Source of the DNA: Paracoccus sp. Z118
GTDB taxonomy: Bacteria > Pseudomonadota > Alphaproteobacteria > Rhodobacterales > Rhodobacteraceae
NCBI RefSeq assembly: GCF_019061185.1
Contig: NZ_JAHQZU010000004.1
Location: 124,001 to 188,000, forward strand
Reading direction: 5' to 3'
DNA: 64,000 nt
Positions 1 to 64,000 of this stretch are shown piece after piece (position 1 is the stretch's first letter; every line of letters starts with the position of its first letter). A program made the position numbers and the translations under genes. Below the pieces are notes generated by a model. That model saw only the letters and a list, made by a program, of their open reading frames with translations, was not told the origin of the DNA and searched no databases.

Positions 1-620
1 CATTCGGGGTGATTGCGCGCGATCGAATGCGCGATGTTCTGAAGCAGCACCGTCTTGCCGGTGCGGGGCGGGGCGACGATCAGGCTGCGCTGCCCCTTGC
101 CGATCGGCGCCACCAGGTCGATGATCCGGGCCGAGCGGTCCTTCACCGTCGGATCGTCCAGTTCCATCTTCAGCCGTTCGTCAGGATAAAGCGGCGTCAG
201 GTTGTCGAAGGCGACCTTGTGGCGCGCCTTCTCGGGGCTTTCGAAGTTGATCTTCTCGACCTTCGTCAGCGCGAAATAACGCTCGTTTTCGCCGGGGCCG
301 CGGATCACGCCCTCGACCGTGTCGCCGGTGCGCAGCGCGTGCTGGCGGATCATGTCGGGGCTGACATAGATGTCGTCAGGGCCGGGCAGGTAGTTCGCCT
401 CGGTCGAGCGCAGGAAGCCGAAGCCGTCCTGAACGACCTCGAGGACGCCGTCGCCGCCAATCTCGATCCCGTCCTCGGCATGCTCCTTCAGAAGCGAGAA
501 CATCATCTCGCCCTTGCGCATGGTCGAGGCGTTCTCGATCTCCCATTCCTCGGCCATCGCCAGCAGGTCGGCCGGAGTCTTGGCCTTCAGGTCGAACAGG
601 TTAAGGCGCTCGTCGCTCAT
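1..620 (-). CDS. rho: transcription termination factor Rho (3' part cut off)
   Basis: RNA-dependent helicase that ends transcription of untranslated RNA. The visible N-terminal 206 residues begin [20 protein letters not shown]. They contain the Rho N-terminal helix domain, then the cold-shock-like RNA-binding domain ([15 protein letters not shown]). The start of the ATPase domain follows, with the Walker A segment [12 protein letters not shown] near the window edge. The ATG at 620 gives the usual Rho N-terminus. The rest of the gene lies beyond base 1. It is transcribed leftward behind hemJ with 137 bases between, an arrangement typical of alphaproteobacteria near the origin. Identity is certain from sequence; the C-terminus cannot be judged. 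Confidence 0.96.
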
Positions 621-757
621 CTCGTCACCAATCGTTGGCCGGACGAACCCGTCACCGGGGCGAAGTCGGACCAGTAGTTCAAGTGGAAAAATCCACCGGA
701 CGGCGGACGAAAGCCGGATACACCGAATCGCTCTGCCGAGTCAAACCCGGCCGCGCG

Positions 758-1207
758 TCAGAACTTCACGATCACCGACAGCACGATTACGGCCATCAAC
801 ACAGTCGGCACCTCGTTCATCATCCTGTAGGTGCGTCCGGGAAATGGCGCCGGCTCGGTGGCCATGATCTTGCGCTGACGCGAGAGCCAGTGGTGGAACC
901 AGGTCATCCCGAGAACCGCCGCGGCCTTCGTCCAGGGCCAGATCATCGACCAGTCCACCAGCCCCGGCGTGAAGACCAGCGTCAGGCCGAAGATCCAGGT
1001 CGCCGTCATCGCCGGGTTCATGATGAGGCGGATCAGCTTGCGCTCCATGATGCGGAAGGTCTCGACCATCTCGCCGGAGTTGCCCGCGCGCTCGGCGTGA
1101 TAGACCAGCAGCCTGGGCAGATAGAACAACCCGGCCAGCCACGCGATGACCGACATGACGTGGAAGGATTTCACGTAAGGATAGGCAGCATAGAGCAGGT
1201 CGGACAT
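758..1207 (-). CDS. hemJ: protoporphyrinogen oxidase HemJ
   Basis: 149-residue inner-membrane protein that oxidises protoporphyrinogen IX to protoporphyrin IX in heme (and chlorophyll) synthesis in bacteria lacking HemG/HemY. Four hydrophobic segments are visible. The N-terminal signature FHVMSVIAWLAGLFYLPRL carries the conserved His near residue 20, and the C-terminal RMMNEVPTVLM is typical of the family; length is normal (about 145). The start at 1207 has a good AAAGGAG site. It faces away from the candidate origin and is followed by rho. A TATACT-like element about 35 bases upstream may be its -10 but is not firm. Confidence 0.94.
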   Translation of the reverse strand: MSDLLYAAYPYVKSFHVMSVIAWLAGLFYLPRLLVYHAERAGNSGEMVETFRIMERKLIRLIMNPAMTATWIFGLTLVFTPGLVDWSMIWPWTKAAAVLGMTWFHHWLSRQRKIMATEPAPFPGRTYRMMNEVPTVLMAVIVLSVIVKF

Positions 1208-1271
1208 CGATGTCTCCTTTGCGACCCTTCATAAGATAAAGAAGAGTATAGAAGGAAGATGATGTTATAGG

Positions 1272-1319
1272 CCCTGTGGGAGTCTGAATCCTCCGCCGTC
1301 GCGAGACTTCCTCACAGGG
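1272..1319. repeat. imperfect inverted repeat in the candidate origin
   Basis: Left arm 1272-1285 (CCCTGTGGGAGTCT) and right arm 1304-1319 pair after two single-base gaps, leaving an 18-base loop. The outer seven pairs are CCCTGTG/CACAGGG. It has no T-run, so it does not look like an intrinsic terminator. It lies between the A/G-rich stretch and the palindrome. Confidence 0.6.
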
Positions 1320-1351
1320 TTTTCAGCATGTGGACGAGACGCGGATAAACA

Positions 1352-1373
1352 TTTCGCTTCACGTGAAGCGAAA
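1352..1373. promoter_or_regulatory. 22-bp perfect palindrome, parS-like
   Basis: Arms TTTCGCTTCAC and GTGAAGCGAAA are exact reverse complements with no spacer. The centre TTCACGTGAA equals the core of the ParB-binding parS consensus (TGTTTCACGTGAAACA); the flanks differ. Known: parS clusters lie near the origin and close to parAB, which usually follow rho-mnmE-mnmG in this group. Inference: a ParB nucleation site. An alternative is an operator for a regulator acting on hemJ or aroE. Confidence 0.6.
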
Positions 1374-1405
1374 ACAACTTCAATGGCTTGACCCTGCTAG
1401 CACCC

Positions 1406-1414
1406 TGTGGATAT
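1406..1414 (-). promoter_or_regulatory. DnaA-box-like nonamer
   Basis: TGTGGATAT on the + strand; its complement ATATCCACA differs from the TTATCCACA box at one base. Confidence 0.5.
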
Positions 1415-1462
1415 TTCCCTCGTTTCACGGTTCTACCAGCTGCGCCGCCCATACTGTCCCGT

Positions 1463-1471
1463 TGTGGATAA
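1463..1471 (-). promoter_or_regulatory. DnaA box, perfect
   Basis: TGTGGATAA on the + strand; the complement TTATCCACA is the exact consensus DnaA box. Confidence 0.7.
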
Positions 1472-1553
1472 CCGCCTCTGACTGTCCCGCCGATCCGCTC
1501 GAAATCGCGGAACCGACACCTGGGCCTGCTCCGTCCCCGCAACTCGACCGCGG

Positions 1554-1562
1554 TTTTCCACA
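1554..1562 (+). promoter_or_regulatory. DnaA-box-like nonamer
   Basis: TTTTCCACA fits the relaxed consensus TTWTNCACA on the + strand, opposite in direction to the other two boxes. Confidence 0.55.
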
Positions 1563-1637
1563 GATCCATGGACAGCCCGGCTTGCCACCACCCCCCAGCC
1601 CGCCGATGATCCCGCGAAAGAACCCGCACGATATGAC

Positions 1638-2492
1638 ATGACCGACCCCACGACGCCGCCTGAACCAGAACGCATCCCCCTGGCCGGAGTCATCGGCTGG
1701 CCCGTCGCGCATTCCCGCTCGCCGGCGCTGCATGGTCACTGGCTGAAACGCTACGGTATTGCCGGGCATTACGTGCCGCTGCCGGTCATGCCCGAACATC
1801 TGGGCAGCGTCCTGCACATGCTGCCCAAGGCCGGCTTCGTCGGCGCGAATGTCACCATTCCCCACAAGGAGGCCGTGCTCGCGCTCGCCGATGTGGTCAC
1901 CGACCGCGCCGCGCTGATCGGTGCGGCGAATACGCTGATCTTTCGCCCGGACGGCCGCCTTCACGCCGACAACACCGACGGCCACGGGTTCATGGCCAAT
2001 CTGCGCCAGAATGCACCAGACTGGGTGCCCGAACTCGGCCCGGCCGCGATCATCGGGGCAGGCGGGGCGGCGCGGGCCGTCGTGGCGGCGCTGCTGGAAA
2101 CCGGCGTCCCGGAGATCCGCATCGCCAACCGCACGCGCCTGCGCGCCGACCAGCTCCGGGCCGAGTTCGGCGCAAGGCTGGTCGTCCATGATTGGGTGCA
2201 GATCGGCAACATGCTGGACGGGGCTGCCACGGTGGTGAACGCGACCTCGATGGGCATGACCGGCCGCCCGCCTTTGCGGATCTCGCTGGACGCGCTGTCC
2301 CCCAGCGCGCTGGTCACCGATCTGGTCTACACCCCGCTCGACACGCCCTTCCTGATCGACGCGCGGTCCCGCGGCTGCCGGACCGTCGATGGTCTCGGCA
2401 TGCTGCTCCACCAGGCCGCGCCAGGTTTCGAGCGCTGGTTCGGCCACCGCCCCGAGGTCGACGACGAGCTTCGCCGGGCCGTTCTGGCATGA
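1638..2492 (+). CDS. aroE: shikimate dehydrogenase (NADP+)
   Basis: 284 residues; reduces 3-dehydroshikimate to shikimate in aromatic amino acid synthesis. Substrate-binding motifs are SRSPALHG near residue 27, the catalytic Lys in TIPHKE, and NTDGHGF. The Rossmann glycine motif GAGGAARAV and NRT follow, and GLGMLLHQAAPGF closes the C-terminus. The ATG at 1638 gives a short polar leader before IPLAGVIGWP, where homologues begin. It is first of a tightly coupled operon; its TGA overlaps the coaE ATG. Confidence 0.96.
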   Translation: MTDPTTPPEPERIPLAGVIGWPVAHSRSPALHGHWLKRYGIAGHYVPLPVMPEHLGSVLHMLPKAGFVGANVTIPHKEAVLALADVVTDRAALIGAANTLIFRPDGRLHADNTDGHGFMANLRQNAPDWVPELGPAAIIGAGGAARAVVAALLETGVPEIRIANRTRLRADQLRAEFGARLVVHDWVQIGNMLDGAATVVNATSMGMTGRPPLRISLDALSPSALVTDLVYTPLDTPFLIDARSRGCRTVDGLGMLLHQAAPGFERWFGHRPEVDDELRRAVLA

Positions 2493-3088
2493 GCTTCGTG
2501 CTCGGCCTGACCGGCGGAATCGGTATGGGGAAATCGACCGCCACCGCGATGTTCGCCGGGCGCGGCGTCCCGGTCTGGGACGCCGACGCGGCGGTCCATC
2601 GCCTCTACGCACCCGGCGGCGCCGCGGTGCAGCCGGTGGGCGAGGTCTTCCCCGCTGCGATCCGCGACGGCCAGGTGGACCGTTCCGCCCTCAAATCCAT
2701 TCTCGCCGCCGATCCTGCGGCGCTCGCGCGGCTCGAATCCATCGTCCACCCGCTCGTCGCAGCCGACCGCGCCGCCTTCATCCGCGACAACGCGGCGGTG
2801 CCGATCGTCCTCGTGGACATCCCGCTGCTCTTCGAAACCGGCAGCCAGTCGCAGATGGACGGCGTCGCTGTCGTCAGCACTGACGAGGAAACCCGCCGCG
2901 CACGGGTGCTCGCCCGTCCCGGCATGACCGCGGAAACGCTCGACCTGATCCTGTCGCGTCAACTGCCCGAGGCGGAAAAACGCGCCCGCGCCGACTGGAT
3001 CATCCCCTCGCACAGCCTTGACGCGGCGGAGAAGGCGGTGGATGCCATCATCGCCGACATCCTCAGCCGTCAGGGCCGCCAAGCATGA
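2489..3088 (+). CDS. coaE: dephospho-CoA kinase
   Basis: 199 residues; phosphorylates dephospho-CoA at the 3'-hydroxyl, the last step of coenzyme A synthesis. It begins MSFVLGLTGGIGMGKST, a P-loop typical of CoaE, followed by DADAAVHRLY and VDIPLLFETG. I chose the ATG at 2489 because it overlaps the aroE stop as ATGA and places the P-loop at the N-terminus. The longer upstream reading frame is out-of-frame aroE. Its stop overlaps dnaQ in the same way, so the three genes are probably translationally coupled. Confidence 0.96.
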   Translation: MSFVLGLTGGIGMGKSTATAMFAGRGVPVWDADAAVHRLYAPGGAAVQPVGEVFPAAIRDGQVDRSALKSILAADPAALARLESIVHPLVAADRAAFIRDNAAVPIVLVDIPLLFETGSQSQMDGVAVVSTDEETRRARVLARPGMTAETLDLILSRQLPEAEKRARADWIIPSHSLDAAEKAVDAIIADILSRQGRQA

Positions 3089-3786
3089 TCCGCGAAATCG
3101 TCTTCGACACCGAAACCACCGGCTTTGACCCCGCCACCGGCGACCGCGTGGTCGAGATCGGCGCGGTCGAGCTGATCAACCACCTGCCGACGGGCAACCG
3201 CTTCCACGTCTACCTGAACCCCGACCGCGCCATGCCGGCCGAGGCGATGGCCGTTCACGGCCTCAGCGACGAGTTCCTGCGCGACAAGCCCCGGTTCGGG
3301 GGCGTGGTGGCCGAGTTCCTGGCCTTCATCGGCACCGACTGCCCGATGATCGCCCATAACGCCGATTTCGACTTCCGCTTTCTCAACGCCGAACTGCGCC
3401 GCTGTGGTCATCCGCCGCTTCACGGCGCGCGTGCCGTGGACACCGCCGCGATGGCCCGGCAGAAATTTCCCGGCGCGCCGGCTTCGCTCGACGCCCTCTG
3501 CCGCCGCTTCGGCGTCGATAACTCCGGCCGCGAGCTTCACGGCGCGCTGCTCGACAGCGAATTGCTGGCCGAGGTCTATCTGGAGCTGATCGGCGGCCGT
3601 CAGCCCGACCTCGTGCTGGACGCCCCTGCGGCGGAAACGGAGCCCGGCGCCACGGTCCTCGTGATGACCCCGCGCCGCGCACGGCCCCGGCCGCTTCCGC
3701 CCCGCCTCACCGAAGCCGAGACCCAGGCCCATGCCGCCTTCGTCGCCCGCATGGGCGAGAAGGCCGTGTGGTTGCGCCTCACCTGA
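3085..3786 (+). CDS. dnaQ: DNA polymerase III epsilon subunit (3'-5' proofreading exonuclease)
   Basis: 233 residues; the proofreading subunit of the replicative polymerase. DEDDh motifs are all present: Exo I DTETTGFDP (residues 8-16), Exo II HNADFDFRFLN (near 92), and Exo III with His and Asp in HGALLDSELL (near 153). The C-terminal region would bind the polymerase subunit. The start overlaps coaE as ATGA. The order aroE-coaE-dnaQ is the standard alphaproteobacterial one; the secB gene that often follows is not here. Confidence 0.95.
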   Translation: MIREIVFDTETTGFDPATGDRVVEIGAVELINHLPTGNRFHVYLNPDRAMPAEAMAVHGLSDEFLRDKPRFGGVVAEFLAFIGTDCPMIAHNADFDFRFLNAELRRCGHPPLHGARAVDTAAMARQKFPGAPASLDALCRRFGVDNSGRELHGALLDSELLAEVYLELIGGRQPDLVLDAPAAETEPGATVLVMTPRRARPRPLPPRLTEAETQAHAAFVARMGEKAVWLRLT

Positions 3787-3859
3787 CAGGCGGGTCCGGC
3801 GGGCAGTTGCCTTGCACCCCCAAAGCGGCGATGCTTCACGTGCAACGGCGCGGGCGGGC

Positions 3860-4750
3860 ATGATCGAACAGCTGAAGGACATTCGGGTCTTCCTCGCCGA
3901 CGTGATGGAGCGGATGGACAAGATCCACATGGGCCTGATCGCGGCCGGGGTCGCGTTCTATGCCATGTTCGCGGTGTTTCCCGGCATGGCCGCGATCATC
4001 GCGCTGTGGGGGTTGTGGTTCGATCCCGCGATCATCAACCAGTATGATCGGGTCATGGACGAGTTCCTGCCCCCCGAGGCCGCGGCGATCCTGCACAGCC
4101 AGGTCGATGCCTTGACGGCAGGCGGGCGGACGCAGCTCGGTTGGGCCTCGCTGATCTCGTTCCTGATCGCCACCATCGCCGCGCGGGCAGGGGTGGACGC
4201 GCTAGTCCGGGGGCTGAACGCCGCTTACGGCGTCCGCTCGCACCCGACGATCTTCGGTTTCATCCTCGCCTATGTGCTGACCCTGGCCATCGTGGGGGTC
4301 GTGCTGATGGGTCTTGCGACCATCGTCATCGTCCCGCTGGCGCTGAACTTCCTCGAAGTGAGCCACATGCGAAGCTGGCTCATCAGCGCCGCACCCTGGG
4401 CCGCGATGTTCCTGATCGTCATCACCGGCATCGGCATCATCTACCGTTACGGCCCGAACGTGCAGACCCCGCGCACGCCGATCTTCACCTGGGGCGCGCT
4501 GTTCGCGGCCATGGCCTGGGCCGGGGCGTCGTTCCTGTTCTCGACCTATCTGGGCAGCTTCAACAGCTACAACCGTATCTACGGGTCAATCGGCGCGGTG
4601 ATCGCGCTGCTGATGTGGTTCTATCTGGCGGGCTTCTCGATCATGCTGGGCGCGCTCATCAACGTGGAACTCGCCCGCCGTCGCCGGGTCATCGCGGTCC
4701 GCCGCGCCCGCGCGCTGATGAGCAGCACCGCCCCCCGCCGCGACGGCTGA
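3860..4750 (+). CDS. YihY/UPF0761 (BrkB-like) inner-membrane protein
   Basis: 296 residues with about six membrane segments. The family signature is visible: LIAAGVAFYAMFAVFPGMAAI near the N-terminus, RYGPN in the middle and YGSIGAVIALLMWFYLAGF near the C-terminus. Members were once called ribonuclease BN by mistake and have no firmly known function. The ATG at 3860 is chosen because homologues begin close to it; upstream in-frame codons read through the end of dnaQ and look unlike protein. It is convergent with the kinase gene, only five bases apart. Confidence 0.85.
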   Translation: MIEQLKDIRVFLADVMERMDKIHMGLIAAGVAFYAMFAVFPGMAAIIALWGLWFDPAIINQYDRVMDEFLPPEAAAILHSQVDALTAGGRTQLGWASLISFLIATIAARAGVDALVRGLNAAYGVRSHPTIFGFILAYVLTLAIVGVVLMGLATIVIVPLALNFLEVSHMRSWLISAAPWAAMFLIVITGIGIIYRYGPNVQTPRTPIFTWGALFAAMAWAGASFLFSTYLGSFNSYNRIYGSIGAVIALLMWFYLAGFSIMLGALINVELARRRRVIAVRRARALMSSTAPRRDG

Positions 4751-4755
4751 GGGAG

Positions 4756-6540
4756 CTAGTGCCGGGCGTTCCCGCGCGCGGCAGAGGTCAGAACCACCCG
4801 CCGCGCGACTTCCTCACCGGGCAGGGCCACGTCCTCCTGCATCTCGAACAGCAGCTTCATGGAATAGCTGTCTTCCGTCACGTCGATCGTCACGTCGCCG
4901 TCGAGTTGCAGGGCAAAGGCCTCGATGAGCTGCCCGCCCAAGCCGGTCCCCTCGACCGGCGGGTGGGTCGCCGGACCGATTGAGTTTTCCACCTCCAGCA
5001 GGGCGTGCCCCGCACCATGTCGCGTCAGCGACACCCGCAGGTAATAGGCGCCGCTTGCGTCGGGCTCGGCGTATTTCAGCGCGTTGGTGAAGGCTTCGGT
5101 CGTCAGCAGCGTCAGCGGCACCGCCTGGTCGGGCAGCAGCGTCAGGCGTTCGAGGCTCGCTTCCACCTTCAGCCCGGACCCCGGCGCGACCGAGGCGCTC
5201 ACCATCTGGTTGATGATGTCCGAAATCAGCCGGTCCGCCTCGACCGAGTCCAGATGCTCGGCCTGGTAGAGATTGCGATAGATCGTCGCCATCGAGGCGA
5301 CCCGGTCCTGGACCGAGCGCAGGACCTTCTTCGCGTCGGTGTCGGTGATGACGCGGCCCTGCATGTTGATGATCGAGGCGATCAGCTGCAGGTTGTTCTT
5401 GACCCGGTGATGCACCTCCTTCAGCAGCACCGTCTTTTCCTGCACCGCCGTTTCCATCGCCGCCTCGTCGCGGATCAGGATGCGGGCCATGTCGTGGAAG
5501 GTCTGGCTCACATCCGCGATCTCGGCGGGCGCGTCCTTCAGCACACGGGGCGGTTTCCGCCGGTCGCCGATGGCAAAACGGCGCATCTGGCCGCGCAGCT
5601 CGCGGATATGGCGCAGCACCAGCCGATAGACCGCGAAATACGCCACGGCCAGCGAGACCGCCCACAGCGCCAGCGGAAACAGGACCCCCGTGAACCGGGT
5701 CAGCGCGAGGTTCCCGACCCCGGCGGAACGCGGGTTCCAGCTACCCAGCGCATAGACCAGCCCCGGCACGACCGCAACCACGGTGAACAGCCGCCGCTCG
5801 CCCGAGTTGGCCGTTTCGCGGAAGGTCGTGTCGGTGCGCTCCACCAGCGACTGCAAGGTCGAGTTCTGCGGCATCATTTCGATGATCGTGCCTTCGACCA
5901 TGTCGGTCGAAATCACCTGCCCGCTATAGGTGAAGGTCAGGATCCGGGCCCCGGTGCTGCCGCTCATCGGATCATGCGTGGCCCGCATCAGTTCCTGCGG
6001 CATCGAGGTCACGACATAGCCCAGAAGCTCGTCGCCCCGATGAAGCGGCTGCGAGACAATCACCACGGACATGCCCGACACCATGCCCTGTGACGAGGCG
6101 GTGATCACGGTCCGAGGCTTGGCCATGAAGGCGCGGTAATGCGGCGATTGCCGCAGATCGTGGGTGCCGTCGTTGCGCGAGGTGCAGCTTGCAAAGCCGT
6201 CCAGCCGCGTGAAGCCGGCATAGACATAGCTCGCGTTGTTCTGGACGAAGGTCTCCAGCATCGTCGAACAGGCCTGCGGGTCGTCCAGCGTCTCCAGCAC
6301 GGCAGGTCCCAGCGCTTCTGCGGACCCCAGCGCGGTCTGAAGCAGCGCCCGTTCGCCCGCGGCGGCGGACGAGGTGCGGCCCATCAGGGCCAGCTCGGCG
6401 GCGCGTTCGGCGGCCTGCGACAGGTTCAGCGTCTGCACCAGCGAGATCAGCCCGATCGGCAGGATCGCCACCGAAAGCAGCATCGCCAGCCGGAAGCCGA
6501 GGCCGCGGGTGAACTGAAGCTGATCCGGCAGGCGCGCCAT
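4756..6540 (-). CDS. membrane sensor histidine kinase (HisKA_2/HWE type), general stress response
   Basis: 594 residues. The first membrane segment (about 15-38) is followed by a roughly 240-residue extracytoplasmic sensing region that looks like a Cache domain. A second membrane segment and HAMP-like linker come next, then a HisKA_2 dimerisation domain with His377/His378 in EVHHRVKNNLQL and an HATPase with TEAFTNALKYA. The start at 6540 lies eight bases after the ecfG stop, so it ends the nepR-ecfG operon. By position it is the likely PhyR kinase (PhyK-like). That role is inference; the stimulus is unknown. Confidence 0.88.
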   Translation of the reverse strand: MARLPDQLQFTRGLGFRLAMLLSVAILPIGLISLVQTLNLSQAAERAAELALMGRTSSAAAGERALLQTALGSAEALGPAVLETLDDPQACSTMLETFVQNNASYVYAGFTRLDGFASCTSRNDGTHDLRQSPHYRAFMAKPRTVITASSQGMVSGMSVVIVSQPLHRGDELLGYVVTSMPQELMRATHDPMSGSTGARILTFTYSGQVISTDMVEGTIIEMMPQNSTLQSLVERTDTTFRETANSGERRLFTVVAVVPGLVYALGSWNPRSAGVGNLALTRFTGVLFPLALWAVSLAVAYFAVYRLVLRHIRELRGQMRRFAIGDRRKPPRVLKDAPAEIADVSQTFHDMARILIRDEAAMETAVQEKTVLLKEVHHRVKNNLQLIASIINMQGRVITDTDAKKVLRSVQDRVASMATIYRNLYQAEHLDSVEADRLISDIINQMVSASVAPGSGLKVEASLERLTLLPDQAVPLTLLTTEAFTNALKYAEPDASGAYYLRVSLTRHGAGHALLEVENSIGPATHPPVEGTGLGGQLIEAFALQLDGDVTIDVTEDSYSMKLLFEMQEDVALPGEEVARRVVLTSAARGNARH

Positions 6541-6548
6541 GCCTCGCC

Positions 6549-7142
6549 TTACCGCGAGACGGGGTTGTTCGCCATCACCGCCATCGTTGCGCGGTCGGTC
6601 ATCTCGAATTCCTCGCCGTCCTTCAGGTGCAGCAGCTCGGCCAGCTTCCGGCGGCCGCGGTTGGCGCGCGATTTGACGGTGCCGACGGCGACGCCGGTCA
6701 TCTCGGCCGCCTCCTCGTAGGAAAAGCCCGAGGCGCCCACCATGATCAGCGCCTCGCGCTGCTCGTCGGGCAGCTTGTCGAAGGCGACGCGGAAATCGTT
6801 CATCGCCAGCCGCCCGTCGTGGTCGGGCCGGGTGGCCTGCCGCGCGGCGTGGATGCCGTCCGTGTCGCTGACCTCGCGCCGGGTCTTGCGGCGCGCGGAA
6901 TAGAATGTGTTGCGCAGGATGGTGAACAGCCACGCGCGCAGGTTCGTTCCGACCTGGAACTTGTCCATGTTGGTCCACGCCTTGACGATCGTGTCCTGGA
7001 CAAGATCATCCGCCGCCGCCCCCTCGCGCGTCAGCGACAGTGCGAAGGCCCTGAGCGCCGGCAGATGCTCGACAAGCTCATCCCGCGGATCGGCGGCCTT
7101 GGACAGGTTCCGCTCCGGTGTCGCCTTGCGGTGCATGGTCAT
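6549..7142 (-). CDS. ecfG: ECF sigma factor EcfG, general stress response
   Basis: 197 residues. Sigma region 2 is at about 25-95 (DLVQDTIVKAWTNMDKF, LRAWLFTILRNTFYSARR) and region 4 at about 125-180 (LPDEQREALIMVGASGFSYEEAAEM, GTVKSRANRGR). This fits the EcfG/SigT/RpoE2 group that drives stress genes from GGAAC-N16/17-CGTT promoters. Its ATG overlaps the nepR stop (ATGA), and such a promoter lies upstream of nepR, so the operon should regulate itself. In unstressed cells NepR would hold it inactive. Confidence 0.95.
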   Translation of the reverse strand: MTMHRKATPERNLSKAADPRDELVEHLPALRAFALSLTREGAAADDLVQDTIVKAWTNMDKFQVGTNLRAWLFTILRNTFYSARRKTRREVSDTDGIHAARQATRPDHDGRLAMNDFRVAFDKLPDEQREALIMVGASGFSYEEAAEMTGVAVGTVKSRANRGRRKLAELLHLKDGEEFEMTDRATMAVMANNPVSR

Positions 7143-7285
7143 TCCTGACCGCGCAGCTTTTCAAGCAGCGCCAGGAATCTGTCCGGCACCTCCTGAGCTG
7201 TATCCTGCTCGTAAACCCGCCGCAGATTTTCATCGATCTGCTTTTCCAAGGCGGCGCGCTTGGTGTCTTCACGCCTCACGTTCAT
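7139..7285 (-). CDS. nepR: anti-sigma factor NepR
   Basis: 48-residue protein (MNVRREDTKRAALEKQIDEN, then LRRVYEQDTAQEVPDRFLAL) with the two short helices of NepR; QEVPDRFLALLEKL is the conserved core. It binds EcfG and is released when phosphorylated PhyR mimics the sigma factor. The internal ATG at 7285 is chosen over a longer frame because it starts the conserved part and leaves the promoter intact. First gene of the operon, overlapping ecfG by four bases and divergent from phyR. Confidence 0.93.
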   Translation of the reverse strand: MNVRREDTKRAALEKQIDENLRRVYEQDTAQEVPDRFLALLEKLRGQE

Positions 7286-7326
7286 GCTGTATCTTACTTC
7301 CCGGAAATCTTGTGTGCACGTCGGCC

Positions 7327-7352
7327 AACGGTTAGGTATCAGCAACGGTTCC
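7327..7352 (-). promoter_or_regulatory. EcfG-type promoter for nepR-ecfG
   Basis: On the minus strand GGAAC (7352-7348), a 17-base spacer, then CGTT (7330-7327), an exact match to the alphaproteobacterial EcfG consensus. Transcription would begin near 7320, about 35 bases before the nepR ATG. This predicts autoregulation of the stress sigma factor. Confidence 0.8.
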
Positions 7353-7379
7353 CAGGAACGACCAATTTTTGAGGCTTTC

Positions 7380-8183
7380 ATGTCAGCTGCAGATCTTGCC
7401 CAATCCATCGGACGCGAACTGCCCTATCTGCGCCGCTATGCGCGTGCGCTGACGGGCACCCAGCGGGCCGGGGACAATTATGCCGCCGCCACGCTGGAAG
7501 CCATTCTCGCCGACCGCAGCATGGCGTCGGGCGACGATACCCGGATTTCTCTGTTCCGCGCCTTCCATGCCATCTGGCAGAGCTCGGGCCAGCCCGTCGA
7601 TACCGAAAACCAGAGCGCCCGCGAGGCGCAGGCCCAGTCGCATCTGCGCACCCTGACCCCGAACTCGCGCGAGGCGCTGCTCCTGCGCACCATCGAAGAG
7701 CTGCGCTACGACCAGATCGCCGAGGTCATGCAGATCGACCAGGACGAGGCCGAGGAACTGGTCCAGATCGCCCTGAACGAGATGGGCCGCGCCATCCGCG
7801 GCCGCGTCATGGTCATCGAGGACGAGACCATCATCGCCATGGATCTCAAGGGGATCGTGCAGGCGATGGGGCATGAGGTCACGGGCATCGCCCGCACCCA
7901 TTCCGCCGCGATCCAACTGGCCGAGGACCGCCGGCCCGACCTGATCCTTGCGGACATCCAGCTTGCGGACGGCTCGTCGGGGATCGACGCAGTCAACGAA
8001 TTGCTGACCAGCCTCGGTGACCTTCCGGTGATCTTCATCACCGCGTTCCCGGAACGGCTGCTGACCGGCGACCGGCCGGAGCCGGCGTTCCTGATCTCCA
8101 AGCCCTACAGCGAAGAGCAGGTCCGCTCGGCCGTCAGCCAGGCGATGTTCTTCGCCTCGTCTGAAGGGATGACGGCGGCCTGA
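7380..8183 (+). CDS. phyR: stress response regulator PhyR (sigma-like domain plus receiver)
   Basis: 267 residues. The N-terminal half looks like sigma regions 2 and 4 of EcfG but serves as a decoy. The C-terminal half is a receiver domain beginning RVMVIEDETIIAMDL, with the phosphorylated Asp192 in LILADIQLADG and the conserved Lys in LISKPYSEEQ. Phosphorylated PhyR binds NepR and frees EcfG. The ATG at 7380 begins MSAADLAQSIGRELPYLRRY, the usual N-terminus. It is divergent from nepR across 94 bases and ends before a clear hairpin terminator. Confidence 0.95.
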   Translation: MSAADLAQSIGRELPYLRRYARALTGTQRAGDNYAAATLEAILADRSMASGDDTRISLFRAFHAIWQSSGQPVDTENQSAREAQAQSHLRTLTPNSREALLLRTIEELRYDQIAEVMQIDQDEAEELVQIALNEMGRAIRGRVMVIEDETIIAMDLKGIVQAMGHEVTGIARTHSAAIQLAEDRRPDLILADIQLADGSSGIDAVNELLTSLGDLPVIFITAFPERLLTGDRPEPAFLISKPYSEEQVRSAVSQAMFFASSEGMTAA

Positions 8184-8210
8184 CCGGCCTTTCCTCCCCG
8201 CAGATCGCGA

Positions 8211-8240
8211 AAGCCGGCCCGCACCCTGCGCGCCGGCTTT
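8211..8240. terminator. bidirectional hairpin terminator
   Basis: Nine-pair stem AAAGCCGGC/GCCGGCTTT with a 12-base loop between the convergent phyR and MFS genes. The A and T ends allow use from either side. Confidence 0.75.
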
Positions 8241-8250
8241 CTTCATGGCC

Positions 8251-9564
8251 TCACAGGATCGAGGCGTCGCGCGTCTCGCGTCCGATCATCAGCGTGACCA
8301 GCGCCGCCAGCAGCAGGAATCCCGCGAACAGCGCGATGGCGAGCGCGAAGTCCCGCTCGACCACGCTGCGCATCAGGCTGGGGGCCATAATGCCGCCCAG
8401 CCGCGCCATCGCGCCCGCCGTGCCCATTCCGGTGCCGCGCAGCGTCGTCGGGTAAAGCTCGGGCGTGAAGGCATAAAGCGCGCCCCAGGTGCCCAGCAGC
8501 GCAAAGCTCATCACCAGCAGCGAGACGGCGACCATGATCGGCGTGCCCGCCAGCACGAAGGCCATGCAGCCCGCCGCCGAGATCAGCAGGAACAGTTGCA
8601 GCGTGATCTTGCGGCCCAGCCGCTCGACCCCCCAAGCGGCCAGCGCGTAGCCGGGCAGCTGCGCGATCGCCAGCAGCACGAGGAAGCCGTAGCCGCGCAC
8701 GAAGCCGAAACCCTCGGTCGCGAGGCGTGCGGGCAGCCAGACGAACACGCCGTAATAGGACACCGAGACCAGGAACCACAGCGCCATCACCGCGATGGTG
8801 GTCCGCGCCATGCCGCCCTTGAACAGTCCTTCGCCCTTCACCGGCGCGGGGGTGGAGATCGTGACCCCCTGCGGCAGCACCGAGGCGCCGTTCGTCACCC
8901 GCACCCGGTTCAGCACCGCCCGCGCCTCTTCCTTGCGGCCCTTGCGGATCAGGAACATCGGCGATTCCGGCACCCAGAACCGCATGAAGATCCCGATCAT
9001 CGCCGGCAGCGCGGCGACCAGATAGATCAGCCGGAACGGCGCCGCGATCCCCGTCGCCGCCGCATACCATGCGGTCAGCGCCACGATCAGCGTCCCGACC
9101 GCCCAGAATCCTTCCAGCCAGACCAGCCATTTGCCCCGGTTCTTCGGCGGCAGGAATTCGGCCATCATCGCGTAATCCACCGGCAGCGTGCCGCCCACCG
9201 CCATGCCGGTCAGGAACCGCAGCACCAGCAGCGCCTCGTACGAGGGCGCGAAGGCCGAGGCGAGGCCGAACACCGCGTCGCAGGCCACCGTCAGCAGCAG
9301 GACGTTGCGGCGGCCGATCCGGTCCGCGATGCGGCCGAACAGCGCGGCGCCAAGGAACATCCCCAGGAAGAACAGCGTCCCCGTCTGCTGCGCGGCCTGC
9401 GCCGTGCTTAAGCCGAACTCCGCCGCGATCGAGGCGGCGGCGAAGCCCACCGCCACGACCTGCATCGCGTCGGCCGCCCAGACCAGCCCGAAGATCGCCA
9501 GCAGCCGGCGCTGGAACCTGCCCGCGCCCGCCTGTTCGAGGATCTCGTCCACCGTAAGTTTCAT
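8251..9564 (-). CDS. MFS transporter (NiaP/SV2-like organic acid or sugar group)
   Basis: 437 residues and 12 predicted membrane segments. MFS signatures are GRIADRIGRRNVLLL after segment 2 and GVERLGRKITL after segment 8. PESPMFLIRKGRKEEA sits in the central loop and FTPELYPTTLRGTGMG is near segment 10; these point to the metabolite:H+ symporter/SV2-like subgroup. The substrate cannot be read from sequence. Gene stands alone, convergent with phyR; ATG at 9564 preceded by a GGGGAGGAG site. Confidence 0.85.
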   Translation of the reverse strand: MKLTVDEILEQAGAGRFQRRLLAIFGLVWAADAMQVVAVGFAAASIAAEFGLSTAQAAQQTGTLFFLGMFLGAALFGRIADRIGRRNVLLLTVACDAVFGLASAFAPSYEALLVLRFLTGMAVGGTLPVDYAMMAEFLPPKNRGKWLVWLEGFWAVGTLIVALTAWYAAATGIAAPFRLIYLVAALPAMIGIFMRFWVPESPMFLIRKGRKEEARAVLNRVRVTNGASVLPQGVTISTPAPVKGEGLFKGGMARTTIAVMALWFLVSVSYYGVFVWLPARLATEGFGFVRGYGFLVLLAIAQLPGYALAAWGVERLGRKITLQLFLLISAAGCMAFVLAGTPIMVAVSLLVMSFALLGTWGALYAFTPELYPTTLRGTGMGTAGAMARLGGIMAPSLMRSVVERDFALAIALFAGFLLLAALVTLMIGRETRDASIL

Positions 9565-9602
9565 CCGCCTCGCTCCTCCCCGGACTTTGCGGTCAGCAAT
9601 GC

Positions 9603-9631
9603 AAAAGGGTCGCGCCGCCTTGGCACGACCC
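9603..9631 (-). terminator. rho-independent terminator of the HU gene
   Basis: On the minus strand a ten-pair stem GGGTCGTGCC/GGCGCGACCC with loop AAGGC is followed by TTTT, 26 bases after the HU stop. Confidence 0.75.
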
Positions 9632-9656
9632 CATCGTCAGGCAGTCCTGCGCCGGA

Positions 9657-9962
9657 TCAGGCGTTGACCGAATCCTTCAGGCCCTTGGCGATCGTGACCT
9701 TCACGACCTTGTCGGCGGGCTTCTGCATCATTTCCTGGGTCTGCGGGTTGCGGACCATCCGCTCGGGGCGGGCGCGGCAGGCGACCTTGCCGATCCCCGG
9801 CAGGGTGACGGCCCCGCCTTCGGCGACGACGCGGCTGACGATCGATTGCAGCGCGTCGAGCGCCGAGGTGGCGGTCTTCTTGTCGCTGCCCATCTCGTCC
9901 GCGAGTGCGGCCACCAGTTGGGTCTTGGTCATAGGTTTGGCGGCTGCGGGGGTATTGGCCAT
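9657..9962 (-). CDS. HU-family nucleoid DNA-binding protein
   Basis: 101 residues. A short Ala/Pro/Lys lead is followed by the HU fold: MTKTQLVAALADEMG helix, beta arms with VTLPGIGKVACRARPERM and the DNA-binding signature RNPQTQEMMQKPA. It bends and packages DNA as a dimer. The 12-residue N-terminal lead before MTKTQLV is seen in some alphaproteobacterial HU-like proteins; initiation at the inner Met is possible, but an AGGAG site fits the ATG at 9962. Single gene with its own terminator. Confidence 0.92.
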   Translation of the reverse strand: MANTPAAAKPMTKTQLVAALADEMGSDKKTATSALDALQSIVSRVVAEGGAVTLPGIGKVACRARPERMVRNPQTQEMMQKPADKVVKVTIAKGLKDSVNA

Positions 9963-10113
9963 CGGGTGGTCTCCTGTTGTCCCGGGTTCCGTTTATTTTC
10001 GGGACCGCGATAGGGTGGATTATCCTGCTACACAGGGTTTTGACGTGTATTTCAAGTATTTTTCATCATCAAAGGCGATTCTCGGCCGCATCCCGCGCCT
10101 TGATGGCCCCGCC

Positions 10114-11592
10114 CTAAAGGAACGCGGTTTCCTGGAATGAGCGCAGCTTGCGCGAGTGAAGCCTCTCCACCGGCGTCTCGCGCAGCTTCTCCATCGCGCG
10201 GATGCCGATCAGCAGGTGGCTTGCGACCTGGGTGCGATAGAAGTCGGTCGCCATGCCGGGCAGTTTCAGTTCGCCATGCAGCGGCTTGTCGCTGACGCAG
10301 AGCAGCGTGCCGTAGGGCACCCGGAAGCGGAACCCGTTGGCGGCGATGGTCGCGCTTTCCATGTCCAGCGCGATGGCCCGGCTGAGGCTGAGCCGATGCA
10401 CCGGCGTGTCGCGCAGTTCCCAGTTGCGGTTGTCGATGGTGGCGACGGTGCCGGTCCGCATGATCCGCTTCAGATCAAAGCCTTCCAGCTGCGTGACCTC
10501 GGCCACCGCGTCCTGCAACGCCACCTGCACCTCGGCCAACGTCGGCAGCGGCACCCAGACGGGCAGGTCGTCATCGAGCACGTGATCCTCGCGCAGATAG
10601 GCGTGGGCCAGCACGTAATCGCCCAGCCGCTGGCTGTTGCGCAGCCCGGCGCAGTGGCCGACCATGATCCACGCATGGGGCCGCAGCACCGCGATATGGT
10701 CGGTCGCGGTCTTCGCGTTGGACGGGCCGACGCCGATATTGACCAGCGTGATCCCGTCCCCATCCGCGCGCTTGAGGTGATAGGCGGGCATCTGCGGGAT
10801 CTTGGCGCCGGTGGCGATCACCTCGTCCGGCCGCTCCAGCACGCTGTTGCCGGGACCGACGAAGGCGATGTAGCCGTTGTCCGGGTCGGCCAGCGCGGTG
10901 CGGGCGAAAGCCTCGAACTCGTCCACATAGAACTGGTAGTTCGTGAACATCACGAAGCGCTGGAAATGCTCGGGCGCGGTCGCCGTGTAATGGGCCAGCC
11001 GCGCCAGCGAGTAATCGACCCGCTGCGCGGTGAACGGCGCCAGCGGCATGCTGCCATCCGGGTTCGGCCCGGCGGTGCCGTTGGAAATGTCGTCGTTCAT
11101 CGTCTCGAGGTCGGGCACGTCGAAGACGTCGCGCAGCGAATAGCGCAGCACGCCTTCCTGCGGCACGTTCAGATCGCTGCGCGTGGCGACGGCGAAATGC
11201 ACCGGGATCGGCGTGTCGCTGTCGTCGATGGCGATGGGCACGCCGTGGTTGCGGATCAGCAGCCCGATCTGCTGCACCAGATAGTCGCGGTAAAGATCGG
11301 GGCGGGTGATCGTCGCCACATAGCTGCCGGGCAGGGCGACATGACCGAACGAGACGCGCGCGTCGGTCTGGCTGTGCAGGGCGGTGGTCAGCCGCACTTC
11401 CGGGTAGAAGGCGCGGAACCGGGCCGCCGGCTCGCCCCCCGCGAGCGTCTCCAGGAAGCGGTCCAGCAGAAAGGCCGAGCTGCGGTCGTAGAGCTCGACC
11501 AGCCGGTCCACCGCCGCCACCGGGTCATCGAAGAACCTGCGCTCCACGGCGGGGGGCGTCTCGACCGGCAGCAGCCGTGCGTTGCCGTTCAT
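10114..11592 (-). CDS. amn: AMP nucleosidase
   Basis: 492 residues; splits AMP into adenine and ribose 5-phosphate to control adenylate pools. The N-terminal AMN domain (about 1-170) is followed by the nucleoside phosphorylase fold. [20 protein letters not shown] and [14 protein letters not shown] line the active site, and [20 protein letters not shown] with [16 protein letters not shown] carries the base-binding Asp. The ATG at 11592 is preceded by GGAGGGG at proper spacing; a second ATG four codons upstream is possible. Divergent from the monooxygenase gene. Confidence 0.95.
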
Positions 11593-11713
11593 CCGCCCCT
11601 CCATTCCCGTCACGCCGGGCTCCCTACACGCTGGCCGCGACTGTCGCATCCCCCCGCGACACTGGCAAGACGGGCCCGCCGCGCCTATCTCCCTGCAAAC
11701 ACAGGAGACGCAC

Positions 11714-12691
11714 ATGGATATCTCGGTCCTCGACCTTGCCCCGGTGTCCGAAGGATCGGACGCCCGCACCGCCATCGAGAACAGCGTCCGGCTGGCGAAG
11801 GCGGCGGAAGCGCAGGGCTACAAGCGGTTCTGGCTGGCCGAGCATCACAACATGCCCGGCATCGCCAGCGCCGCGACCGCCGTGCTGATCAACCACATCG
11901 CCAACCACACCAGCACGATCCGCGTCGGCGCGGGCGGCATCATGCTGCCGAACCACGCCCCTCTGGCGGTGGCCGAGGATTTCGGCACCCTGGCCACGAT
12001 CCACGGCGACCGGATCGATCTCGGCCTCGGCCGGGCGCCGGGGGGCGATGCGATGGTGATGCACGCGCTGCGCCGGGGCCAGTCGCGCAACGACGACTTT
12101 CCCAACGACGTGGTGGAACTGCTGTCCTATCTCGGGCCGAAACGGGATGGCGCTGCGGTGTCGGCCCATCCGGGCGAGGGGACGAACGTGCCGGTCTGGA
12201 TCCTCGGCTCGTCGCTTTACGGGGCGAGCCTTGCCGCCGCGCTGGGGCTGCCCTACGCCTTCGCCTCGCATTTCGCGCCCGACGCGCTGGATCAGGCCGT
12301 CGATCTTTACCGCGACCGTTTCCAGCCCGGCCCCTGGGGCGATGCGCCGCGCTTCATGCTGGCGGTCAACGTGATCGCCGCCGACACGGACGCCGAGGCC
12401 AGGCGCCTGTTCACGAGCCAGCAGCTGAACTTCTACCGGCTCCGCACCACCGGCCCCGGCAAGCTTCCCCCGCCGGTGGACGATCTCGCCGCGCATATCC
12501 CGCCGCAGCACCAGCCGAGCGTGGATGCGACCTTGCGTATCAGCGCGGTGGGCGCGCCCGATGCGGTGAAGGCTCAGCTGGACGCCTTCGCCGCCCGCTA
12601 CCAGCCCGAGGAGATGGTCCTGACCGGGATGATCCACGACCCCGAGCTGCGCCTTCGCAGCTTTGCCATGGCCGCCGAGATCATGGCGTGA
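11714..12691 (+). CDS. luciferase-like (LLM class) flavin-dependent monooxygenase
   Basis: 325 residues of the bacterial luciferase fold. [15 protein letters not shown] at the N-terminus, the [14 protein letters not shown] motif (here [17 protein letters not shown]), [19 protein letters not shown] and [10 protein letters not shown] are typical of the YhbW/MsnO8-like subgroup. The substrate is unknown. The ATG at 11714 has CAGGAG upstream. The stop overlaps the next gene (GTGA), so both are probably one transcript. Confidence 0.88.
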
Positions 12692-13542
12692 GGCTGGTCG
12701 TCCTCGGCCACGGCTATTCGGCGGGGTTCCTGACGCGGCGTCTGGTGCCGCAGGGTTGGCAGGTCACCGGCACCACGCGCGGCGATCCCGCCGCCATGGC
12801 TGCCACGGGGGCCGCGCCGCTGCTCTGGCCGGGCGAGGGTGGCCTGTTGCGGGCCGAGCTTGCCCGCGCCGACGCTATCCTCGTCAGCATCGCGCCGGAC
12901 GAGGCGGGCGATCCGGTCCTGCGCGATCTTTCGGAGGCCATCGCCGCCAGCCCTGCGCGCTGGCTCGGCTATCTCTCCACCACCGGCGTCTATGGCGACC
13001 GGGGCGGCGACTGGGTGGACGAGGATTCGGACCTCGCCCCGTCCACCCGGCGCGGCCAGCAGCGCGTCGCCGCCGAGGCAGCGTGGCGCGAACTGGCGCA
13101 GGCCCACGACTTGCCGCTGCATGTATTCCGCCTTGCGGGCATCTACGGCCCCGGCCGCGGCCCGTTCGAGAAGGTGCGCAACGGCACCGCCCGCCGCATC
13201 ATCAAGCCGGGCCAGGTCTTTTCCCGCATCCATGCCGAGGATATCGCGCAGGTGCTGGCCGCCTCCATCGCGCAGCCCCGGCCGGGCGGAATCTACAATG
13301 TCTGCGACGACGATCCCGCCCCGCCGCAGGACGTGCTGGCCCATGCCGCGCAGCTTTGCGGCCTGCCGCCGCCACCGGCCGAGGATTTCGCCTCTGCCGA
13401 GATGACGCCGATGGCCCGCAGCTTCTATGCCGAAAGCAAGCGGGTGCGGAACGACCGCATCAAGGACGAGCTTGGCGTGCGCCTGCTTCATCCCGACTAC
13501 CGCAGCGGGCTTGCGGCGCTGCTCGCCGCCGAAGCGGGTTAG
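12688..13542 (+). CDS. NAD-dependent epimerase/dehydratase family protein (YeeZ-like)
   Basis: 284 residues, atypical/extended SDR. The nucleotide-binding start [18 protein letters not shown] has the glycine motif. [18 protein letters not shown] gives the Ser/Thr-Tyr active site region, [19 protein letters not shown] follows, and [13 protein letters not shown] is typical of the YeeZ/ActC-like subgroup. The GTG at 12688 is chosen because it overlaps the upstream stop and starts exactly at the Rossmann strand. Substrate unknown. Convergent with, and overlapping by four bases, the SH3 protein gene. Confidence 0.85.
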
Positions 13543-14162
13543 TTCCCGATCAGGCAGCAGCCGCTAAACATGCGCGAGGACTGGCCCGAGCCGTCCAGGA
13601 TCAGCGTTCCCGACAGCCCGTAGCGGCGATCCGACATCCCGTCGCTGCACTGCTCGGGCCGGATCACGGCGGTCAGCCGCCCCTGCGAATCCCCGGCGAT
13701 CAGCCCGCGCACCGGGCTGCGGAAATGCCCGTCATCCATGACGGTCCGCAATTCCATCGCCCGCTCGCCGCCGTCGGGCGTGGAAAACACCATCCCGCCC
13801 GCCTCCTGCGTCAGCCCCCAGAATGGCTCGGTCCCGATGCAGCGCAGATTGGGGGGCAGAGCGCCCGGCTCCCACACATCGGTGCGATACATGAGGTAAC
13901 GGGCACTGACCCATCCCGACCGCTCGCCGGCATTCACCTGCGCCCAGCCCGACCGCTCGGCGACCACTTCGACGCCCCTCGCATCCGGCGCCAGCTCGCC
14001 GATCACGGGCGAGGAGGCGTCGGGCCGCTCGCGGATGTTCAGCACGTCGCTGGCGGCGACTCCGGTCACATCGAACAGCGTCGGCAGGATGTATTCCTGT
14101 GTGGCAAGCGCGGGGGTCGCGAAGGCGAGGGCGAGGGTCAGCAGGATCGGGCGCAGCATCAT
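13539..14162 (-). CDS. secreted SH3-domain protein
   Basis: 207 residues. A signal peptide (about 1-20, cleavage after ALA) is followed by a bacterial SH3 domain at about 30-95 (LNIRERPDASSPVIGELAP, SGWVSARYL). A C-terminal domain begins CIGTEPFWGL and ends with two adjacent Cys (SGCCLIGN), as in COG3650-type periplasmic proteins. Probably binds cell wall or another periplasmic partner; role unknown. Followed on the same strand by nothing close; vit gene lies 12 bases upstream and may share its transcript. Confidence 0.78.
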   Translation of the reverse strand: MMLRPILLTLALAFATPALATQEYILPTLFDVTGVAASDVLNIRERPDASSPVIGELAPDARGVEVVAERSGWAQVNAGERSGWVSARYLMYRTDVWEPGALPPNLRCIGTEPFWGLTQEAGGMVFSTPDGGERAMELRTVMDDGHFRSPVRGLIAGDSQGRLTAVIRPEQCSDGMSDRRYGLSGTLILDGSGQSSRMFSGCCLIGN

Positions 14163-14174
14163 GGCTCCGGTTTG

Positions 14175-14888
14175 TCAGGCGGCGATGCCGAAAAGATGCC
14201 CGATGGCCGCCGTCACTGCCATCGCAAAGCCGCCCCACAGGATCACACGTGCGACAGCCCGCCCCAGCGGCGCACCCCCCGCCCGCGCCCCGAGCGCCCC
14301 CAGCGCGGCGAGCGCCAGCAGCGTCACCACCCAGACCACCGGGACCAGCCGCCCCTCGGGGGCCAGCAGCGCCGCCAGCAGCGGCACCGCCCCCGCGCCG
14401 CCGAAGGTCAGCGCCGAGGCGATGGCCGCCAGCAGCGGGTTTGCGGCGTGCATGTCGTGCAGGCCCAGCTCGTCGCGCAGATGCGCGCCGAGCGCGTCAT
14501 GCTCTGTCAGCTCCACCGCGACCAGCCGGGCGGTGTCGGGGGCAAGGCCGCGCGCCTCGTAGATATGGATCAGCTCCTCCAGCTCGATCTCGGGCTGGGC
14601 GCGCAGCGACTGCTTTTCGCGCCTGATGTCGGCCCGCTCGATGTCGGACTGCGAACTGACGCTGACATATTCCCCCGCCGCCATCGACAGCGCCCCGGCG
14701 ACCAGCCCCGCCACACCAGCCACCGTGACGGCCCCCGGCGAGGGGTCCGCATTCGCCACCCCGACGATCAGCGAGGCCACCGACACGATCCCGTCATTCG
14801 CCCCCAGCACGGCGGCGCGCAGCCAACCCGAGCGGGTGATGCGGTGCGGATCATGCGGGTGGGCGAGGGGGTGCGTGTTCCGGGTCAT
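14175..14888 (-). CDS. VIT1/CCC1-family iron/manganese transporter-like membrane protein
   Basis: 237 residues, five predicted membrane segments. The family core is clear: RAAVLGANDGIVSVASLIVG in segment 1 and AGALSMAAGEYVSVSSQSD in segment 2. A Glu-rich cytoplasmic metal-binding helix follows (PEIELEELIHIYEARGL, VELTEHDALGAHLRDELGL), then three C-terminal segments. Family members move Fe2+ or Mn2+ out of the cytosol. The start at 14888 gives the His-rich lead THPLAHPHDPHR, which may help metal binding. Confidence 0.88.
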   Translation of the reverse strand: MTRNTHPLAHPHDPHRITRSGWLRAAVLGANDGIVSVASLIVGVANADPSPGAVTVAGVAGLVAGALSMAAGEYVSVSSQSDIERADIRREKQSLRAQPEIELEELIHIYEARGLAPDTARLVAVELTEHDALGAHLRDELGLHDMHAANPLLAAIASALTFGGAGAVPLLAALLAPEGRLVPVVWVVTLLALAALGALGARAGGAPLGRAVARVILWGGFAMAVTAAIGHLFGIAA

Positions 14889-15136
14889 GCGGCGCTGTTT
14901 AGGCCGCGCGCGGGGCGGGTGCCAGAGTGGCGAGGGTGCAAGCCGTCATGCGGACCTGGATCGCGGCCCTGTTACGCGGATGCTCCATTCTGGCGCAGAG
15001 GCATGGGGCGTCGGATTACCGCTCCGGCGAAGCCTCGTGCCAGAGGCCTGTTTGCTCCACCCGCAGAGCCCGGATCGCCGCAGCTTCCGCAATCAGGCGT
15101 TCTCGGCGCGGTCCCGCCCCGGCCTCGCGGATGCGT

Positions 15137-17083
15137 TCACGCCCGCCGTTCCATGGTGGCGACGCCCAGCACCTCCAGCACCTTCGCCTCGATCTGCGGG
15201 GCGTCCATCGCGGCGGCGCGATACATGGCCTCGGGCGAGGCGTGGTCGATGAACGTATCCGGCAGGACCATGCTGCGGAACTTCAGGCCGTGGTCGAAGA
15301 CGCCCTCGTCCGCCAGAAGCTGCGCGACGTGGCTGCCGAAGCCGCCGACCGCGCCCTCCTCGATGGTGATGAGCGCCTCGTGGTCACGCGCAAGCCGCAG
15401 GATCAGGTCGCGGTCCAGCGGCTTGGCGAAGCGGGCGTCGGCCACCGTGGGGGCGACGCCGCGCTGCGCAAGCGCCTCGCGGGCGCGCATCACCTCGGCC
15501 AGACGGGTGCCGAAGGACAGGATCGCCACCCGCGCGCCCTCCGCGATGATCCGGCCGCGGCCGATCTCCAGCGGAGTGCCGCGTTCGGGCAGCTCGACGC
15601 CGTTGCCCTCGCCGCGCGGAAAGCGGAAGGCGCTGGGGCGGTCGTCCAGCGCGGCGGCGGTGGCGACCATGTGGACCAGTTCCGCCTCGTCCGCGGCGGC
15701 CATGACGACCATGCCCGGCAGGTTGGAAAGGAATGCGATGTCGAACGCGCCCGCATGGGTCGCGCCGTCCGCGCCGACCAGCCCGGCGCGGTCGATGGCG
15801 AAGCGGACGGGCAGGCGCTGGATCGCCACGTCATGCACGACCTGATCGTAGCCGCGCTGCAGGAACGTGGAATAAAGCGCGCAGAACGGCTTCATCCCCC
15901 CCGCCGCGAGTCCCGCCGCGAAGGTCACCGCGTGCTGTTCCGCGATCCCCACGTCGAAGCAGCGGCGCGGGAAACGCTCGGCGAACAGGTTGAGGCCGGT
16001 CCCGTCCGGCATTGCGGCGGTGATGGCGACGATCTTCTCGTCCGTCTCGGCCTGCCGGATCAGCGACCTGGCGAAGACCGAGGTATAGCTGGGCGCGTTG
16101 GACTTCGCCTTGGCCTGCTCGCCCGTCACCACGTCGAACTTGGCGCGGGCGTGGCCTCGGTCGGCGGCGTTTTCGGCCGGGGCGTAGCCCTTGCCCTTCT
16201 TCGTCACGGCATGGATCAGCACGGGACCCGTCGCCCGCGCCTTCACGGTCCGCAGCAGCGGCAGAAGCTGGTCGAGGTCGTGCCCATCGACTGGGCCGAC
16301 ATAGGAAAAGCCAAGCTCCTCGAACAAGGTGCCGCCGATGGTCATGCCCTTGAGCATTTCCTTGGCACGCCGCGCGCCTTCCTGCAAAGGTTCGGGCAGC
16401 AGGCCGACCGCGCCCTTGGCGGCGGCCTTGAGATCCTGGAACGAGCCGCGCGTGTAGAGCCGGGTCAGATAGGTGGAGAGCGCGCCGGTCGGCGGGGCAA
16501 TCGACATCTCGTTGTCGTTGAGGATCACGAACATGCGCGTGCCCATGTGGCCGGCGTTGTTCAGCGCCTCGAACGCCATGCCCGCGCTCATCGCGCCGTC
16601 GCCGATCACCGCGATGGCGTCGCCCGGCGCGCCGCCGAGGTCACGGGCGGCGGCGAATCCCAGCGCGGCGCTGATCGAGGTGCTGGAATGGCCTGCGCCG
16701 AACGGGTCATAGGGGGATTCGCTGCGCTTGGTGAAACCGGACAGCCCCCCCTCCATCCGCAGGGTGCGGATGCGGTCGCGGCGGCCGGTCAGGATCTTGT
16801 GCGGATAGCATTGGTGGCCGACATCCCAGATGATCCGGTCGCGCGGCGGGTTGAACACGGCGTGCAGCGCCACGGTCAGCTCCACGACGCCCAGCCCCGC
16901 GCCCAGATGGCCGCCGGTCACGCTGACCGCGCTGATGGTTTCGCTCCGCAGCTCGTCGGCAAGCTGCTTCAACTCGCGGTCGGTCAGCGCCTTCAGGTCC
17001 GAAGGCAGGCTCACCCGGTCGAGGATCGGGGTGGCCGGGCGTCCATCCGTCCTGGGGGCGTCGGTCTTGGGGATATCGGTCAT
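15137..17083 (-). CDS. dxs: 1-deoxy-D-xylulose-5-phosphate synthase
   Basis: 648 residues; thiamine-diphosphate enzyme joining pyruvate and glyceraldehyde 3-phosphate, the first step of the MEP isoprenoid route. Seen: [15 protein letters not shown] with the catalytic His, [18 protein letters not shown] for TPP-Mg binding, [14 protein letters not shown], and the transketolase pyrimidine domain with [15 protein letters not shown]. It is downstream of ispA by 44 bases, completing a small isoprenoid operon. Its need for TPP links it to the thiamine operon elsewhere in the window only in a general way. Confidence 0.97.
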
Positions 17084-17127
17084 GTGGCGTGCCCCTTTCG
17101 GGCGGCTTCATCCCGCGAGGGGCTTCG

Positions 17128-18030
17128 TCACGTCTGGCGGTGGATAACGAAGCGGGCGAGTTGCCGCAAGTTTTCCGCCGCCTCCTGACGCGCGGCGGCG
17201 GCATATGGTTCCAATGCGGCTTCCGCGCGCCGGACCATGTCGGCGGCGGTCTTTCGCGCGCCGTCCAGCCCCAGCAGCGACACGAAGGTCGCCTTGCCCG
17301 CTGCGGCGTCCTTGCCGACGCGCTTGCCGGTGGCCTCCTCGCTGCCGATGATGTCGAGAATGTCATCCGCGATCTGGAAGGCGAGGCCGAGGCTGCGGGC
17401 GTAATCCCCCAGCGCCGCCGTATCCGCGCCCGCCATCACCGCGCCGGCGGTGGCGGAAAAGCCGATCAGGGCGCCGGTCTTGCCCTGTTGCAGGGCGCTG
17501 ATCGCGGCAAGGTCCAGCGGCGCGTCGGCGGTTTCCGCCGCGATGTCCTGCATCTGCCCCCAGACCATCCCGCGCGCGCCCACCGCGTCGGCAAAGCGGC
17601 GCACCAGTTCGATCCGCACCTCGGCGGAGCCGATGGCGGGATCGGCGAGCTGCTCGAAGGCCAGCGATTGCAGCGCGTCGCCGGCAAGGATCGCCGTCGC
17701 CTCGGACCACTGGACATGGCAGGTCGGCATGCCCCGCCGCAGGTCGTCGTCGTCCATCGAGGGCAGGTCGTCGTGGATCAGGCTGTAGGCATGCAGCATC
17801 TCGACCGCGACCGCGACCGGCATCGCGGCGTCATCGTCCAGCCCGTGCAGCCGCGCCGATTCCAGCACCAGAAAGGCGCGGATGCGCTTGCCGCCGACGC
17901 AGCCATAGCGCATCGCGTCGGTCAGATCGCCCGGCGGCAGGTGTTCCAGCGCCCGGTCCAGCGCCGAGGTGACGGCCAGCCGCACCTCGGTCAGCCGGTC
18001 GTGCAGATGCGCGGGCAGGGCGGCCTCCAT
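17128..18030 (-). CDS. ispA: farnesyl diphosphate synthase (polyprenyl synthetase)
   Basis: 300 residues; condenses DMAPP/GPP with IPP. The first Asp-rich motif is HDDLPSMDDDDLRRG near residue 86 and the second is FQIADDILDIIG near 226. GGKRIRAFLVL binds the diphosphate. Length and chain-length region fit the short-chain type (GPP/FPP). The ATG at 18030 overlaps the last base of the xseB stop, so the two are coupled. Confidence 0.95.
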   Translation of the reverse strand: MEAALPAHLHDRLTEVRLAVTSALDRALEHLPPGDLTDAMRYGCVGGKRIRAFLVLESARLHGLDDDAAMPVAVAVEMLHAYSLIHDDLPSMDDDDLRRGMPTCHVQWSEATAILAGDALQSLAFEQLADPAIGSAEVRIELVRRFADAVGARGMVWGQMQDIAAETADAPLDLAAISALQQGKTGALIGFSATAGAVMAGADTAALGDYARSLGLAFQIADDILDIIGSEEATGKRVGKDAAAGKATFVSLLGLDGARKTAADMVRRAEAALEPYAAAARQEAAENLRQLARFVIHRQT

Positions 18031-18290
18031 CAGAGGCCCTCGACCGGCGTCGTTCCCTGCGGCTCGCCACTGGCGGCCAGAGTGATCTTTTCCACGCGCT
18101 CCTCGGCCTCACGCAGGCGCTGCTCGCAATGGGCGCGCAGCTTCGCGCCGCGTTCGTAAAGCGCGATCGACTGTTCCAGCGTCGCGTCGCCATGCTCCAG
18201 CTTGCCGACCGTGGCCTCCAGCTCCTTCATGGCGTCCTCGAAGGACATGGCCTCGATGGCGCGGGCGTCGGTTTCGGGATCGGTCGTCAT
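18030..18290 (-). CDS. xseB: exodeoxyribonuclease VII small subunit
   Basis: 86 residues, largely helical, with the family pattern MSFEDAMKELEATVGKLEHG and LEQSIALYERGAKLRAHCEQ. Works with XseA to degrade single-stranded DNA; xseA is not in the window. The ATG at 18290 has AAGGAAA upstream and begins the conserved region; a longer in-frame start lacks support. The xseB-ispA-dxs order is common in proteobacteria. Confidence 0.94.
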   Translation of the reverse strand: MTTDPETDARAIEAMSFEDAMKELEATVGKLEHGDATLEQSIALYERGAKLRAHCEQRLREAEERVEKITLAASGEPQGTTPVEGL

Positions 18291-18365
18291 GAGGTTTTCC
18301 TTGGTTGGCGGCGTGCGGACGATCATAACCGCCCCAGCGGGCGGGCGCCACAGCAGCGGGGTGCG

Positions 18366-19625
18366 TCAGGCGACCAGCCGCGCGCCGTCATGGCCCCGGA
18401 TCGCCACGTCGAGCAGCGATCCCTCGGGCATGTCGCGGTCGAAGGCGACCTCGGTGAACTGTTCCGTCCGCCCGAGACGCGGGCCTTCGGTCAGGACGCG
18501 ATGGCTGCGGCCGACCTGCGCTTGCAGATGCGCGCGCAGCACCTCGTCGCCCACCCTCCGCAGCCGGGCGGCCCGTTCCTTGATCGCGGGGCCGGACACG
18601 CGCGGCATCCGCGCGGCGGGGGTGCCCTTGCGGGCGCTGTAGGGGAATACATGCAGGAAGGTCAGCCCGCAATCCTGCACCAGCTTCACCGAATTCTCGA
18701 AATGCGCCTCGGTCTCGGTCGGGAAACCGGCGATGATGTCGGCGCCGAACACGATGTCGGGGCGCAGCCGCCGCGCCTCCTCGCAGAAGGCGATGGCGTC
18801 GCCCCGCAGATGGCGGCGCTTCATCCGCTTCAGGATCAGGTCGTCGCCATGCTGAAGCGACAGGTGCAGATGCGGCATCAGCCGGGGCTCGGTGGCGATC
18901 GCCTCCATGAGGTCGGGATCGGCCTCGATCGAATCGATCGAGGAAATCCGCAAGCGGGGCAGGTCCGGCACCATCCGCAGGATGCGCCGCACCAGATTGC
19001 CCAGCCGCGGGGCCCCCGGCAGATCCGCGCCCCACGAGGTCAGGTCCACGCCGGTCAGCACCACTTCGTTGAAGCTGCGATCCCGCAGGCGCTTGATCTG
19101 CTCGACCACGACCCCCGCCGGAACGGATCGCGAGTTCCCCCGGCCATAGGGAATGATGCAGAAGGTGCAGCGGTGGTCGCAGCCGTTCTGGACCTGCACA
19201 TAGGCGCGATGGCGGCCGAAGCCGTCGATCAGGTGGCCGGCGGTTTCCCGCACCGACATGATGTCGTCCACCATCACCCGCTCGGTCCCGAAATCGGGCG
19301 CGGCGAGGACCTGCCATGTCGCCGGCTGCATCTTCTCGGCATTGCCGACGACGCGGGCGACCTCGGGCATGGCGGCGAAGGTTTCCGGCTCGGTCTGGGC
19401 CGCGCAGCCGGTGACGATGATCGGCGCGCCGGGGTTTTCGCGCGAAAGGCGGCGGATCTCCTGCCGGGCCTTGCGGACAGCCTCGGCCGTCACGGCGCAG
19501 GTGTTGACGATCACCGCGCCGTCGAGGCCCGCAGCTTCCGCCATCTCGCGCATCGCCTCGGATTCGTAGGCGTTCAGCCGGCAACCGAGCGTGGCCAGCA
19601 CCGGGGGCTTCGGCACTGCGTTCAT
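18366..19625 (-). CDS. mtaB: tRNA N6-threonylcarbamoyladenosine methylthiotransferase MtaB
   Basis: 419 residues; radical-SAM enzyme converting t6A37 to ms2t6A in tRNAs reading ANN codons. Domains: N-terminal UPF0004 with Cys in GCRLNAYE, VNTCAV and TGCAAQ (auxiliary iron-sulfur cluster), then the radical-SAM core with GCDHRCTFCIIP. A short C-terminal region without a full TRAM domain places it with MtaB rather than MiaB. Its ATG overlaps the dapF stop. Confidence 0.93.
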   Translation of the reverse strand: MNAVPKPPVLATLGCRLNAYESEAMREMAEAAGLDGAVIVNTCAVTAEAVRKARQEIRRLSRENPGAPIIVTGCAAQTEPETFAAMPEVARVVGNAEKMQPATWQVLAAPDFGTERVMVDDIMSVRETAGHLIDGFGRHRAYVQVQNGCDHRCTFCIIPYGRGNSRSVPAGVVVEQIKRLRDRSFNEVVLTGVDLTSWGADLPGAPRLGNLVRRILRMVPDLPRLRISSIDSIEADPDLMEAIATEPRLMPHLHLSLQHGDDLILKRMKRRHLRGDAIAFCEEARRLRPDIVFGADIIAGFPTETEAHFENSVKLVQDCGLTFLHVFPYSARKGTPAARMPRVSGPAIKERAARLRRVGDEVLRAHLQAQVGRSHRVLTEGPRLGRTEQFTEVAFDRDMPEGSLLDVAIRGHDGARLVA

Positions 19626-20470
19626 GGCCGTTCGCTGCCGCTGGCGATCCAGTCGGCCCTCAGCACCCCGTCGGCGACATGCGCGGTCGGCCCGGCGAGC
19701 CAGACGCCATCCTCGCGCCAGTCGATCTCAAGCTCGCCGCCTGCGACCAGCACCCGCACCCGGCGGCCCGTCAATCCCCGACGCGCGGCGGCGACCGCGG
19801 CGGCGCAGGAGCAGGACCCCGAGGCGAGCGTGACGCCCACCCCCCGTTCCCAGATCCGCAGCCGCAGCGTGTCGGGCGCGACGACCTGCGCCACCTCGAC
19901 ATTGGTGCGCTGGGGGTAGAGCGGATGCAGCTCGTGCCGGGCGCCGAATCCCTCGAAATCGGGAAAATTCGCCGCGTCGTCCACGAAGAAGGTCATGTGC
20001 GGATTGCCCATGCCGGTCGCGACCGGATCGCCGTCGATCGGCAGATGCAGCAGGTCCACATCGCGAGCAAGCGGGATCGACTGCCAGTCCAGCACCGGCT
20101 GCCCCATGTTGACGCGGGTGATGCCGCCGCCCGCATCCTCGGCCGCGAGCAGCCCGTGCTCGGTCCGCAGCACCAGCGCCGCCGACCCGCTTTCATCGAG
20201 CAGGTAACGGGCGATGCAGCGTGTCGCGTTCCCGCAGGCGGCGGAGGTCGAGCCATCGGCGTTGAAGAAGGTCAGCTTCGCGTCCGCCCCATCATCCGCG
20301 TGGATCGTTGCGAGCTGGTCGAATCCGATCCCGAACTGCCGGTCCGCGATGCGCCGCACGAGGTCGGCATCCGGCATCGCCCCGCCATGCCGCAGGTCGA
20401 TCACGACGAAGTCGTTGCCCAGCCCATGCATTTTCATGAAGGGCAGGCCGGAGGGGGGCCTTGTGTCCAT
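19622..20470 (-). CDS. dapF: diaminopimelate epimerase
   Basis: 282 residues; interconverts LL- and meso-diaminopimelate for peptidoglycan and lysine. It begins with FMKMHGLGNDFVVIDL. The first catalytic Cys is Cys79 in SAACGNATRC. The usual second site, ACGSG in ERGxGxTxACGSG, reads ERGVGVTLASGSCSCA here, so residue 217 is Ser rather than Cys, with Cys two and four positions later. Either a neighbouring Cys serves, a lineage variant exists, or activity is altered. The ATG at 20470 leaves a ten-residue lead. First gene of the dapF-mtaB-xseB-ispA-dxs run. Confidence 0.9.
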   Translation of the reverse strand: MDTRPPSGLPFMKMHGLGNDFVVIDLRHGGAMPDADLVRRIADRQFGIGFDQLATIHADDGADAKLTFFNADGSTSAACGNATRCIARYLLDESGSAALVLRTEHGLLAAEDAGGGITRVNMGQPVLDWQSIPLARDVDLLHLPIDGDPVATGMGNPHMTFFVDDAANFPDFEGFGARHELHPLYPQRTNVEVAQVVAPDTLRLRIWERGVGVTLASGSCSCAAAVAAARRGLTGRRVRVLVAGGELEIDWREDGVWLAGPTAHVADGVLRADWIASGSERP

Positions 20471-20578
20471 GGCGGCGATATAGAGCCGGCCCCGCGATTT
20501 CACCAGAGATTCCGCCGCGGCACGGTCAGTTTTCGCTTGACCCCCGCTTTCGCCGCCCCTAATCAACCGCCCTGTGTT

Positions 20579-20654
20579 GGGCCCATAGCTCAGTTGGTAG
20601 AGCAACTGACTTTTAATCAGTGGGTCACAGGTTCGAATCCTGTTGGGCTCACCA
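20579..20654 (+). tRNA. tRNA-Lys (anticodon TTT)
   Basis: 76 bases including an encoded CCA. Acceptor arms GGGCCCA and TGGGCTC pair with one G-T. The anticodon stem ACTGA/TCAGT encloses loop CTTTTAA with anticodon TTT at 20612-20614. The T arm carries GGTTCGAATCC. Transcribed rightward, between divergent dapF and the alpha-2-macroglobulin gene. Confidence 0.97.
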
Positions 20655-20857
20655 CTGAAATCCTGAAATCGTTGGTTTACCGCCTCTGTCGGCCGCGTTC
20701 CGTCCGACGCGAGCGCACGTTCAGAGTCGCGCGACAGCCCAACAAGCCTGCCGTTCGGACCCCGCGCCGCGAAGCCCCATCCCGCCAAACCATGACGATT
20801 GCCCCTTAAAGGCGATCGTGCCACGCTGCCGCAAAATCCGGTCCGTGGGGTTTGCCG

Positions 20858-23800
20858 ATGCCCGTCCGTCCCTCCGCCGCGATCCGCCGCCTGCTGCGGG
20901 CCGCCCGGTCGATCCCCCTCGCGCTCGCGCTCGGCGCAGCCCTTGCGCCCCAGCCGGTCGAAGCCGAAACCGCCCTTCCCGAACGGCGGATCGTCGTGCA
21001 GGAAAACACCGATCTGCCCGGCGGCGACCTGGCCCCGATCTTCGAGACCTCGCAGGAAAGCTGCGTTCGGATCTGCCTGGCCGATGCCGACTGCGCGGCG
21101 CTGACCTTCAACGCGCGCTCGCGGGCCTGCTTTCCCAAAACGGACCCCGGCGCCCCGCAACCCTTCACCGGCGCGATCTCGGGCCAAGTGCTGCCGACCG
21201 ATCCGGCGGCAGAGGCCCGCGCGGCCGAGCGGCTGGCGCAGGCGGGAACGTGGCTTTCGCCTGAGGATCGCCGCGCCGCCCGCGATCAGGCGCGCGGCCT
21301 CGGCACGCTTTACCCTGCCAACGGCGAGCCGCCGGACTCGCTTCGCGCGCTTGCCGATGCGGCGGGCGCCGGCGGCGATCCGACCGGGCAGGTCCGCTGG
21401 CTGGGGGCGCTGACCGCGCTCACCGACGCGGCGGCGGACTGGGAGGCGCTGGCCCGCGCCATGCAGGGCGCCGCCAGCGCGAACGACAACGACCGCGCCA
21501 TGCTGACGGCGGCGCAGACCGCCGCGACGAACGCATGGCTCCGCGATCCGGGCGCGGGCATTTTCGCCCTGCGGCTCTGGGCCGAACTGGCCGAGCGGCT
21601 GGATCGCGGCCCGGACGGGCTCGCCGCCCTGCGCCATGCCGCCGAAACCGGCGGCGCCGATCCCGCGCTGGCCGAGCAGATCGCCGCCTTTCAGGAGCGC
21701 CACGGCTTCCGCGTCACCGGCAACCGCGTCGATGCCGACGCGCCCGATCCCCGCGCCTGCGTGGTCTTCTCCGGCCCGCTGGCCGAGTCCGCCGATTTCC
21801 GCCCCTTCGTCGCGCTGCCCGATCCCGCGCTGGCCATCGAGGCGCAGGATTACGAGCTTTGCGTCACCGGCCTGACCCGCGGCGCGGCGCTGGAGCTGAC
21901 GCTGCGCCCCGGCCTTCCGGCGGCCAGCGGCGAGGTGCTGCCGCGCGCCGTGCCGGTCAGCATGTATGTCCGCGACCGCGCCCCGCAGGCCCGCTTCGGC
22001 GGCCGCGCCTATGTGCTGCCGGCCAGCGGCGATCAGGGCCTCACGTTGCGCACGGTGAACACCGGCACGGTGGACCTGACGCTGCATCGGATGACGGATC
22101 GCAACATCGTCCGCTCGCTTCAGGACCGGATCTTCGCCACGCCCCTGGACGACTGGAAGGTAGGCACCTTCAGCGCCGAGCTGGGGCAGGAGATCTGGTC
22201 GGGCCAGGCCGACATCGCCCCCGCGCCGGGCGGCGGTGCGCATCCGATGAATGCCGAAGTGGCGACCCGGCTGGACCTGCGCGCCGCCGTGGGGGCGCTG
22301 ACGCCCGGCATCTACGCGCTGACTGCCGCCGTGCCCGGCCAGTCGCCCGACCGCAGCCCACCGGCGACGCAATGGTTCATGATCTCCGACCTCGGCCTTG
22401 CCAGCTATTCCGGCACCGACGGGCTGACGGTGGTGGTGCGCGGCCTGTCCGACGCCGCCGCCCGTCCGGGGGTTGAGGTCGCGCTGCTCTCGCGCGGCAA
22501 CGCCGTGCTGGCGCGCATCCCGACCGACGATCAGGGCATCGCGCGGTTCGACGCCGGGCTGACGCGCGGCACCGGCTCGGCCGAACCGGCCGTGATCACG
22601 GCGACCGTGCGCGAGGCGGACGAGGTGGCCGACCTCGCCTTCCTGTCCCTGCTCGACCCCGAGTTCGATCTGTCCGACCGCGGGGTCGAGGGTGCGCCGC
22701 CGGCTCCGCCCATCGACGTGTTCGTGGCGACCGATCGCGGCGCCTACCGCGCGGGCGAGGTGGCGCACGCCACCATCCTGACCCGCGACGACCGCGCGCA
22801 GGCGATCGACGGGCTGCCGCTGACCGCCCTGGTGCTGCGCCCCGATGGCGTCGAACATGCCCGGCTGATGCCCGCCCCGGCGGGCGCAGGCGGCTATACG
22901 CTGGACTTCCCCATCCCCGACACCGCCCCGCGCGGCGTCTGGCGGATCGATCTGCGGGTGGAGCGCGACGGCCCACCGCTCGCCACCGCAACCCTGCTGG
23001 TCGAGGATTTCCGCCCCGAGCGGATCGCCTTCGACCTCGATCTGCCGGCTGCGCCGCTGCCGGCCGGTCAGCCGCTGACCGCCGAGATCGAAGCCCGCTG
23101 GCTGTTCGGTGCCCCCGCCGCCGATCTGCCGGTCGAAGGGACGCTGCGGCTGACCCCCGCGCGCGGTCTGCCGGAATGGCCGGGCTACCGCTTCGGCCGC
23201 CACGACGACGACACCTCGCCCGAGATCGTGGCGACCCCCGCCGGCAGGACGGACGATCAGGGGCGCTTTGCGGCCCGCATCGACCTGCCGCCGACGCTCG
23301 CGCAGGCGTCCCGCCCCTTCGACGCGCAGCTGACCCTGACCGTCCGCGAGGGCGCGGGCCGTCCGGTGGAGCGCCGCGACAGCCGCCTGATCCTGCCCGC
23401 GCACGGCGCGCTGGGGATCGCGCCCGGCTTCGACGACATCGTCGCGCAAGGGGCCGAGGCGTCGTTCCGCATCGTCGCGCTGACCCCCGATCTCGCTCCT
23501 CGCGCGACCGGGGCGGAGTGGGTGCTGAACCGCATCGAGACCGATTACCAGTGGTATGCGATCGGCGGCGACTGGAACTGGGAGCCGATCACCCGCCGCA
23601 GCCGGATCAGCAACGGAACGCTCCAGACGCCGGCCGACGGCCCGGCCGAATTGTCGGTGCCGGTGGACTGGGGCAGCTACGAGCTGGTCGTGACCGCCTC
23701 GGACGGCACCGTCAGTTCGGTCCGGTTCGAGGCGGGCTGGGGCGCGGTGTCCACGGGGACCGACACGCCCGACCGGCTGGCCGTGACGCTGGACCGCCCC

Positions 23801-26428
23801 GCCTATCGCGCGGGCGACACCGCGCGGGTGACGCTGGAAGCTCATGCGGACGGGGTGGCGGTGGTTTCGGTGCTGTCGAACCGGGTCATCGACCTGCGCG
23901 CCGTGCCCGTCACCGCCGGGCGCAACACCGTGGACCTGCCGGTGACCGAGGACTGGGGCGCCAGCGCCTATGTCGCCGTCAGCGCCATCCGTCCGCTCGC
24001 GCCGGGAGCCGGCGAGGCCACCACCTCGGCCCACGCGCCGATCCGTGCGGTGGGGATCGCCCCGGCCTGGATCGACCCTGCCGACCGCGCGATCGCGGCC
24101 ACGCTGACCGCCCCGCAGCAGGCCGACCCGCGCGGCGACCTGCCGGTGACGCTGGCCGTGACCGGCGCCGCGCCGGGGGATACGGTCCACGCCACCATCT
24201 GGGCCGTCGATCAGGGCATCCTGAACCTGACCGGCTACACGCCGCCCTCGGCCACCGGCCATTATTTCGGCCAGCGCCGGCTCGGGGTGGGGCTGCGCGA
24301 TCTCTACGGCCGCCTGATCCTGCCCGGAGGTGCAGCCGACGGCGCGATCCGCACCGGGGGCGATGCCGCCTCGATGCAGACCCAGGCGCCGCCGCCGACC
24401 GAGAAGCTGATGGCGTGGTTCTCCGGCCCGCTGACGCTGGACGAAGGCGGGCGCGCGAGCGTCACCATCCCGCTGCCCGATTTCAACGGCGAGCTGCGGG
24501 TGATGAGCGTCGTCTGGACTGAGAAGGCGGTGGGCCAGACCGATACGACCGTGCTGGTCCGCGATCCGGTGGTGATGACCGTGACCGCGCCCGCGTTCCT
24601 CTCGCCCGGCGATACGGCGCAGGCGCAGGTGTCGCTGACCCACGTCGCCGGCCCGCCGGGCGAGGTGGCGCTTGCTATCGAGAACCGGCCGGCCGCCGAG
24701 GACTCGATAGCCCTGACAACCGACCTGCCGCCCGGCACGACCTTGACCGAGCGACAGGCCGTCACCCTGCCGCTCCGCCTGACCGCGCCCGATGCCGAAG
24801 GTCTGGCGCAGATGCGGCTGTCGGCGGTGCTGCCGGACGGGCGCACGGTCACGAAGGACTTGACGATCCCCGTCCAGCGGCAGGATGCCGCGGTGAACCG
24901 GCGCATGCGCCTGACGCTGGCCCCCGGCACGCAGCAGACGGTGGACCTGGCACCGCTGGGCGCGTTCCGCCCCGGCACCGGGCGCGTCACCCTGACCAGC
25001 GGCGCGTTCGCCCGCCTCGACGTGCCCGGCGCGCTTGCCCGGCTGGCCGCGTATCCCTATGGCTGCACCGAGCAGATCGCCTCGCAGGCGCTGCCGCAGC
25101 TTTACGCCTCGACCCTGATGCCCGAGGGGATGCCGGCCCCGCCCGGCGTCGATCCGGCTTCCGTCGATGAGGCGATTGCGCAGATCCTGACCCGCCAGAC
25201 CTCGGATGGAAGCTTCGGGCTGTGGCGGGCCGAAGGCGGGGATCGCTGGCTGAACGCCTATGTCACCGACTTCCTGTCCCGTGCCCGCTCTGCCGGACAC
25301 GCGGTGCCGGAGATTGCCTTCACCGCCGCGCTCCGCGCACTCCAGAACGGCCTCAACGCCGCGCCCGAGCCGCAATTCGCCGATCCGCAGGAGAATGCGG
25401 CGACCGCCTATGCCGCCTATGTGCTGGCCCGCGAACATGCGGCGGTTATCAGCGACCTGCGCTATTACGCCGACACCGGGGTCGAAGGCTTCGCCACCCC
25501 GCTCGCGGCGGCGCAGCTTGGGGCGGCGCTCGCGTCCTATGGCGACCAGCCCCGCGCCGACGCGCTGTTCGCCCGCGCGCAGGCGCTGTCGGATCAGAAC
25601 GCCGAGCCGCAGGAGACATGGCGCCGCGACTACGGCACCCTGCTGCGCGACCGCGCCGGGGTGCTGGCGCTGGCCGCCGAGGCCGGCAGCCAGGCGGTGG
25701 ACCGGGACCGCATCGCCACCGTCCTGGCCGCGCAGATCGACGACCGGCTGGCCGAGGGCGCGCCGCTCTCCACGCAGGAAGCGGCGTGGGTGATCCTCGC
25801 CGCGCAGGCTTTTGCGGGCGGGCCGGAGGCGGGCGGCGGGCTGACCCTGGCGGGCGCGCCGCTCTCCGCGCCGGTGCAGGATCTGGGCGACGCGAGCGCC
25901 CTGCCGCCGGTGGTGCTGGGCAATAACGGGCCGGAACCGGTCGAGGTGACGCTGGGCGCGACCGCCGTTCCGGTCGAGCCGCCGCCCGCCGGGGGCACGG
26001 CCTTCACGATCACCCGCCGCTATCACGATCTCGACGGCGCGCCGGTCGATCCGGCGCTGGTCCCGCTCGGCGCGCGCCTCATCGCGGTGATCGAGGTGCA
26101 GCCGCTGGTGCAGGCGGATGGCCGCCTCATCATCACCGACCCGCTGCCGGCGGGGTTCGAGATCGACAACCCCAACCTGCTCACGCAGGGCGATCTGGAC
26201 GGGCTGGATTGGCTGCCCGAGACCACATGGGCCGACATGGCCGAGTTCCGGCAGGATCGCTTCGCCGCCGCCGTGACCGCGTTCGGCACCGATCCCATCC
26301 GGCTGGCCTATCGCCTGCGGGCGGTCACTCCGGGCACCTTCGCGCATCCCGCCGCTTCGGTCGAGGACATGTATCGCCCGGAACGCCGCGGCTGGACCGA
26401 CAGTGGCACGACGGTCATCGCCCCCTGA
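20858..26428 (+). CDS. bacterial alpha-2-macroglobulin (YfhM/MagD-like), thioester type
   Basis: 1856 residues. A signal peptide (about 1-38, ending VEA) without a lipobox Cys is followed by a PAN/apple-like segment with paired Cys (SCVRICLADADCAALTF, about 65-85). A long series of macroglobulin beta domains comes next, and WFSGPLTLDEGG begins the A2M core. The thioester motif CTEQ has Cys1403 and Gln1406 in YPYGCTEQIASQ, followed by the alpha-alpha barrel. Known: such proteins trap proteases in the periplasm and are paired with PbpC. The ATG at 20858 follows a weak site; a TTG two codons earlier is possible. Secreted rather than lipid-anchored, unlike many relatives. Confidence 0.93.
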   Translation: MPVRPSAAIRRLLRAARSIPLALALGAALAPQPVEAETALPERRIVVQENTDLPGGDLAPIFETSQESCVRICLADADCAALTFNARSRACFPKTDPGAPQPFTGAISGQVLPTDPAAEARAAERLAQAGTWLSPEDRRAARDQARGLGTLYPANGEPPDSLRALADAAGAGGDPTGQVRWLGALTALTDAAADWEALARAMQGAASANDNDRAMLTAAQTAATNAWLRDPGAGIFALRLWAELAERLDRGPDGLAALRHAAETGGADPALAEQIAAFQERHGFRVTGNRVDADAPDPRACVVFSGPLAESADFRPFVALPDPALAIEAQDYELCVTGLTRGAALELTLRPGLPAASGEVLPRAVPVSMYVRDRAPQARFGGRAYVLPASGDQGLTLRTVNTGTVDLTLHRMTDRNIVRSLQDRIFATPLDDWKVGTFSAELGQEIWSGQADIAPAPGGGAHPMNAEVATRLDLRAAVGALTPGIYALTAAVPGQSPDRSPPATQWFMISDLGLASYSGTDGLTVVVRGLSDAAARPGVEVALLSRGNAVLARIPTDDQGIARFDAGLTRGTGSAEPAVITATVREADEVADLAFLSLLDPEFDLSDRGVEGAPPAPPIDVFVATDRGAYRAGEVAHATILTRDDRAQAIDGLPLTALVLRPDGVEHARLMPAPAGAGGYTLDFPIPDTAPRGVWRIDLRVERDGPPLATATLLVEDFRPERIAFDLDLPAAPLPAGQPLTAEIEARWLFGAPAADLPVEGTLRLTPARGLPEWPGYRFGRHDDDTSPEIVATPAGRTDDQGRFAARIDLPPTLAQASRPFDAQLTLTVREGAGRPVERRDSRLILPAHGALGIAPGFDDIVAQGAEASFRIVALTPDLAPRATGAEWVLNRIETDYQWYAIGGDWNWEPITRRSRISNGTLQTPADGPAELSVPVDWGSYELVVTASDGTVSSVRFEAGWGAVSTGTDTPDRLAVTLDRPAYRAGDTARVTLEAHADGVAVVSVLSNRVIDLRAVPVTAGRNTVDLPVTEDWGASAYVAVSAIRPLAPGAGEATTSAHAPIRAVGIAPAWIDPADRAIAATLTAPQQADPRGDLPVTLAVTGAAPGDTVHATIWAVDQGILNLTGYTPPSATGHYFGQRRLGVGLRDLYGRLILPGGAADGAIRTGGDAASMQTQAPPPTEKLMAWFSGPLTLDEGGRASVTIPLPDFNGELRVMSVVWTEKAVGQTDTTVLVRDPVVMTVTAPAFLSPGDTAQAQVSLTHVAGPPGEVALAIENRPAAEDSIALTTDLPPGTTLTERQAVTLPLRLTAPDAEGLAQMRLSAVLPDGRTVTKDLTIPVQRQDAAVNRRMRLTLAPGTQQTVDLAPLGAFRPGTGRVTLTSGAFARLDVPGALARLAAYPYGCTEQIASQALPQLYASTLMPEGMPAPPGVDPASVDEAIAQILTRQTSDGSFGLWRAEGGDRWLNAYVTDFLSRARSAGHAVPEIAFTAALRALQNGLNAAPEPQFADPQENAATAYAAYVLAREHAAVISDLRYYADTGVEGFATPLAAAQLGAALASYGDQPRADALFARAQALSDQNAEPQETWRRDYGTLLRDRAGVLALAAEAGSQAVDRDRIATVLAAQIDDRLAEGAPLSTQEAAWVILAAQAFAGGPEAGGGLTLAGAPLSAPVQDLGDASALPPVVLGNNGPEPVEVTLGATAVPVEPPPAGGTAFTITRRYHDLDGAPVDPALVPLGARLIAVIEVQPLVQADGRLIITDPLPAGFEIDNPNLLTQGDLDGLDWLPETTWADMAEFRQDRFAAAVTAFGTDPIRLAYRLRAVTPGTFAHPAASVEDMYRPERRGWTDSGTTVIAP

Positions 26429-28511
26429 GGACAGCCGCCGGACGGGGCGGCGGCTGCTTGGGGCGGTGCTTGCGCTCGGGCTGATCGCGGGTGCGGGCGA
26501 CCAGGCGCGGGACCGTTTCGACGCATGGATCGACGCCACCCCGCTGCCGTCGCTGACGGTCACCACGGGGGCCGAGGTGCTGGCCCGTGACGGCAGCCTG
26601 CTGCGCGCCTTCCCGGTCGAGAACGGGCGCTGGCGGCTCGCCCCGCCGCAATCGGGCGTCGATCCGCAGTTCCTGCGGCTGCTGATCGCGTGGGAGGATC
26701 GGCGGTTCAGCGCCCATAATGGCGTGGACGGCTGGGCCGTCGCCCGTGCCGCCTTGCAAGCGGTGCGGCACGGCCGGGTGGTGTCGGGCGCGTCCACCTT
26801 GTCGATGCAGACCGCGCGGCTGCTGGAGCGCGGCCCGACCGGCGACTGGCGCGGCAAGCTGCGGCAGGCGCGGCTGGCCCTGGCGCTGGAGCGGCGGCTG
26901 GGCAAGGACCGCATCCTCGACCTCTACCTGCGGCTCGCCCCCTATGGCGGCAACACCGAAGGGGTCCGCGCCGCCAGTCTGATGTGGTTCGGGAAAGAGC
27001 CGCGCCGCCTCACCCCGGCCGAATCCGCGCTGCTGGTTGCCCTGCCGCAATCGCCCGAGGCCCGCCGCCCCGACATTCCCGAACGGCGCGAGGCCGCCCG
27101 CGCCGCCCGCGACCGGGTGATCGACCGCGCCGAGACTTTGCGCCTGCTGACCCATGAGGCTGCCGAAACCGCCCGCGCGACGCCCTTGCCCAACCAGCGC
27201 CGCGCGTTCCCCGCGCTCGCCCCGCTGCTCGCCGACCGGCTGCGGCGCGAGAATCCCGGCGCGCTGCGGATCGAGACGACCATCGACCCCGCGCTGCAAC
27301 GGCAGGCCGAGGCCTTGACGGCCCGTGCCGTCGCGGGGCAGGGGGCGCGGGTGTCGGCGGCGCTGATCCTCGCCGATCACCGGAACGGAGAGATCCTCGC
27401 CCATGTCGGCGCGGCGGCGTTCACCGATCCCCGCGCGGGGGGGTTCATCGACATGACGCAGGCGTTGCGCTCGCCCGGTTCGACGCTGAAGCCGCTGGTC
27501 TATGCGCTGGGGTTCGACGACGGGCTGATCCACCCGGAAACGCTGATTGAGGATCGCCCCGCCGCCTTCGGCCGCTGGCAGCCGGAAAACTTCGACCGCC
27601 GCTTTCGGGGCACGGTGACGATCCGGCAGGCGCTGGCGGAATCGCTGAACATCCCGGTGGTGCGGGTGGCCGAGGCGCTCGGCCCGGCGCGCATCGCCGC
27701 CGCCCTGCGCCGCGCCGGCGCGCCCGCGACCACGGCGGGCGGGCCGCCGGGGCTGGCGCTGGTGCTGGGCGGCGGCGGTGTTTCGCTGGAAGGGCTGGTC
27801 ACGGCTTATGGCGGCCTTGCGCGGGGTGGGCGCTCGGTGGCGCTGCACGCGCGGCCCGGTGAGGCGCGCGAGTTGCCCCCCGTGGTCGGCCCTGTCGCGG
27901 CATGGCAGGTCGGTTCGATTCTCGCGCAGCTTGCGCCGCCGGGCGGGCGCGCGGCGGGGCGGGTCGCGTGGAAGACCGGCACGAGCTACGGCCACCGCGA
28001 CGCGCTTGCGCTGGGCTATGACGGGCGCTTCGTGGCGGGCGTGTGGCTCGGGCGGCCGGACGGAACGCCGGTGCCGGGGGCGTTCGGCGGCGATCTCGCC
28101 GCGCCGCTGCTGTTCGACCTGTTCGACGCGCTGGGGGATCGGGCCGAGCCGCTGCCCCCGCCGCCACCCGCGGCGCTGACGGTGGCGAACGCCGCCCTGC
28201 CGCCCGCCCTGCGCCGCTTCGCCGCGCCGGGCGCCGCCCGCCATGGGACCGCCGCGCCCGAGCCGCTGGCGATCCTGTTCCCGCCCGACGGGGCCGAGGT
28301 GGAACTGACCGGCGACCGGTTGGTCGCGCGGGTGCGCGGGGGAAGCGGGCCCTACACCTGGCTGATGGACGGCCGCCCGGTGGCGGTCGGCGTGACGGGG
28401 CCGGTTGCCGAACTCCCCGCCTCGCCGGGGTGGAGCAGCCTGTCGGTGATTGATGCGGCCGGCGCGGCCACCGAAGCGGAGATCAGGCTGTCCCGGCCGG
28501 GGCAGGGGTAA
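26403..28511 (+). CDS. pbpC: penicillin-binding protein 1C
   Basis: 702 residues, bifunctional peptidoglycan synthase. A membrane anchor near residues 15-35 is followed by a GT51 glycosyltransferase with the catalytic Glu in IAWEDRRFSAHNGVD and GASTLSMQTARLL. The transpeptidase has Ser360-x-x-Lys363 (SPGSTLKP), SLN and KTGTS. The PBP1C-specific C-terminal domain is at about 620-700 (LAILFPPDGAEVEL). The GTG at 26403 overlaps the macroglobulin gene by 26 bases, so the pair is coupled; the partner is thought to guard sites where PBP1C repairs wall damage. Confidence 0.95.
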   Translation: MARRSSPPEDSRRTGRRLLGAVLALGLIAGAGDQARDRFDAWIDATPLPSLTVTTGAEVLARDGSLLRAFPVENGRWRLAPPQSGVDPQFLRLLIAWEDRRFSAHNGVDGWAVARAALQAVRHGRVVSGASTLSMQTARLLERGPTGDWRGKLRQARLALALERRLGKDRILDLYLRLAPYGGNTEGVRAASLMWFGKEPRRLTPAESALLVALPQSPEARRPDIPERREAARAARDRVIDRAETLRLLTHEAAETARATPLPNQRRAFPALAPLLADRLRRENPGALRIETTIDPALQRQAEALTARAVAGQGARVSAALILADHRNGEILAHVGAAAFTDPRAGGFIDMTQALRSPGSTLKPLVYALGFDDGLIHPETLIEDRPAAFGRWQPENFDRRFRGTVTIRQALAESLNIPVVRVAEALGPARIAAALRRAGAPATTAGGPPGLALVLGGGGVSLEGLVTAYGGLARGGRSVALHARPGEARELPPVVGPVAAWQVGSILAQLAPPGGRAAGRVAWKTGTSYGHRDALALGYDGRFVAGVWLGRPDGTPVPGAFGGDLAAPLLFDLFDALGDRAEPLPPPPPAALTVANAALPPALRRFAAPGAARHGTAAPEPLAILFPPDGAEVELTGDRLVARVRGGSGPYTWLMDGRPVAVGVTGPVAELPASPGWSSLSVIDAAGAATEAEIRLSRPGQG

Positions 28512-28621
28512 GAAGCGGGCCGCACAGTTTCCCGTCGAAGGCGCACTTCCGAACGGCCGGTCGAGAGCGAGGACGGGAGCCCGAGCCGGGCCGGACAGTC
28601 GCCGCCGCAGCCGACCCCGCC

Positions 28622-29164
28622 TCACCCGGCGGACAGATCCTGCGGAGTGTCCACGTCCATCAGCTCGGCCGGATGCGTCTCCACCAGCACGGCGCCATCC
28701 AGCAGCGCGCCCGCCCCCCGATCGCCGCGCAGGCTCAGAAGGGCGGGGAACATCGATGCGGGAAAGCAGGCCGGAACCCCCGGCCGCCCGCCCGGATGGC
28801 GCGCGGCGGAGGCACGGCCCGTGCACGCCGCGACCACCGCCGCGACGGTTGCATCGGGCAGCGCGGGCATGTCGGCCAGCAGGATCAGCAGGCGGTCGGC
28901 GCCCATCGCCCCCGCCCATGCCACGGCGGCGTGCAGACTGCCGGACTGGTCGTCCCCGTCCGGCGGCAGCAGCGTGAGGCCGCCCAGCAGCGCGGCCACC
29001 TCGGGATCGCGCACCACCGCCGCCCGCAGATCGACGCGCGCTGCCGCCAGCGCCTTCGCCGCGTGCGCGGCCAAGGGCAGGCCGTTCCACTCCGCCAGCA
29101 GCTTGTTTCCCGGCCCCCAGCGGCGCGAATGACCCGCGGCGAGCAGCACGCCCGCGGTGGTCAC
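28622..29164 (-). CDS. MobA-like nucleotidyltransferase (molybdenum cofactor cytidylyl/guanylyltransferase)
   Basis: 180 residues, one Rossmann-type NTP-transferase domain. N-terminal LLAAGHSRRWGPGNKLL is the nucleotide-binding signature (LAAGxSxRMGxxKLL) and LLADMPAL holds the metal-binding Asp. By analogy with MocA it would add CMP to molybdopterin for xanthine-oxidase type enzymes, which fits the PaoABC-like genes next door. The GTG at 29164 overlaps the xdhC stop. Confidence 0.85.
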   Translation of the reverse strand: MTTAGVLLAAGHSRRWGPGNKLLAEWNGLPLAAHAAKALAAARVDLRAAVVRDPEVAALLGGLTLLPPDGDDQSGSLHAAVAWAGAMGADRLLILLADMPALPDATVAAVVAACTGRASAARHPGGRPGVPACFPASMFPALLSLRGDRGAGALLDGAVLVETHPAELMDVDTPQDLSAG

Positions 29165-30075
29165 CGGGCCGCCTCGGCGAGAACCTCGGCCAGCACCGAC
29201 ACCGCCAGCACACGCGGATCGCGGGCCGAGGGGATCAGCCCGATCGGGCCGCGCAGCCGGACGATGGCGTCCTCGGCCACGCCCATGCGACGCAGCGCCT
29301 CCAGCCGCGCGTTGTGGCTGCGCAGACTTCCCTGCGCGCCGACATAGAAGGCGGGCGTGGCGAGGGCTTCGGCCAGAACGGGGGGCTCCCGGTCGTGGTC
29401 GTGGTAGAACAGGGTGATCGCGGTCCAGGGGTCGGCCTCGACCGGGGCTGCCGCCCGCAACGCGACGCCTTGCGCGCGCGCGGCGGCGGCGGTCGGCCCG
29501 TCATGGGTGGTCAGTTCCGCCGGATAGCCGGCGGCACAGGCCAGCGCAGCGAAGGTCACGGCCTCGACCCCCGCGCCGAAGGTCAGAAAGCGCGTCGGCG
29601 GCACGATCCGCAGCGGAAACCCCGGCCCCTCCAGCGCGACGGCTCCGCGATCCAGATCGAGGCCCAGCGTCATTTCCCGCCGCGCCGCGCGGGCGGCGAG
29701 CGCGTGGCGGATCGGCCCCGGATCGGCCAACGGCAGCAGCGCCACGTCCAGCCCGCCGCCGCAGGGCAGCACCAGATCGCGGAACGGCGAGCCGATGCCA
29801 TAGCGCAGCCGCCGCACCCTGCCATCCGCCGCCGCCGCGCGGGCGTGCAGCGCAAGATCCGCCTCGATGCAGCCCGAGCTGAGCTGTCCCACCGCGCCGC
29901 CCGCCGCCGGAAACGCCATGATCGCACCGGGATTGCGGTAATGCGGCCCCTCGACCCCCGTCACCACGGCCAGCACGCCGCCATCCACCAGCGCCGCCAG
30001 CGGATCGCCCATCGGGTCGGATACGGGCGGCGGAACGGGAAGCGGCTCGGGCAGCGGGTGGAGGGTTTTGTTCAT
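29161..30075 (-). CDS. xdhC: XdhC/CoxI-family molybdoenzyme maturation protein
   Basis: 304 residues. The N-terminal XdhC/CoxI domain has GALVDGGVLAVVTG-like strands and SSGCIEADLALHA; the C-terminal Rossmann domain shows FLTFGAGVEAVTFAALA and FYVGAQGSLRSHNARLEAL. Family members bind molybdenum cofactor, aid its sulfuration and hand it to xanthine-dehydrogenase type apoenzymes. It is divergent from the oxidoreductase genes across 69 bases, so the two units probably share control. Confidence 0.9.
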   Translation of the reverse strand: MNKTLHPLPEPLPVPPPVSDPMGDPLAALVDGGVLAVVTGVEGPHYRNPGAIMAFPAAGGAVGQLSSGCIEADLALHARAAAADGRVRRLRYGIGSPFRDLVLPCGGGLDVALLPLADPGPIRHALAARAARREMTLGLDLDRGAVALEGPGFPLRIVPPTRFLTFGAGVEAVTFAALACAAGYPAELTTHDGPTAAAARAQGVALRAAAPVEADPWTAITLFYHDHDREPPVLAEALATPAFYVGAQGSLRSHNARLEALRRMGVAEDAIVRLRGPIGLIPSARDPRVLAVSVLAEVLAEAAR

Positions 30076-30144
30076 CGGTTGTGGAACACCCTAGCACCCC
30101 CGGTTGTTCCCCCGCCAGCCACGCAGCCGACAAGGAGATCCGGG

Positions 30145-30651
30145 ATGGATGTCACCCTGACCGTAAACGGCGCGCAGCACGACCTGCGGCTGGACGACCC
30201 GAGGGTCTCGCTGCTGGACGCGCTGCGCCAGCATCTGGACCTCAACGGAACCAAGAAGGGCTGCGACCATGGCCAATGCGGGGCCTGCACGGTGATCGTG
30301 AACGGGCGGCGGATCAACTCCTGCCTGTCGCTGGCGGTGATGCATGACGGCGACGAGATCACGACGATAGAGGGGATCGGCACGCCGGACGACCTCGCCC
30401 CCATGCAGCGCGCCTTCATCAGGCATGACGGCTTCCAGTGCGGCTATTGCACGCCCGGCCAGATCGTTTCCGCCACGGCCATGCTGGAGGAATTGCGGCA
30501 GGGCTGGCCGAGCCAGCTGTCCGACGACCTGAAGAACCCCGAACTCACCGACGAGGAAATCCGCGAGCGCATGTCGGGCAATATCTGCCGCTGCTCGTGC
30601 TATCCCAACATCGTGGATGCGATCCGCGAGACCGCGGAGGGCGCGGCATGA
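30145..30651 (+). CDS. molybdenum hydroxylase [2Fe-2S] subunit (PaoA/XdhA-like)
   Basis: 168 residues with both [2Fe-2S] motifs: plant-ferredoxin type GCDHGQCGACTV with a fourth Cys in NSCLSL, and the helical-domain type CGYCTPGQI with CRCSCYPN. Passes electrons from the molybdenum site to FAD. Unlike E. coli PaoA it has no twin-arginine leader, so the complex should be cytoplasmic. The ATG at 30145 follows AAGGAG. Its stop overlaps the FAD-subunit ATG. Confidence 0.93.
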   Translation: MDVTLTVNGAQHDLRLDDPRVSLLDALRQHLDLNGTKKGCDHGQCGACTVIVNGRRINSCLSLAVMHDGDEITTIEGIGTPDDLAPMQRAFIRHDGFQCGYCTPGQIVSATAMLEELRQGWPSQLSDDLKNPELTDEEIRERMSGNICRCSCYPNIVDAIRETAEGAA

Positions 30652-31616
30652 GACCCTTCGACTATACCCGCGCGCACGCGCCGGCCGATGCGGTCGGCGC
30701 CGAGGCCCGGATCATCGCCGGGGGCACGAACCTGCTGGACCTGATGAAGCTTCAGGTGGAAACGCCGGACCGCCTCATCGACATCAACCATGTCGGGCTG
30801 GACCGGGTGGAGCGCGACGGGGACGGGCTCAGGATCGGGGCGCTGGTGCGCAACTCGGACCTCGCCGCCGATCCGGCGGTTCGCGAGGGCTGGCCGCTGC
30901 TGTCCAAGGCGATCCTCGCCGGGGCGAGCGCGCAGATCCGCAACCGCGCGACGACCGGCGGCAACCTGATGCAGCGGACGCGCTGTTACTATTTCTACGA
31001 CATCGACGCGCCCTGCAACAAGCGCGAGCCCGGCTCGGGCTGCGGCGCCATCGGCGGCAACAACCGCCAGCACGCGATCCTCGGCGCGTCGGACCATTGC
31101 ATCGCCACCTATCCCGGCGACATGGCCGTGGCGATGAGTGCGCTGGACGCTGTGATCGAGGTCGAGGGTCCCGCCGGCAAGCGCGAGATCAGGGCCGCCG
31201 ACTTCCATCGCCTGCCGGGAGACACCCCGCAGCGCGACAACGAGTTGCAATCCGGCGAGATGATCCTGTCGGTGCGCCTGCCCGCGCCGCTGGGCGGGCG
31301 GCAGATCTACCGCAAGGTGCGCGACCGCCGCTCCTACGCCTTCGCGCTGGTCTCCGTCGCCGCCGTGGTGGTGATGGAGGCGGGCCGCATGGCGACCGCT
31401 CGGCTCGCCTTCGGCGGCGTTGCCCACAAGCCGTGGCGGGTGCCGGCGGCGGAATCGCTGCTGACCGGCCAGCCGCCCTCGCCCGAGCTTTTCGACCGCG
31501 CCGCCGATGCCGTGCTGGCTGGCGCGAGGGGCCAGGGCCACAACGATTTCAAGATCCCGCTGCTGCGCCGCACTCTTGGTGCGGTGCTGGCCGAGGCCAC
31601 GCAGGAGAGCAAGTGA
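30648..31616 (+). CDS. molybdenum hydroxylase FAD-binding subunit with [4Fe-4S] insertion (PaoB-like)
   Basis: 322 residues. FAD-binding PCMH-type fold: AEARIIAGGTNLLDLMK and RNRATTGGNLMQ. An insertion with Cys residues (RCYYFYDIDAPCNKR, GSGCGAIGG and later Cys) matches the extra [4Fe-4S] cluster of the PaoB/4-hydroxybenzoyl-CoA reductase group. The C-terminal CO-dehydrogenase flavoprotein domain follows. The start is ATGA-coupled to the small subunit; the end overlaps the large-subunit ATG by one base. Confidence 0.93.
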   Translation: MRPFDYTRAHAPADAVGAEARIIAGGTNLLDLMKLQVETPDRLIDINHVGLDRVERDGDGLRIGALVRNSDLAADPAVREGWPLLSKAILAGASAQIRNRATTGGNLMQRTRCYYFYDIDAPCNKREPGSGCGAIGGNNRQHAILGASDHCIATYPGDMAVAMSALDAVIEVEGPAGKREIRAADFHRLPGDTPQRDNELQSGEMILSVRLPAPLGGRQIYRKVRDRRSYAFALVSVAAVVVMEAGRMATARLAFGGVAHKPWRVPAAESLLTGQPPSPELFDRAADAVLAGARGQGHNDFKIPLLRRTLGAVLAEATQESK

Positions 31617-33835
31617 TGTCCGATCCGATTACCGTCTCGCTTTTCCACCGGATGAACTTCCGCGACGAGGAAAACCTGCTCGACCGCACGGTGCAGGGGG
31701 TCATCAGCACCCCGATGGACCGCCCCGAAGGCCCGCTGAAGGTCAGCGGCACAGCCACCTATGCCGACGAGGATCACCCGCCCGGCACGGTCTATGGCTG
31801 GCTGGTCCGCGCCACCATCACCAAGGGCTGGGTCGTCGGGCTGAACAGCCGCGCGTTGCGGCGGATGCCGGGTGTCCTCGCGGTGATCCGGGACGAGCGG
31901 ATGATCCGCAACCCCGCGCAGGGCGGCGATGCCAAGTCGCCCTATCAGGGCCCGGCCGAGGTCTTCTACAAGGGCCAGCCCATCGCGCTGGTCGTGGCCG
32001 AGACGTTCGAGCAGGCCCGCGACGCCGCAACCGCCGCGCAGGCCGAATATCTGGACCGCAGCCACAAGGCCGTGATCGTTCCCGCCGAGGCGGAATACGA
32101 GACGCCGCGCGGGGAACAATCCTCGCAGGGCGATCTCGACCGCGCGATGCAGGAAGCGGCCTTCTCGGTCGATGTGGAATACACCACGCCCTCGATGAGC
32201 CACGCCTCGATGGAGCCGCACGCCGCCGTCGCCTGGTGGCAGGACGGCAGGCTGACCGTGCGCGGCAGCTATCAGATGCTGAACACCAACGCGCAGGAAC
32301 TGGCGGATGCGCTGGGGGTCAGCCCGAAAAAGGTGCGCATCCTGTCGCAATATGTCGGCGGTGGTTTCGGCAGCAAGCTGGGCATCAGCCACGAAGCGGT
32401 GGGTGCCGCCATCGCCGCGCAGAAGCTGGGCCGCCCGGTCGCCGTCGCGCTGCACCGCAGGCAGGTGTTCGAGACGACCCACCGCCGCAGCGAAAGCCGC
32501 CAGCGCGTGCGGCTGGCCTGCGACGCCGAAGGCCGCATGACGGCCGTCGGTCACGAGGTCTGGGTGTCGAACCTGCCCGGCGAAAGCTTCAGTGAGCCGG
32601 TGACGCAGTCCACGCCGTTCACCTGGGCCGGCGAGAACCGCCTGATCGGCCACCATATCGGCCGGCTGAACCTGAACGGCGCCGGTTCGATGCGCGCGCC
32701 GGGCGAGGCGATCGGCGTGCCCGTCACGGAAGCCGCGATGGACGAGCTGGCCGAGGCCGCCGGCATCGACCCGGTGGAGTTCCGGCTGCGCAACATCCCC
32801 GAGGTGGACCCGTCCTCGGGCAAGCCCTTCAGCAACAACCGGCTGGCCGAGTGCATCCGCCGCGGGGCGGAGAAGTTCGGCTGGGCGGACCGCCCCAAGC
32901 AGCCCGGCAGCCGGCGCGAGGGCGAATGGCTGATCGGCATGGGCATGTCGGCGATCATCCGCGTCAACATGATGGGCCCCAGCACCGCGCGGGTTACGCT
33001 GAACCCCGACGGGACGGCGCTGGTCGAAACCGACATGACCGACATCGGCACCGGCAGCTATTCGATCCTGACCCAGATCGCGGCCGAGATGCTGGGGCTT
33101 CCCCCCGAGAAGGTGACGACGATGCTGGGCGACAGCGACCTGCCGCCGTCGATCGGCTCGGGCGGCTCGCGCGGGGCCGCGTCGTCGGGCACCTCGGTCA
33201 TGCTGGCGGCCAAGGCGCTGCGCAAGAAGATCGCCGAGCGGATGGACTGCGACCCCGACGACCTGACGCTGAAGGACGGCACCGCCATCGCCGGCAACCG
33301 TCAGCGCAGCCTGTCCGACCTGCTGGCCGGCGACACGCTGGAGGGCACCGGCACGATCAAGCCGGGGCTGGCCGAGATGCACCACCGCCAGGCCTCGTGG
33401 GGGGCGGAGTTCTGCGAGGTCGCCGTCAGCAGCGTGACCGGTGAGGTCCATGTCCGCCGCCTGTCCGGCGTGTTCGCGGCCGGGCGCATCCTGAACGCCA
33501 AGACCGCGCGCTCGCAATGCCTCGGCGGGATGATCTTCGGCATCGGCCAGGCGCTGCACGAAAAGGTGGAAACCGACGCCCGCGACGGCAATTTCGTGAA
33601 CCGCGATCTGGCCGAATACCACGTCCCCGCCAATCTCGACGTGCCGCATATCGACATCGAGCTGCTGATGGACGATCGCGACGCCTACGCCAACCCGATG
33701 CGGGCCAAGGGGATCGGCGAGCTTGCGACCTGCGGCACCGCCGCCGCGATCGTCAGCGCCATCGCGAACGCGACCGGGCACCGGTTCCGGCATTTCCCGG
33801 TGACGCTGGACAAGGTGCTGGAAAAGCTGGGCTGA
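31616..33835 (+). CDS. molybdenum hydroxylase large (molybdopterin-binding) subunit (PaoC-like)
   Basis: 739 residues, xanthine-dehydrogenase family. N-terminal hammerhead domain (KVSGTATYADEDHPPGTVYG) then molybdopterin-binding halves: YVGGGFGSK, NLNGAGSMRAPGEAIG, IGSGGSRGAASSG. The catalytic Glu702 is in GIGELATCGTAAA. Family resemblance is to aldehyde oxidoreductase PaoC (YagR); the substrate, perhaps aromatic aldehydes or N-heterocycles, cannot be fixed. The stop lies three bases from the convergent thiF stop. Confidence 0.92.
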   Translation: MSDPITVSLFHRMNFRDEENLLDRTVQGVISTPMDRPEGPLKVSGTATYADEDHPPGTVYGWLVRATITKGWVVGLNSRALRRMPGVLAVIRDERMIRNPAQGGDAKSPYQGPAEVFYKGQPIALVVAETFEQARDAATAAQAEYLDRSHKAVIVPAEAEYETPRGEQSSQGDLDRAMQEAAFSVDVEYTTPSMSHASMEPHAAVAWWQDGRLTVRGSYQMLNTNAQELADALGVSPKKVRILSQYVGGGFGSKLGISHEAVGAAIAAQKLGRPVAVALHRRQVFETTHRRSESRQRVRLACDAEGRMTAVGHEVWVSNLPGESFSEPVTQSTPFTWAGENRLIGHHIGRLNLNGAGSMRAPGEAIGVPVTEAAMDELAEAAGIDPVEFRLRNIPEVDPSSGKPFSNNRLAECIRRGAEKFGWADRPKQPGSRREGEWLIGMGMSAIIRVNMMGPSTARVTLNPDGTALVETDMTDIGTGSYSILTQIAAEMLGLPPEKVTTMLGDSDLPPSIGSGGSRGAASSGTSVMLAAKALRKKIAERMDCDPDDLTLKDGTAIAGNRQRSLSDLLAGDTLEGTGTIKPGLAEMHHRQASWGAEFCEVAVSSVTGEVHVRRLSGVFAAGRILNAKTARSQCLGGMIFGIGQALHEKVETDARDGNFVNRDLAEYHVPANLDVPHIDIELLMDDRDAYANPMRAKGIGELATCGTAAAIVSAIANATGHRFRHFPVTLDKVLEKLG

Positions 33836-33838
33836 GCC

Positions 33839-34852
33839 TCAGCCGGTGGCGATCAGCACGATGTCGGGATGGCGGCCTTCAAGGATGCGGGCCGCCCGCC
33901 ACGCCCGCAGCCCGGACCGGCAGGCCAGCACCGCGCGGGCGCCGGGCGGCGGCAGGGGCGGATCGCCCGGATCGGCCCGGCGCGCCGCCGGATGGACGGG
34001 CACCGGCGCCTCGTCCTCGCCCCGCAGTTCCAGCACGAAGTCGCCCGCCGCGATCTCGCCCACGTCGATGAAGCGGAACCCGCTCTCAGGTTCGGGCGCG
34101 CCATCGAAGCGGAACCCGCCCCAGCGCAGCCCCGCGCCCAGCGTGACGATCTGCCCAAGCGGCGAGGGCGTCAGCCCCAGCAGCACCGACAGCGCCATCT
34201 GCGCCTGCATGGTTCCCAGCATCCCCACGACCGGCCCGAGCACCCCCGCCGTCGCACAGGTCGCCGCCCGGTCGGGCAAATCGGGAAACACCGCCCGCAA
34301 GCTCGGCGCTCCGCCACAGAAGCCGCCGCAATAGCCCTCCAGCCCCAGCGCCGAGGCCGAGATCAGCGGCACCCCCGCCGCAAGGCAGGCGTCCGAAAGC
34401 ATGTAGCTGACCGCGAAACTGTCGGCGCAATCCAGCACCACGTCACGGCCTGCGACCAGCGCCGGGGCGTTCGCGGGCGTGACCACGGCCTCAACCGCTT
34501 CCACCGCGACATCGGGATCGAGCGCCGCGACGAACTCCCCCGCCGAGGCCGCCTTGCCGGCCCCCACGCGCCCGGCATGGATCGGCTGCCGGTGCAGGTT
34601 CCCGACCTCGACGACGTCGGTATCGACGATGGTCAGCGCCCCGACCCCCGCCCCCGTCAGATACATGATCGCCGGCGAGCCAAGCCCGCCCGCCCCCACG
34701 ATCAGGACGCGGGCCGCGCGCAGCCTCGCCTGCCCGACCTCACCGACCTCGGGCAGCACGATCTGCCGCTCGTGACGGTTTCTTCTTCGCGGAAGTATCC
34801 CACGGGGGTCCGGGGGTGTGAAACCCCCGCCTTGGGGCGCTCCGCCGCTCAT
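33839..34852 (-). CDS. thiF: ThiF/MoeB-type adenylyltransferase with C-terminal rhodanese-like segment
   Basis: 337 residues. The E1-like fold has the ATP-binding VLIVGAGGLGSPAIMYL, NLHRQ, DCADSFAVSYM and TCATAGVLGPVVGMLG. The last 75 residues resemble a rhodanese with LACRSGLRAWRAARIL. It adenylates the C-terminal Gly of ThiS so sulfur can be added. The ATG at 34852 overlaps the thiE stop by four bases. No other start codon precedes the conserved part (RHERQIVLPEVG), so residues of about 8-25 must come from the repeat at 34779-34832. Last gene of the thi operon; a MoeB role for the neighbouring molybdoenzyme is an alternative. Confidence 0.87.
   Translation of the reverse strand: MSGGAPQGGGFTPPDPRGILPRRRNRHERQIVLPEVGEVGQARLRAARVLIVGAGGLGSPAIMYLTGAGVGALTIVDTDVVEVGNLHRQPIHAGRVGAGKAASAGEFVAALDPDVAVEAVEAVVTPANAPALVAGRDVVLDCADSFAVSYMLSDACLAAGVPLISASALGLEGYCGGFCGGAPSLRAVFPDLPDRAATCATAGVLGPVVGMLGTMQAQMALSVLLGLTPSPLGQIVTLGAGLRWGGFRFDGAPEPESGFRFIDVGEIAAGDFVLELRGEDEAPVPVHPAARRADPGDPPLPPPGARAVLACRSGLRAWRAARILEGRHPDIVLIATG
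34779..34832 (-). repeat. GC-rich dispersed repeat, copy A (inside thiF 5' end)
   Basis: Read on the minus strand it goes GGCGGGGGTTTCACACCCCC, then CGGACCCCCGTGGGATACTT, then CCGCGAAGAAGAAA. It matches copy B at 35471-35525 at nearly nine in ten positions, in the opposite orientation. The first part can fold as GGGGGT/ACCCCC. It is translated as part of thiF. Confidence 0.8.
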
Positions 34853-35445
34853 GCCGTGACCCGCAGCCAGTCGCGCATCCGCGTCTCGGGATCGGAATGA
34901 AGCGTGATGTCCGTCACGGCCGACACCATGTCGGCGCCTGCGGCGAGCGCGGCTTCCGCCCGCTCGACCGTCACCCCGCCGATGGCGACCAGCGGCACGT
35001 CGCCCACGCGGCGTTTCCAGTCCGTCACCCGCTCCAGCCCCTGCGGGGCCCACGGCATCTTCTTCAGGATCGTCGGCCAGACCGGCCCGAGCGCGACGTA
35101 ATCCGGGCGCACCGACAGCGCGCGCTCCAGTTCGGCGTCGTCGTGGGTCGAGACGCCCAGCCGCAGCCCGGCGGCGCGGATCGCGGGCAGGTCGGCGCTG
35201 TCCAGATCCTCCTGCCCCAGATGCAGCCAGTCGCAGCCAAGCTCGATGGCGAGCCGCCAGTGGTCGTTGACGACGAGGATCGCGCCGGCGTTCCGGGTGA
35301 GGTCGCGGGCGCGGGCGATCTCGGCCCGCAGCGCCGCCTCATCCGCGTCCTTGATGCGGAGCTGCACCATGCGGACGCCGACGGACAGGGCGCGCCCGAT
35401 CCAGTCGGCGCTGTCGAAGACCGGGTAGAAGCGGGGCAGGGTCAT
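34849..35445 (-). CDS. thiE: thiamine phosphate synthase
   Basis: 198 residues; joins HMP-pyrophosphate and thiazole phosphate. TIM-barrel motifs are VRMVQLRIKD, ILVVNDHWRLA, WLHLGQEDLD, VSTHDDAELE, YVALGPVWPT and VAIGGVTVERAEAALAAGADMVSAV. The ATG at 35445 starts the conserved part. A second candidate ATG at 35532 overlaps the thiG stop (ATGA) and would add 29 residues translated from repeat copy B; that start has the better coupling, the shorter one the better homology. Ends overlapping thiF. Confidence 0.88.
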   Translation of the reverse strand: MTLPRFYPVFDSADWIGRALSVGVRMVQLRIKDADEAALRAEIARARDLTRNAGAILVVNDHWRLAIELGCDWLHLGQEDLDSADLPAIRAAGLRLGVSTHDDAELERALSVRPDYVALGPVWPTILKKMPWAPQGLERVTDWKRRVGDVPLVAIGGVTVERAEAALAAGADMVSAVTDITLHSDPETRMRDWLRVTA

Positions 35446-35470
35446 CGGGCGGCTTTCGCGATCGGCGCCG

Positions 35471-35525
35471 GGCCGGGGGTTTTCCACCCCCGGAACCCCC
35501 GGAGGATATTTCCGCGAAGAAGAAA
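35471..35525 (+). repeat. GC-rich dispersed repeat, copy B (thiG/thiE junction)
   Basis: Runs GGCCGGGGGTTTTCCACCCC, then CGGAACCCCCGGAGGATATT, then TCCGCGAAGAAGAAA. It is the inverted partner of copy A, 640 bases away. The hairpin GGGGGTTTTCCACCCCC is visible. In this orientation the minus strand is open in the frame of thiE. Confidence 0.8.
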
Positions 35526-35528
35526 GGT

Positions 35529-36293
35529 TCATGAGAGGAACGCCTTGCCGATCACGGGGGTGGAGGGGACGGCCATCTCGCGCGGCTCCATCGGGTCGGC
35601 GAGGAAGGCGGCGCGGCCCGCCTCGGCCGCCTGCGCCATCGCGCGGGCCATCGCTGCCGGGTCGCCCGCCTTGGCCACGGCGGTGTTCAGCAGGACGGCG
35701 TCGAAACCCAGTTCCATCGCCGCCGCCGCGTGGCTGGGCAGGCCGATCCCCGCATCCACGACCAGCGGCACGTCGGGAAAGGCCGCCCGCAGCGCCTTCA
35801 GCCCGTGCGGGTTGCTCAGGCCGAGTCCCGAGCCGATCGGCGCGCCCCACGGCATCAGCACCTCGCAGCCGGCGTCGAGCAGACGGCCGCAGACCGACAG
35901 ATCCTCGGTGCAGTAGGGGAAGACCTTGAAGCCGTCTTCCGTCAGCGCGCGGGCGGCCTCGACCAGCTGGAAGACGTCCGGGGCGAGCAGGTCGGTGTGG
36001 CCGATCACCTCGAGCTTGATCCAGTCGGTGCCGAGCAGCTCGCGTGCCATCCGCGCGGTGGTGATCGCCTCGCGCGCGCTGTGGCAGCCGGCGGTGTTCG
36101 GCAGCAGGGGGACACCCAGCTCCTCCATCAGCCGCAGGAAGTCCTGCCCGCCGCCCGCCTCGCGGCGCAGGCTGACGGTGGCGATGCCGGCGCCCGAGGC
36201 GCGGAAGGCCTCGGCGAGGATCGCCGGGCTGGGATACTGCGCCGTGCCCAGCATCAGGGGCGAGGCGATTTCCGTGCCGTAGAAGACCGGCAT
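35529..36293 (-). CDS. thiG: thiazole synthase
   Basis: 254 residues; builds thiazole phosphate from DXP, dehydroglycine and ThiS-thiocarboxylate. Seen: [29 protein letters not shown], the Schiff-base Lys in [25 protein letters not shown] and [19 protein letters not shown]. The ATG at 36293 lies one base past the thiS stop; upstream in-frame Met is inside thiS. Dehydroglycine would come from glycine oxidase ThiO two genes upstream. Confidence 0.96.
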
Positions 36294-36294
36294 C

Positions 36295-36492
36295 TCAGCC
36301 GCCCTGCATCGGGGCGACGATTTCCAGCGCGTCGCCGGGGGTGACGGGCGTGGCATCGCGCGCGGCGGCGGGCACGAAGGCGCCGTTCAGCGCGGTCGCC
36401 ACGCGCGCCTCGGCCATGTCCAGCGCGGCCAGCGCCTCGGCCACCGTTGCCGCCTCGATCTCGCGCGGCTCACCGTTGATCGTCAGTTTCAT
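36295..36492 (-). CDS. thiS: sulfur carrier protein ThiS
   Basis: 65 residues, [20 protein letters not shown] at the start and the required Gly-Gly at the C-terminus. Ubiquitin-like carrier adenylated by ThiF and thiocarboxylated before giving sulfur to ThiG. The ATG at 36492 lies within the last 23 bases of thiO, so translation is coupled. Confidence 0.95.
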
Positions 36493-37456
36493 GCCAGAAC
36501 TCCCCCTTGGTGCCGTTCTCGATATGGTCGGCGATCTGCCGGGCGACGGCGGGCGCCAGCAGATAGCCGTGGCGGTAAAGGCCATTGGCGTAGAGGCGGT
36601 CCCCGGCCCGGCCGATCCTCGGCAGGTTGTCGGGGAAAGCCGGGCGGGCGTCGGCGCCGAGCTCGACGATCTCGGCCTCGCCGAAGGCCGGGTGCAGGGC
36701 GAAGGCGGCCGACAGCAGTTCCATGACCGAGCGGGCGGTGACCACCCCGCGCCGGTCGCTTTCGATCATCGTCGCGCCCAGCATGAAGACGCCGCCGCCG
36801 CGCGGGACGATGTAGATCGGCACACGCGGGTGCAGCAGCCGCACCGGGCGCGACAGCACCACATCGGGGCAGCGCAGCACCAGCATCTCGCCCCGGACGC
36901 CGCGCAGGTCCGGCACCGCATCGCGGGCGGCGAGGCCGCGGCAGTCGATGATCTCGCCCGCCGTTGGCGCATTCGGCTGCGCGGTGATGCCCTGCGCGGC
37001 GAGGCGTTGCTGCAACGCCTGCATTGCGCGGCGGGGGTCGAGATGCGCCTCGCGCCCGAAGAACAGGGCGCGGTCGAAGCGGCCGGCGAGGTCGGGCTCC
37101 AGCTCCGCGATGCGGGTGCCGTCGATCTGCTCGCAACCTTCCGTGCGGCGGGCGAAGCGGTCCAGTTCGCGCCGGTCCCGGCCCAGAGCGACGACGAGCG
37201 TTCCGTTGCGGACCACGCTGCCGGCGTTCTTTTCCCACCAGCCGATGGCGCCCTGGCCGTGGCGGAGGACGGCTTCCTCGGCGCTCTCGAACTCGCACCA
37301 GGGGGCGAGCATCCCGCCCGCCCACCACGAGCAGCCATGTGTGCCCGGCCCGCCCGCGGGATCGACCAGCGTGATCGGCACGCCCCGCGCGGCGAGTTCG
37401 GTGGCGACGGCGAGGCCCATGACACCGGCGCCGAGGATGATCTTCGGCGCGCTCAT
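36470..37456 (-). CDS. thiO: glycine oxidase ThiO (FAD-dependent)
   Basis: 328 residues of the DAO fold: IILGAGVMGLAVATELAARG for FAD, SWWAGGMLAPWCEFES, and the C-terminal GLYRHGYLLAPAVARQIAD. Oxidises glycine to iminoacetate for the thiazole ring, the aerobic alternative to ThiH. The ATG at 37456 overlaps the thiD stop as ATGA; a Met three codons earlier is less likely. Confidence 0.93.
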   Translation of the reverse strand: MSAPKIILGAGVMGLAVATELAARGVPITLVDPAGGPGTHGCSWWAGGMLAPWCEFESAEEAVLRHGQGAIGWWEKNAGSVVRNGTLVVALGRDRRELDRFARRTEGCEQIDGTRIAELEPDLAGRFDRALFFGREAHLDPRRAMQALQQRLAAQGITAQPNAPTAGEIIDCRGLAARDAVPDLRGVRGEMLVLRCPDVVLSRPVRLLHPRVPIYIVPRGGGVFMLGATMIESDRRGVVTARSVMELLSAAFALHPAFGEAEIVELGADARPAFPDNLPRIGRAGDRLYANGLYRHGYLLAPAVARQIADHIENGTKGEFWHETDDQR

Positions 37457-38247
37457 GCCGGCCACCAGTGGTGGAAGTGATGCACCGGGCCGTGGCCCGC
37501 GCCGATGGTCAGCCGGTCGGCGGCGACGATTGCGCCGTGCAGCCAGCCATGGGCGGCCGACACGGCCTCGGGCACGGACATGCCCTTCGCCAGACCTGCC
37601 GCGATGCCCGACGACAGCGAGCAGCCGGTGCCGTGGGTGTTGCGGGTGAGGATGCGCGGCGCGGAGAAGTCATGCCGCGCCGGGCCGATCAGGCGGTCGG
37701 TGCAGATCGCGCCTTCGGCATGGCCGCCCTTCATCAGCACCCATTCGGCCCCCATCGCCCGCAACGCCTGGCCCTGAGCGACGGCTTCGCCCTCGTCGGT
37801 GACGGGCCTGCGGCCGAGAAGGCGGGCGGCTTCGGGCAGGTTCGGGGTCAGGACAGTCGCGAGCGGCATGAGATGGTCCTGCAGCGCCGCGATGGCCGGT
37901 TCGTTGACCAGCAGGTCGCCGGTCTTGGCGACCATCACGGGGTCGAGGACCAGCGGCAGGCCCTTGCCCCGCAGCGCGTCCGCCACCGCCAGCGTTGCGT
38001 CCGCCGTGCCGAGCATCCCGATCTTGACCGCGCGTACGTCCAGATCGTCCAGCACCGCCCCGATCTGGGCGCGGATCATCGCGGGCGAGACGGCTTCGAC
38101 CATCGTCACGGCGCGGGTGTTCTGCGCGGTGATCGCGGTCAGCACGCTCGCGCCATAGACGCCGAGCGCCGAGAAGGTCTTGAGGTCGGCCTGGATGCCG
38201 GCCCCGCCGCCGCTGTCCGATCCCGCAATGGTCAGCGCAATCGCCAT
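37453..38247 (-). CDS. thiD: hydroxymethylpyrimidine/phosphomethylpyrimidine kinase
   Basis: 264 residues, ribokinase fold. [20 protein letters not shown] at the N-terminus, [22 protein letters not shown] and the active site [18 protein letters not shown] are diagnostic. Phosphorylates HMP twice for thiamine synthesis or salvage. The ATG at 38247 follows GGGGGAAG; it is the first gene after the TPP riboswitch. thiC is not in this operon. Confidence 0.96.
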
Positions 38248-38314
38248 GTCTTCCCCCACAAGAGAGGCCACGCATGTGCGAAGGGGGGGAACCGCGGCAA
38301 AGCGGATTGGCCCG

Positions 38315-38412
38315 TTCCCTACGCCGGCATGACCCGGATCAGGTTCGGTGGGTGCTGTGCCTTGCACATCTCAGCCCCGCGCGGGGCGCCCCAACGAGCG
38401 TTCAGGGGAGCC
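38315..38412 (-). promoter_or_regulatory. TPP riboswitch (THI element)
   Basis: On the minus strand, about 70 bases before thiD: the P1/P2 entry GCTCCCCTGAACGC, the conserved GGGCTGAGATG, the ACCCACCGAACCTGATCC stretch and the close TCATGCCGGCGTAGGGAA. These are the classic pyrimidine- and pyrophosphate-sensing elements. When TPP is high, expression of thiD-O-S-G-E-F should fall. No terminator hairpin is evident between it and thiD, so control of translation start is more likely. Confidence 0.95.
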
Positions 38413-38518
38413 TAGCCGTGCGGAGGCGGGCCTGCAAGCCCGTGCGGCGGGCGGCGCCGTTGCGGTCGGCTTCGACATGCGCCAATCTTGCGGCGTCTCG
38501 CCCTCAGCAGGAGCCGCC

Positions 38519-39343
38519 ATGACCATCCGAAGCATCCTCACGACCTATGTCGATAATGGTGGCGGGGACAGCGCCACGCGGATGGCGATCCAGATGGCGC
38601 AGAAATACGACGCGCACCTGACCGCCGCCGTCTGGCAACCGCCGAACCCGCTGCGCGCCCGCGCCGGCCGCATGATGACGCGCGAGATCGACGAAGTGCT
38701 GGACCGGGCACGAGCCGAGTTCGTGCGCGAACGCCGCGACGCCTTCATGGAGCGGGCGGCTGCGGCCGGGGTGCAGGACCGCGCCGCGTTCCTCGATCTG
38801 ACTGCGCGGCGGGGGCAGAGCATTTCCGAGGTAGCGCGCGGCCACGATGTCGTCGTGATGGGCGGCGGCCCCGATGTCGGCGAGGGCGACCGCTTCGGCG
38901 TGCGCCCCGATGTCGTCGCCCTGCGCAGCGGCCGTCCGGTCCTGCTGGTGCAGCCGGGCTACGCCGCCGAGCGGATCGTGGAGACTGCGGTGGTGGCGTG
39001 GGACGGCAAGCGCGCGGCGGCGCGGGCGCTGGGGGATGCGATGCACATCCTCGGCACGAAGGAGCGCGTGATGCTGCTGGCGATCGGCGAGGGGCAGGCG
39101 CCCGCGCATCTGGACGCGACGCTGCGACTTCTGTCGCTGCACGGGATCGACGCGCAGGCGGAGCTTCATCCCGAGGGGCCGGGCGGAATCGGGCAGACGA
39201 TCCTCGACGCCTGCGCGCGGCAGCAGGCGGGGCTGCTGGTGATGGGGGCCTACGAGCACAGCAAGTTCTCCGAGGACCTGCTGGGCGGCGTGACCCGGCA
39301 TATCCTGGAGAACGCGAACCTTCCGGTGCTGATGTCGCATTGA
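38519..39343 (+). CDS. universal stress protein (two-domain UspA family)
   Basis: 274 residues. Two USP-like halves: an incomplete first domain (IRSILTTYVDNGGGDSATRM to VLLVQPGY) and a second with VVAWDGKRAAARAL and the ATP-type ending LLVMGAYEHSKFSEDLLGGVTRHILENANLPVLMSH. The ATG at 38519 has AGGAG upstream. Divergent from the thiD riboswitch; single gene. I saw no clear EcfG promoter in front of it. Confidence 0.88.
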   Translation: MTIRSILTTYVDNGGGDSATRMAIQMAQKYDAHLTAAVWQPPNPLRARAGRMMTREIDEVLDRARAEFVRERRDAFMERAAAAGVQDRAAFLDLTARRGQSISEVARGHDVVVMGGGPDVGEGDRFGVRPDVVALRSGRPVLLVQPGYAAERIVETAVVAWDGKRAAARALGDAMHILGTKERVMLLAIGEGQAPAHLDATLRLLSLHGIDAQAELHPEGPGGIGQTILDACARQQAGLLVMGAYEHSKFSEDLLGGVTRHILENANLPVLMSH

Positions 39344-39710
39344 GCGGGGGGCCGTTCCGCTCGAATCCGTCGTGAGTAGTGCGTGAGCAACCGAACGCGG
39401 TTGACCGCCCGATTGAGTGGTCATCCGGGCTGACCTTCGCCCGCGACACCGCTTGGTCCCGACCAGTGCTGAACACGGCCATGCAGTTCCCCCGGTCCGC
39501 CCAAAGCGGACCGGGGCGCGCCCGCACGCCCCTTGGCGGGCGCGTTCGCGCCCACCCGTGCGGGCGCGTCCCTCTGTCGTGCTGGCCTTGATGGACCGCC
39601 CGGAAACGGACTCGTGGCCCGTTTCCTCTAGCGGGAATGCACCGGTGGCCGTGTGACGAGCCGCCGCAACAGGCGGCAGTGTCGCCCTCAAGCCGCGATT
39701 GCCAGGCTCC
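39344..39710. other. gene-free, hairpin-rich intergenic stretch
   Basis: 367 bases between the stress protein and aconitase stops. No convincing gene on either strand. It holds an 11-pair perfect hairpin CCCCGGTCCGC/GCGGACCGGGG (39490-39516), closely followed by overlapping arms CGCGCCCGC/GCGGGCGCG and GCGCCC/GGGCGC up to about 39570. There is no T-run after them, so a plain intrinsic terminator is unlikely. It could be a decayed gene, a repeat or a structured RNA. Confidence 0.5.
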
Positions 39711-42284
39711 CTAACGCCTCCCCGCCATCAGCCGCTTCAGGATCAGCGGCAGCAGCCCGGCCTGGCGCAGCGTCTCGACCTCCAGCGTCGTCTCGATCGC
39801 GGCGGTGGCGGTGAACGCCTCGCTGCGGCCATCCGCGCGGGTGATGCGCACGGGCACTTCGCTGCGCGGGGCGATGCGGGCGGGGTCGGCGTCGATATGG
39901 ATCAGGTCATCCACGCTCAGCCGCAGCGTGTCGGGCGATACCCCCGCCGGCAGGCGCAGCGGCAGGACGCCCATGCCGATCAGGTTGGCGCGGTGGATGC
40001 GCTCGAAGCTGACCGCCAGCACCGCGCGCGCGCCCAGCAGCGCCGCGCCCTTGGCGGCCCAGTCGCGGGACGAACCCATGCCGTAGCGTTCCCCCGCGAC
40101 GATCACGACCGGCTCCCCCGCCCCGCTATACCGCGCCGCCGCCTGATACAGCGGCAGCGTCTCGCCATCCGGCAGGATCGTGGCGCCGGGCGGGATGCCG
40201 TCCGCCAGCAGGTTGCGGACGTTGCGGTTGGTGTAGAGGCCGCGCAGCATCACCTCCCAGTTGCCCCGGCGCGAGGAGAAGACGTTGAGATCGCGCGGGT
40301 TCTCGCCGCGTTCGGTCAGCCATTGGCCCGCGTCGCCCGCCGCCGGGATCGCCCCGGCGGGCGAGATGTGGTCGGTGGTGATGTCGTCGCCCAGCACCAG
40401 CAGCGGGCGGGCGATGTAGCTGCCCAGCCGCGTGCCCTCGCCGAAGGCTGCAAAGGGCGGGCGGCGGATATAGGTGGACGCCTCGTCCCACGGGAACAGC
40501 GGCGTCGTCGGCGCGTCGAGATCGGCCCAGAGGCGGCTCGCCTCGGCCTCGCCATAGGCCTGCGCGAAGTCGCCGGGGTCGATGGCGGCGGCCAGCGCGG
40601 CATCGATCTCGGCCCCGGTGGGCCATAGGTCGGACAGCCGCACGCCCGGCGCGATTTCGTCGCGCAGGATGTCGCGTTCGACGTCGCCCGCTAAGGCGAA
40701 GGCCACGACCAGCGGCGGCGAGGCGAGAAAGCCCGCCTCAAGCTGCGGATGCACGCGGCCGGGGAAGTTGCGGTTGCCGGACAGGACCGCCGTTTGCAGC
40801 CGCCCTTCCGCCATCGCTTCCTGCGAGAGCGGGGTCAGGTCGCCGGAGTTGCCGATGCAGGTCGTGCAGCCGAAGCCGACGATGCCGAAGCCGACCGCCT
40901 CCAGATCGGGCAGCAGGCCCGAGCGGCGCAGATAGCGTTCCGCGGTGGGCGAGCCGGGCGCGAGCGAGGTCTTGACCCATGCGGGCGGCGTCAGCCCCCG
41001 CTCGCGCGCCTTGCGGGCGACCAGCCCGGCGGCGATCAGCAGGCGCGGGTCGGTGGTGTTGGTGCAGCTGGTGATGGCGGCGATGGCGACCGCCCCGTCG
41101 GGCACCTCGTCCGCTGGGAACTGGCGGGGGGCGCCGCCGCGCACTTCGGCGGCACCTGCCGCGATGGCCGAGGCGGGCAGGCGGTCCTGCGGGCGGCGGG
41201 GGCCGGCGACGCTGACTTCGACCGTGGACAGGTCCAGTTCGACGATCTGCGAGAAGATCGGGATTTCCTCGGGGTCGAACCACAAGCCTTGGCGGCGGCA
41301 GTAGGTTTCCACCCGCTCGATCAATTCCGGCTTGCGCCCCGTGGCGGCGAGATAATCCAGCACCCCCCGATCCACCGGGAAGAAGCCGGTATTGCCGCCG
41401 AACTCGGGCGTCATGTTGGCGATCACCGCGCGGTCCCCGGCGGACAGCGTGGACAGGCCGGGCCCGAAGAACTCGACGAAGCGGTCGGATAGGTCGATCC
41501 GGCGCAGATGCTCGGTCACGGTCAATGCGAGGTCGGTGGCGGTCACGCCCTCGCGCAAGCGCCCGGTCAGCCGCATCCCCACGACATCCGGCACGCGCAG
41601 CATCACCGGCATCCCGAAGAACACGCTCTCCGCCTCGATCCCGCCGACGCCCCATGCCAGAACGCCGATGCCGTTGATCATCGGCGTGTGGCTGTCGGTG
41701 CCGATCATCGCGTCGGGCATCAGCCAGCCGTCGCGTGCTTCGACCACCGTAGCCAGCCGTTCGAGGTTCAGCGTGTGCATGATCCCGGTGCCCGGCGGAT
41801 GCACGCGGAACTGGTCCAGCGTGGCCGTCGCCCATTTCATGAACCGATACCGCTCGCCGTTCCGCCGGTATTCGTTCGCCAGATTGCGCTGCATCGCGCC
41901 CGGCCCGCCGAAGAAATCCACCGCGAGCGAGTGGTCGGTGGACACGTCCACCGGCAGCACCGGATTAAGCAGCTTCGGATCGAACCCCGCCTCGGCCAGC
42001 GTCGAGCGCATCCCGGCGATGTCCACCAGCGCCGGGCCGCAGGTCGTGTCGTGCATCAGGACGCGCACCGGCAGGAACGGGATCTCCGCCTCAGACGGGC
42101 CGTCCAGCGCCGCGAGGATTGCGCGCCGCGCCGCCGCCGCATCATCTCCGCCCGCGCGCAGGACGTTCTCCAGCAGGATTCGGTGGATATGCGGCATCCG
42201 GTGCAGCCGCCCATCGGCAGCGGCGGGCAGGTCGATGATCCGGTGGCTTTTGCCACCGATGGTCAGTTCAGTCGTGAAATCCAT
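39711..42284 (-). CDS. acnA: aconitate hydratase family protein (AcnA/AcnD type)
   Basis: 857 residues. [4Fe-4S] Cys are in TSCTNTTDP and GFGCTTCIGNSGD, and there is the aconitase swivel domain with GMGSSRDWAAKGAALLGARA. STDHSLAVDFFG and GTDSHTPMINGIGVLAWGVGGIEAE are typical of the IRP/AcnA branch. At 857 residues it is a little shorter than AcnA (about 890) and close to AcnD (about 865, 2-methyl-cis-aconitate formation). It ends a tctC-tctB-tctA-gntR-acn operon, suggesting use of imported tricarboxylates. No prpF, prpB or prpC is present. Confidence 0.85.
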   Translation of the reverse strand: MDFTTELTIGGKSHRIIDLPAAADGRLHRMPHIHRILLENVLRAGGDDAAAARRAILAALDGPSEAEIPFLPVRVLMHDTTCGPALVDIAGMRSTLAEAGFDPKLLNPVLPVDVSTDHSLAVDFFGGPGAMQRNLANEYRRNGERYRFMKWATATLDQFRVHPPGTGIMHTLNLERLATVVEARDGWLMPDAMIGTDSHTPMINGIGVLAWGVGGIEAESVFFGMPVMLRVPDVVGMRLTGRLREGVTATDLALTVTEHLRRIDLSDRFVEFFGPGLSTLSAGDRAVIANMTPEFGGNTGFFPVDRGVLDYLAATGRKPELIERVETYCRRQGLWFDPEEIPIFSQIVELDLSTVEVSVAGPRRPQDRLPASAIAAGAAEVRGGAPRQFPADEVPDGAVAIAAITSCTNTTDPRLLIAAGLVARKARERGLTPPAWVKTSLAPGSPTAERYLRRSGLLPDLEAVGFGIVGFGCTTCIGNSGDLTPLSQEAMAEGRLQTAVLSGNRNFPGRVHPQLEAGFLASPPLVVAFALAGDVERDILRDEIAPGVRLSDLWPTGAEIDAALAAAIDPGDFAQAYGEAEASRLWADLDAPTTPLFPWDEASTYIRRPPFAAFGEGTRLGSYIARPLLVLGDDITTDHISPAGAIPAAGDAGQWLTERGENPRDLNVFSSRRGNWEVMLRGLYTNRNVRNLLADGIPPGATILPDGETLPLYQAAARYSGAGEPVVIVAGERYGMGSSRDWAAKGAALLGARAVLAVSFERIHRANLIGMGVLPLRLPAGVSPDTLRLSVDDLIHIDADPARIAPRSEVPVRITRADGRSEAFTATAAIETTLEVETLRQAGLLPLILKRLMAGRR

Positions 42285-42287
42285 CGG

Positions 42288-43166
42288 TCATTCCTGTCCG
42301 AGCGCCGCGGCCTTGGATCGCCCGGCGCCGGACACATGGGTGAACATGAAATCGGCCGCCTCGCGCATCCGGCCCGACTCGATCAGGTCGAGAAGCTGGA
42401 TATGCTCCCGCACCTGCTGCGGCAGGCGCGAGCGGTCGGCGGTGATGCGGTATTCGATCAGCCGCCGCAGCCGGTTGATCCGCAGCACCGCGTCCAGGAA
42501 GAACGCGTTGTTGGCGCAGCGGATCAGCATCTCGTGGAAGTCGATGTTCCGGGTGAAGATTTCAACCCGGCTCTCGTGCATGTAGCTGGTCAGCAGCGCC
42601 GTCTGCCGCTGCCGCGCGGCGGCGAACGCCTCGGGGTCGGGGCGGAAGCTGGGCAGCAGCAGCGCCTCGCGCTCGATCACCGCGCGGAAGGCGTAGGATT
42701 CGGCATAGGCATCGGCCGAGGTCAGGGTCTCGCGGAACTGCCAGCCATTGCCGGGCAGCCGCTCGATCCAGCCTTCGGATTCGATGAGCTGCAGCAGCGC
42801 CCGCATCCGCCCCCGCGGCAGGTCGTAATGGCGCATGAACTCGCTCTCGCTCAGGCGGTCGGGCAGGCGCGCGGCCAGCCGATCCTCGGCGATGCGGAAA
42901 TAGGCGGCGTCCTCGGCGTCCATGTCCGGCTTCGGCTCGGGCAGGTCGGCGGCGTCCCGATTGAGGAAGAAGCCCCGGTTCTCCTCGGACCGGACCAGCC
43001 CCCGCCGCTCGAGCTCGCGCAGGGCGCTGACCACGGGCGAGCGCGAGACGCGAAGCTGCGCGGCAAGCCGCTGCGCGGGCAGGTGCTGGCCGGCTTCCAT
43101 GCCCTCGGCGCGGGCATGGTCGAGAATCTGGGTCATGATCCGGGGGGCGAGACTCTGGCGGGCCAT
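42288..43166 (-). CDS. GntR-family transcriptional regulator (FadR/FCD type)
   Basis: 292 residues. A winged-helix domain is at about 10-70 (LPAQRLAAQLRVSRSPVVSALRELERRGLV). A second helical region follows and then an FCD-type ligand domain (RAVIEREALLL, NIDFHEMLIRCANNAFFLDAVLRINRLRRL) with candidate metal-binding His. It lies inside the tct-acn operon and probably responds to a tricarboxylate or a related acid; this is inferred from position. The stop is three bases from the aconitase ATG. Confidence 0.88.
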   Translation of the reverse strand: MARQSLAPRIMTQILDHARAEGMEAGQHLPAQRLAAQLRVSRSPVVSALRELERRGLVRSEENRGFFLNRDAADLPEPKPDMDAEDAAYFRIAEDRLAARLPDRLSESEFMRHYDLPRGRMRALLQLIESEGWIERLPGNGWQFRETLTSADAYAESYAFRAVIEREALLLPSFRPDPEAFAAARQRQTALLTSYMHESRVEIFTRNIDFHEMLIRCANNAFFLDAVLRINRLRRLIEYRITADRSRLPQQVREHIQLLDLIESGRMREAADFMFTHVSGAGRSKAAALGQE

Positions 43167-43177
43167 GCGCGTTCGGG

Positions 43178-44677
43178 TCAGTCCTCTTCCGCCCGGAAGC
43201 GGGCGAGGCCGCGGAACACGAACGGGGCGATCAGCGCCACGGTCGCGATGACGATCATCGTGGCCGAGCCGGGGTGCTGCAGCAGCACCATCGGATCACC
43301 AAGGCTCATCTGCAACGCCCGCCGCAACTGGCTGTCCGCCATCGGCCCGAGGATCAGCCCCACGACCACCGGCGCGATGGGGTAGTCGTATCGTCGCATG
43401 ATGAAGCCGAGGGCGCCGAAGGCCGAGAGCACCAGCAGTTCCACCACCGAGGGGTTGGCGGCGATCGTGCCCATCGTGGCGAAGACGAGGATGCCGCCAT
43501 AAAGCCACGGCAGCGGGATCTTGAGAAGCTGCACCCACAGCCCGACCAGCGGCAGGTTCAGCACCAGCAGCATCACGTTGGCGATGAACAGCGAGGCGAT
43601 CAGTGCCCAGACCAGATCGGCGTGCTGGACGAACAGCAGGGGCCCCGGCTGGATGTTGTATTGCTGGAACCCCGCCAGCATCACCGCCGCCGTGGCCGAG
43701 GTCGGCAGGCCCAGCGTCAGCAGCGGCACCAGCGAGCCGGCGGCGGATGCGTTATTCGCCGCCTCCGGCCCCGCCACGCCTTCGATGGCGCCGTGGCCGA
43801 ACTCCTCGGGGTGCTTCGACAGCTTCCGCTCGGTCGTGTAGCTGAGGAAGGTCGGGATCTCGGCCCCGCCCGCCGGCAGCGCGCCGATGGGAAAGCCGAT
43901 GCCCGCGCCGCGCAGCCACGGTTTCCATGAGCGCGCCCAGTCCTTGCGCGTCATCCAGATCGAGCCGGAGATCGGTATCGGCTTTTCCGGCGCGTAGAAG
44001 TGGCGCGAGGCGACGAACAGCGCCTCGCCGATGGCAAAGAGGCCCACGGCCAGCGTCGTGACCTCGATCCCGTCGAAGAGGTTGGGAACGCCGAAAGCCA
44101 ACCGGGTCTGCCCGGTCAGCTGGTCGATGCCGATCAGGCCGAGCCACAGGCCGATGGCGAGGCTGGTCAGCCCGCGCAGCGGCGACGATCCGAACGTCGC
44201 CGAGACGGTGACGAAGGCGATCAGCATCAGCCCGAAATAGTCCCACGGCCCGAACTTCACCGCGATCTTGACGAGGATCGGGGCGAGGAACGCCAGCCCC
44301 GCCGTGGCGATCAGCGCCGCCACGAACGAGCCGATGGCGGCGGTCGCCAGCGCCGGGCCGCCGCGGCCCTTGCGGGCCATCTTGTTGCCCTCCAGCGCGG
44401 TGACGACCGATGCCGCCTCGCCGGGCGTGTTCAGCAGGATGGCGGTGGTCGAGCCGCCATACATCCCGCCGTAATAGATGCCCGCGAACATGATGAGCGA
44501 GCCGCCGGGGTCCATCTTGAACGTGACCGGTAGCAGCAGCGCCACGGTCAGCGCCGGGCCGATGCCGGGCAGCACGCCGACGGCGGTGCCCAGCAGAACG
44601 CCGATGGCGGCGAAGGCGAGGTTCATCGGCGCAATGGCCAGGGCGAACCCGTCGAAAAGCTGGATCAGCGCGTCCAT
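43178..44677 (-). CDS. tctA: tripartite tricarboxylate transporter, large membrane subunit TctA
   Basis: 499 residues, about 12 membrane segments. Family motifs are [21 protein letters not shown] near residue 32, [35 protein letters not shown], and [21 protein letters not shown]. Forms the channel for citrate-like acids with TctB; substrate is delivered by TctC. Lies between tctB and gntR in one leftward run. Confidence 0.94.
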
Positions 44678-44684
44678 ATGACCC

Positions 44685-45155
44685 TCAGAACAGCCGTTCG
44701 AGCGGCCCGGAGGGCAGCGACAGCTTCAGCAGCTTGTTGAAGAGAAGGAAGATCATCAGCGACAGCCCGAAGCCGATGGCCAGATCGAACGGCAGCGCCC
44801 GGCGGCCGAAGGCCCGCGCGGTCAGCGCGAAGAGCAGCGTCGAGCCGAGGATGAAGCCGAGGCCGATCCAGATCGATCCGACCAGCCCGCCCATGGCCAG
44901 CGCGATCCACATCACCGCGCCCCAGTCGGTTTCGCCGGCGTCGATGCCGGGCTTCATGGCGGCGAACACATGCCCCACCCCAAGCGCGGCGATGAAGGCG
45001 GCCACGAAATAGGACGCGGCGTCGGCGCCCATCCCATAGGTGGCGCGGATGGACATGCTGCGCGCGTCGAACCACGTCACCGCGGCCAGCGCGAACAGGC
45101 CCAGCCCGATATAGAGCGTGGGGCGATGGATGCCGCTTGAGGCGGGCAGAGGCAT
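44685..45155 (-). CDS. tctB: tripartite tricarboxylate transporter, small membrane subunit TctB
   Basis: 156 residues with four membrane segments (for example [16 protein letters not shown] and the C-terminal [25 protein letters not shown]), the normal TctB layout. The C-terminal [15 protein letters not shown] is a conserved family end. Seven bases before tctA. Confidence 0.9.
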
Positions 45156-45207
45156 GGTGGTTCCCTCGGGTTGGAAGGGGCGGGGGTCTGATCCCCCGCC
45201 CGGATCG

Positions 45208-46170
45208 TCACTCGGCCAGGCCGATGGAGCGCAGGACGTCGCCCACGCGCTCGTTCTCGGACGCGATGAACGTCTCGAACTCGTCCGCCGGGGCGTAGTA
45301 GTCGGTCCAGCCGCGGGCGGTCAGGACTTCCTGCCATTCGGGCGACTTCACCGTATTCTCGATGGCGGCCGAGAAGGCCTGCTTCGTCTCGTCCGAGATC
45401 TCCGGTCCGGCGAAGATGCCGCGCCAGTTGACCAGTTCGACATCGACGCCCTGCGCCTTGAGCGGCTGCGCGTCGATCCCTTCGATCGGCTCGGGGTAGG
45501 AGATGGCGAGCGCGCGCAGGTCGCCGGATTCGATCTGGCCCTGCCATTCGCCGTAGCCGGAAATCCCCGCCGTGACCTGCCCGCCCAGCATGGCGGCCAG
45601 CGCCTCGCCGCCGCCGGAATAGGCGACGTAGTTGACCTTCGACGGATCGGCGCCCGCCGCCTGGGTGATGAGCGCGGCAAGGATGTGGTCCGCGCCGCCC
45701 GCCGAGCCGCCGGCCCAGATGGTGTTGGCGACGTCCGACTGGATCGCGGCGGTCAGGTCGGCCAGCGTCTGGTGGGGCGAGTTCGCGGGCACCACCACGA
45801 CCAGCGGATCGCCTGTGAGGCGGGCGATGGGGGTCACGTCGGACAGGCTGACCGGGGCCTTGTTGGTCAGGATCGCGCCGACCATCGTGATCCCGCCGAC
45901 CAGCATCTGGTCATCGGAGCCGCGCGCGTTCTGCACGAACTGCGCCAGACCCACGGTGCCGCCCGCGCCGGGCACGTTCTGGACCTGAACGCTCTTGGCG
46001 TTGCCGGTCCTGACCATCGTGTCCTGAAGCGCCCGCGCCGCCGCGTCCCAGCCGCCGCCTGCGCCCGCGGGGGCGATGATGGTCAGCTCCAAGTCCTGTG
46101 CGACGACTGGCGCCGCTGCGGTGAAGAGCGCCACGGCGGCCGCGGCCAGTCTGGTCGAAAAGAAAGACAT
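45208..46170 (-). CDS. tctC: tripartite tricarboxylate transporter, periplasmic binding protein TctC
   Basis: 320 residues. A signal peptide (about 1-23, ending VVA) is followed by the TctC/BugT fold: ELTIIAPAGAGGGWDAAARALQ, VQNVPGAGGTVGLAQF, and VNWRGIFAGPEI near the C-terminus. The extended GGWD form is typical of citrate/tricarballylate-type TctC proteins. The ATG at 46170 has GGGAGGAA at good spacing. First gene of the tct-gntR-acn operon; its promoter must lie in 46171-46254. Confidence 0.93.
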   Translation of the reverse strand: MSFFSTRLAAAAVALFTAAAPVVAQDLELTIIAPAGAGGGWDAAARALQDTMVRTGNAKSVQVQNVPGAGGTVGLAQFVQNARGSDDQMLVGGITMVGAILTNKAPVSLSDVTPIARLTGDPLVVVVPANSPHQTLADLTAAIQSDVANTIWAGGSAGGADHILAALITQAAGADPSKVNYVAYSGGGEALAAMLGGQVTAGISGYGEWQGQIESGDLRALAISYPEPIEGIDAQPLKAQGVDVELVNWRGIFAGPEISDETKQAFSAAIENTVKSPEWQEVLTARGWTDYYAPADEFETFIASENERVGDVLRSIGLAE

Positions 46171-46254
46171 GAGTTCCTCCCCAAGATGTCTTGTGCGGGA
46201 AGATTGCTCGATGGTCCCATAAAGTGCAATATTTTTGTGATGGCCATCGGGCAT

Positions 46255-46288
46255 GAAAAAACCGGGCGGCCCGTGGGGACCGCCCGGT
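46255..46288 (-). terminator. rho-independent terminator of the liv operon
   Basis: On the minus strand a nine-pair stem ACCGGGCGG/CCGCCCGGT with a 10-base loop is followed by a T-run (the + strand shows six A before the stem). It sits 24 bases after the livM stop. Confidence 0.85.
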
Positions 46289-46311
46289 GTTGGTTTGATC
46301 CGGCGAACGGA

Positions 46312-47295
46312 TCAGCGCAGGCCGATCATCCGGCCGAGTTTCGAGTCGGCAAGCTCGCCCACGAGGCCGCGGCGGAACAGCAGCACGCAGATCATGAACA
46401 CGAGGCCGGTGATGACCGTCACCGGGATGTTCGAGGTCGCGAGGAAGTTCTGCAGGGCAATGATGACGCCCGCGCCGACGATGGGACCGGCCATGGTGCC
46501 GATGCCGCCCAGCAGCGTCATCAGGATCACCTCGCCCGACATCTGCCACTGCACGTCGGTCAGCGTGGCGAACTGCATCACCAGCGCCTTCACCCCGCCG
46601 GCAAGCCCGGTGAAGGCCGCCGACATGACGAAGGCCGCCAGCTTGTAGTTGGCCACCGAGTAGCCGAGCGAGATCGCCCGCTGCTCGTTTTCCCGGATCG
46701 CCTTCAGGATCATGCCGAAGGGCGAGTTCACGATCCGCCAGATGCAGAACAGCCCCAGCGCGAACACCGCCGCCACGAAGAAATACATGTTCATCGTGTC
46801 GTTCAGGTTGATGAAACCGAACAGCGACCCGCGCGGCACGGACTGGATGCCGTCCTCGCCATGGGTGAAGGGCGCCTGCAGGCAGAAGAAGAAGAACATC
46901 TGCGACAGCGCCAGCGTGATCATGGCGAAGTAGATGCCCTGCCGGCGGATGGCGATGGCCCCCATGATCAGCCCCAGCACGACCGCGCCAGCGACCCCCA
47001 GCAGGATCGCGAGTTCCGGCGACCACCCCCAGACCTTCGCCGCATGGGCGGTGAAATAGGCCGCGCCGCCGAAGAACGCGGCGTGGCCGAAGGACAGCAG
47101 CCCGGTGTAGCCCAGCAGCAGGTTGAACGCCGCCGCGAACAGCCCGAAGCACAGCAGCTTCATCAGGAACACGGGATACAGGAAGAACGGCGCCAGGATC
47201 AGCAGCGCCAGCCCGATCACCACCAGGATCACGCCGGAGCGGCTGCGCTGCGCCTCCGCGGAAGCCGCGGGGGCCGCTTGGGTATTGTTGGCCAT
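46312..47295 (-). CDS. livM: branched-chain amino acid type ABC transporter permease LivM
   Basis: 327 residues, about ten membrane segments. AFNLLLGYTGLLSFGHAAFFG in the N-terminal half and the EAA-type loop SPFGMILKAIRENEQRAISLGYSVANYKL are LivM signatures. Pairs with LivH. Last gene of the livK-G-F-H-M operon and directly followed by a terminator. The Ala/Ser-rich N-terminal lead is normal for this group. Confidence 0.94.
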   Translation of the reverse strand: MANNTQAAPAASAEAQRSRSGVILVVIGLALLILAPFFLYPVFLMKLLCFGLFAAAFNLLLGYTGLLSFGHAAFFGGAAYFTAHAAKVWGWSPELAILLGVAGAVVLGLIMGAIAIRRQGIYFAMITLALSQMFFFFCLQAPFTHGEDGIQSVPRGSLFGFINLNDTMNMYFFVAAVFALGLFCIWRIVNSPFGMILKAIRENEQRAISLGYSVANYKLAAFVMSAAFTGLAGGVKALVMQFATLTDVQWQMSGEVILMTLLGGIGTMAGPIVGAGVIIALQNFLATSNIPVTVITGLVFMICVLLFRRGLVGELADSKLGRMIGLR

Positions 47296-47296
47296 C

Positions 47297-48184
47297 TCAG
47301 GCTTCCTTTCCGAACAGGCCCGCGGGGCGCAGGATCAGCACGATCGCCATGATGACGAAGATCACGATGTTCGACGCCTCGGGATAGAACACCTTGGTCA
47401 GCCCCTCGGCGACGCCCAGCAGATAGCCTGTGACGATGGCGCCCATGATGGACCCCATGCCGCCGACCACGACCACCGCGAACACCACGATGATGAGGTT
47501 CGTCCCCATCAGCGGCGAGACCTGGTAGATCGGCGCCGCCAGCACCCCCGCCAGCCCCGCCAGCCCCGCGCCGAGCGCGTAGGTCAGCGTCAGCAGCATC
47601 GGGACGTTGATCCCGAAGCTCTGCACCAGCGTCGGGTTCTCGGTCGCGGCGCGCAGCTTCGCGCCGAGCTGGGTCTTCTCGATCAGCGCCCAGACGGCGA
47701 TACAGACCACGAGCGAGAAGACGATCACCCAGCCGCGATAGATCGGCAGGAACATGAAGCCGAGATTCATCCCGCCGGTCAGCGCGGCGGGCGGCGCGTA
47801 GGGCTGGCCCGAGGCGCCGAACTGCCACCGGAACAGCCCTTCCAGCGTCAGGGCGAGGCCGAAGGTGAACAGCAGGCCGTAAAGATGGTCCAGCTTGTAG
47901 AGCCGCGACAGCATCGACCGCTCGATCAGCGCGCCGAAAAGGCCGACGACCAGCGGCGCGAGGATCAGCGCGAACCAGTAGTTGAGGCCGAACCAGTTCA
48001 GCGCCAGCAGCGCGACGAACGCGCCCAGCATGTATTGCGCCCCGTGGGCGAAGTTGATGACCCGCAGCAGGCCGAAGATCACGGCGAGGCCGAGCGACAG
48101 CAGCGCGTAGAACGAGCCGTTGATAAGCCCGACCAGCAACTGCCCCATCAGCGCCTGGATCGGGACTCCGAACACCATCGTCAT
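47297..48184 (-). CDS. livH: branched-chain amino acid type ABC transporter permease LivH
   Basis: 295 residues, eight or so membrane segments. LLVGLINGSFYALLSLGLAVIFGLLRVINFAHG near the N-terminus and the EAA loop TQLGAKLRAATENPTLVQSFGINV are typical. The ATG at 48184 is one base after the livF stop; a second ATG two codons in is possible. Separated from livM by one base. Confidence 0.94.
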   Translation of the reverse strand: MTMVFGVPIQALMGQLLVGLINGSFYALLSLGLAVIFGLLRVINFAHGAQYMLGAFVALLALNWFGLNYWFALILAPLVVGLFGALIERSMLSRLYKLDHLYGLLFTFGLALTLEGLFRWQFGASGQPYAPPAALTGGMNLGFMFLPIYRGWVIVFSLVVCIAVWALIEKTQLGAKLRAATENPTLVQSFGINVPMLLTLTYALGAGLAGLAGVLAAPIYQVSPLMGTNLIIVVFAVVVVGGMGSIMGAIVTGYLLGVAEGLTKVFYPEASNIVIFVIMAIVLILRPAGLFGKEA

Positions 48185-48185
48185 G

Positions 48186-48883
<698 letters not shown>

Positions 48884-48887
<4 letters not shown>

Positions 48888-49657
48888 GCCTCGGATCCCA
48901 TATAGGCCGTCCGCACGCGCGGATCGGCGGCCACAGTGGCGTAATCGCCCTCGGCGAGGATCTCGCCGCGCTGAAGCACCGTGACGTGGTGGCAGATGTC
49001 GGCCACGACCGACAGGTTGTGTTCGACCATCAGCACCGCCCGGTGGCGGGCGACCTCGCGGATGATGTTGGCGACCATGTGCACGTCCTCGTGCCCCATG
49101 CCGGCCATCGGCTCGTCCAGCAGCAGCACCTCGGGGTCGAGGGCGAGGGTCGTCGCGATCTCCAGCACGCGCTTGCGGCCATAGGACAGATCGCCCGCGC
49201 GGGTATCGCGATACTGGGTAAGCCCCAGATCCTCCAGCAGCAGATCGGCGCGCTCGTTCAGCTTGTCGAGCAGGCTCACCGGGCGCCAGAACTGGACATG
49301 CAGTCCGACCGGGCGCTGAAGGGCCACGCGGACGTTTTCCAGCACGGTCAGGTTCGGGAACACCGCCGAGATCTGGAACGAACGGACCAGCCCCATCCGC
49401 GCGACGATGTCGGGCCGGGTGCCGGTGATGTCGTTGCCCAGCAGCGTGATCTGCCCGCGCGTGGGTTGCAGGAACTTCGTGAGCAGGTTGAAGACGGTGG
49501 TCTTGCCGGCCCCGTTGGGACCGATCAGCGCGTGGATGCGGGCGTGGTGGACGTCGAGGTTCACGTCGTTGACCGCCGTGAACCCCATGAAGTCCTTGCC
49601 CAGACCCCGGGCGGTAAGCACCACCCGGGATTCGGTATCTGTTGCGACTTGGGTCAT
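48884..49657 (-). CDS. livG: branched-chain amino acid type ABC transporter ATP-binding protein LivG
   Basis: 257 residues. Walker A GPNGAGKTTVFNLLTKF, signature LSYGRKRVLEIATTLA, Walker B VLLLDEPMAGMG and the LivG-specific RSFQISAVFPNLTVLENVRVA. The ATG at 49657 is chosen by homology; a GTG at 49669 overlaps the livK stop (GTGA) and is a reasonable alternative adding four residues. Confidence 0.94.
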
Positions 49658-49665
49658 GCGTTCGA

Positions 49666-50865
49666 TCACTGGACCAACGGGCAGCCCGACTCGGCCGGGT
49701 CCATGTAGGCCACGTCGCCCGGAATGGTGGCGCGGACGTGGTAGTAGTCCCACTCGCCCGTGCTTTCCTCGGGGGTCTTGACCTGCATCAGATACTGGGT
49801 GTTCAGCAGGCGGCCGTTCTGGGCGACGGTCGCGCCGCGGCCGAACACGTCATCGACCGGCATCTCCTTCAGCTTCGCGGCGACGGCTTCCGCCTCGTCC
49901 CCGCCGGCGGCGTCGATCGCCTTCAGATACTGCAGCACGGCCGAATAGGTCCCCGCTTGCACCATCGACGGCTGGGCGCCGGTGCGCTCCTTGTAGCGGT
50001 TGCCGAACTCGCGCGACTGCTCGTCCTGGTCCCAGTAGAAGCTTTCCGTCAGATAGAGGCCCTGCGCGGTGCCCAGCCCCAGACCGTGGATGTCCGAGAT
50101 GAACAGCAGCAGCCCGGCGAGGTTCTGGCCGGCCTGGGTGATGCCGAACTCGGACGCCTGCTTGATGGCGTTCTGGGTGTCGAGGCCCGCGCTGGCAAGG
50201 CCGATCACCTTGGCGCCCGACGACTGGGCCTGCAGCAGGAAGGCCGAGAAGTCGTTGTTGTTCAGCGGGTGACGGACCGAACCGAGCACCTGGCCGCCCG
50301 CGGCCTCCACCGTCTTGGTGGTGTTTTCCTCCAGCGAGTAGCCGAAGGCGTAGTCGGCGGTCAGGAAGAACCAGGTGTCGCCGCCGGCTTCCACGACCGC
50401 GCCGCCGGTGCCGACGGCGAGCGCGTGGGTGTCATAGGCCCAGTGGAAGCTGTAGGGGGTACAGGCGGCGCCCGTGATCTCGGTCGTGCCGGCGCCGGTG
50501 TTGATGGTGATGCGCTTCTTCTCGCCCGCGATGCCCTGCACCGCCAGCGCGACCGACGAGGTCGTCAGGTCCATGATCGCATCGACCTGCTCGGTGTCGA
50601 ACCACTGCCGCGCGACGGTCGAGCCGATATCGGCCTTGTTCTGGTGGTCGGCGCCCAGGATCTCGATCGGCGCGCCCTGCACGGTGCCGCCGAAATCCTC
50701 GACGGCCATCCGCGCCGCCTCGACCGAGCCGACGCCGCCGAGCGCGGAGTAGGGGCCCGACTGGTCGTTCAGGATGCCGATCTTGACGACGTTGTCAGAG
50801 ATGGCGGCCTGAGCGCCCGCCGTCATCAGCGCGGTCACGCCGACGGTCATCAGAAAAGTCTTCAT
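49666..50865 (-). CDS. livK: branched-chain amino acid type ABC transporter substrate-binding protein
   Basis: 399 residues. A signal peptide (about 1-20, ending AQA) is followed by the Peripla_BP_6 fold: VKIGILNDQSGPYSALGG, GAPIEILGADHQNKADIG and LLFISDIHGLGLGTAQGLYL. The ligand cannot be read; this family binds amino acids, amides or aromatic acids. The ATG at 50865 has GGGAGGA upstream. First gene of the operon. Confidence 0.92.
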   Translation of the reverse strand: MKTFLMTVGVTALMTAGAQAAISDNVVKIGILNDQSGPYSALGGVGSVEAARMAVEDFGGTVQGAPIEILGADHQNKADIGSTVARQWFDTEQVDAIMDLTTSSVALAVQGIAGEKKRITINTGAGTTEITGAACTPYSFHWAYDTHALAVGTGGAVVEAGGDTWFFLTADYAFGYSLEENTTKTVEAAGGQVLGSVRHPLNNNDFSAFLLQAQSSGAKVIGLASAGLDTQNAIKQASEFGITQAGQNLAGLLLFISDIHGLGLGTAQGLYLTESFYWDQDEQSREFGNRYKERTGAQPSMVQAGTYSAVLQYLKAIDAAGGDEAEAVAAKLKEMPVDDVFGRGATVAQNGRLLNTQYLMQVKTPEESTGEWDYYHVRATIPGDVAYMDPAESGCPLVQ

Positions 50866-51308
50866 GTAGTCCTCCCAGATACCGCCCTGCGGGCGGCCGT
50901 AGTTGAAACGTTCAGGCAAGAGCGATTGCATTGCAAGCGTTCAGTCGCGCCGCGGAAAATGCGGCGAGGCTGTGGCGGAAGGATGTCGAATTGGCGGCGC
51001 CTGTCCTGGTCGCGCCGGCTGCGATCGGCCCCGGCGGCCCGGAAAATGCAGGAGCGGCCTGCGATCATGCGGCGCATGTCCAATCGTCAGCGCGGCCGAG
51101 ACCGGTTGCGGCGCCATGCTCGGAAACCTGCCCATGCGCGGGCAAGGCAACCGGCACCGCTGCCGCGGCGCCTGTCGGTCGATTGTCCATCTTTTCCTCC
51201 CTGCGGTCCGGCTTCTCCGGCCGATCCCGCAGTGGAAAATCGCCCAAGACAGGCGGCATTGCAACTTATGTATGCTGGCAAGAAGGAAAAGATTGCTGCG
51301 ACGCAGCG
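50866..51308. other. livK upstream region
   Basis: 443 bases without a recognised gene. Near livK (about 50908-50943) lies TTGCATTGCAA, a near-palindrome flanked by ACGTTCAG and GCGTTCAG, which could be an operator. Further up is one short reading frame with a strong ribosome site (51065-51190, listed separately). The remainder shows nothing I can name. Confidence 0.5.
51065..51190 (-). CDS. possible 41-residue small protein upstream of livK
   Basis: Begins MDNRPTGAAAAVPVALPAHG and ends DDWTCAA. Its ATG at 51190 is preceded by AGGGAGGAAAAG, one of the best ribosome sites in the window. No family recognised. The composition is Ala-rich and hydrophilic overall, with no signal peptide or membrane segment. 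It may be a leader peptide, a remnant of a lost gene or a chance frame. Confidence 0.3.
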   Translation of the reverse strand: MDNRPTGAAAAVPVALPAHGQVSEHGAATGLGRADDWTCAA

Positions 51309-52202
51309 TCAGTTTCGGACGAAGACCCGGCTGGGATGCACCTCGCCGCCCATGTAGCGGCCGATGCAGAGGGCGCGGCCCTCGTGGCTGACCCAGACCT
51401 CGGTGCCGAACTCGGCGTGGCCGATCACCTGGCCGGGATTGCCGTTGCCGATGCGGACCGCGCCGATGTCCGTCGCCTGCACCTGCGGCAGGTCCAGCGC
51501 GGATTCGATCGGCAGCAGCGCAGCGTCGAGTTCGCCCTGGTTGGCGCGGTCGATGCGGTCGAACGGGACCCCTTGATCGACGTCGAACGGCCCCGACCAG
51601 ACCCGGCGCAAGCCGGTGACATGACCGAGGCATCCCAGCGCGCGGCCCAGATCGCGGGCGATGGCGCGGACATAGCCGCCCTTGCCGCAGACCATGTGCA
51701 GGTCGGCGCCGTCTTCGCGCGCCTCCAGCAGCTCCAACTCCTCGACCCAGAGCGGGCGGGCGGCAAGCTCGACCGCTTCGCCTTCGCGGGCGAGGTCGTA
51801 GGCGCGCGCGCCATCGACCTTCACCGCCGAGACGGCAGGCGGCACCTGCATGATCTCGCCCCGGAACGCCCCCAGCGCGTCCCGGATCGCGTCCGCGGAA
51901 GGCCGCAGGTCCGAGGTCCGCAGCACCTGCCCCGAGGCGTCGTCGGTCGCGGTCTCCGCCCCCCAGGCGACGCTGAAATCATAGGCCTTCAGCGCGTCGG
52001 TCAGGTAGGGGACGGTCTTCGTCGCCTCTCCCAAAGCCACCGCCAGCAGTCCGGTCGCGTCGGGGTCCAGCGTGCCAGCATGGCCCGCCTTCCTGGCGTC
52101 CAGCGCCCAGCGGACCTTGCCCACCACATCGGTCGAGCCGACGCCCGCCGGCTTGTCCACGATCAGCCAGCCGGAGACGTCGCGGCCCTTCTTGCGTGCC
52201 AT
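51309..52202 (-). CDS. truB: tRNA pseudouridine(55) synthase
   Basis: 297 residues; makes pseudouridine 55 in the T arm of tRNAs. The catalytic Asp is in [16 protein letters not shown] near residue 39; [39 protein letters not shown] and [12 protein letters not shown] are further TruB motifs. The ATG at 52202 overlaps the preceding stop by one base. The usual partner rbfA lies one gene upstream. Confidence 0.96.
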
Positions 52203-52966
52203 CAGGAATTGCCCCCTTGCGCGACGAAGCCGATGATCGGCCCCATCGTCCGCCCCCAATCCGCCCGCCGGATATCCGGCGCGTAAAGACGCGAGATCGA
52301 GCCGTCGAAATACAGCGCATTGCGCGCGTCGAGTTCATCCCGGAAGAACCGGGCGAATTCGTGGAACGTCACCGCGCTGTCCGAGATCACGAACCACGCC
52401 GTCTGGAAATCGCGCGACACGCCGACGCCGTTGCGGATATAGCGGCTGTCGCTGTCCGGCAGAAAACGCGGGTGCAGCTCGCCGTCGATCAGCAGCATCG
52501 GCCCGGATTGCGTGGCCAGCCGGCAGTCGGGATCGGCTTTCTCGAAGCGGCGGCTTTCGATCACCTGAAAGGGTGCCTTTGCGCCGACGCAGAAGACGCC
52601 GTTGGGCCGCAGCCCGAAATTGCCGCCGCCGCCCGCCGTCACCAGCCCGGATTTCTGCACCCCGTCGGCGCGGTAGAGCCCGACCGGCGTATAGTCGGGG
52701 TGATACATCCCCGCGTTCATGGCGAAAGCAAGCACCTCGCCCGATCCGAGCGTGCCCCGCACCGCGCGGAAATCGCCCAGCACGCGCCCATCCGGCCCGT
52801 CGAGCCACAGCCGCAGCCGGTCCTGATCGGCGCCGTCCACGGTGCAGACGGCATAGCCCTTGCCCTCGAACTGGCGCTTCTCGCAGCTATCGGCGACGGC
52901 TGGCAGGGTCATGGCGATCAGCGCGCCAACCGCCAGCCCGAGGCGGCGGGTCAGGTCAAGCTTCAT
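52202..52966 (-). CDS. secreted phosphodiester glycosidase-like protein (DUF2233/NAGPA domain)
   Basis: 254 residues. A signal peptide (about 1-24, ending VAD) is followed by a NAGPA/COG3698-type domain: [68 protein letters not shown] and [12 protein letters not shown] are characteristic. The family removes or cuts sugar-1-phosphodiester groups; the natural substrate here is unknown. The ATG at 52966 overlaps the rbfA end by 11 bases. An unusual export gene placed between two ribosome/tRNA genes. Confidence 0.83.
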
Positions 52967-53402
52967 CGCCACCGTCTTGGTCGTCGCCGTCCTGACCCTC
53001 ATCATCGCCCGCCGCCACGTCGCGGCGCACCCGGTCCTCGCTCAGCAGGCGGCGGGTGTCGTCCATGCGGTCGAAAGTCTCGTCCAGCACGAAGCGCAGT
53101 TGCGGCGCGTATTTCAGCGTCAGCCCCTTGGACACCAGATGCCGCAGCTCGCGCGTGTTGCGGCGCAGGGCGGTCAGCGCCTCTTCGGCGTCGAGGCCGC
53201 CGAGCGGCAGCACATAGGCGGTCGCCACCTTCAGGTCGGGCGAGGTCCGCACCTCGCCCACGGTGATGGAAAAGCGGTTGAGGTCGGGGTCGTGCACGTC
53301 GCCGCGCAGCAGCACGTCGCCGAGCGTGCGGCGGATCAGCTCGCCCACGCGCAGCTGCCGCTGCGACGGACCGGGCCCGGTATTGAATCGATTGGATGCC
53401 AT
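52956..53402 (-). CDS. rbfA: 30S ribosome-binding factor A
   Basis: 148 residues; helps 16S rRNA 5'-end maturation. [20 protein letters not shown], the KH-type core ([24 protein letters not shown]) and [17 protein letters not shown] identify it. A long Asp/Gly-rich acidic tail ([19 protein letters not shown]) follows. The ATG at 53402 fits homologues; a Met three codons earlier is possible. First gene of the rbfA-DUF2233-truB unit and divergent from dapB. Confidence 0.94.
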
Positions 53403-53479
53403 CCGCCCCATCTAGGGGGTCGCGGGGCCTGCCGCAACGGGCTAGGACGGCGGCACGGAAGCGGTGCGGGGGAATGCGG

Positions 53480-54292
53480 ATGGATCAGGGTTTGCCGGGG
53501 ATCGTGGTCACGGGCGTCTCGGGGCGCATGGGCAGGATGCTGGTGCGCGAGGTGCTGGCCTCGGACGCCTGCCGGCTGGTCGGCGCGCTGGTGCGCGAAG
53601 GCAGCGACTGGGTCGGGCGGGACGTGGGCGCGGCGATGGGCGGGCCGGCGGTCGGCGTCACCGTGACCGACGACGCGGTCGAGGCGATCGCAAAGGCGCA
53701 GGCGGTGATCGACTTCACGACGCCCGCGGCGACCGTGGCCTTCGCCGAACTCGCTGCGCAGGCGCGCGCCGTCCATGTCATCGGCACGACCGGGCTGGGC
53801 GCGGACGATCTGAAGAAGATCGCCGCCGCAGCCCGCCACGCGCCGATCATCCGGGCGGGCAACATGAGCCTTGGCGTCAACCTGCTGGTCGGGTTGACCC
53901 GCAAGGTCGCCGCCGCCTTGGGCGAGGACTGGGACATCGAGGTGGTCGAGGCCCATCACCGGATGAAGGTGGACGCCCCTTCGGGCACCGCCCTGATGCT
54001 GGGCGAGGCCGCCGCCGAGGGGCGCGGCGCGGCGCTTGCCGACCTGCGGACACCCGCCCGCGAGGGGATGACGGGGGCGCGCGAGAAAGGCTCCATCGGC
54101 TTCGCGGCGATCCGGGGCGGCGACGTGGTGGGCGAGCATGACGTGATCTTCGCCGGCCAGGGCGAGCGGGTGATCCTGCGCCACGTCGCGACGGACCGCG
54201 CGATCTATGCGCGGGGCGCGCTGCGGGCGGCCTTGTGGGGGCAGGACAAGGGTCCGGGCGAATACGACATGGCCGACGTTCTGGGGCTTTGA
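53480..54292 (+). CDS. dapB: 4-hydroxy-tetrahydrodipicolinate reductase
   Basis: 270 residues; NAD(P)H-dependent step of diaminopimelate/lysine synthesis. [19 protein letters not shown] for the nucleotide, [24 protein letters not shown] and the active-site [21 protein letters not shown] are all present. The ATG at 53480 has GGGGGA at good spacing; an in-frame ATG two codons earlier is less well placed. Confidence 0.96.
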
Positions 54293-54460
54293 CGGGGGTT
54301 CCGCCGCTCGATTCGCGGCGCAGCGCAAGAAGTCGTCTTCTTCGCGCGTGAACGCCGCTGAATCTTGCGTGCGACAACCCGCCGCAGGCCCAGTTTCGCA
54401 GCACATTCCGGGGCGACGGCTGCATCCTTCCGGGATCAAGTCCTTTGGGGAGGGTGCGGT

Positions 54461-55759
54461 ATGCGAATCGTCGTTCTTGGCGCGGGTGTGATCGGTGTCA
54501 CCAGCGCGTGGTATCTGTCGCGCGCGGGCCATCAGGTCACGGTCGTGGACCGCCAGCCAGCGGCGGCGATGGAGACCAGCTTCGCCAATGCGGGCGAGAT
54601 CTCGCCCGGCTACTCCACCCCCTGGGCCGCGCCCGGCATCCCGCAGAAGGCGCTGCGCTGGATGTTCCAGCGCCACGCGCCGCTGATCCTGCGCGCCTCG
54701 GCCGACCGGACCCGCGCGGGCTGGATGGCGCAGATGCTGCGCAACTGCACCGCCGATGCCTACGAGGTGAACAAGTCGCGGATGATGCGGCTGGCGGTCT
54801 ATTCGCGCGAATGCCTCGAATCGCTGCGCACGGAAACCGGCATCCGCTATGAGGAGCGGACGCAGGGCACGCTCCAGCTGTTCCGCGACGAGAAGCAGGT
54901 CAAGGCCGTCGCCAAGGACATCAAGGTGCTCAAGGCCGACGGCGTCGCCTATGAGGAGCTGGACGTGGACGGCTGCATTGCCGCCGAGCCGGGGCTGGCC
55001 CATTCGCGCCACCTGCTGGCGGGCGGGCTGCGCCTGCCGGGCGACGAGACGGGCGATTGCCATATCTTCACCCAGTCGCTCGCCGCGCTGGCGGCCGAGC
55101 AGGGCGTGACCTTCCTCTACGACACCGCGATCGAGGCGCTGGAAAGCGGCGCGGGCCGGATCGAGGCCGTGCGGACCTCGGCCGGGCGGCTGACGGCGGA
55201 TCTGTTCGTGGTGGCGCTGGGCAGCCATTCGCCGGCGCTGGTGGCGCCCTTCGGGGTGCGCCTGCCGGTGCATCCGGTCAAGGGCTATTCGCTGACCCTG
55301 CCGATCGTGGATGCGGCCCGCGCGCCGGTGTCCACGGTGATGGACGAGACCTACAAGATCGCCATCACCCGCCTTGGCGACCGCATCCGCGTCGGCGGGC
55401 TGGCGGAGCTTGCCGGGTTCGACCTGTCGCTGTCGCCCCGCCGCCGCGCCACGCTGGCGAAGTCGGTGGGCGAGCTGTTCGGCGGCGCGGGCGATCTGGA
55501 CCGGGCGACGTTCTGGACGGGGCTTCGGCCGATGACGCCCGACGGAACGCCGATCATCGGTGCGACCGGGGTGGGGAACCTGTGGGTGAATACCGGGCAC
55601 GGAACGCTGGGCTGGACGATGGCGGCGGGTTCTGCGCGGGTGCTGGCCGACATGATCGGCGGCCGCACGCCCGACATTCAGGCGGACGACCTGTCCTGCG
55701 AGCGTTATCTGCGCAAGTCCCGCAGCGCCCGCCCGGCGCTGGAGCCCGCGGCCGCCTGA
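54461..55759 (+). CDS. dadA: D-amino acid dehydrogenase small subunit (FAD)
   Basis: 432 residues. FAD motif [21 protein letters not shown], the DadA-specific [32 protein letters not shown] and [18 protein letters not shown]. Oxidises D-amino acids, mainly D-alanine, passing electrons to the respiratory chain. The ATG at 54461 has GGGGAGGG upstream. There is no racemase (dadX) beside it. Confidence 0.94.
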
Positions 55760-55790
55760 TCGGCTGCCGCCTTCGGGGCGGAGCCGCCCC

Positions 55791-56006
55791 TCAGAAATCG
55801 ACGGCGATGCCCTTGCGTTCGTAATCGCCGTAACGGACCGGCTCCGGCCCGTCGCGGCCGCCGAGTTCCGGCGGCAGGTCCAACGGCGGGGCGTTGCGGC
55901 GGCGCTCCTCGGCCTCGGCCAGGGCGCGCTGGGCGGCGGGCGGAAGGTGGGAGCGGTCCTGCGGCGCGGGTTTTCCGGCGCCGTCCTCCTTGACCTCATC
56001 ACTCAT
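55791..56006 (-). CDS. DUF1674 family protein (SDHAF4-like)
   Basis: 71 residues with the conserved C-terminal block GGRDGPEPVRYGDYERKGIA and VDF end. The family includes the eukaryotic succinate dehydrogenase assembly factor 4, which binds flavinylated SdhA; a similar role here is inference. Divergent from rsmB, a pairing common in alphaproteobacteria. Confidence 0.9.
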   Translation of the reverse strand: MSDEVKEDGAGKPAPQDRSHLPPAAQRALAEAEERRRNAPPLDLPPELGGRDGPEPVRYGDYERKGIAVDF

Positions 56007-56062
56007 GGCAAATCCCGTGCAGTCTGGCTATCAATGACCTCCAGCTAAGCACCGGAGCGGCG

Positions 56063-57559
56063 ATGGACAAGCGCGACGAACCCCCACGCCCCCCGACCGG
56101 CGCCGAAGCCCGCCCGCGCCGCAAGCCGGCGGATGCGCCGGTTCCGGCGGCCGCCGCTGCCGAACCCCCTCCCGAGCAGGGGGCGGAGACCGGACCCGAG
56201 CGCGCGCCGAAACCGACCCGAGATCGCGCCGAACGTCAGCGGCCCAGGTCCACCAGCAAGCGCCCCGAGCAAGCCCCATCTGAAAGTGGGGTTCCCCGGC
56301 GGCGCGAGGATCGCCCCCGGCCGGCGCCCAACCCGCGCGCCGCCGCCCTGTCGCTCATCGCCGCCGTGCGGGACGGGGCGACGCTGCCCGAAGCGGCGGG
56401 CGCGCTCGAACAGCTTTCCCCCGGCGACCGGGCGCGCGCGCAAAGGCTCGCGGCGGAAACGCTGCGCCGCTTCGGCCGCTCGCAGGCGGTGCTGGAGCCT
56501 TTGACCCCGCGCCGCCCTCGTCCCGAGGTGATGGACATCCTGACGCTGGCCACCACCGAGATGCTGGGGCTGGGCGAGGCGCCGCATGGCGCGGTCAACG
56601 CCGCCGTGGCGCTGGCCCGCGCCGGCTCGCCCAAGGTCCGGGCGGCCGCAGGCATGGTCAACGCGGTGCTGCGGCGGGCGGCGGAGGGGCAGGCAACGTG
56701 GGATGCGGCCGAGCCGTCGCGCCTGCCGGACTGGCTGCGCGAACCCATCGCCGCCGCGTGGGGCGAAGCCGTGGCGGACGCCATCGAGGCTGCGCATGAA
56801 CGCGGCGCCCCCATCGATCTGACCGGCAAGCCCGGCGTGGAAACTCCCGGCGAGGCGCTGCCGACCGGCAGTCATCGCCTGACGCCGGGAACGCAGGTGA
56901 CGGCCCTGCCGGGCTATCAGGAGGGCGCATGGTGGGTGCAGGACGCGGCCGCCGCGCTGCCGGTCAGGCTGCTGGCACCCGAGCCGGGCGAGCGGATCGC
57001 CGATCTCTGCGCCGCGCCCGGCGGCAAGACGATGCAGCTTGCGGCGGCGGGCGCGGAGGTTGCGGCCATCGATCTCAGCCCCGCGCGGCTTGAGCGGGTG
57101 CGGGAAAACCTCGCCCGCACCGGCCTTTCAGCGACGCTGATTGCCGCAGATGCGCTGGTCTGGCGGCCCGAGACGCCGCTCGACGCAGTGCTGCTGGACG
57201 CGCCCTGCTCGGCCACCGGCACGATCCGCCGCCATCCCGAACTGCCGCTGATCCGCGACGGCAGCGCCATTCCCGAGCTGACGGCGCTGCAAGCGGCGCT
57301 GATCGACCATGCGCTGACGCTGCTGCGGCCGGGCGGGCGGCTGGTCTATGCGGTCTGCTCGCTGCTGCCGGCGGAGGGCGAGGACCAGCTTGCCGCCGCG
57401 CTTGCCCGTCATCCGGGGCTGCGGGTGGAGCGGCCCCAGCTGCCGGGGATCGCGCCGGACTGGATCACCGAGGCGGGCGGGCTGCGGCTGCGCCCCGACT
57501 ACGGGCCGGATCGGGGCGGGATGGACGGGTTCTTCATGGCGCGGCTGGTGCGGGGCTGA
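56063..57559 (+). CDS. rsmB: 16S rRNA (cytosine(967)-C(5))-methyltransferase
   Basis: 498 residues. NusB-like domain (about 95-225, PRAAALSLIAAVRDG, RAQRLAAETLRRFG) and SAM-dependent methyltransferase (IADLCAAPGGKTMQLAAAGA, DAPCSATGTIRRHPE and YAVCSLLPAEGE with the two catalytic Cys). The first 85 or so residues are Pro/Arg/Ala-rich and probably disordered; a later start cannot be ruled out. An AGCGGCG stretch precedes the ATG. Confidence 0.93.
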   Translation: MDKRDEPPRPPTGAEARPRRKPADAPVPAAAAAEPPPEQGAETGPERAPKPTRDRAERQRPRSTSKRPEQAPSESGVPRRREDRPRPAPNPRAAALSLIAAVRDGATLPEAAGALEQLSPGDRARAQRLAAETLRRFGRSQAVLEPLTPRRPRPEVMDILTLATTEMLGLGEAPHGAVNAAVALARAGSPKVRAAAGMVNAVLRRAAEGQATWDAAEPSRLPDWLREPIAAAWGEAVADAIEAAHERGAPIDLTGKPGVETPGEALPTGSHRLTPGTQVTALPGYQEGAWWVQDAAAALPVRLLAPEPGERIADLCAAPGGKTMQLAAAGAEVAAIDLSPARLERVRENLARTGLSATLIAADALVWRPETPLDAVLLDAPCSATGTIRRHPELPLIRDGSAIPELTALQAALIDHALTLLRPGGRLVYAVCSLLPAEGEDQLAAALARHPGLRVERPQLPGIAPDWITEAGGLRLRPDYGPDRGGMDGFFMARLVRG

Positions 57560-57685
57560 GCGCCGGTCTGCCGCAGGGCTCATGCCACGTCCTTGGCAGG
57601 CCCATTGACATCGGCGGGCACAGGCGAGCGGCGCCGGAAGCCGCTGCCCGCAACTGCATCGCAGGCTCTTTCGCGGCGGAGGTCT

Positions 57686-58657
57686 TCAGCCCTCGCACAA
57701 TGCGCGCTTGGCGGCCGCGTATTCCCCGGCCAGCCGGTCCACCAGCGCGCCCGCGGGCATGACCGACTTCACCGCGCCGATGCCCTGACCCGAGCCCCAG
57801 ATCTCGCTCCACGCCTTGGGCTTGCCGTCGCTCTTGGCGCCGAAATCCATTGCCGCTGCGGCCGCCGAATCCAGCCTGTCGGGGTCCATACCCGCCGCGC
57901 GGATCGAAGCTTTCAGGTAGTTGCCGTGGATGCCGGTGAACAGCGGGGAATAGAGGATGTCCTCGGCCCCGCTCTCCACGATCATCCGCTTGTAGTCCGG
58001 CACGGCGTTCGCCTCGTCGGTGGCGATGAAGGGGCTGCCGATATACGCCAGATCCGCGCCCATCGCCTGCGCCGCCAGCACCGCGCGGCCGGTGGCGATG
58101 GCGCCCGACAGCAGCAGCGGGCCATCGAAGAACTCGCGGATTTCCTGGATCAGCGCGAAGGGCGACTGCGGCCCCGCATGGCCGCCCGCCCCCGCCGCGA
58201 CGGCGATGAGACCGTCCGCGCCTTTCTCCAGCGCCTTGCGGGCGAAGGTCACGTTGATGATGTCGTGCAGCGCGATGGCGCCGCAATCATGGGCGGCCTC
58301 GTTCACCTCGGGCCGCGCGCCCAGCGACGTGATCCAGATCGGCACCTTGTGGCGGTGGCAGATCTCGATGTCCCGCTCCAGCCGCGCGTTCGAGCGGTGG
58401 ACGATCTGGTTCACCGCGAAGGGCGCGGCGGGCCGGTCGGGGTTCGCCTGATTGTGGCGGTCCAGCTCCTCGGTGATCCGGGTGAGCCACGCCTCCAGCT
58501 GCACGGGCTCGCCGTCCTTCTCGCGCGCGTTCAGCGCCGGGAACGAGCCGACGATCCCCGCCTTGCACTGCGCGATCACCAGTTCCGGTCCCGAGACGAT
58601 GAACATCGGCGCGGCGACGGCGGGGATGCGCAGGTTGCGAAGGATGGGCGGCAGCAT
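57686..58657 (-). CDS. nitronate monooxygenase-like FMN oxidoreductase
   Basis: 323 residues, TIM-barrel FMN enzyme of the 2-nitropropane dioxygenase/FabK-like group. RIPAVAAPMFIVSGPELVIAQC at the start, VAAGAGGHAG for the phosphate of FMN, LSGAIATGRAVLAAQAMGADLAYIGSPF and a C-terminal GQGIGAVKSVMPAGALVDRL. The substrate is unresolved between nitronates and other NAD(P)H-dependent reductions. Thirteen bases downstream of the aldo/keto reductase stop. Confidence 0.87.
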   Translation of the reverse strand: MLPPILRNLRIPAVAAPMFIVSGPELVIAQCKAGIVGSFPALNAREKDGEPVQLEAWLTRITEELDRHNQANPDRPAAPFAVNQIVHRSNARLERDIEICHRHKVPIWITSLGARPEVNEAAHDCGAIALHDIINVTFARKALEKGADGLIAVAAGAGGHAGPQSPFALIQEIREFFDGPLLLSGAIATGRAVLAAQAMGADLAYIGSPFIATDEANAVPDYKRMIVESGAEDILYSPLFTGIHGNYLKASIRAAGMDPDRLDSAAAAAMDFGAKSDGKPKAWSEIWGSGQGIGAVKSVMPAGALVDRLAGEYAAAKRALCEG

Positions 58658-58670
58658 GGAAGGCTCCGGT

Positions 58671-59732
58671 TCAGAAGGGCAGGGGATGGGCGCGGTGGAA
58701 GCGGTCGATCGCCGTCTCCGCTTCCTCGTCGATGGTCACGTCCAGCCCGGCGAGCAGGTGGTCAAGCTGCGCGGGCGTCGAGGCGCCGATGATCGGGATC
58801 GCGGGATACGGGCGGGCCCGGACGAAGGCGATGGCGAGGTGGATCGGGTCGTGCCCCAGATCGCGGGCCATCCGGCCCCAGGCGTCGGCGGCCTCGGTCC
58901 CGCGCGGGGTGCGGCGGCCGCCCAGATTGCCCGGCCCGCCATGGGCGATATCCGCCCCGGCGCGGCTGACCGGGGGCAGCTTGCCGCCCGAATACTTGCC
59001 GGTCAGCAGCCCGGCGGACAGCGGCGAATAGGCCAGCAGCGTGACGGCCTCCTTCTGGCTCACCTCGGCCATGTCGGTGTCGTAGAGCCGGTGCAGCGGC
59101 CCGTATTCGTTCTGGACCGAGACGACGCGCGGCCCGCCGGTGCGTTCCGCCGCATCCAGCCAGCGCATTGTGCCCCATGCGGTCTCGTTCGACAGCCCGA
59201 ACTCGCGCACCTTGCCGGCGGCGACGATGCGGCGCATGGCGTCGGAGATGCCGGCCATGTGGTCCTCGACCTCGGCCTTGGAACTGCCGCGCGGGTCGAA
59301 GGTCCAGTTCCTGCGGAAGGCGTAGCTGCCGCGTTCCGACCAGTGGAGCTGATAGAGGTCGATCAGGTCCGTCCGCAGCCGTTTCAGTGAGCCATCGACG
59401 GCGCTCTCGATGCTCTCCGGGCCGAACCCCGCGTCGTCCCGGCTGAAGCGGCCGTTCCGGCCCCGCCCGCTGGCTTTGGTGGCGAGGGTCAGCCGGTCGC
59501 GCCTGCCGCTGCGGGCGAGCCATTCGCCGATGATCGTTTCGGTCATGCCGTGCGTCTCGGCGGTCACGGGGTTCACCGGATACATCTCGGCCGTGTCCCA
59601 GAAGGTCAGCCCGGCATCGAGCGCGGCATCCATCTGCGCGAAGGCGCCTTGCCGGTCGGTCTGGGTGCCGAAGGTCATCGTGCCGAGGCAGATATCGGGC
59701 ACGGACAGCCCGCCGATTGCGCAGGTCTTCAC
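58671..59732 (-). CDS. aldo/keto reductase
   Basis: 353 residues of the Tas-like AKR group. The catalytic tetrad appears as WDTAEMYP (Asp, Tyr), LATKASG (Lys) and LYQLHW (His). FGLSNETAWG and PIIGASTPAQLDHLL are the usual cofactor regions. I prefer the GTG at 59732, which has GGAAGGGG at the right distance; a TTG at 59738 overlapping the upstream stop is the alternative. Substrate unknown. Confidence 0.9.
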   Translation of the reverse strand: MKTCAIGGLSVPDICLGTMTFGTQTDRQGAFAQMDAALDAGLTFWDTAEMYPVNPVTAETHGMTETIIGEWLARSGRRDRLTLATKASGRGRNGRFSRDDAGFGPESIESAVDGSLKRLRTDLIDLYQLHWSERGSYAFRRNWTFDPRGSSKAEVEDHMAGISDAMRRIVAAGKVREFGLSNETAWGTMRWLDAAERTGGPRVVSVQNEYGPLHRLYDTDMAEVSQKEAVTLLAYSPLSAGLLTGKYSGGKLPPVSRAGADIAHGGPGNLGGRRTPRGTEAADAWGRMARDLGHDPIHLAIAFVRARPYPAIPIIGASTPAQLDHLLAGLDVTIDEEAETAIDRFHRAHPLPF

Positions 59733-59734
59733 GC

Positions 59735-60496
59735 TCAACCCCTTCCGATGAACGGCATGGCGGTCGCCATCACCGTCATGAACTGGACATTGGCCGACAG
59801 CGGCAACCCGGCCATGTGCAGCACCGCATCCGCGACGTGGCGGGCGTCCATCACCGGCTCGGGCGCGCGGTGCCCGTCGGCCTGCGGCACGCCCTGCGTC
59901 ATCGCCGTGACCATGTCGGTCAGCGCGTTGCCCACGTCGATCTGCCCGCAGGCAATGCCGAAGGCCCGCCCGTCCAGTGACAGCGCCTTCGTCAGCCCGG
60001 TGACGGCGTGCTTGGACATGGTGTAGGGGGCCGAGCCCCAGCGCGGCACATGGGCGCTGATCGAGCCGTTGTTGATGATCCGCCCACCCTGCGGCGTCTG
60101 TCGGCGCATCTGCGCGAAGGCGGCGCGGGCCATCAGGAACATGCCGTCGATGTTCGGGCGGGCGAGGCGCTGCCAGTCGGCGACCGAAATCTCGTCGATG
60201 GTGGCGGCGGGCAGGAACAGGCCGGCGTTGTTGAACAGCACGTCGATCCGGCCCCAGCGCTCCGCCATGGCGGCGATCGCGCTTTCGGCGGCATCCGGGT
60301 CGGTCACGTCGCCGGGCAGGACCAGCGCCTCGGGATGGCCGTCGGCGCAGTCCTTAAGCGTCTCGGCGCGGCGGCCCATCAGCCCGACGCGCCAGCCGGC
60401 GCCCAGGAACGCCTGCGCGGTCAGCTTGCCGATGCCGCTGCCGGCGCCGGTGATGAGGATGGTGCCGGGGGCGGGATCGGGGGCGCTGTCGGTCAT
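59735..60496 (-). CDS. short-chain dehydrogenase/reductase
   Basis: 253 residues, classical SDR. TGAGSGIGKLTAQAF for the cofactor, LFNNAGLF, Ser in NNGSISAH and the YTMSKHA active-site Tyr/Lys. The ATG at 60496 starts a short polar lead before the Rossmann strand. It begins a leftward run with the aldo/keto reductase and the FMN enzyme, perhaps one operon of oxidoreductases; no pathway can be named. Confidence 0.9.
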   Translation of the reverse strand: MTDSAPDPAPGTILITGAGSGIGKLTAQAFLGAGWRVGLMGRRAETLKDCADGHPEALVLPGDVTDPDAAESAIAAMAERWGRIDVLFNNAGLFLPAATIDEISVADWQRLARPNIDGMFLMARAAFAQMRRQTPQGGRIINNGSISAHVPRWGSAPYTMSKHAVTGLTKALSLDGRAFGIACGQIDVGNALTDMVTAMTQGVPQADGHRAPEPVMDARHVADAVLHMAGLPLSANVQFMTVMATAMPFIGRG

Positions 60497-60692
60497 GGCG
60501 CGGACCCTGCCAGCGGGCCGCGGCGGGTGCAAGCCGCTGATACTTCTTGCGGGCGGCGACGCGGCGGCAGGCGGACCGGCCCGTGCGCCGGACAGGTCGC
60601 GCGCCCGTCACGTCCGTTTGACCTGCCGCGCGCTTGCGCCGCCGCCATCCAGCCGTCACCCTGACGCCAACCCCTCACGCGAAGGAGCATTC

Positions 60693-62480
60693 ATGCGCCG
60701 CGCCGGTCCCGCCAGACGATTCCCGCTTTCCGCCGCGCTGATCGCGCTCGCTCCCGCCGCTGCGCTGGCCGAGATGCCGCCCGGCGTCACCCATTTCACC
60801 CTGCAGAACGGCATGGAGGCCGTGGTGATCGAGGATCACCGCGCCCCGGTGGTCGTGCAGATGGTGTGGTATCGGATCGGCTCGGCCGACGAGGAGCCGG
60901 GCAAGACCGGGCTTGCCCATTACCTCGAACATCTGATGTTCAAGGGCACCGACACGATGGCGCCGGGCGAGCTGTCGCGCACCGTCACCGCCAATGGCGG
61001 CATGGACAACGCCTTCACCAGCTACGACTTCACCGCCTATTTCCAGCGCATCGCCGCCGACCGCCTACCGCTGGTCATGCGGATGGAGGCGGACCGCATG
61101 GCCAACCTTCAGATCGGCGAGGATGACTGGCAGGCCGAACGGCAGGTCGTGCTGGAGGAGCGGGCGCAGCGCACCGACAGCGACCCGGCGGCGCTGTTCG
61201 GCGAGGAAGTCTCGGCCGTGCAGTTCTACAACCACCCCTATGGCAACCCGGTGATCGGCTGGCGGCACGAGATGATGGGCCTCACGCGCGAGGATGCGCT
61301 GGCCTGGTATGACGAACACTACGCCCCGAACGCCGCCGTGCTGGTCGTCGCGGGCGACGTGACGCCCGAGCAGGTGCGCGCGCTGGCGCAGGAACATTAC
61401 GGCGCGATCCCCGCCAAGCCGAGCGCGGACCGCGACGCGCGCCCGCAGGAACCTGTGCAGCGCACCGAGCGGCGCGTGCAGATGACCGACCCGCGCGTGC
61501 CGCAGCCGGTCCTGTCGCGCGGCGTGATCGCGCCCGAACGCAATCCCGGCGACCAGAAGACGGCGGCGGCGCTGGCGGTGCTGGCCGATCTGCTGGGCGG
61601 GCCGTCCCAGACCTCGGTGCTGGGCAAGTCGCTGATGCTGACCGGCAAGGCGGTCTATGCAGGCGCGCGCTACAACGGGTTGTCGGTCGATCCGACGACG
61701 TTTTCCCTGACCGTGGTGCCCGCGCCCGGCGTCTCGCAGGAGGAAACCGAGGCGATGCTGGCCGAGACCGTCGCGCAGTTCCTTGCGGATGGCCCCGATC
61801 CCGACGCGCTGGAACGGGTGCGGACCCGCCTGCGGGCCGACCGCATCTATGAGCGCGACTCGGCGCATGGCCGCGCCTATGATTACGGGCAGGGCCTGTC
61901 GATCGGGCTGACGGTCGAGGACGTGAACGACTGGCCGGAGATTCTGGCCGCGGTGACCGCCGAGGACGTGATGAACGCCGCCCGGCTGGTGCTGGACGGC
62001 CAGCCGGGCGTGACCTCGTGGCTGCTGCCCGAGCCCGGCGCGGCGGTGGCGCAGGCCGGCGATGCGCCGGTGCAGATTCCGGCGGGGCAGATAGCGACGG
62101 CGGATGATGGAGGCGCGGCTCCGGTCGCGGCGGATGCGGCGGCGATGCCGGACGCAGCCGAGGCCGCATCGGAGAGTTCCAGCGAGGCGGCCGCCGCTTC
62201 GGACTCTCCGGCCGCTGGGGAGGCCGACCTTTTGCAGCCTCTTTCGGAAACGCGGGAGGCACCCCCTGCGGCGGCAGCAACGGACAGCAGCGGCGCAGCA
62301 GCAGCGCCCCGGCCCACGCCCATCGGCTCGGAGCGCCCGCGCCAGCGCAGCGGGCAGCCCTCTGACCCGACCGCCGCGTCCCTCACTGACACGCCCACAC
62401 CGGACAACCCGGCACCGCCCGATCCCGTCGTGACGCCCGAGGACTCCTCCGCCACCATCCAGCCGGAGCCGCAGCCATGA
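60693..62480 (+). CDS. M16 zinc metallopeptidase, catalytic subunit
   Basis: 595 residues. A signal peptide (about 1-26) is followed by the inverted zinc motif H76-Y-L-E79-H80 and a downstream Glu in the QVVLEERAQR region; the second M16 half follows to about residue 455. The last 130 or so residues are Ala/Ser/Pro/Asp-rich and look disordered, which is uncommon for the family. Probably a periplasmic peptidase working with the next gene. The ATG at 60693 has GAAGGAG. The stop overlaps the partner ATG. Confidence 0.92.
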   Translation: MRRAGPARRFPLSAALIALAPAAALAEMPPGVTHFTLQNGMEAVVIEDHRAPVVVQMVWYRIGSADEEPGKTGLAHYLEHLMFKGTDTMAPGELSRTVTANGGMDNAFTSYDFTAYFQRIAADRLPLVMRMEADRMANLQIGEDDWQAERQVVLEERAQRTDSDPAALFGEEVSAVQFYNHPYGNPVIGWRHEMMGLTREDALAWYDEHYAPNAAVLVVAGDVTPEQVRALAQEHYGAIPAKPSADRDARPQEPVQRTERRVQMTDPRVPQPVLSRGVIAPERNPGDQKTAAALAVLADLLGGPSQTSVLGKSLMLTGKAVYAGARYNGLSVDPTTFSLTVVPAPGVSQEETEAMLAETVAQFLADGPDPDALERVRTRLRADRIYERDSAHGRAYDYGQGLSIGLTVEDVNDWPEILAAVTAEDVMNAARLVLDGQPGVTSWLLPEPGAAVAQAGDAPVQIPAGQIATADDGGAAPVAADAAAMPDAAEAASESSSEAAAASDSPAAGEADLLQPLSETREAPPAAAATDSSGAAAAPRPTPIGSERPRQRSGQPSDPTAASLTDTPTPDNPAPPDPVVTPEDSSATIQPEPQP

Positions 62481-63811
62481 TCCGCGCCATCGTCGCCAGC
62501 CTTGCGCTGACCCTGCTCGCCGCCTTCCCGGCCCGCGCCATCGACATCCAGGAAGTCACCTCGCCGGGCGGGATCACCGCCTGGCTGGTCGAGGATCACA
62601 CGATTCCCTTCGTGGCGCTGACGATCTCGTTCCGCGGCGGGGCGTCGGTCGATGCGCCCGGCAAGCGCGGGGCCGTCAACCTGATGACCGCGACGCTAGA
62701 GGAAGGGGCCGCTGACATGGACGCCGTGGCCTTCGCCGAGGCGGCGCAGGATCTCGCCGCCAGCTTCGGCTTCAGCGCGGGCGACGATGCCGTGACCGTC
62801 ACCGCCCGGATGCTGACCGAGAACCGCGGCGCCTCCGTGGACCTGCTGCGGGCCGCGCTGGTCGAGCCCCGTTTCGAGGCCGATGCGGTGGACCGGGTGC
62901 GCACGCAGGTGCAGTCGGTGATCCGGGCCGAGGACACCGACCCGAACGCCATCGCCGCCAAGGCGCTGGCGCGTGAGGCGTGGGGCGATCACCCCTACGG
63001 CACCTCGATCAACGGCACGGCGGAGAGCGTCGCGGCGCTGACGCCGGACGACCTGCGCGCGGCCAAGGACCGGGTGCTGGCTCGCGACCGGGTGCTGGTC
63101 GCCGCGTCGGGGGACATCTCGCCCGACGAGCTCGGCCGGCTGATGGACCGGCTGCTGGGCGACCTGCCCGCGCAGGCGAGCGCCCCGCTGCCGCCCGAAC
63201 CGGCGCTGCAACTGACCGGCGGCACCACGCTGGTCGAATGGGACAGCCCGCAGACCGTGGTCGCCTTCGCGCAGGAGGGGCTGGCGATGGACCATCCCGA
63301 CTACTTCGCCGCCTTCGTGCTGGACCATATCCTCGGCGGCGGCGGGTTTTCCTCGCGGTTGATGACCGAGATCCGCGAGAAGCGCGGCCTGACCTACGGC
63401 GTCGGCACCGGGCTGGCCAACAAGGTGCTGGGCGAGACATGGCAGGGCGGCATGGCGACGGCCAACGACAGCACCGCCGAGGCGGTGACGATCCTGCGCG
63501 AGGTCTGGGACGGGATGGAAGAGGGCGTGACCGAGCAGGAGCTGACCGACGCCAAGACCTACCTGACCGGCGAATACCCGCTGCGCTTCGACGGCAACGG
63601 GCGGATCGCCGGGATTCTGGCCGGGATGCAGCTGATGGGAATGCCGCGCGACTACGTCAACACGCGGAACGACAAGGTCATGGCCGTGACCGCCAAGGGT
63701 GTGCAGCGGGTGGCGACCGATCTGCTGGACTCGGGCAAGCTGCGTTTCGTGCTGGTGGGCCGACCGGAGGGCGTCGAGGGGGCCGAGGTGCAGCCCGCGC
63801 CGCTCAATTGA
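62477..63811 (+). CDS. M16 peptidase, non-catalytic partner subunit
   Basis: 444 residues. A signal peptide (about 1-21) is followed by an M16 fold in which the zinc motif is replaced (NLMTATLEEGA), while the Arg/Tyr pair REKRGLTYGVGTGL typical of the partner subunit is kept. ATGA-coupled to the catalytic subunit, forming the usual two-gene heterodimer. Followed by a terminator hairpin. Confidence 0.93.
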   Translation: MIRAIVASLALTLLAAFPARAIDIQEVTSPGGITAWLVEDHTIPFVALTISFRGGASVDAPGKRGAVNLMTATLEEGAADMDAVAFAEAAQDLAASFGFSAGDDAVTVTARMLTENRGASVDLLRAALVEPRFEADAVDRVRTQVQSVIRAEDTDPNAIAAKALAREAWGDHPYGTSINGTAESVAALTPDDLRAAKDRVLARDRVLVAASGDISPDELGRLMDRLLGDLPAQASAPLPPEPALQLTGGTTLVEWDSPQTVVAFAQEGLAMDHPDYFAAFVLDHILGGGGFSSRLMTEIREKRGLTYGVGTGLANKVLGETWQGGMATANDSTAEAVTILREVWDGMEEGVTEQELTDAKTYLTGEYPLRFDGNGRIAGILAGMQLMGMPRDYVNTRNDKVMAVTAKGVQRVATDLLDSGKLRFVLVGRPEGVEGAEVQPAPLN

Positions 63812-63816
63812 AAGAA

Positions 63817-63850
63817 AAAGGCCGCGCGCCCCTTCGGATGCGCGGCCTTT
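63817..63850. terminator. bidirectional hairpin terminator
   Basis: Eleven-pair stem AAAGGCCGCGC/GCGCGGCCTTT with a 12-base loop between the M16 partner and the convergent lipoprotein gene. A-rich on one side and T on the other, usable from both directions. Confidence 0.8.
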
Positions 63851-63868
63851 CGGTAGTCCGTGCGGACC

Positions 63869-64000
63869 TCAAGGATTGACCTGCACCGCCCCCGTGCCCC
63901 CGGCCACGCCGCCGACCGCCGCGCCCACGGGACCGGCCACCACGGCACCGGTGGTCGCACCGGTCACGGCGCGCTCGGTCGGGTTGTCACCGCAGGCGGC
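63869..64000 (-). CDS. small glycine-zipper lipoprotein (5' part cut off)
   Basis: The last 43 residues read AACGDNPTERAVTGATTGAV and then a Gly/Ala/Val-rich tail ending GAVQVNP. AAC followed by Gly looks like the end of a lipobox, and the Gly-x-x-x-Gly pattern resembles glycine-zipper lipoproteins. The signal peptide would lie beyond base 64000. Function unknown. Confidence 0.6.
   Translation of the reverse strand, partial: AACGDNPTERAVTGATTGAVVAGPVGAAVGGVAGGTGAVQVNP

Follow-up and report, generated by a model that had tools for sequence, protein, structure and literature searches.

A probable chromosomal replication origin upstream of hemJ in a draft Paracoccus genome, with a parS-like palindrome inside it

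In Caulobacter and Rickettsia, the chromosomal origin is flanked by hemE and COG1806, and that of Wolbachia has been predicted by hemE (PMC1914354). In Caulobacter crescentus, parS lies about 8 kb away from the origin, Cori (PMC6399470). Among the Rhodobacterales, OriC1 of Rhodobacter sphaeroides was found by cumulative GC skew together with a search for replication and partition loci, and is marked by ParB1 (PMC6315104). Within Paracoccus, an oriC located by parAB and far from dnaA has already been predicted in P. yeei: that of strain CCUG 32053 is an AT-rich intergenic region, about 406 bp long, which lies near parAB at a distance of 965 kb from dnaA, in a paper whose main text does not contain the term parS (PMC6209633).

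Here we place a probable origin in a draft Paracoccus genome of 161 contigs and 3.61 Mb. The window, that is the whole stretch of 64,000 nucleotides analysed, runs from base 124,001 onward of the 250,097-bp contig C106. The intergenic gap between hemJ and aroE at 1208-1637 is very probably the chromosomal replication origin (oriC). This reading, proposed by a first-pass annotation of the window, is now supported by the conservation of DnaA boxes and of a hemJ-side block, by linkage to parAB and parS-like sites, and by a polarity switch of GGGNAGGG, which we take to be the KOPS motif.

The locus resembles the oriC of P. yeei CCUG 32053 in being an AT-rich intergenic region of some 400 bp near parAB, with three DnaA boxes and a distant dnaA (PMC6209633), whereas in P. 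yeei strain L044, unlike in the window, neither a hemJ within 6 kb upstream of aroE nor any box on that side of the gene was found. With Cori of C. crescentus it shares an alphaproteobacterial host, a haem-gene neighbourhood and DnaA boxes (PMC1914354), and here likewise parS-like sites are found nearby. It departs from Cori (hemE/COG1806) by its hemJ and aroE flanks, by the parS-like site inside the gap, and by the lack of any CtrA site (TTAA-N7-TTAA) at up to one mismatch in the gap; a CtrA-controlled origin of the Caulobacter type was rejected on this last ground. The likeness to R. sphaeroides OriC1, also a Rhodobacterales origin, is drawn from its description (PMC6315104).

The gap spans 430 nt, has a GC content of 0.57 against 0.69 for the contig and is free of genes, with divergent genes on both sides as first described. 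The product encoded at 758-1207 matches Pfam UPF0093 and is presumably HemJ. The best matches of the AroE protein come from Paracoccus marinus (86 %) and P. aeridis (83 %). An Rfam search of 1100-1750 returned nothing at E<=1. The features of the region are the following:

3..620, minus strand, rho, 5' part (the window end cuts the gene)
758..1207, minus strand, hemJ (Pfam UPF0093), adjoining the boxes in the relatives examined
1208..1637, no strand, probable oriC, the intergenic hemJ-aroE gap (box cluster, conservation upstream of hemJ)
about 1231..1264, plus strand, A/G-rich low-GC stretch with GATGATG at its end, probable unwinding region (hemJ-side block kept in Rhodobacterales origins)
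1275..1283, minus strand, degenerate DnaA-box-like TGTGGGAGT, 4 mismatches, adjoining the unwinding block
1280..1290, no strand, two GANTC sites (GAGTC 1280-1284, GAATC 1286-1290), possible CcrM methylation sites
1352..1373, no strand, perfect 22-bp palindrome (11+11 nt) with a parS-like core GCTTCACGTGAAGC at 1356-1369
1378..1390, plus strand, weak IHF-like site, 2 mismatches to WATCAANNNNTTR, without control
1406..1414, minus strand, DnaA box, 1 mismatch (ATATCCACA), motif scan
1463..1471, minus strand, DnaA box, perfect (TTATCCACA), motif scan
1554..1562, plus strand, DnaA box, 1 mismatch (TTTTCCACA), motif scan
1638..2492, plus strand, aroE (shikimate dehydrogenase)
2489..3088, plus strand, coaE (dephospho-CoA kinase)
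3085..3786, plus strand, dnaQ-like exonuclease (RNase_T)
3833..3846, no strand, second parS-like site in the window (GCTTCACGTGCAAC, 2 mismatches)

The motif scan recovered exactly the one perfect and two near DnaA boxes that had been claimed, and their clustering in an intergenic region goes well beyond chance: dinucleotide shuffles of the gap hold a mean of 0.051 boxes at up to one mismatch, and three were reached in none of 2000. The whole 250-kb contig contains 11 such boxes, and outside this cluster every 430-nt stretch has at most one. The perfect box is not over-represented genome-wide (10 occurrences, against 11 for a reversed control), so the evidence lies in the cluster and not in any single perfect box. 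No box at up to one mismatch occurs in the 40 kb around dnaA, which is carried by another contig, C73. With three good boxes only, the gap stands at the modest end of a range that reaches seven in relatives.

Conserved boxes, which the first-pass annotation expected from a comparison with Rhodobacterales homologues, were indeed found upstream of hemJ. We gathered 89 hemJ-upstream sequences from Paracoccus and other Rhodobacterales, removed 5 that were duplicates in their first 150 nt, and scanned the first 430 nt of each of the remaining 84; an own-genome copy of the window (L084) and 21 AroE loci at which hemJ was not matched, L071 included, were left out. All 84 distinct sequences contain at least one DnaA box at up to one mismatch, with 1-7 each and 322 in total, where mononucleotide shuffles average 7.3. 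Viewed from the other flank, 80 AroE loci comprise 59 with hemJ upstream, every one of which has boxes in the gap, and 21 without hemJ, 20 of which are devoid of boxes over 1000 nt ahead of aroE (over 351 nt in one case). The remaining locus, L071, has four boxes upstream of aroE, with no hemJ match and with rho in place. Outside Paracoccus, the hemJ-aroE gap of Rhodobacterales extends to about 1 kb, the extra part being maf in the three tested by Pfam.

Within the genus, HemJ was matched in 36 genomes, the present one included, and not in G017. All 30 loci examined (again counting our own) contain rho and have boxes no more than 700 nt upstream of hemJ; in six, aroE is absent from the 1.5 kb on the far side. 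The aroE side therefore looks prone to rearrangement, another gene standing there in those six loci. By eye, the far side of the origin at L089, L099, L100, L104, L106 and L109 encodes a TAXI-type transporter protein, a Rieske-type oxygenase or an aldo/keto reductase. A distance of about 20 kb separates hemJ from aroE in P. kondratievae, and one of about 49 kb in P. mutanolyticus, in each case on the same record, with 6 and 7 boxes, respectively, at 79-381 nt upstream of hemJ. Taken together, these comparisons indicate that the origin in this group travels with hemJ-rho and not with aroE. When the gap itself was used as a DNA query on 125 genomes of the genus, it matched its own genome and 9 of the 124 others; eight of these nine matches were weak, and some lay on contigs other than that of hemJ. 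The origin is thus kept in pattern more than in sequence.

The A/G-rich low-GC stretch reported at first pass is present at about 1231-1264, and AT content amounts to 0.60 in 1208-1250. It belongs to a hemJ-side arrangement that can be followed by eye in most of the sequences: an A/G-rich stretch with GATGATG or ATGTTG at its end, a G-rich spacer, then a TGTGGATA-like box. Many relatives have TGTGGATAG or similar at the place where the window shows the degenerate box TGTGGGAGT. When coded as ATG[AT]TG with GTGG no more than 28 nt further on, and searched for in the first 130 nt, the pattern is present in 58 of the 84 hemJ-upstream sequences, the window among them, against 0.5 in mononucleotide shuffles. 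This conserved block, together with the lowered GC content of the gap, provides the AT-rich region beside the boxes that an oriC is expected to have, and 1231-1264 is its probable unwinding region.

In many relatives, the same side recalls basal unwinding system (BUS) origins, with a DnaA box, a short spacer and a stretch rich in A-centred trinucleotides (PMC8287927). A rule coded as a DnaA box with at most 3 mismatches, a spacer of at most 16 nt and at least 3 NAN trios passes in 62 of the 84 sequences (20 in shuffles) and fails in the window. The window differs from BUS origins in its degenerate box and in repeats that read GAT/ATG 5'-3' instead of the consensus 3'-GAT-5' (PMC8287927). As for other motifs, the CcrM-type GAATC noted earlier is accompanied by the second GANTC site, GAGTC, both counted without a chance estimate; the pair may serve for CcrM methylation. 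IHF sites were rejected, the three matches in the gap having 2 mismatches each.

Of the parS-like palindrome and the inverted repeat proposed in the first reading, both are present but they form one element and not two, since 1352-1373 is the only repeat found with arms of at least 10 nt. Its 14-nt core departs from the parS consensus by 2 mismatches and lies close to parB. A scan of the 3.6-Mb draft for GTTTCACGTGAAAC at up to 2 mismatches yields three sites, grouped within 6 kb: contig positions 122,075, 125,356 (the gap) and 127,833 (window 3833-3846). A reversed control likewise gives three matches across the genome; the weight therefore falls on the clustering of the sites and not on how many there are. 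A further diverged copy, with 3 mismatches of 16, is located at contig position 120,199. The parB and parA genes (Pfam ParB_N, HTH_ParB, AAA_31) stand about 6 kb to the left of the gap, past rho, mnmE, mnmG and one ORF taken for a putative rsmG, which gives the gap the parABS proximity expected of an oriC. Exact GYTTCACGTGAARC sites, 1-3 each, are found in 35 of 36 other genomes of the genus, the one lacking them being 71 % complete. In 17 of these genomes, every such site among the matches listed falls within 5 kb of hemJ.

In Escherichia coli, KOPS point from origin to terminus (PMC2680272). To the left of the gap, GGGNAGGG is found 9 times on the plus strand and 19 times on the minus strand, and to the right 20 and 2 times. 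The best split falls at 122.5-127.5 kb of the contig and spans the gap (125.2-125.6 kb), as a KOPS switch at an oriC would. For a split at 125.4 kb, GGGCAGGG ranks first among all 8-mers for strand polarity (5 vs 29); taken alone, it is best split at 105-107.5 kb, where the fit is 1.3 log units better than at the gap. In G007, a relative assembled in one contig with hemJ at 780 kb, the GGGNAGGG switch appears at 825-840 kb, 45-60 kb from hemJ, and 780 kb is 4.1 log units worse. There, GGGCAGGG alone gives no distinct change point over the 400 kb around hemJ; among the first 100 of its 250 matches, 20 lie at or before 747 kb and the other 80 between 847 kb and 1.51 Mb, and among the first 100 of 227 matches of CCCTGCCC, 96 lie at or before 772 kb and the other 4 at 805-823 kb. 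The GC skew of G007 enters a positive run from 760 kb, with its lowest cumulative value at about 660 kb and a second low at 760 kb. With switches tens of kb from hemJ, this relative backs the region at a resolution no better than tens of kb.

A GC-skew minimum at the gap, predicted at first pass, was not observed: the cumulative minimum of the contig falls at 159,244 (window 35,244), 34 kb to the right. Skew over the whole replicon was ruled out by the draft state of the assembly. A fit to fourfold-site skew with gene orientation removed is best at 160 kb on the contig, its replichore term reaching 0.03 at the best split and 0.010 at the gap. The signal being small and noisy here, we give this result little weight, though it speaks against the gap. 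Third-position and fourfold-site skew fits, with their best at about 160 kb, were discarded as origin locators for being too weak, as was skew sampled over stretches of G007, which gave noise. At 110-130 kb of C106, which takes in the window up to about 6000, the local skew flips abruptly from +0.073 in the bin just left of the gap to -0.060 in the bin at the gap, opposite to the direction expected at an origin.

Two other explanations deserve attention. The divergence of hemJ and aroE is what a plain promoter region would display, with DnaA boxes present by chance or for DnaA-controlled transcription, and promoters probably do lie in the gap since the two genes diverge. Such a region would hardly account for boxes and a block that stay with hemJ across the Rhodobacterales examined, even without aroE, nor for the clustering of parS-like sites and the GGGNAGGG switch, and we regard it as very unlikely to be all that the gap contains. 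The skew minimum at 159.2 kb, along with the displaced skew and KOPS changes of G007, would instead suit a true origin elsewhere within about 50 kb, for example near window 35 kb, the gap being merely origin-proximal. That reading is extremely improbable in our view: the contig offers no second box cluster in any 430-nt stretch, GGGNAGGG switches at the gap, and hemJ is preceded by boxes in 84/84 sequences and by the block in 58/84. In a genome so weakly skewed, hemJ-rho is a better anchor for finding the origin than GC skew.

With the gap read as oriC, initiation could proceed as follows. DnaA would bind the boxes at 1406-1414, 1463-1471 and 1554-1562 as well as weaker ones, and an ATP-DnaA complex would extend toward the hemJ side and open the A/G-rich stretch that adjoins the degenerate box at 1275-1283. 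Helicase loading at the opened stretch would then allow two forks to depart, one through hemJ-rho-mnmE-mnmG-parA-parB and the other through aroE-coaE-dnaQ. ParB would load on the parS-like sites within a few kb, apparently including the one in the gap, and the par system would separate the new origins.

What sets this otherwise ordinary origin apart is a parS-like palindrome within oriC, seen in three close species and its only novel feature. A parS-like site at up to 2 mismatches is found within the origin in three of the 84 sequences, those of the window, P. marinus and P. aeridis, and is absent from the origin of L042, a fourth close relative; the palindrome lies at about 5719 in both L004 and L005. 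In the other Paracoccus examined, parS sites lie a few kb off, apparently at the ends of mnmG (gidA). A narrow literature search, including PMC6399470 and PMC7022226, brought up no report of parS inside a chromosomal oriC. We tentatively propose, as a possibility we consider rather unlikely, that in the P. marinus lineage parS arose within oriC, with the unwinding block on one side and the strong DnaA boxes on the other, so that the loading of ParB and the assembly of DnaA either share these 430 bp or are in competition for them. If true, initiation and segregation would be directly coupled in that lineage, unlike in the other Paracoccus examined. A parS-like site inside oriC also constitutes a natural test case for interference between ParB and DnaA.

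Some parS-like sites of Paracoccus carry C for T in one or both half-sites, as in GCTTCACGTGAAGC (G013:C1:1219362 and 1221228; G032:C30:31391 and 33260), and these variants possibly co-vary with ParB.
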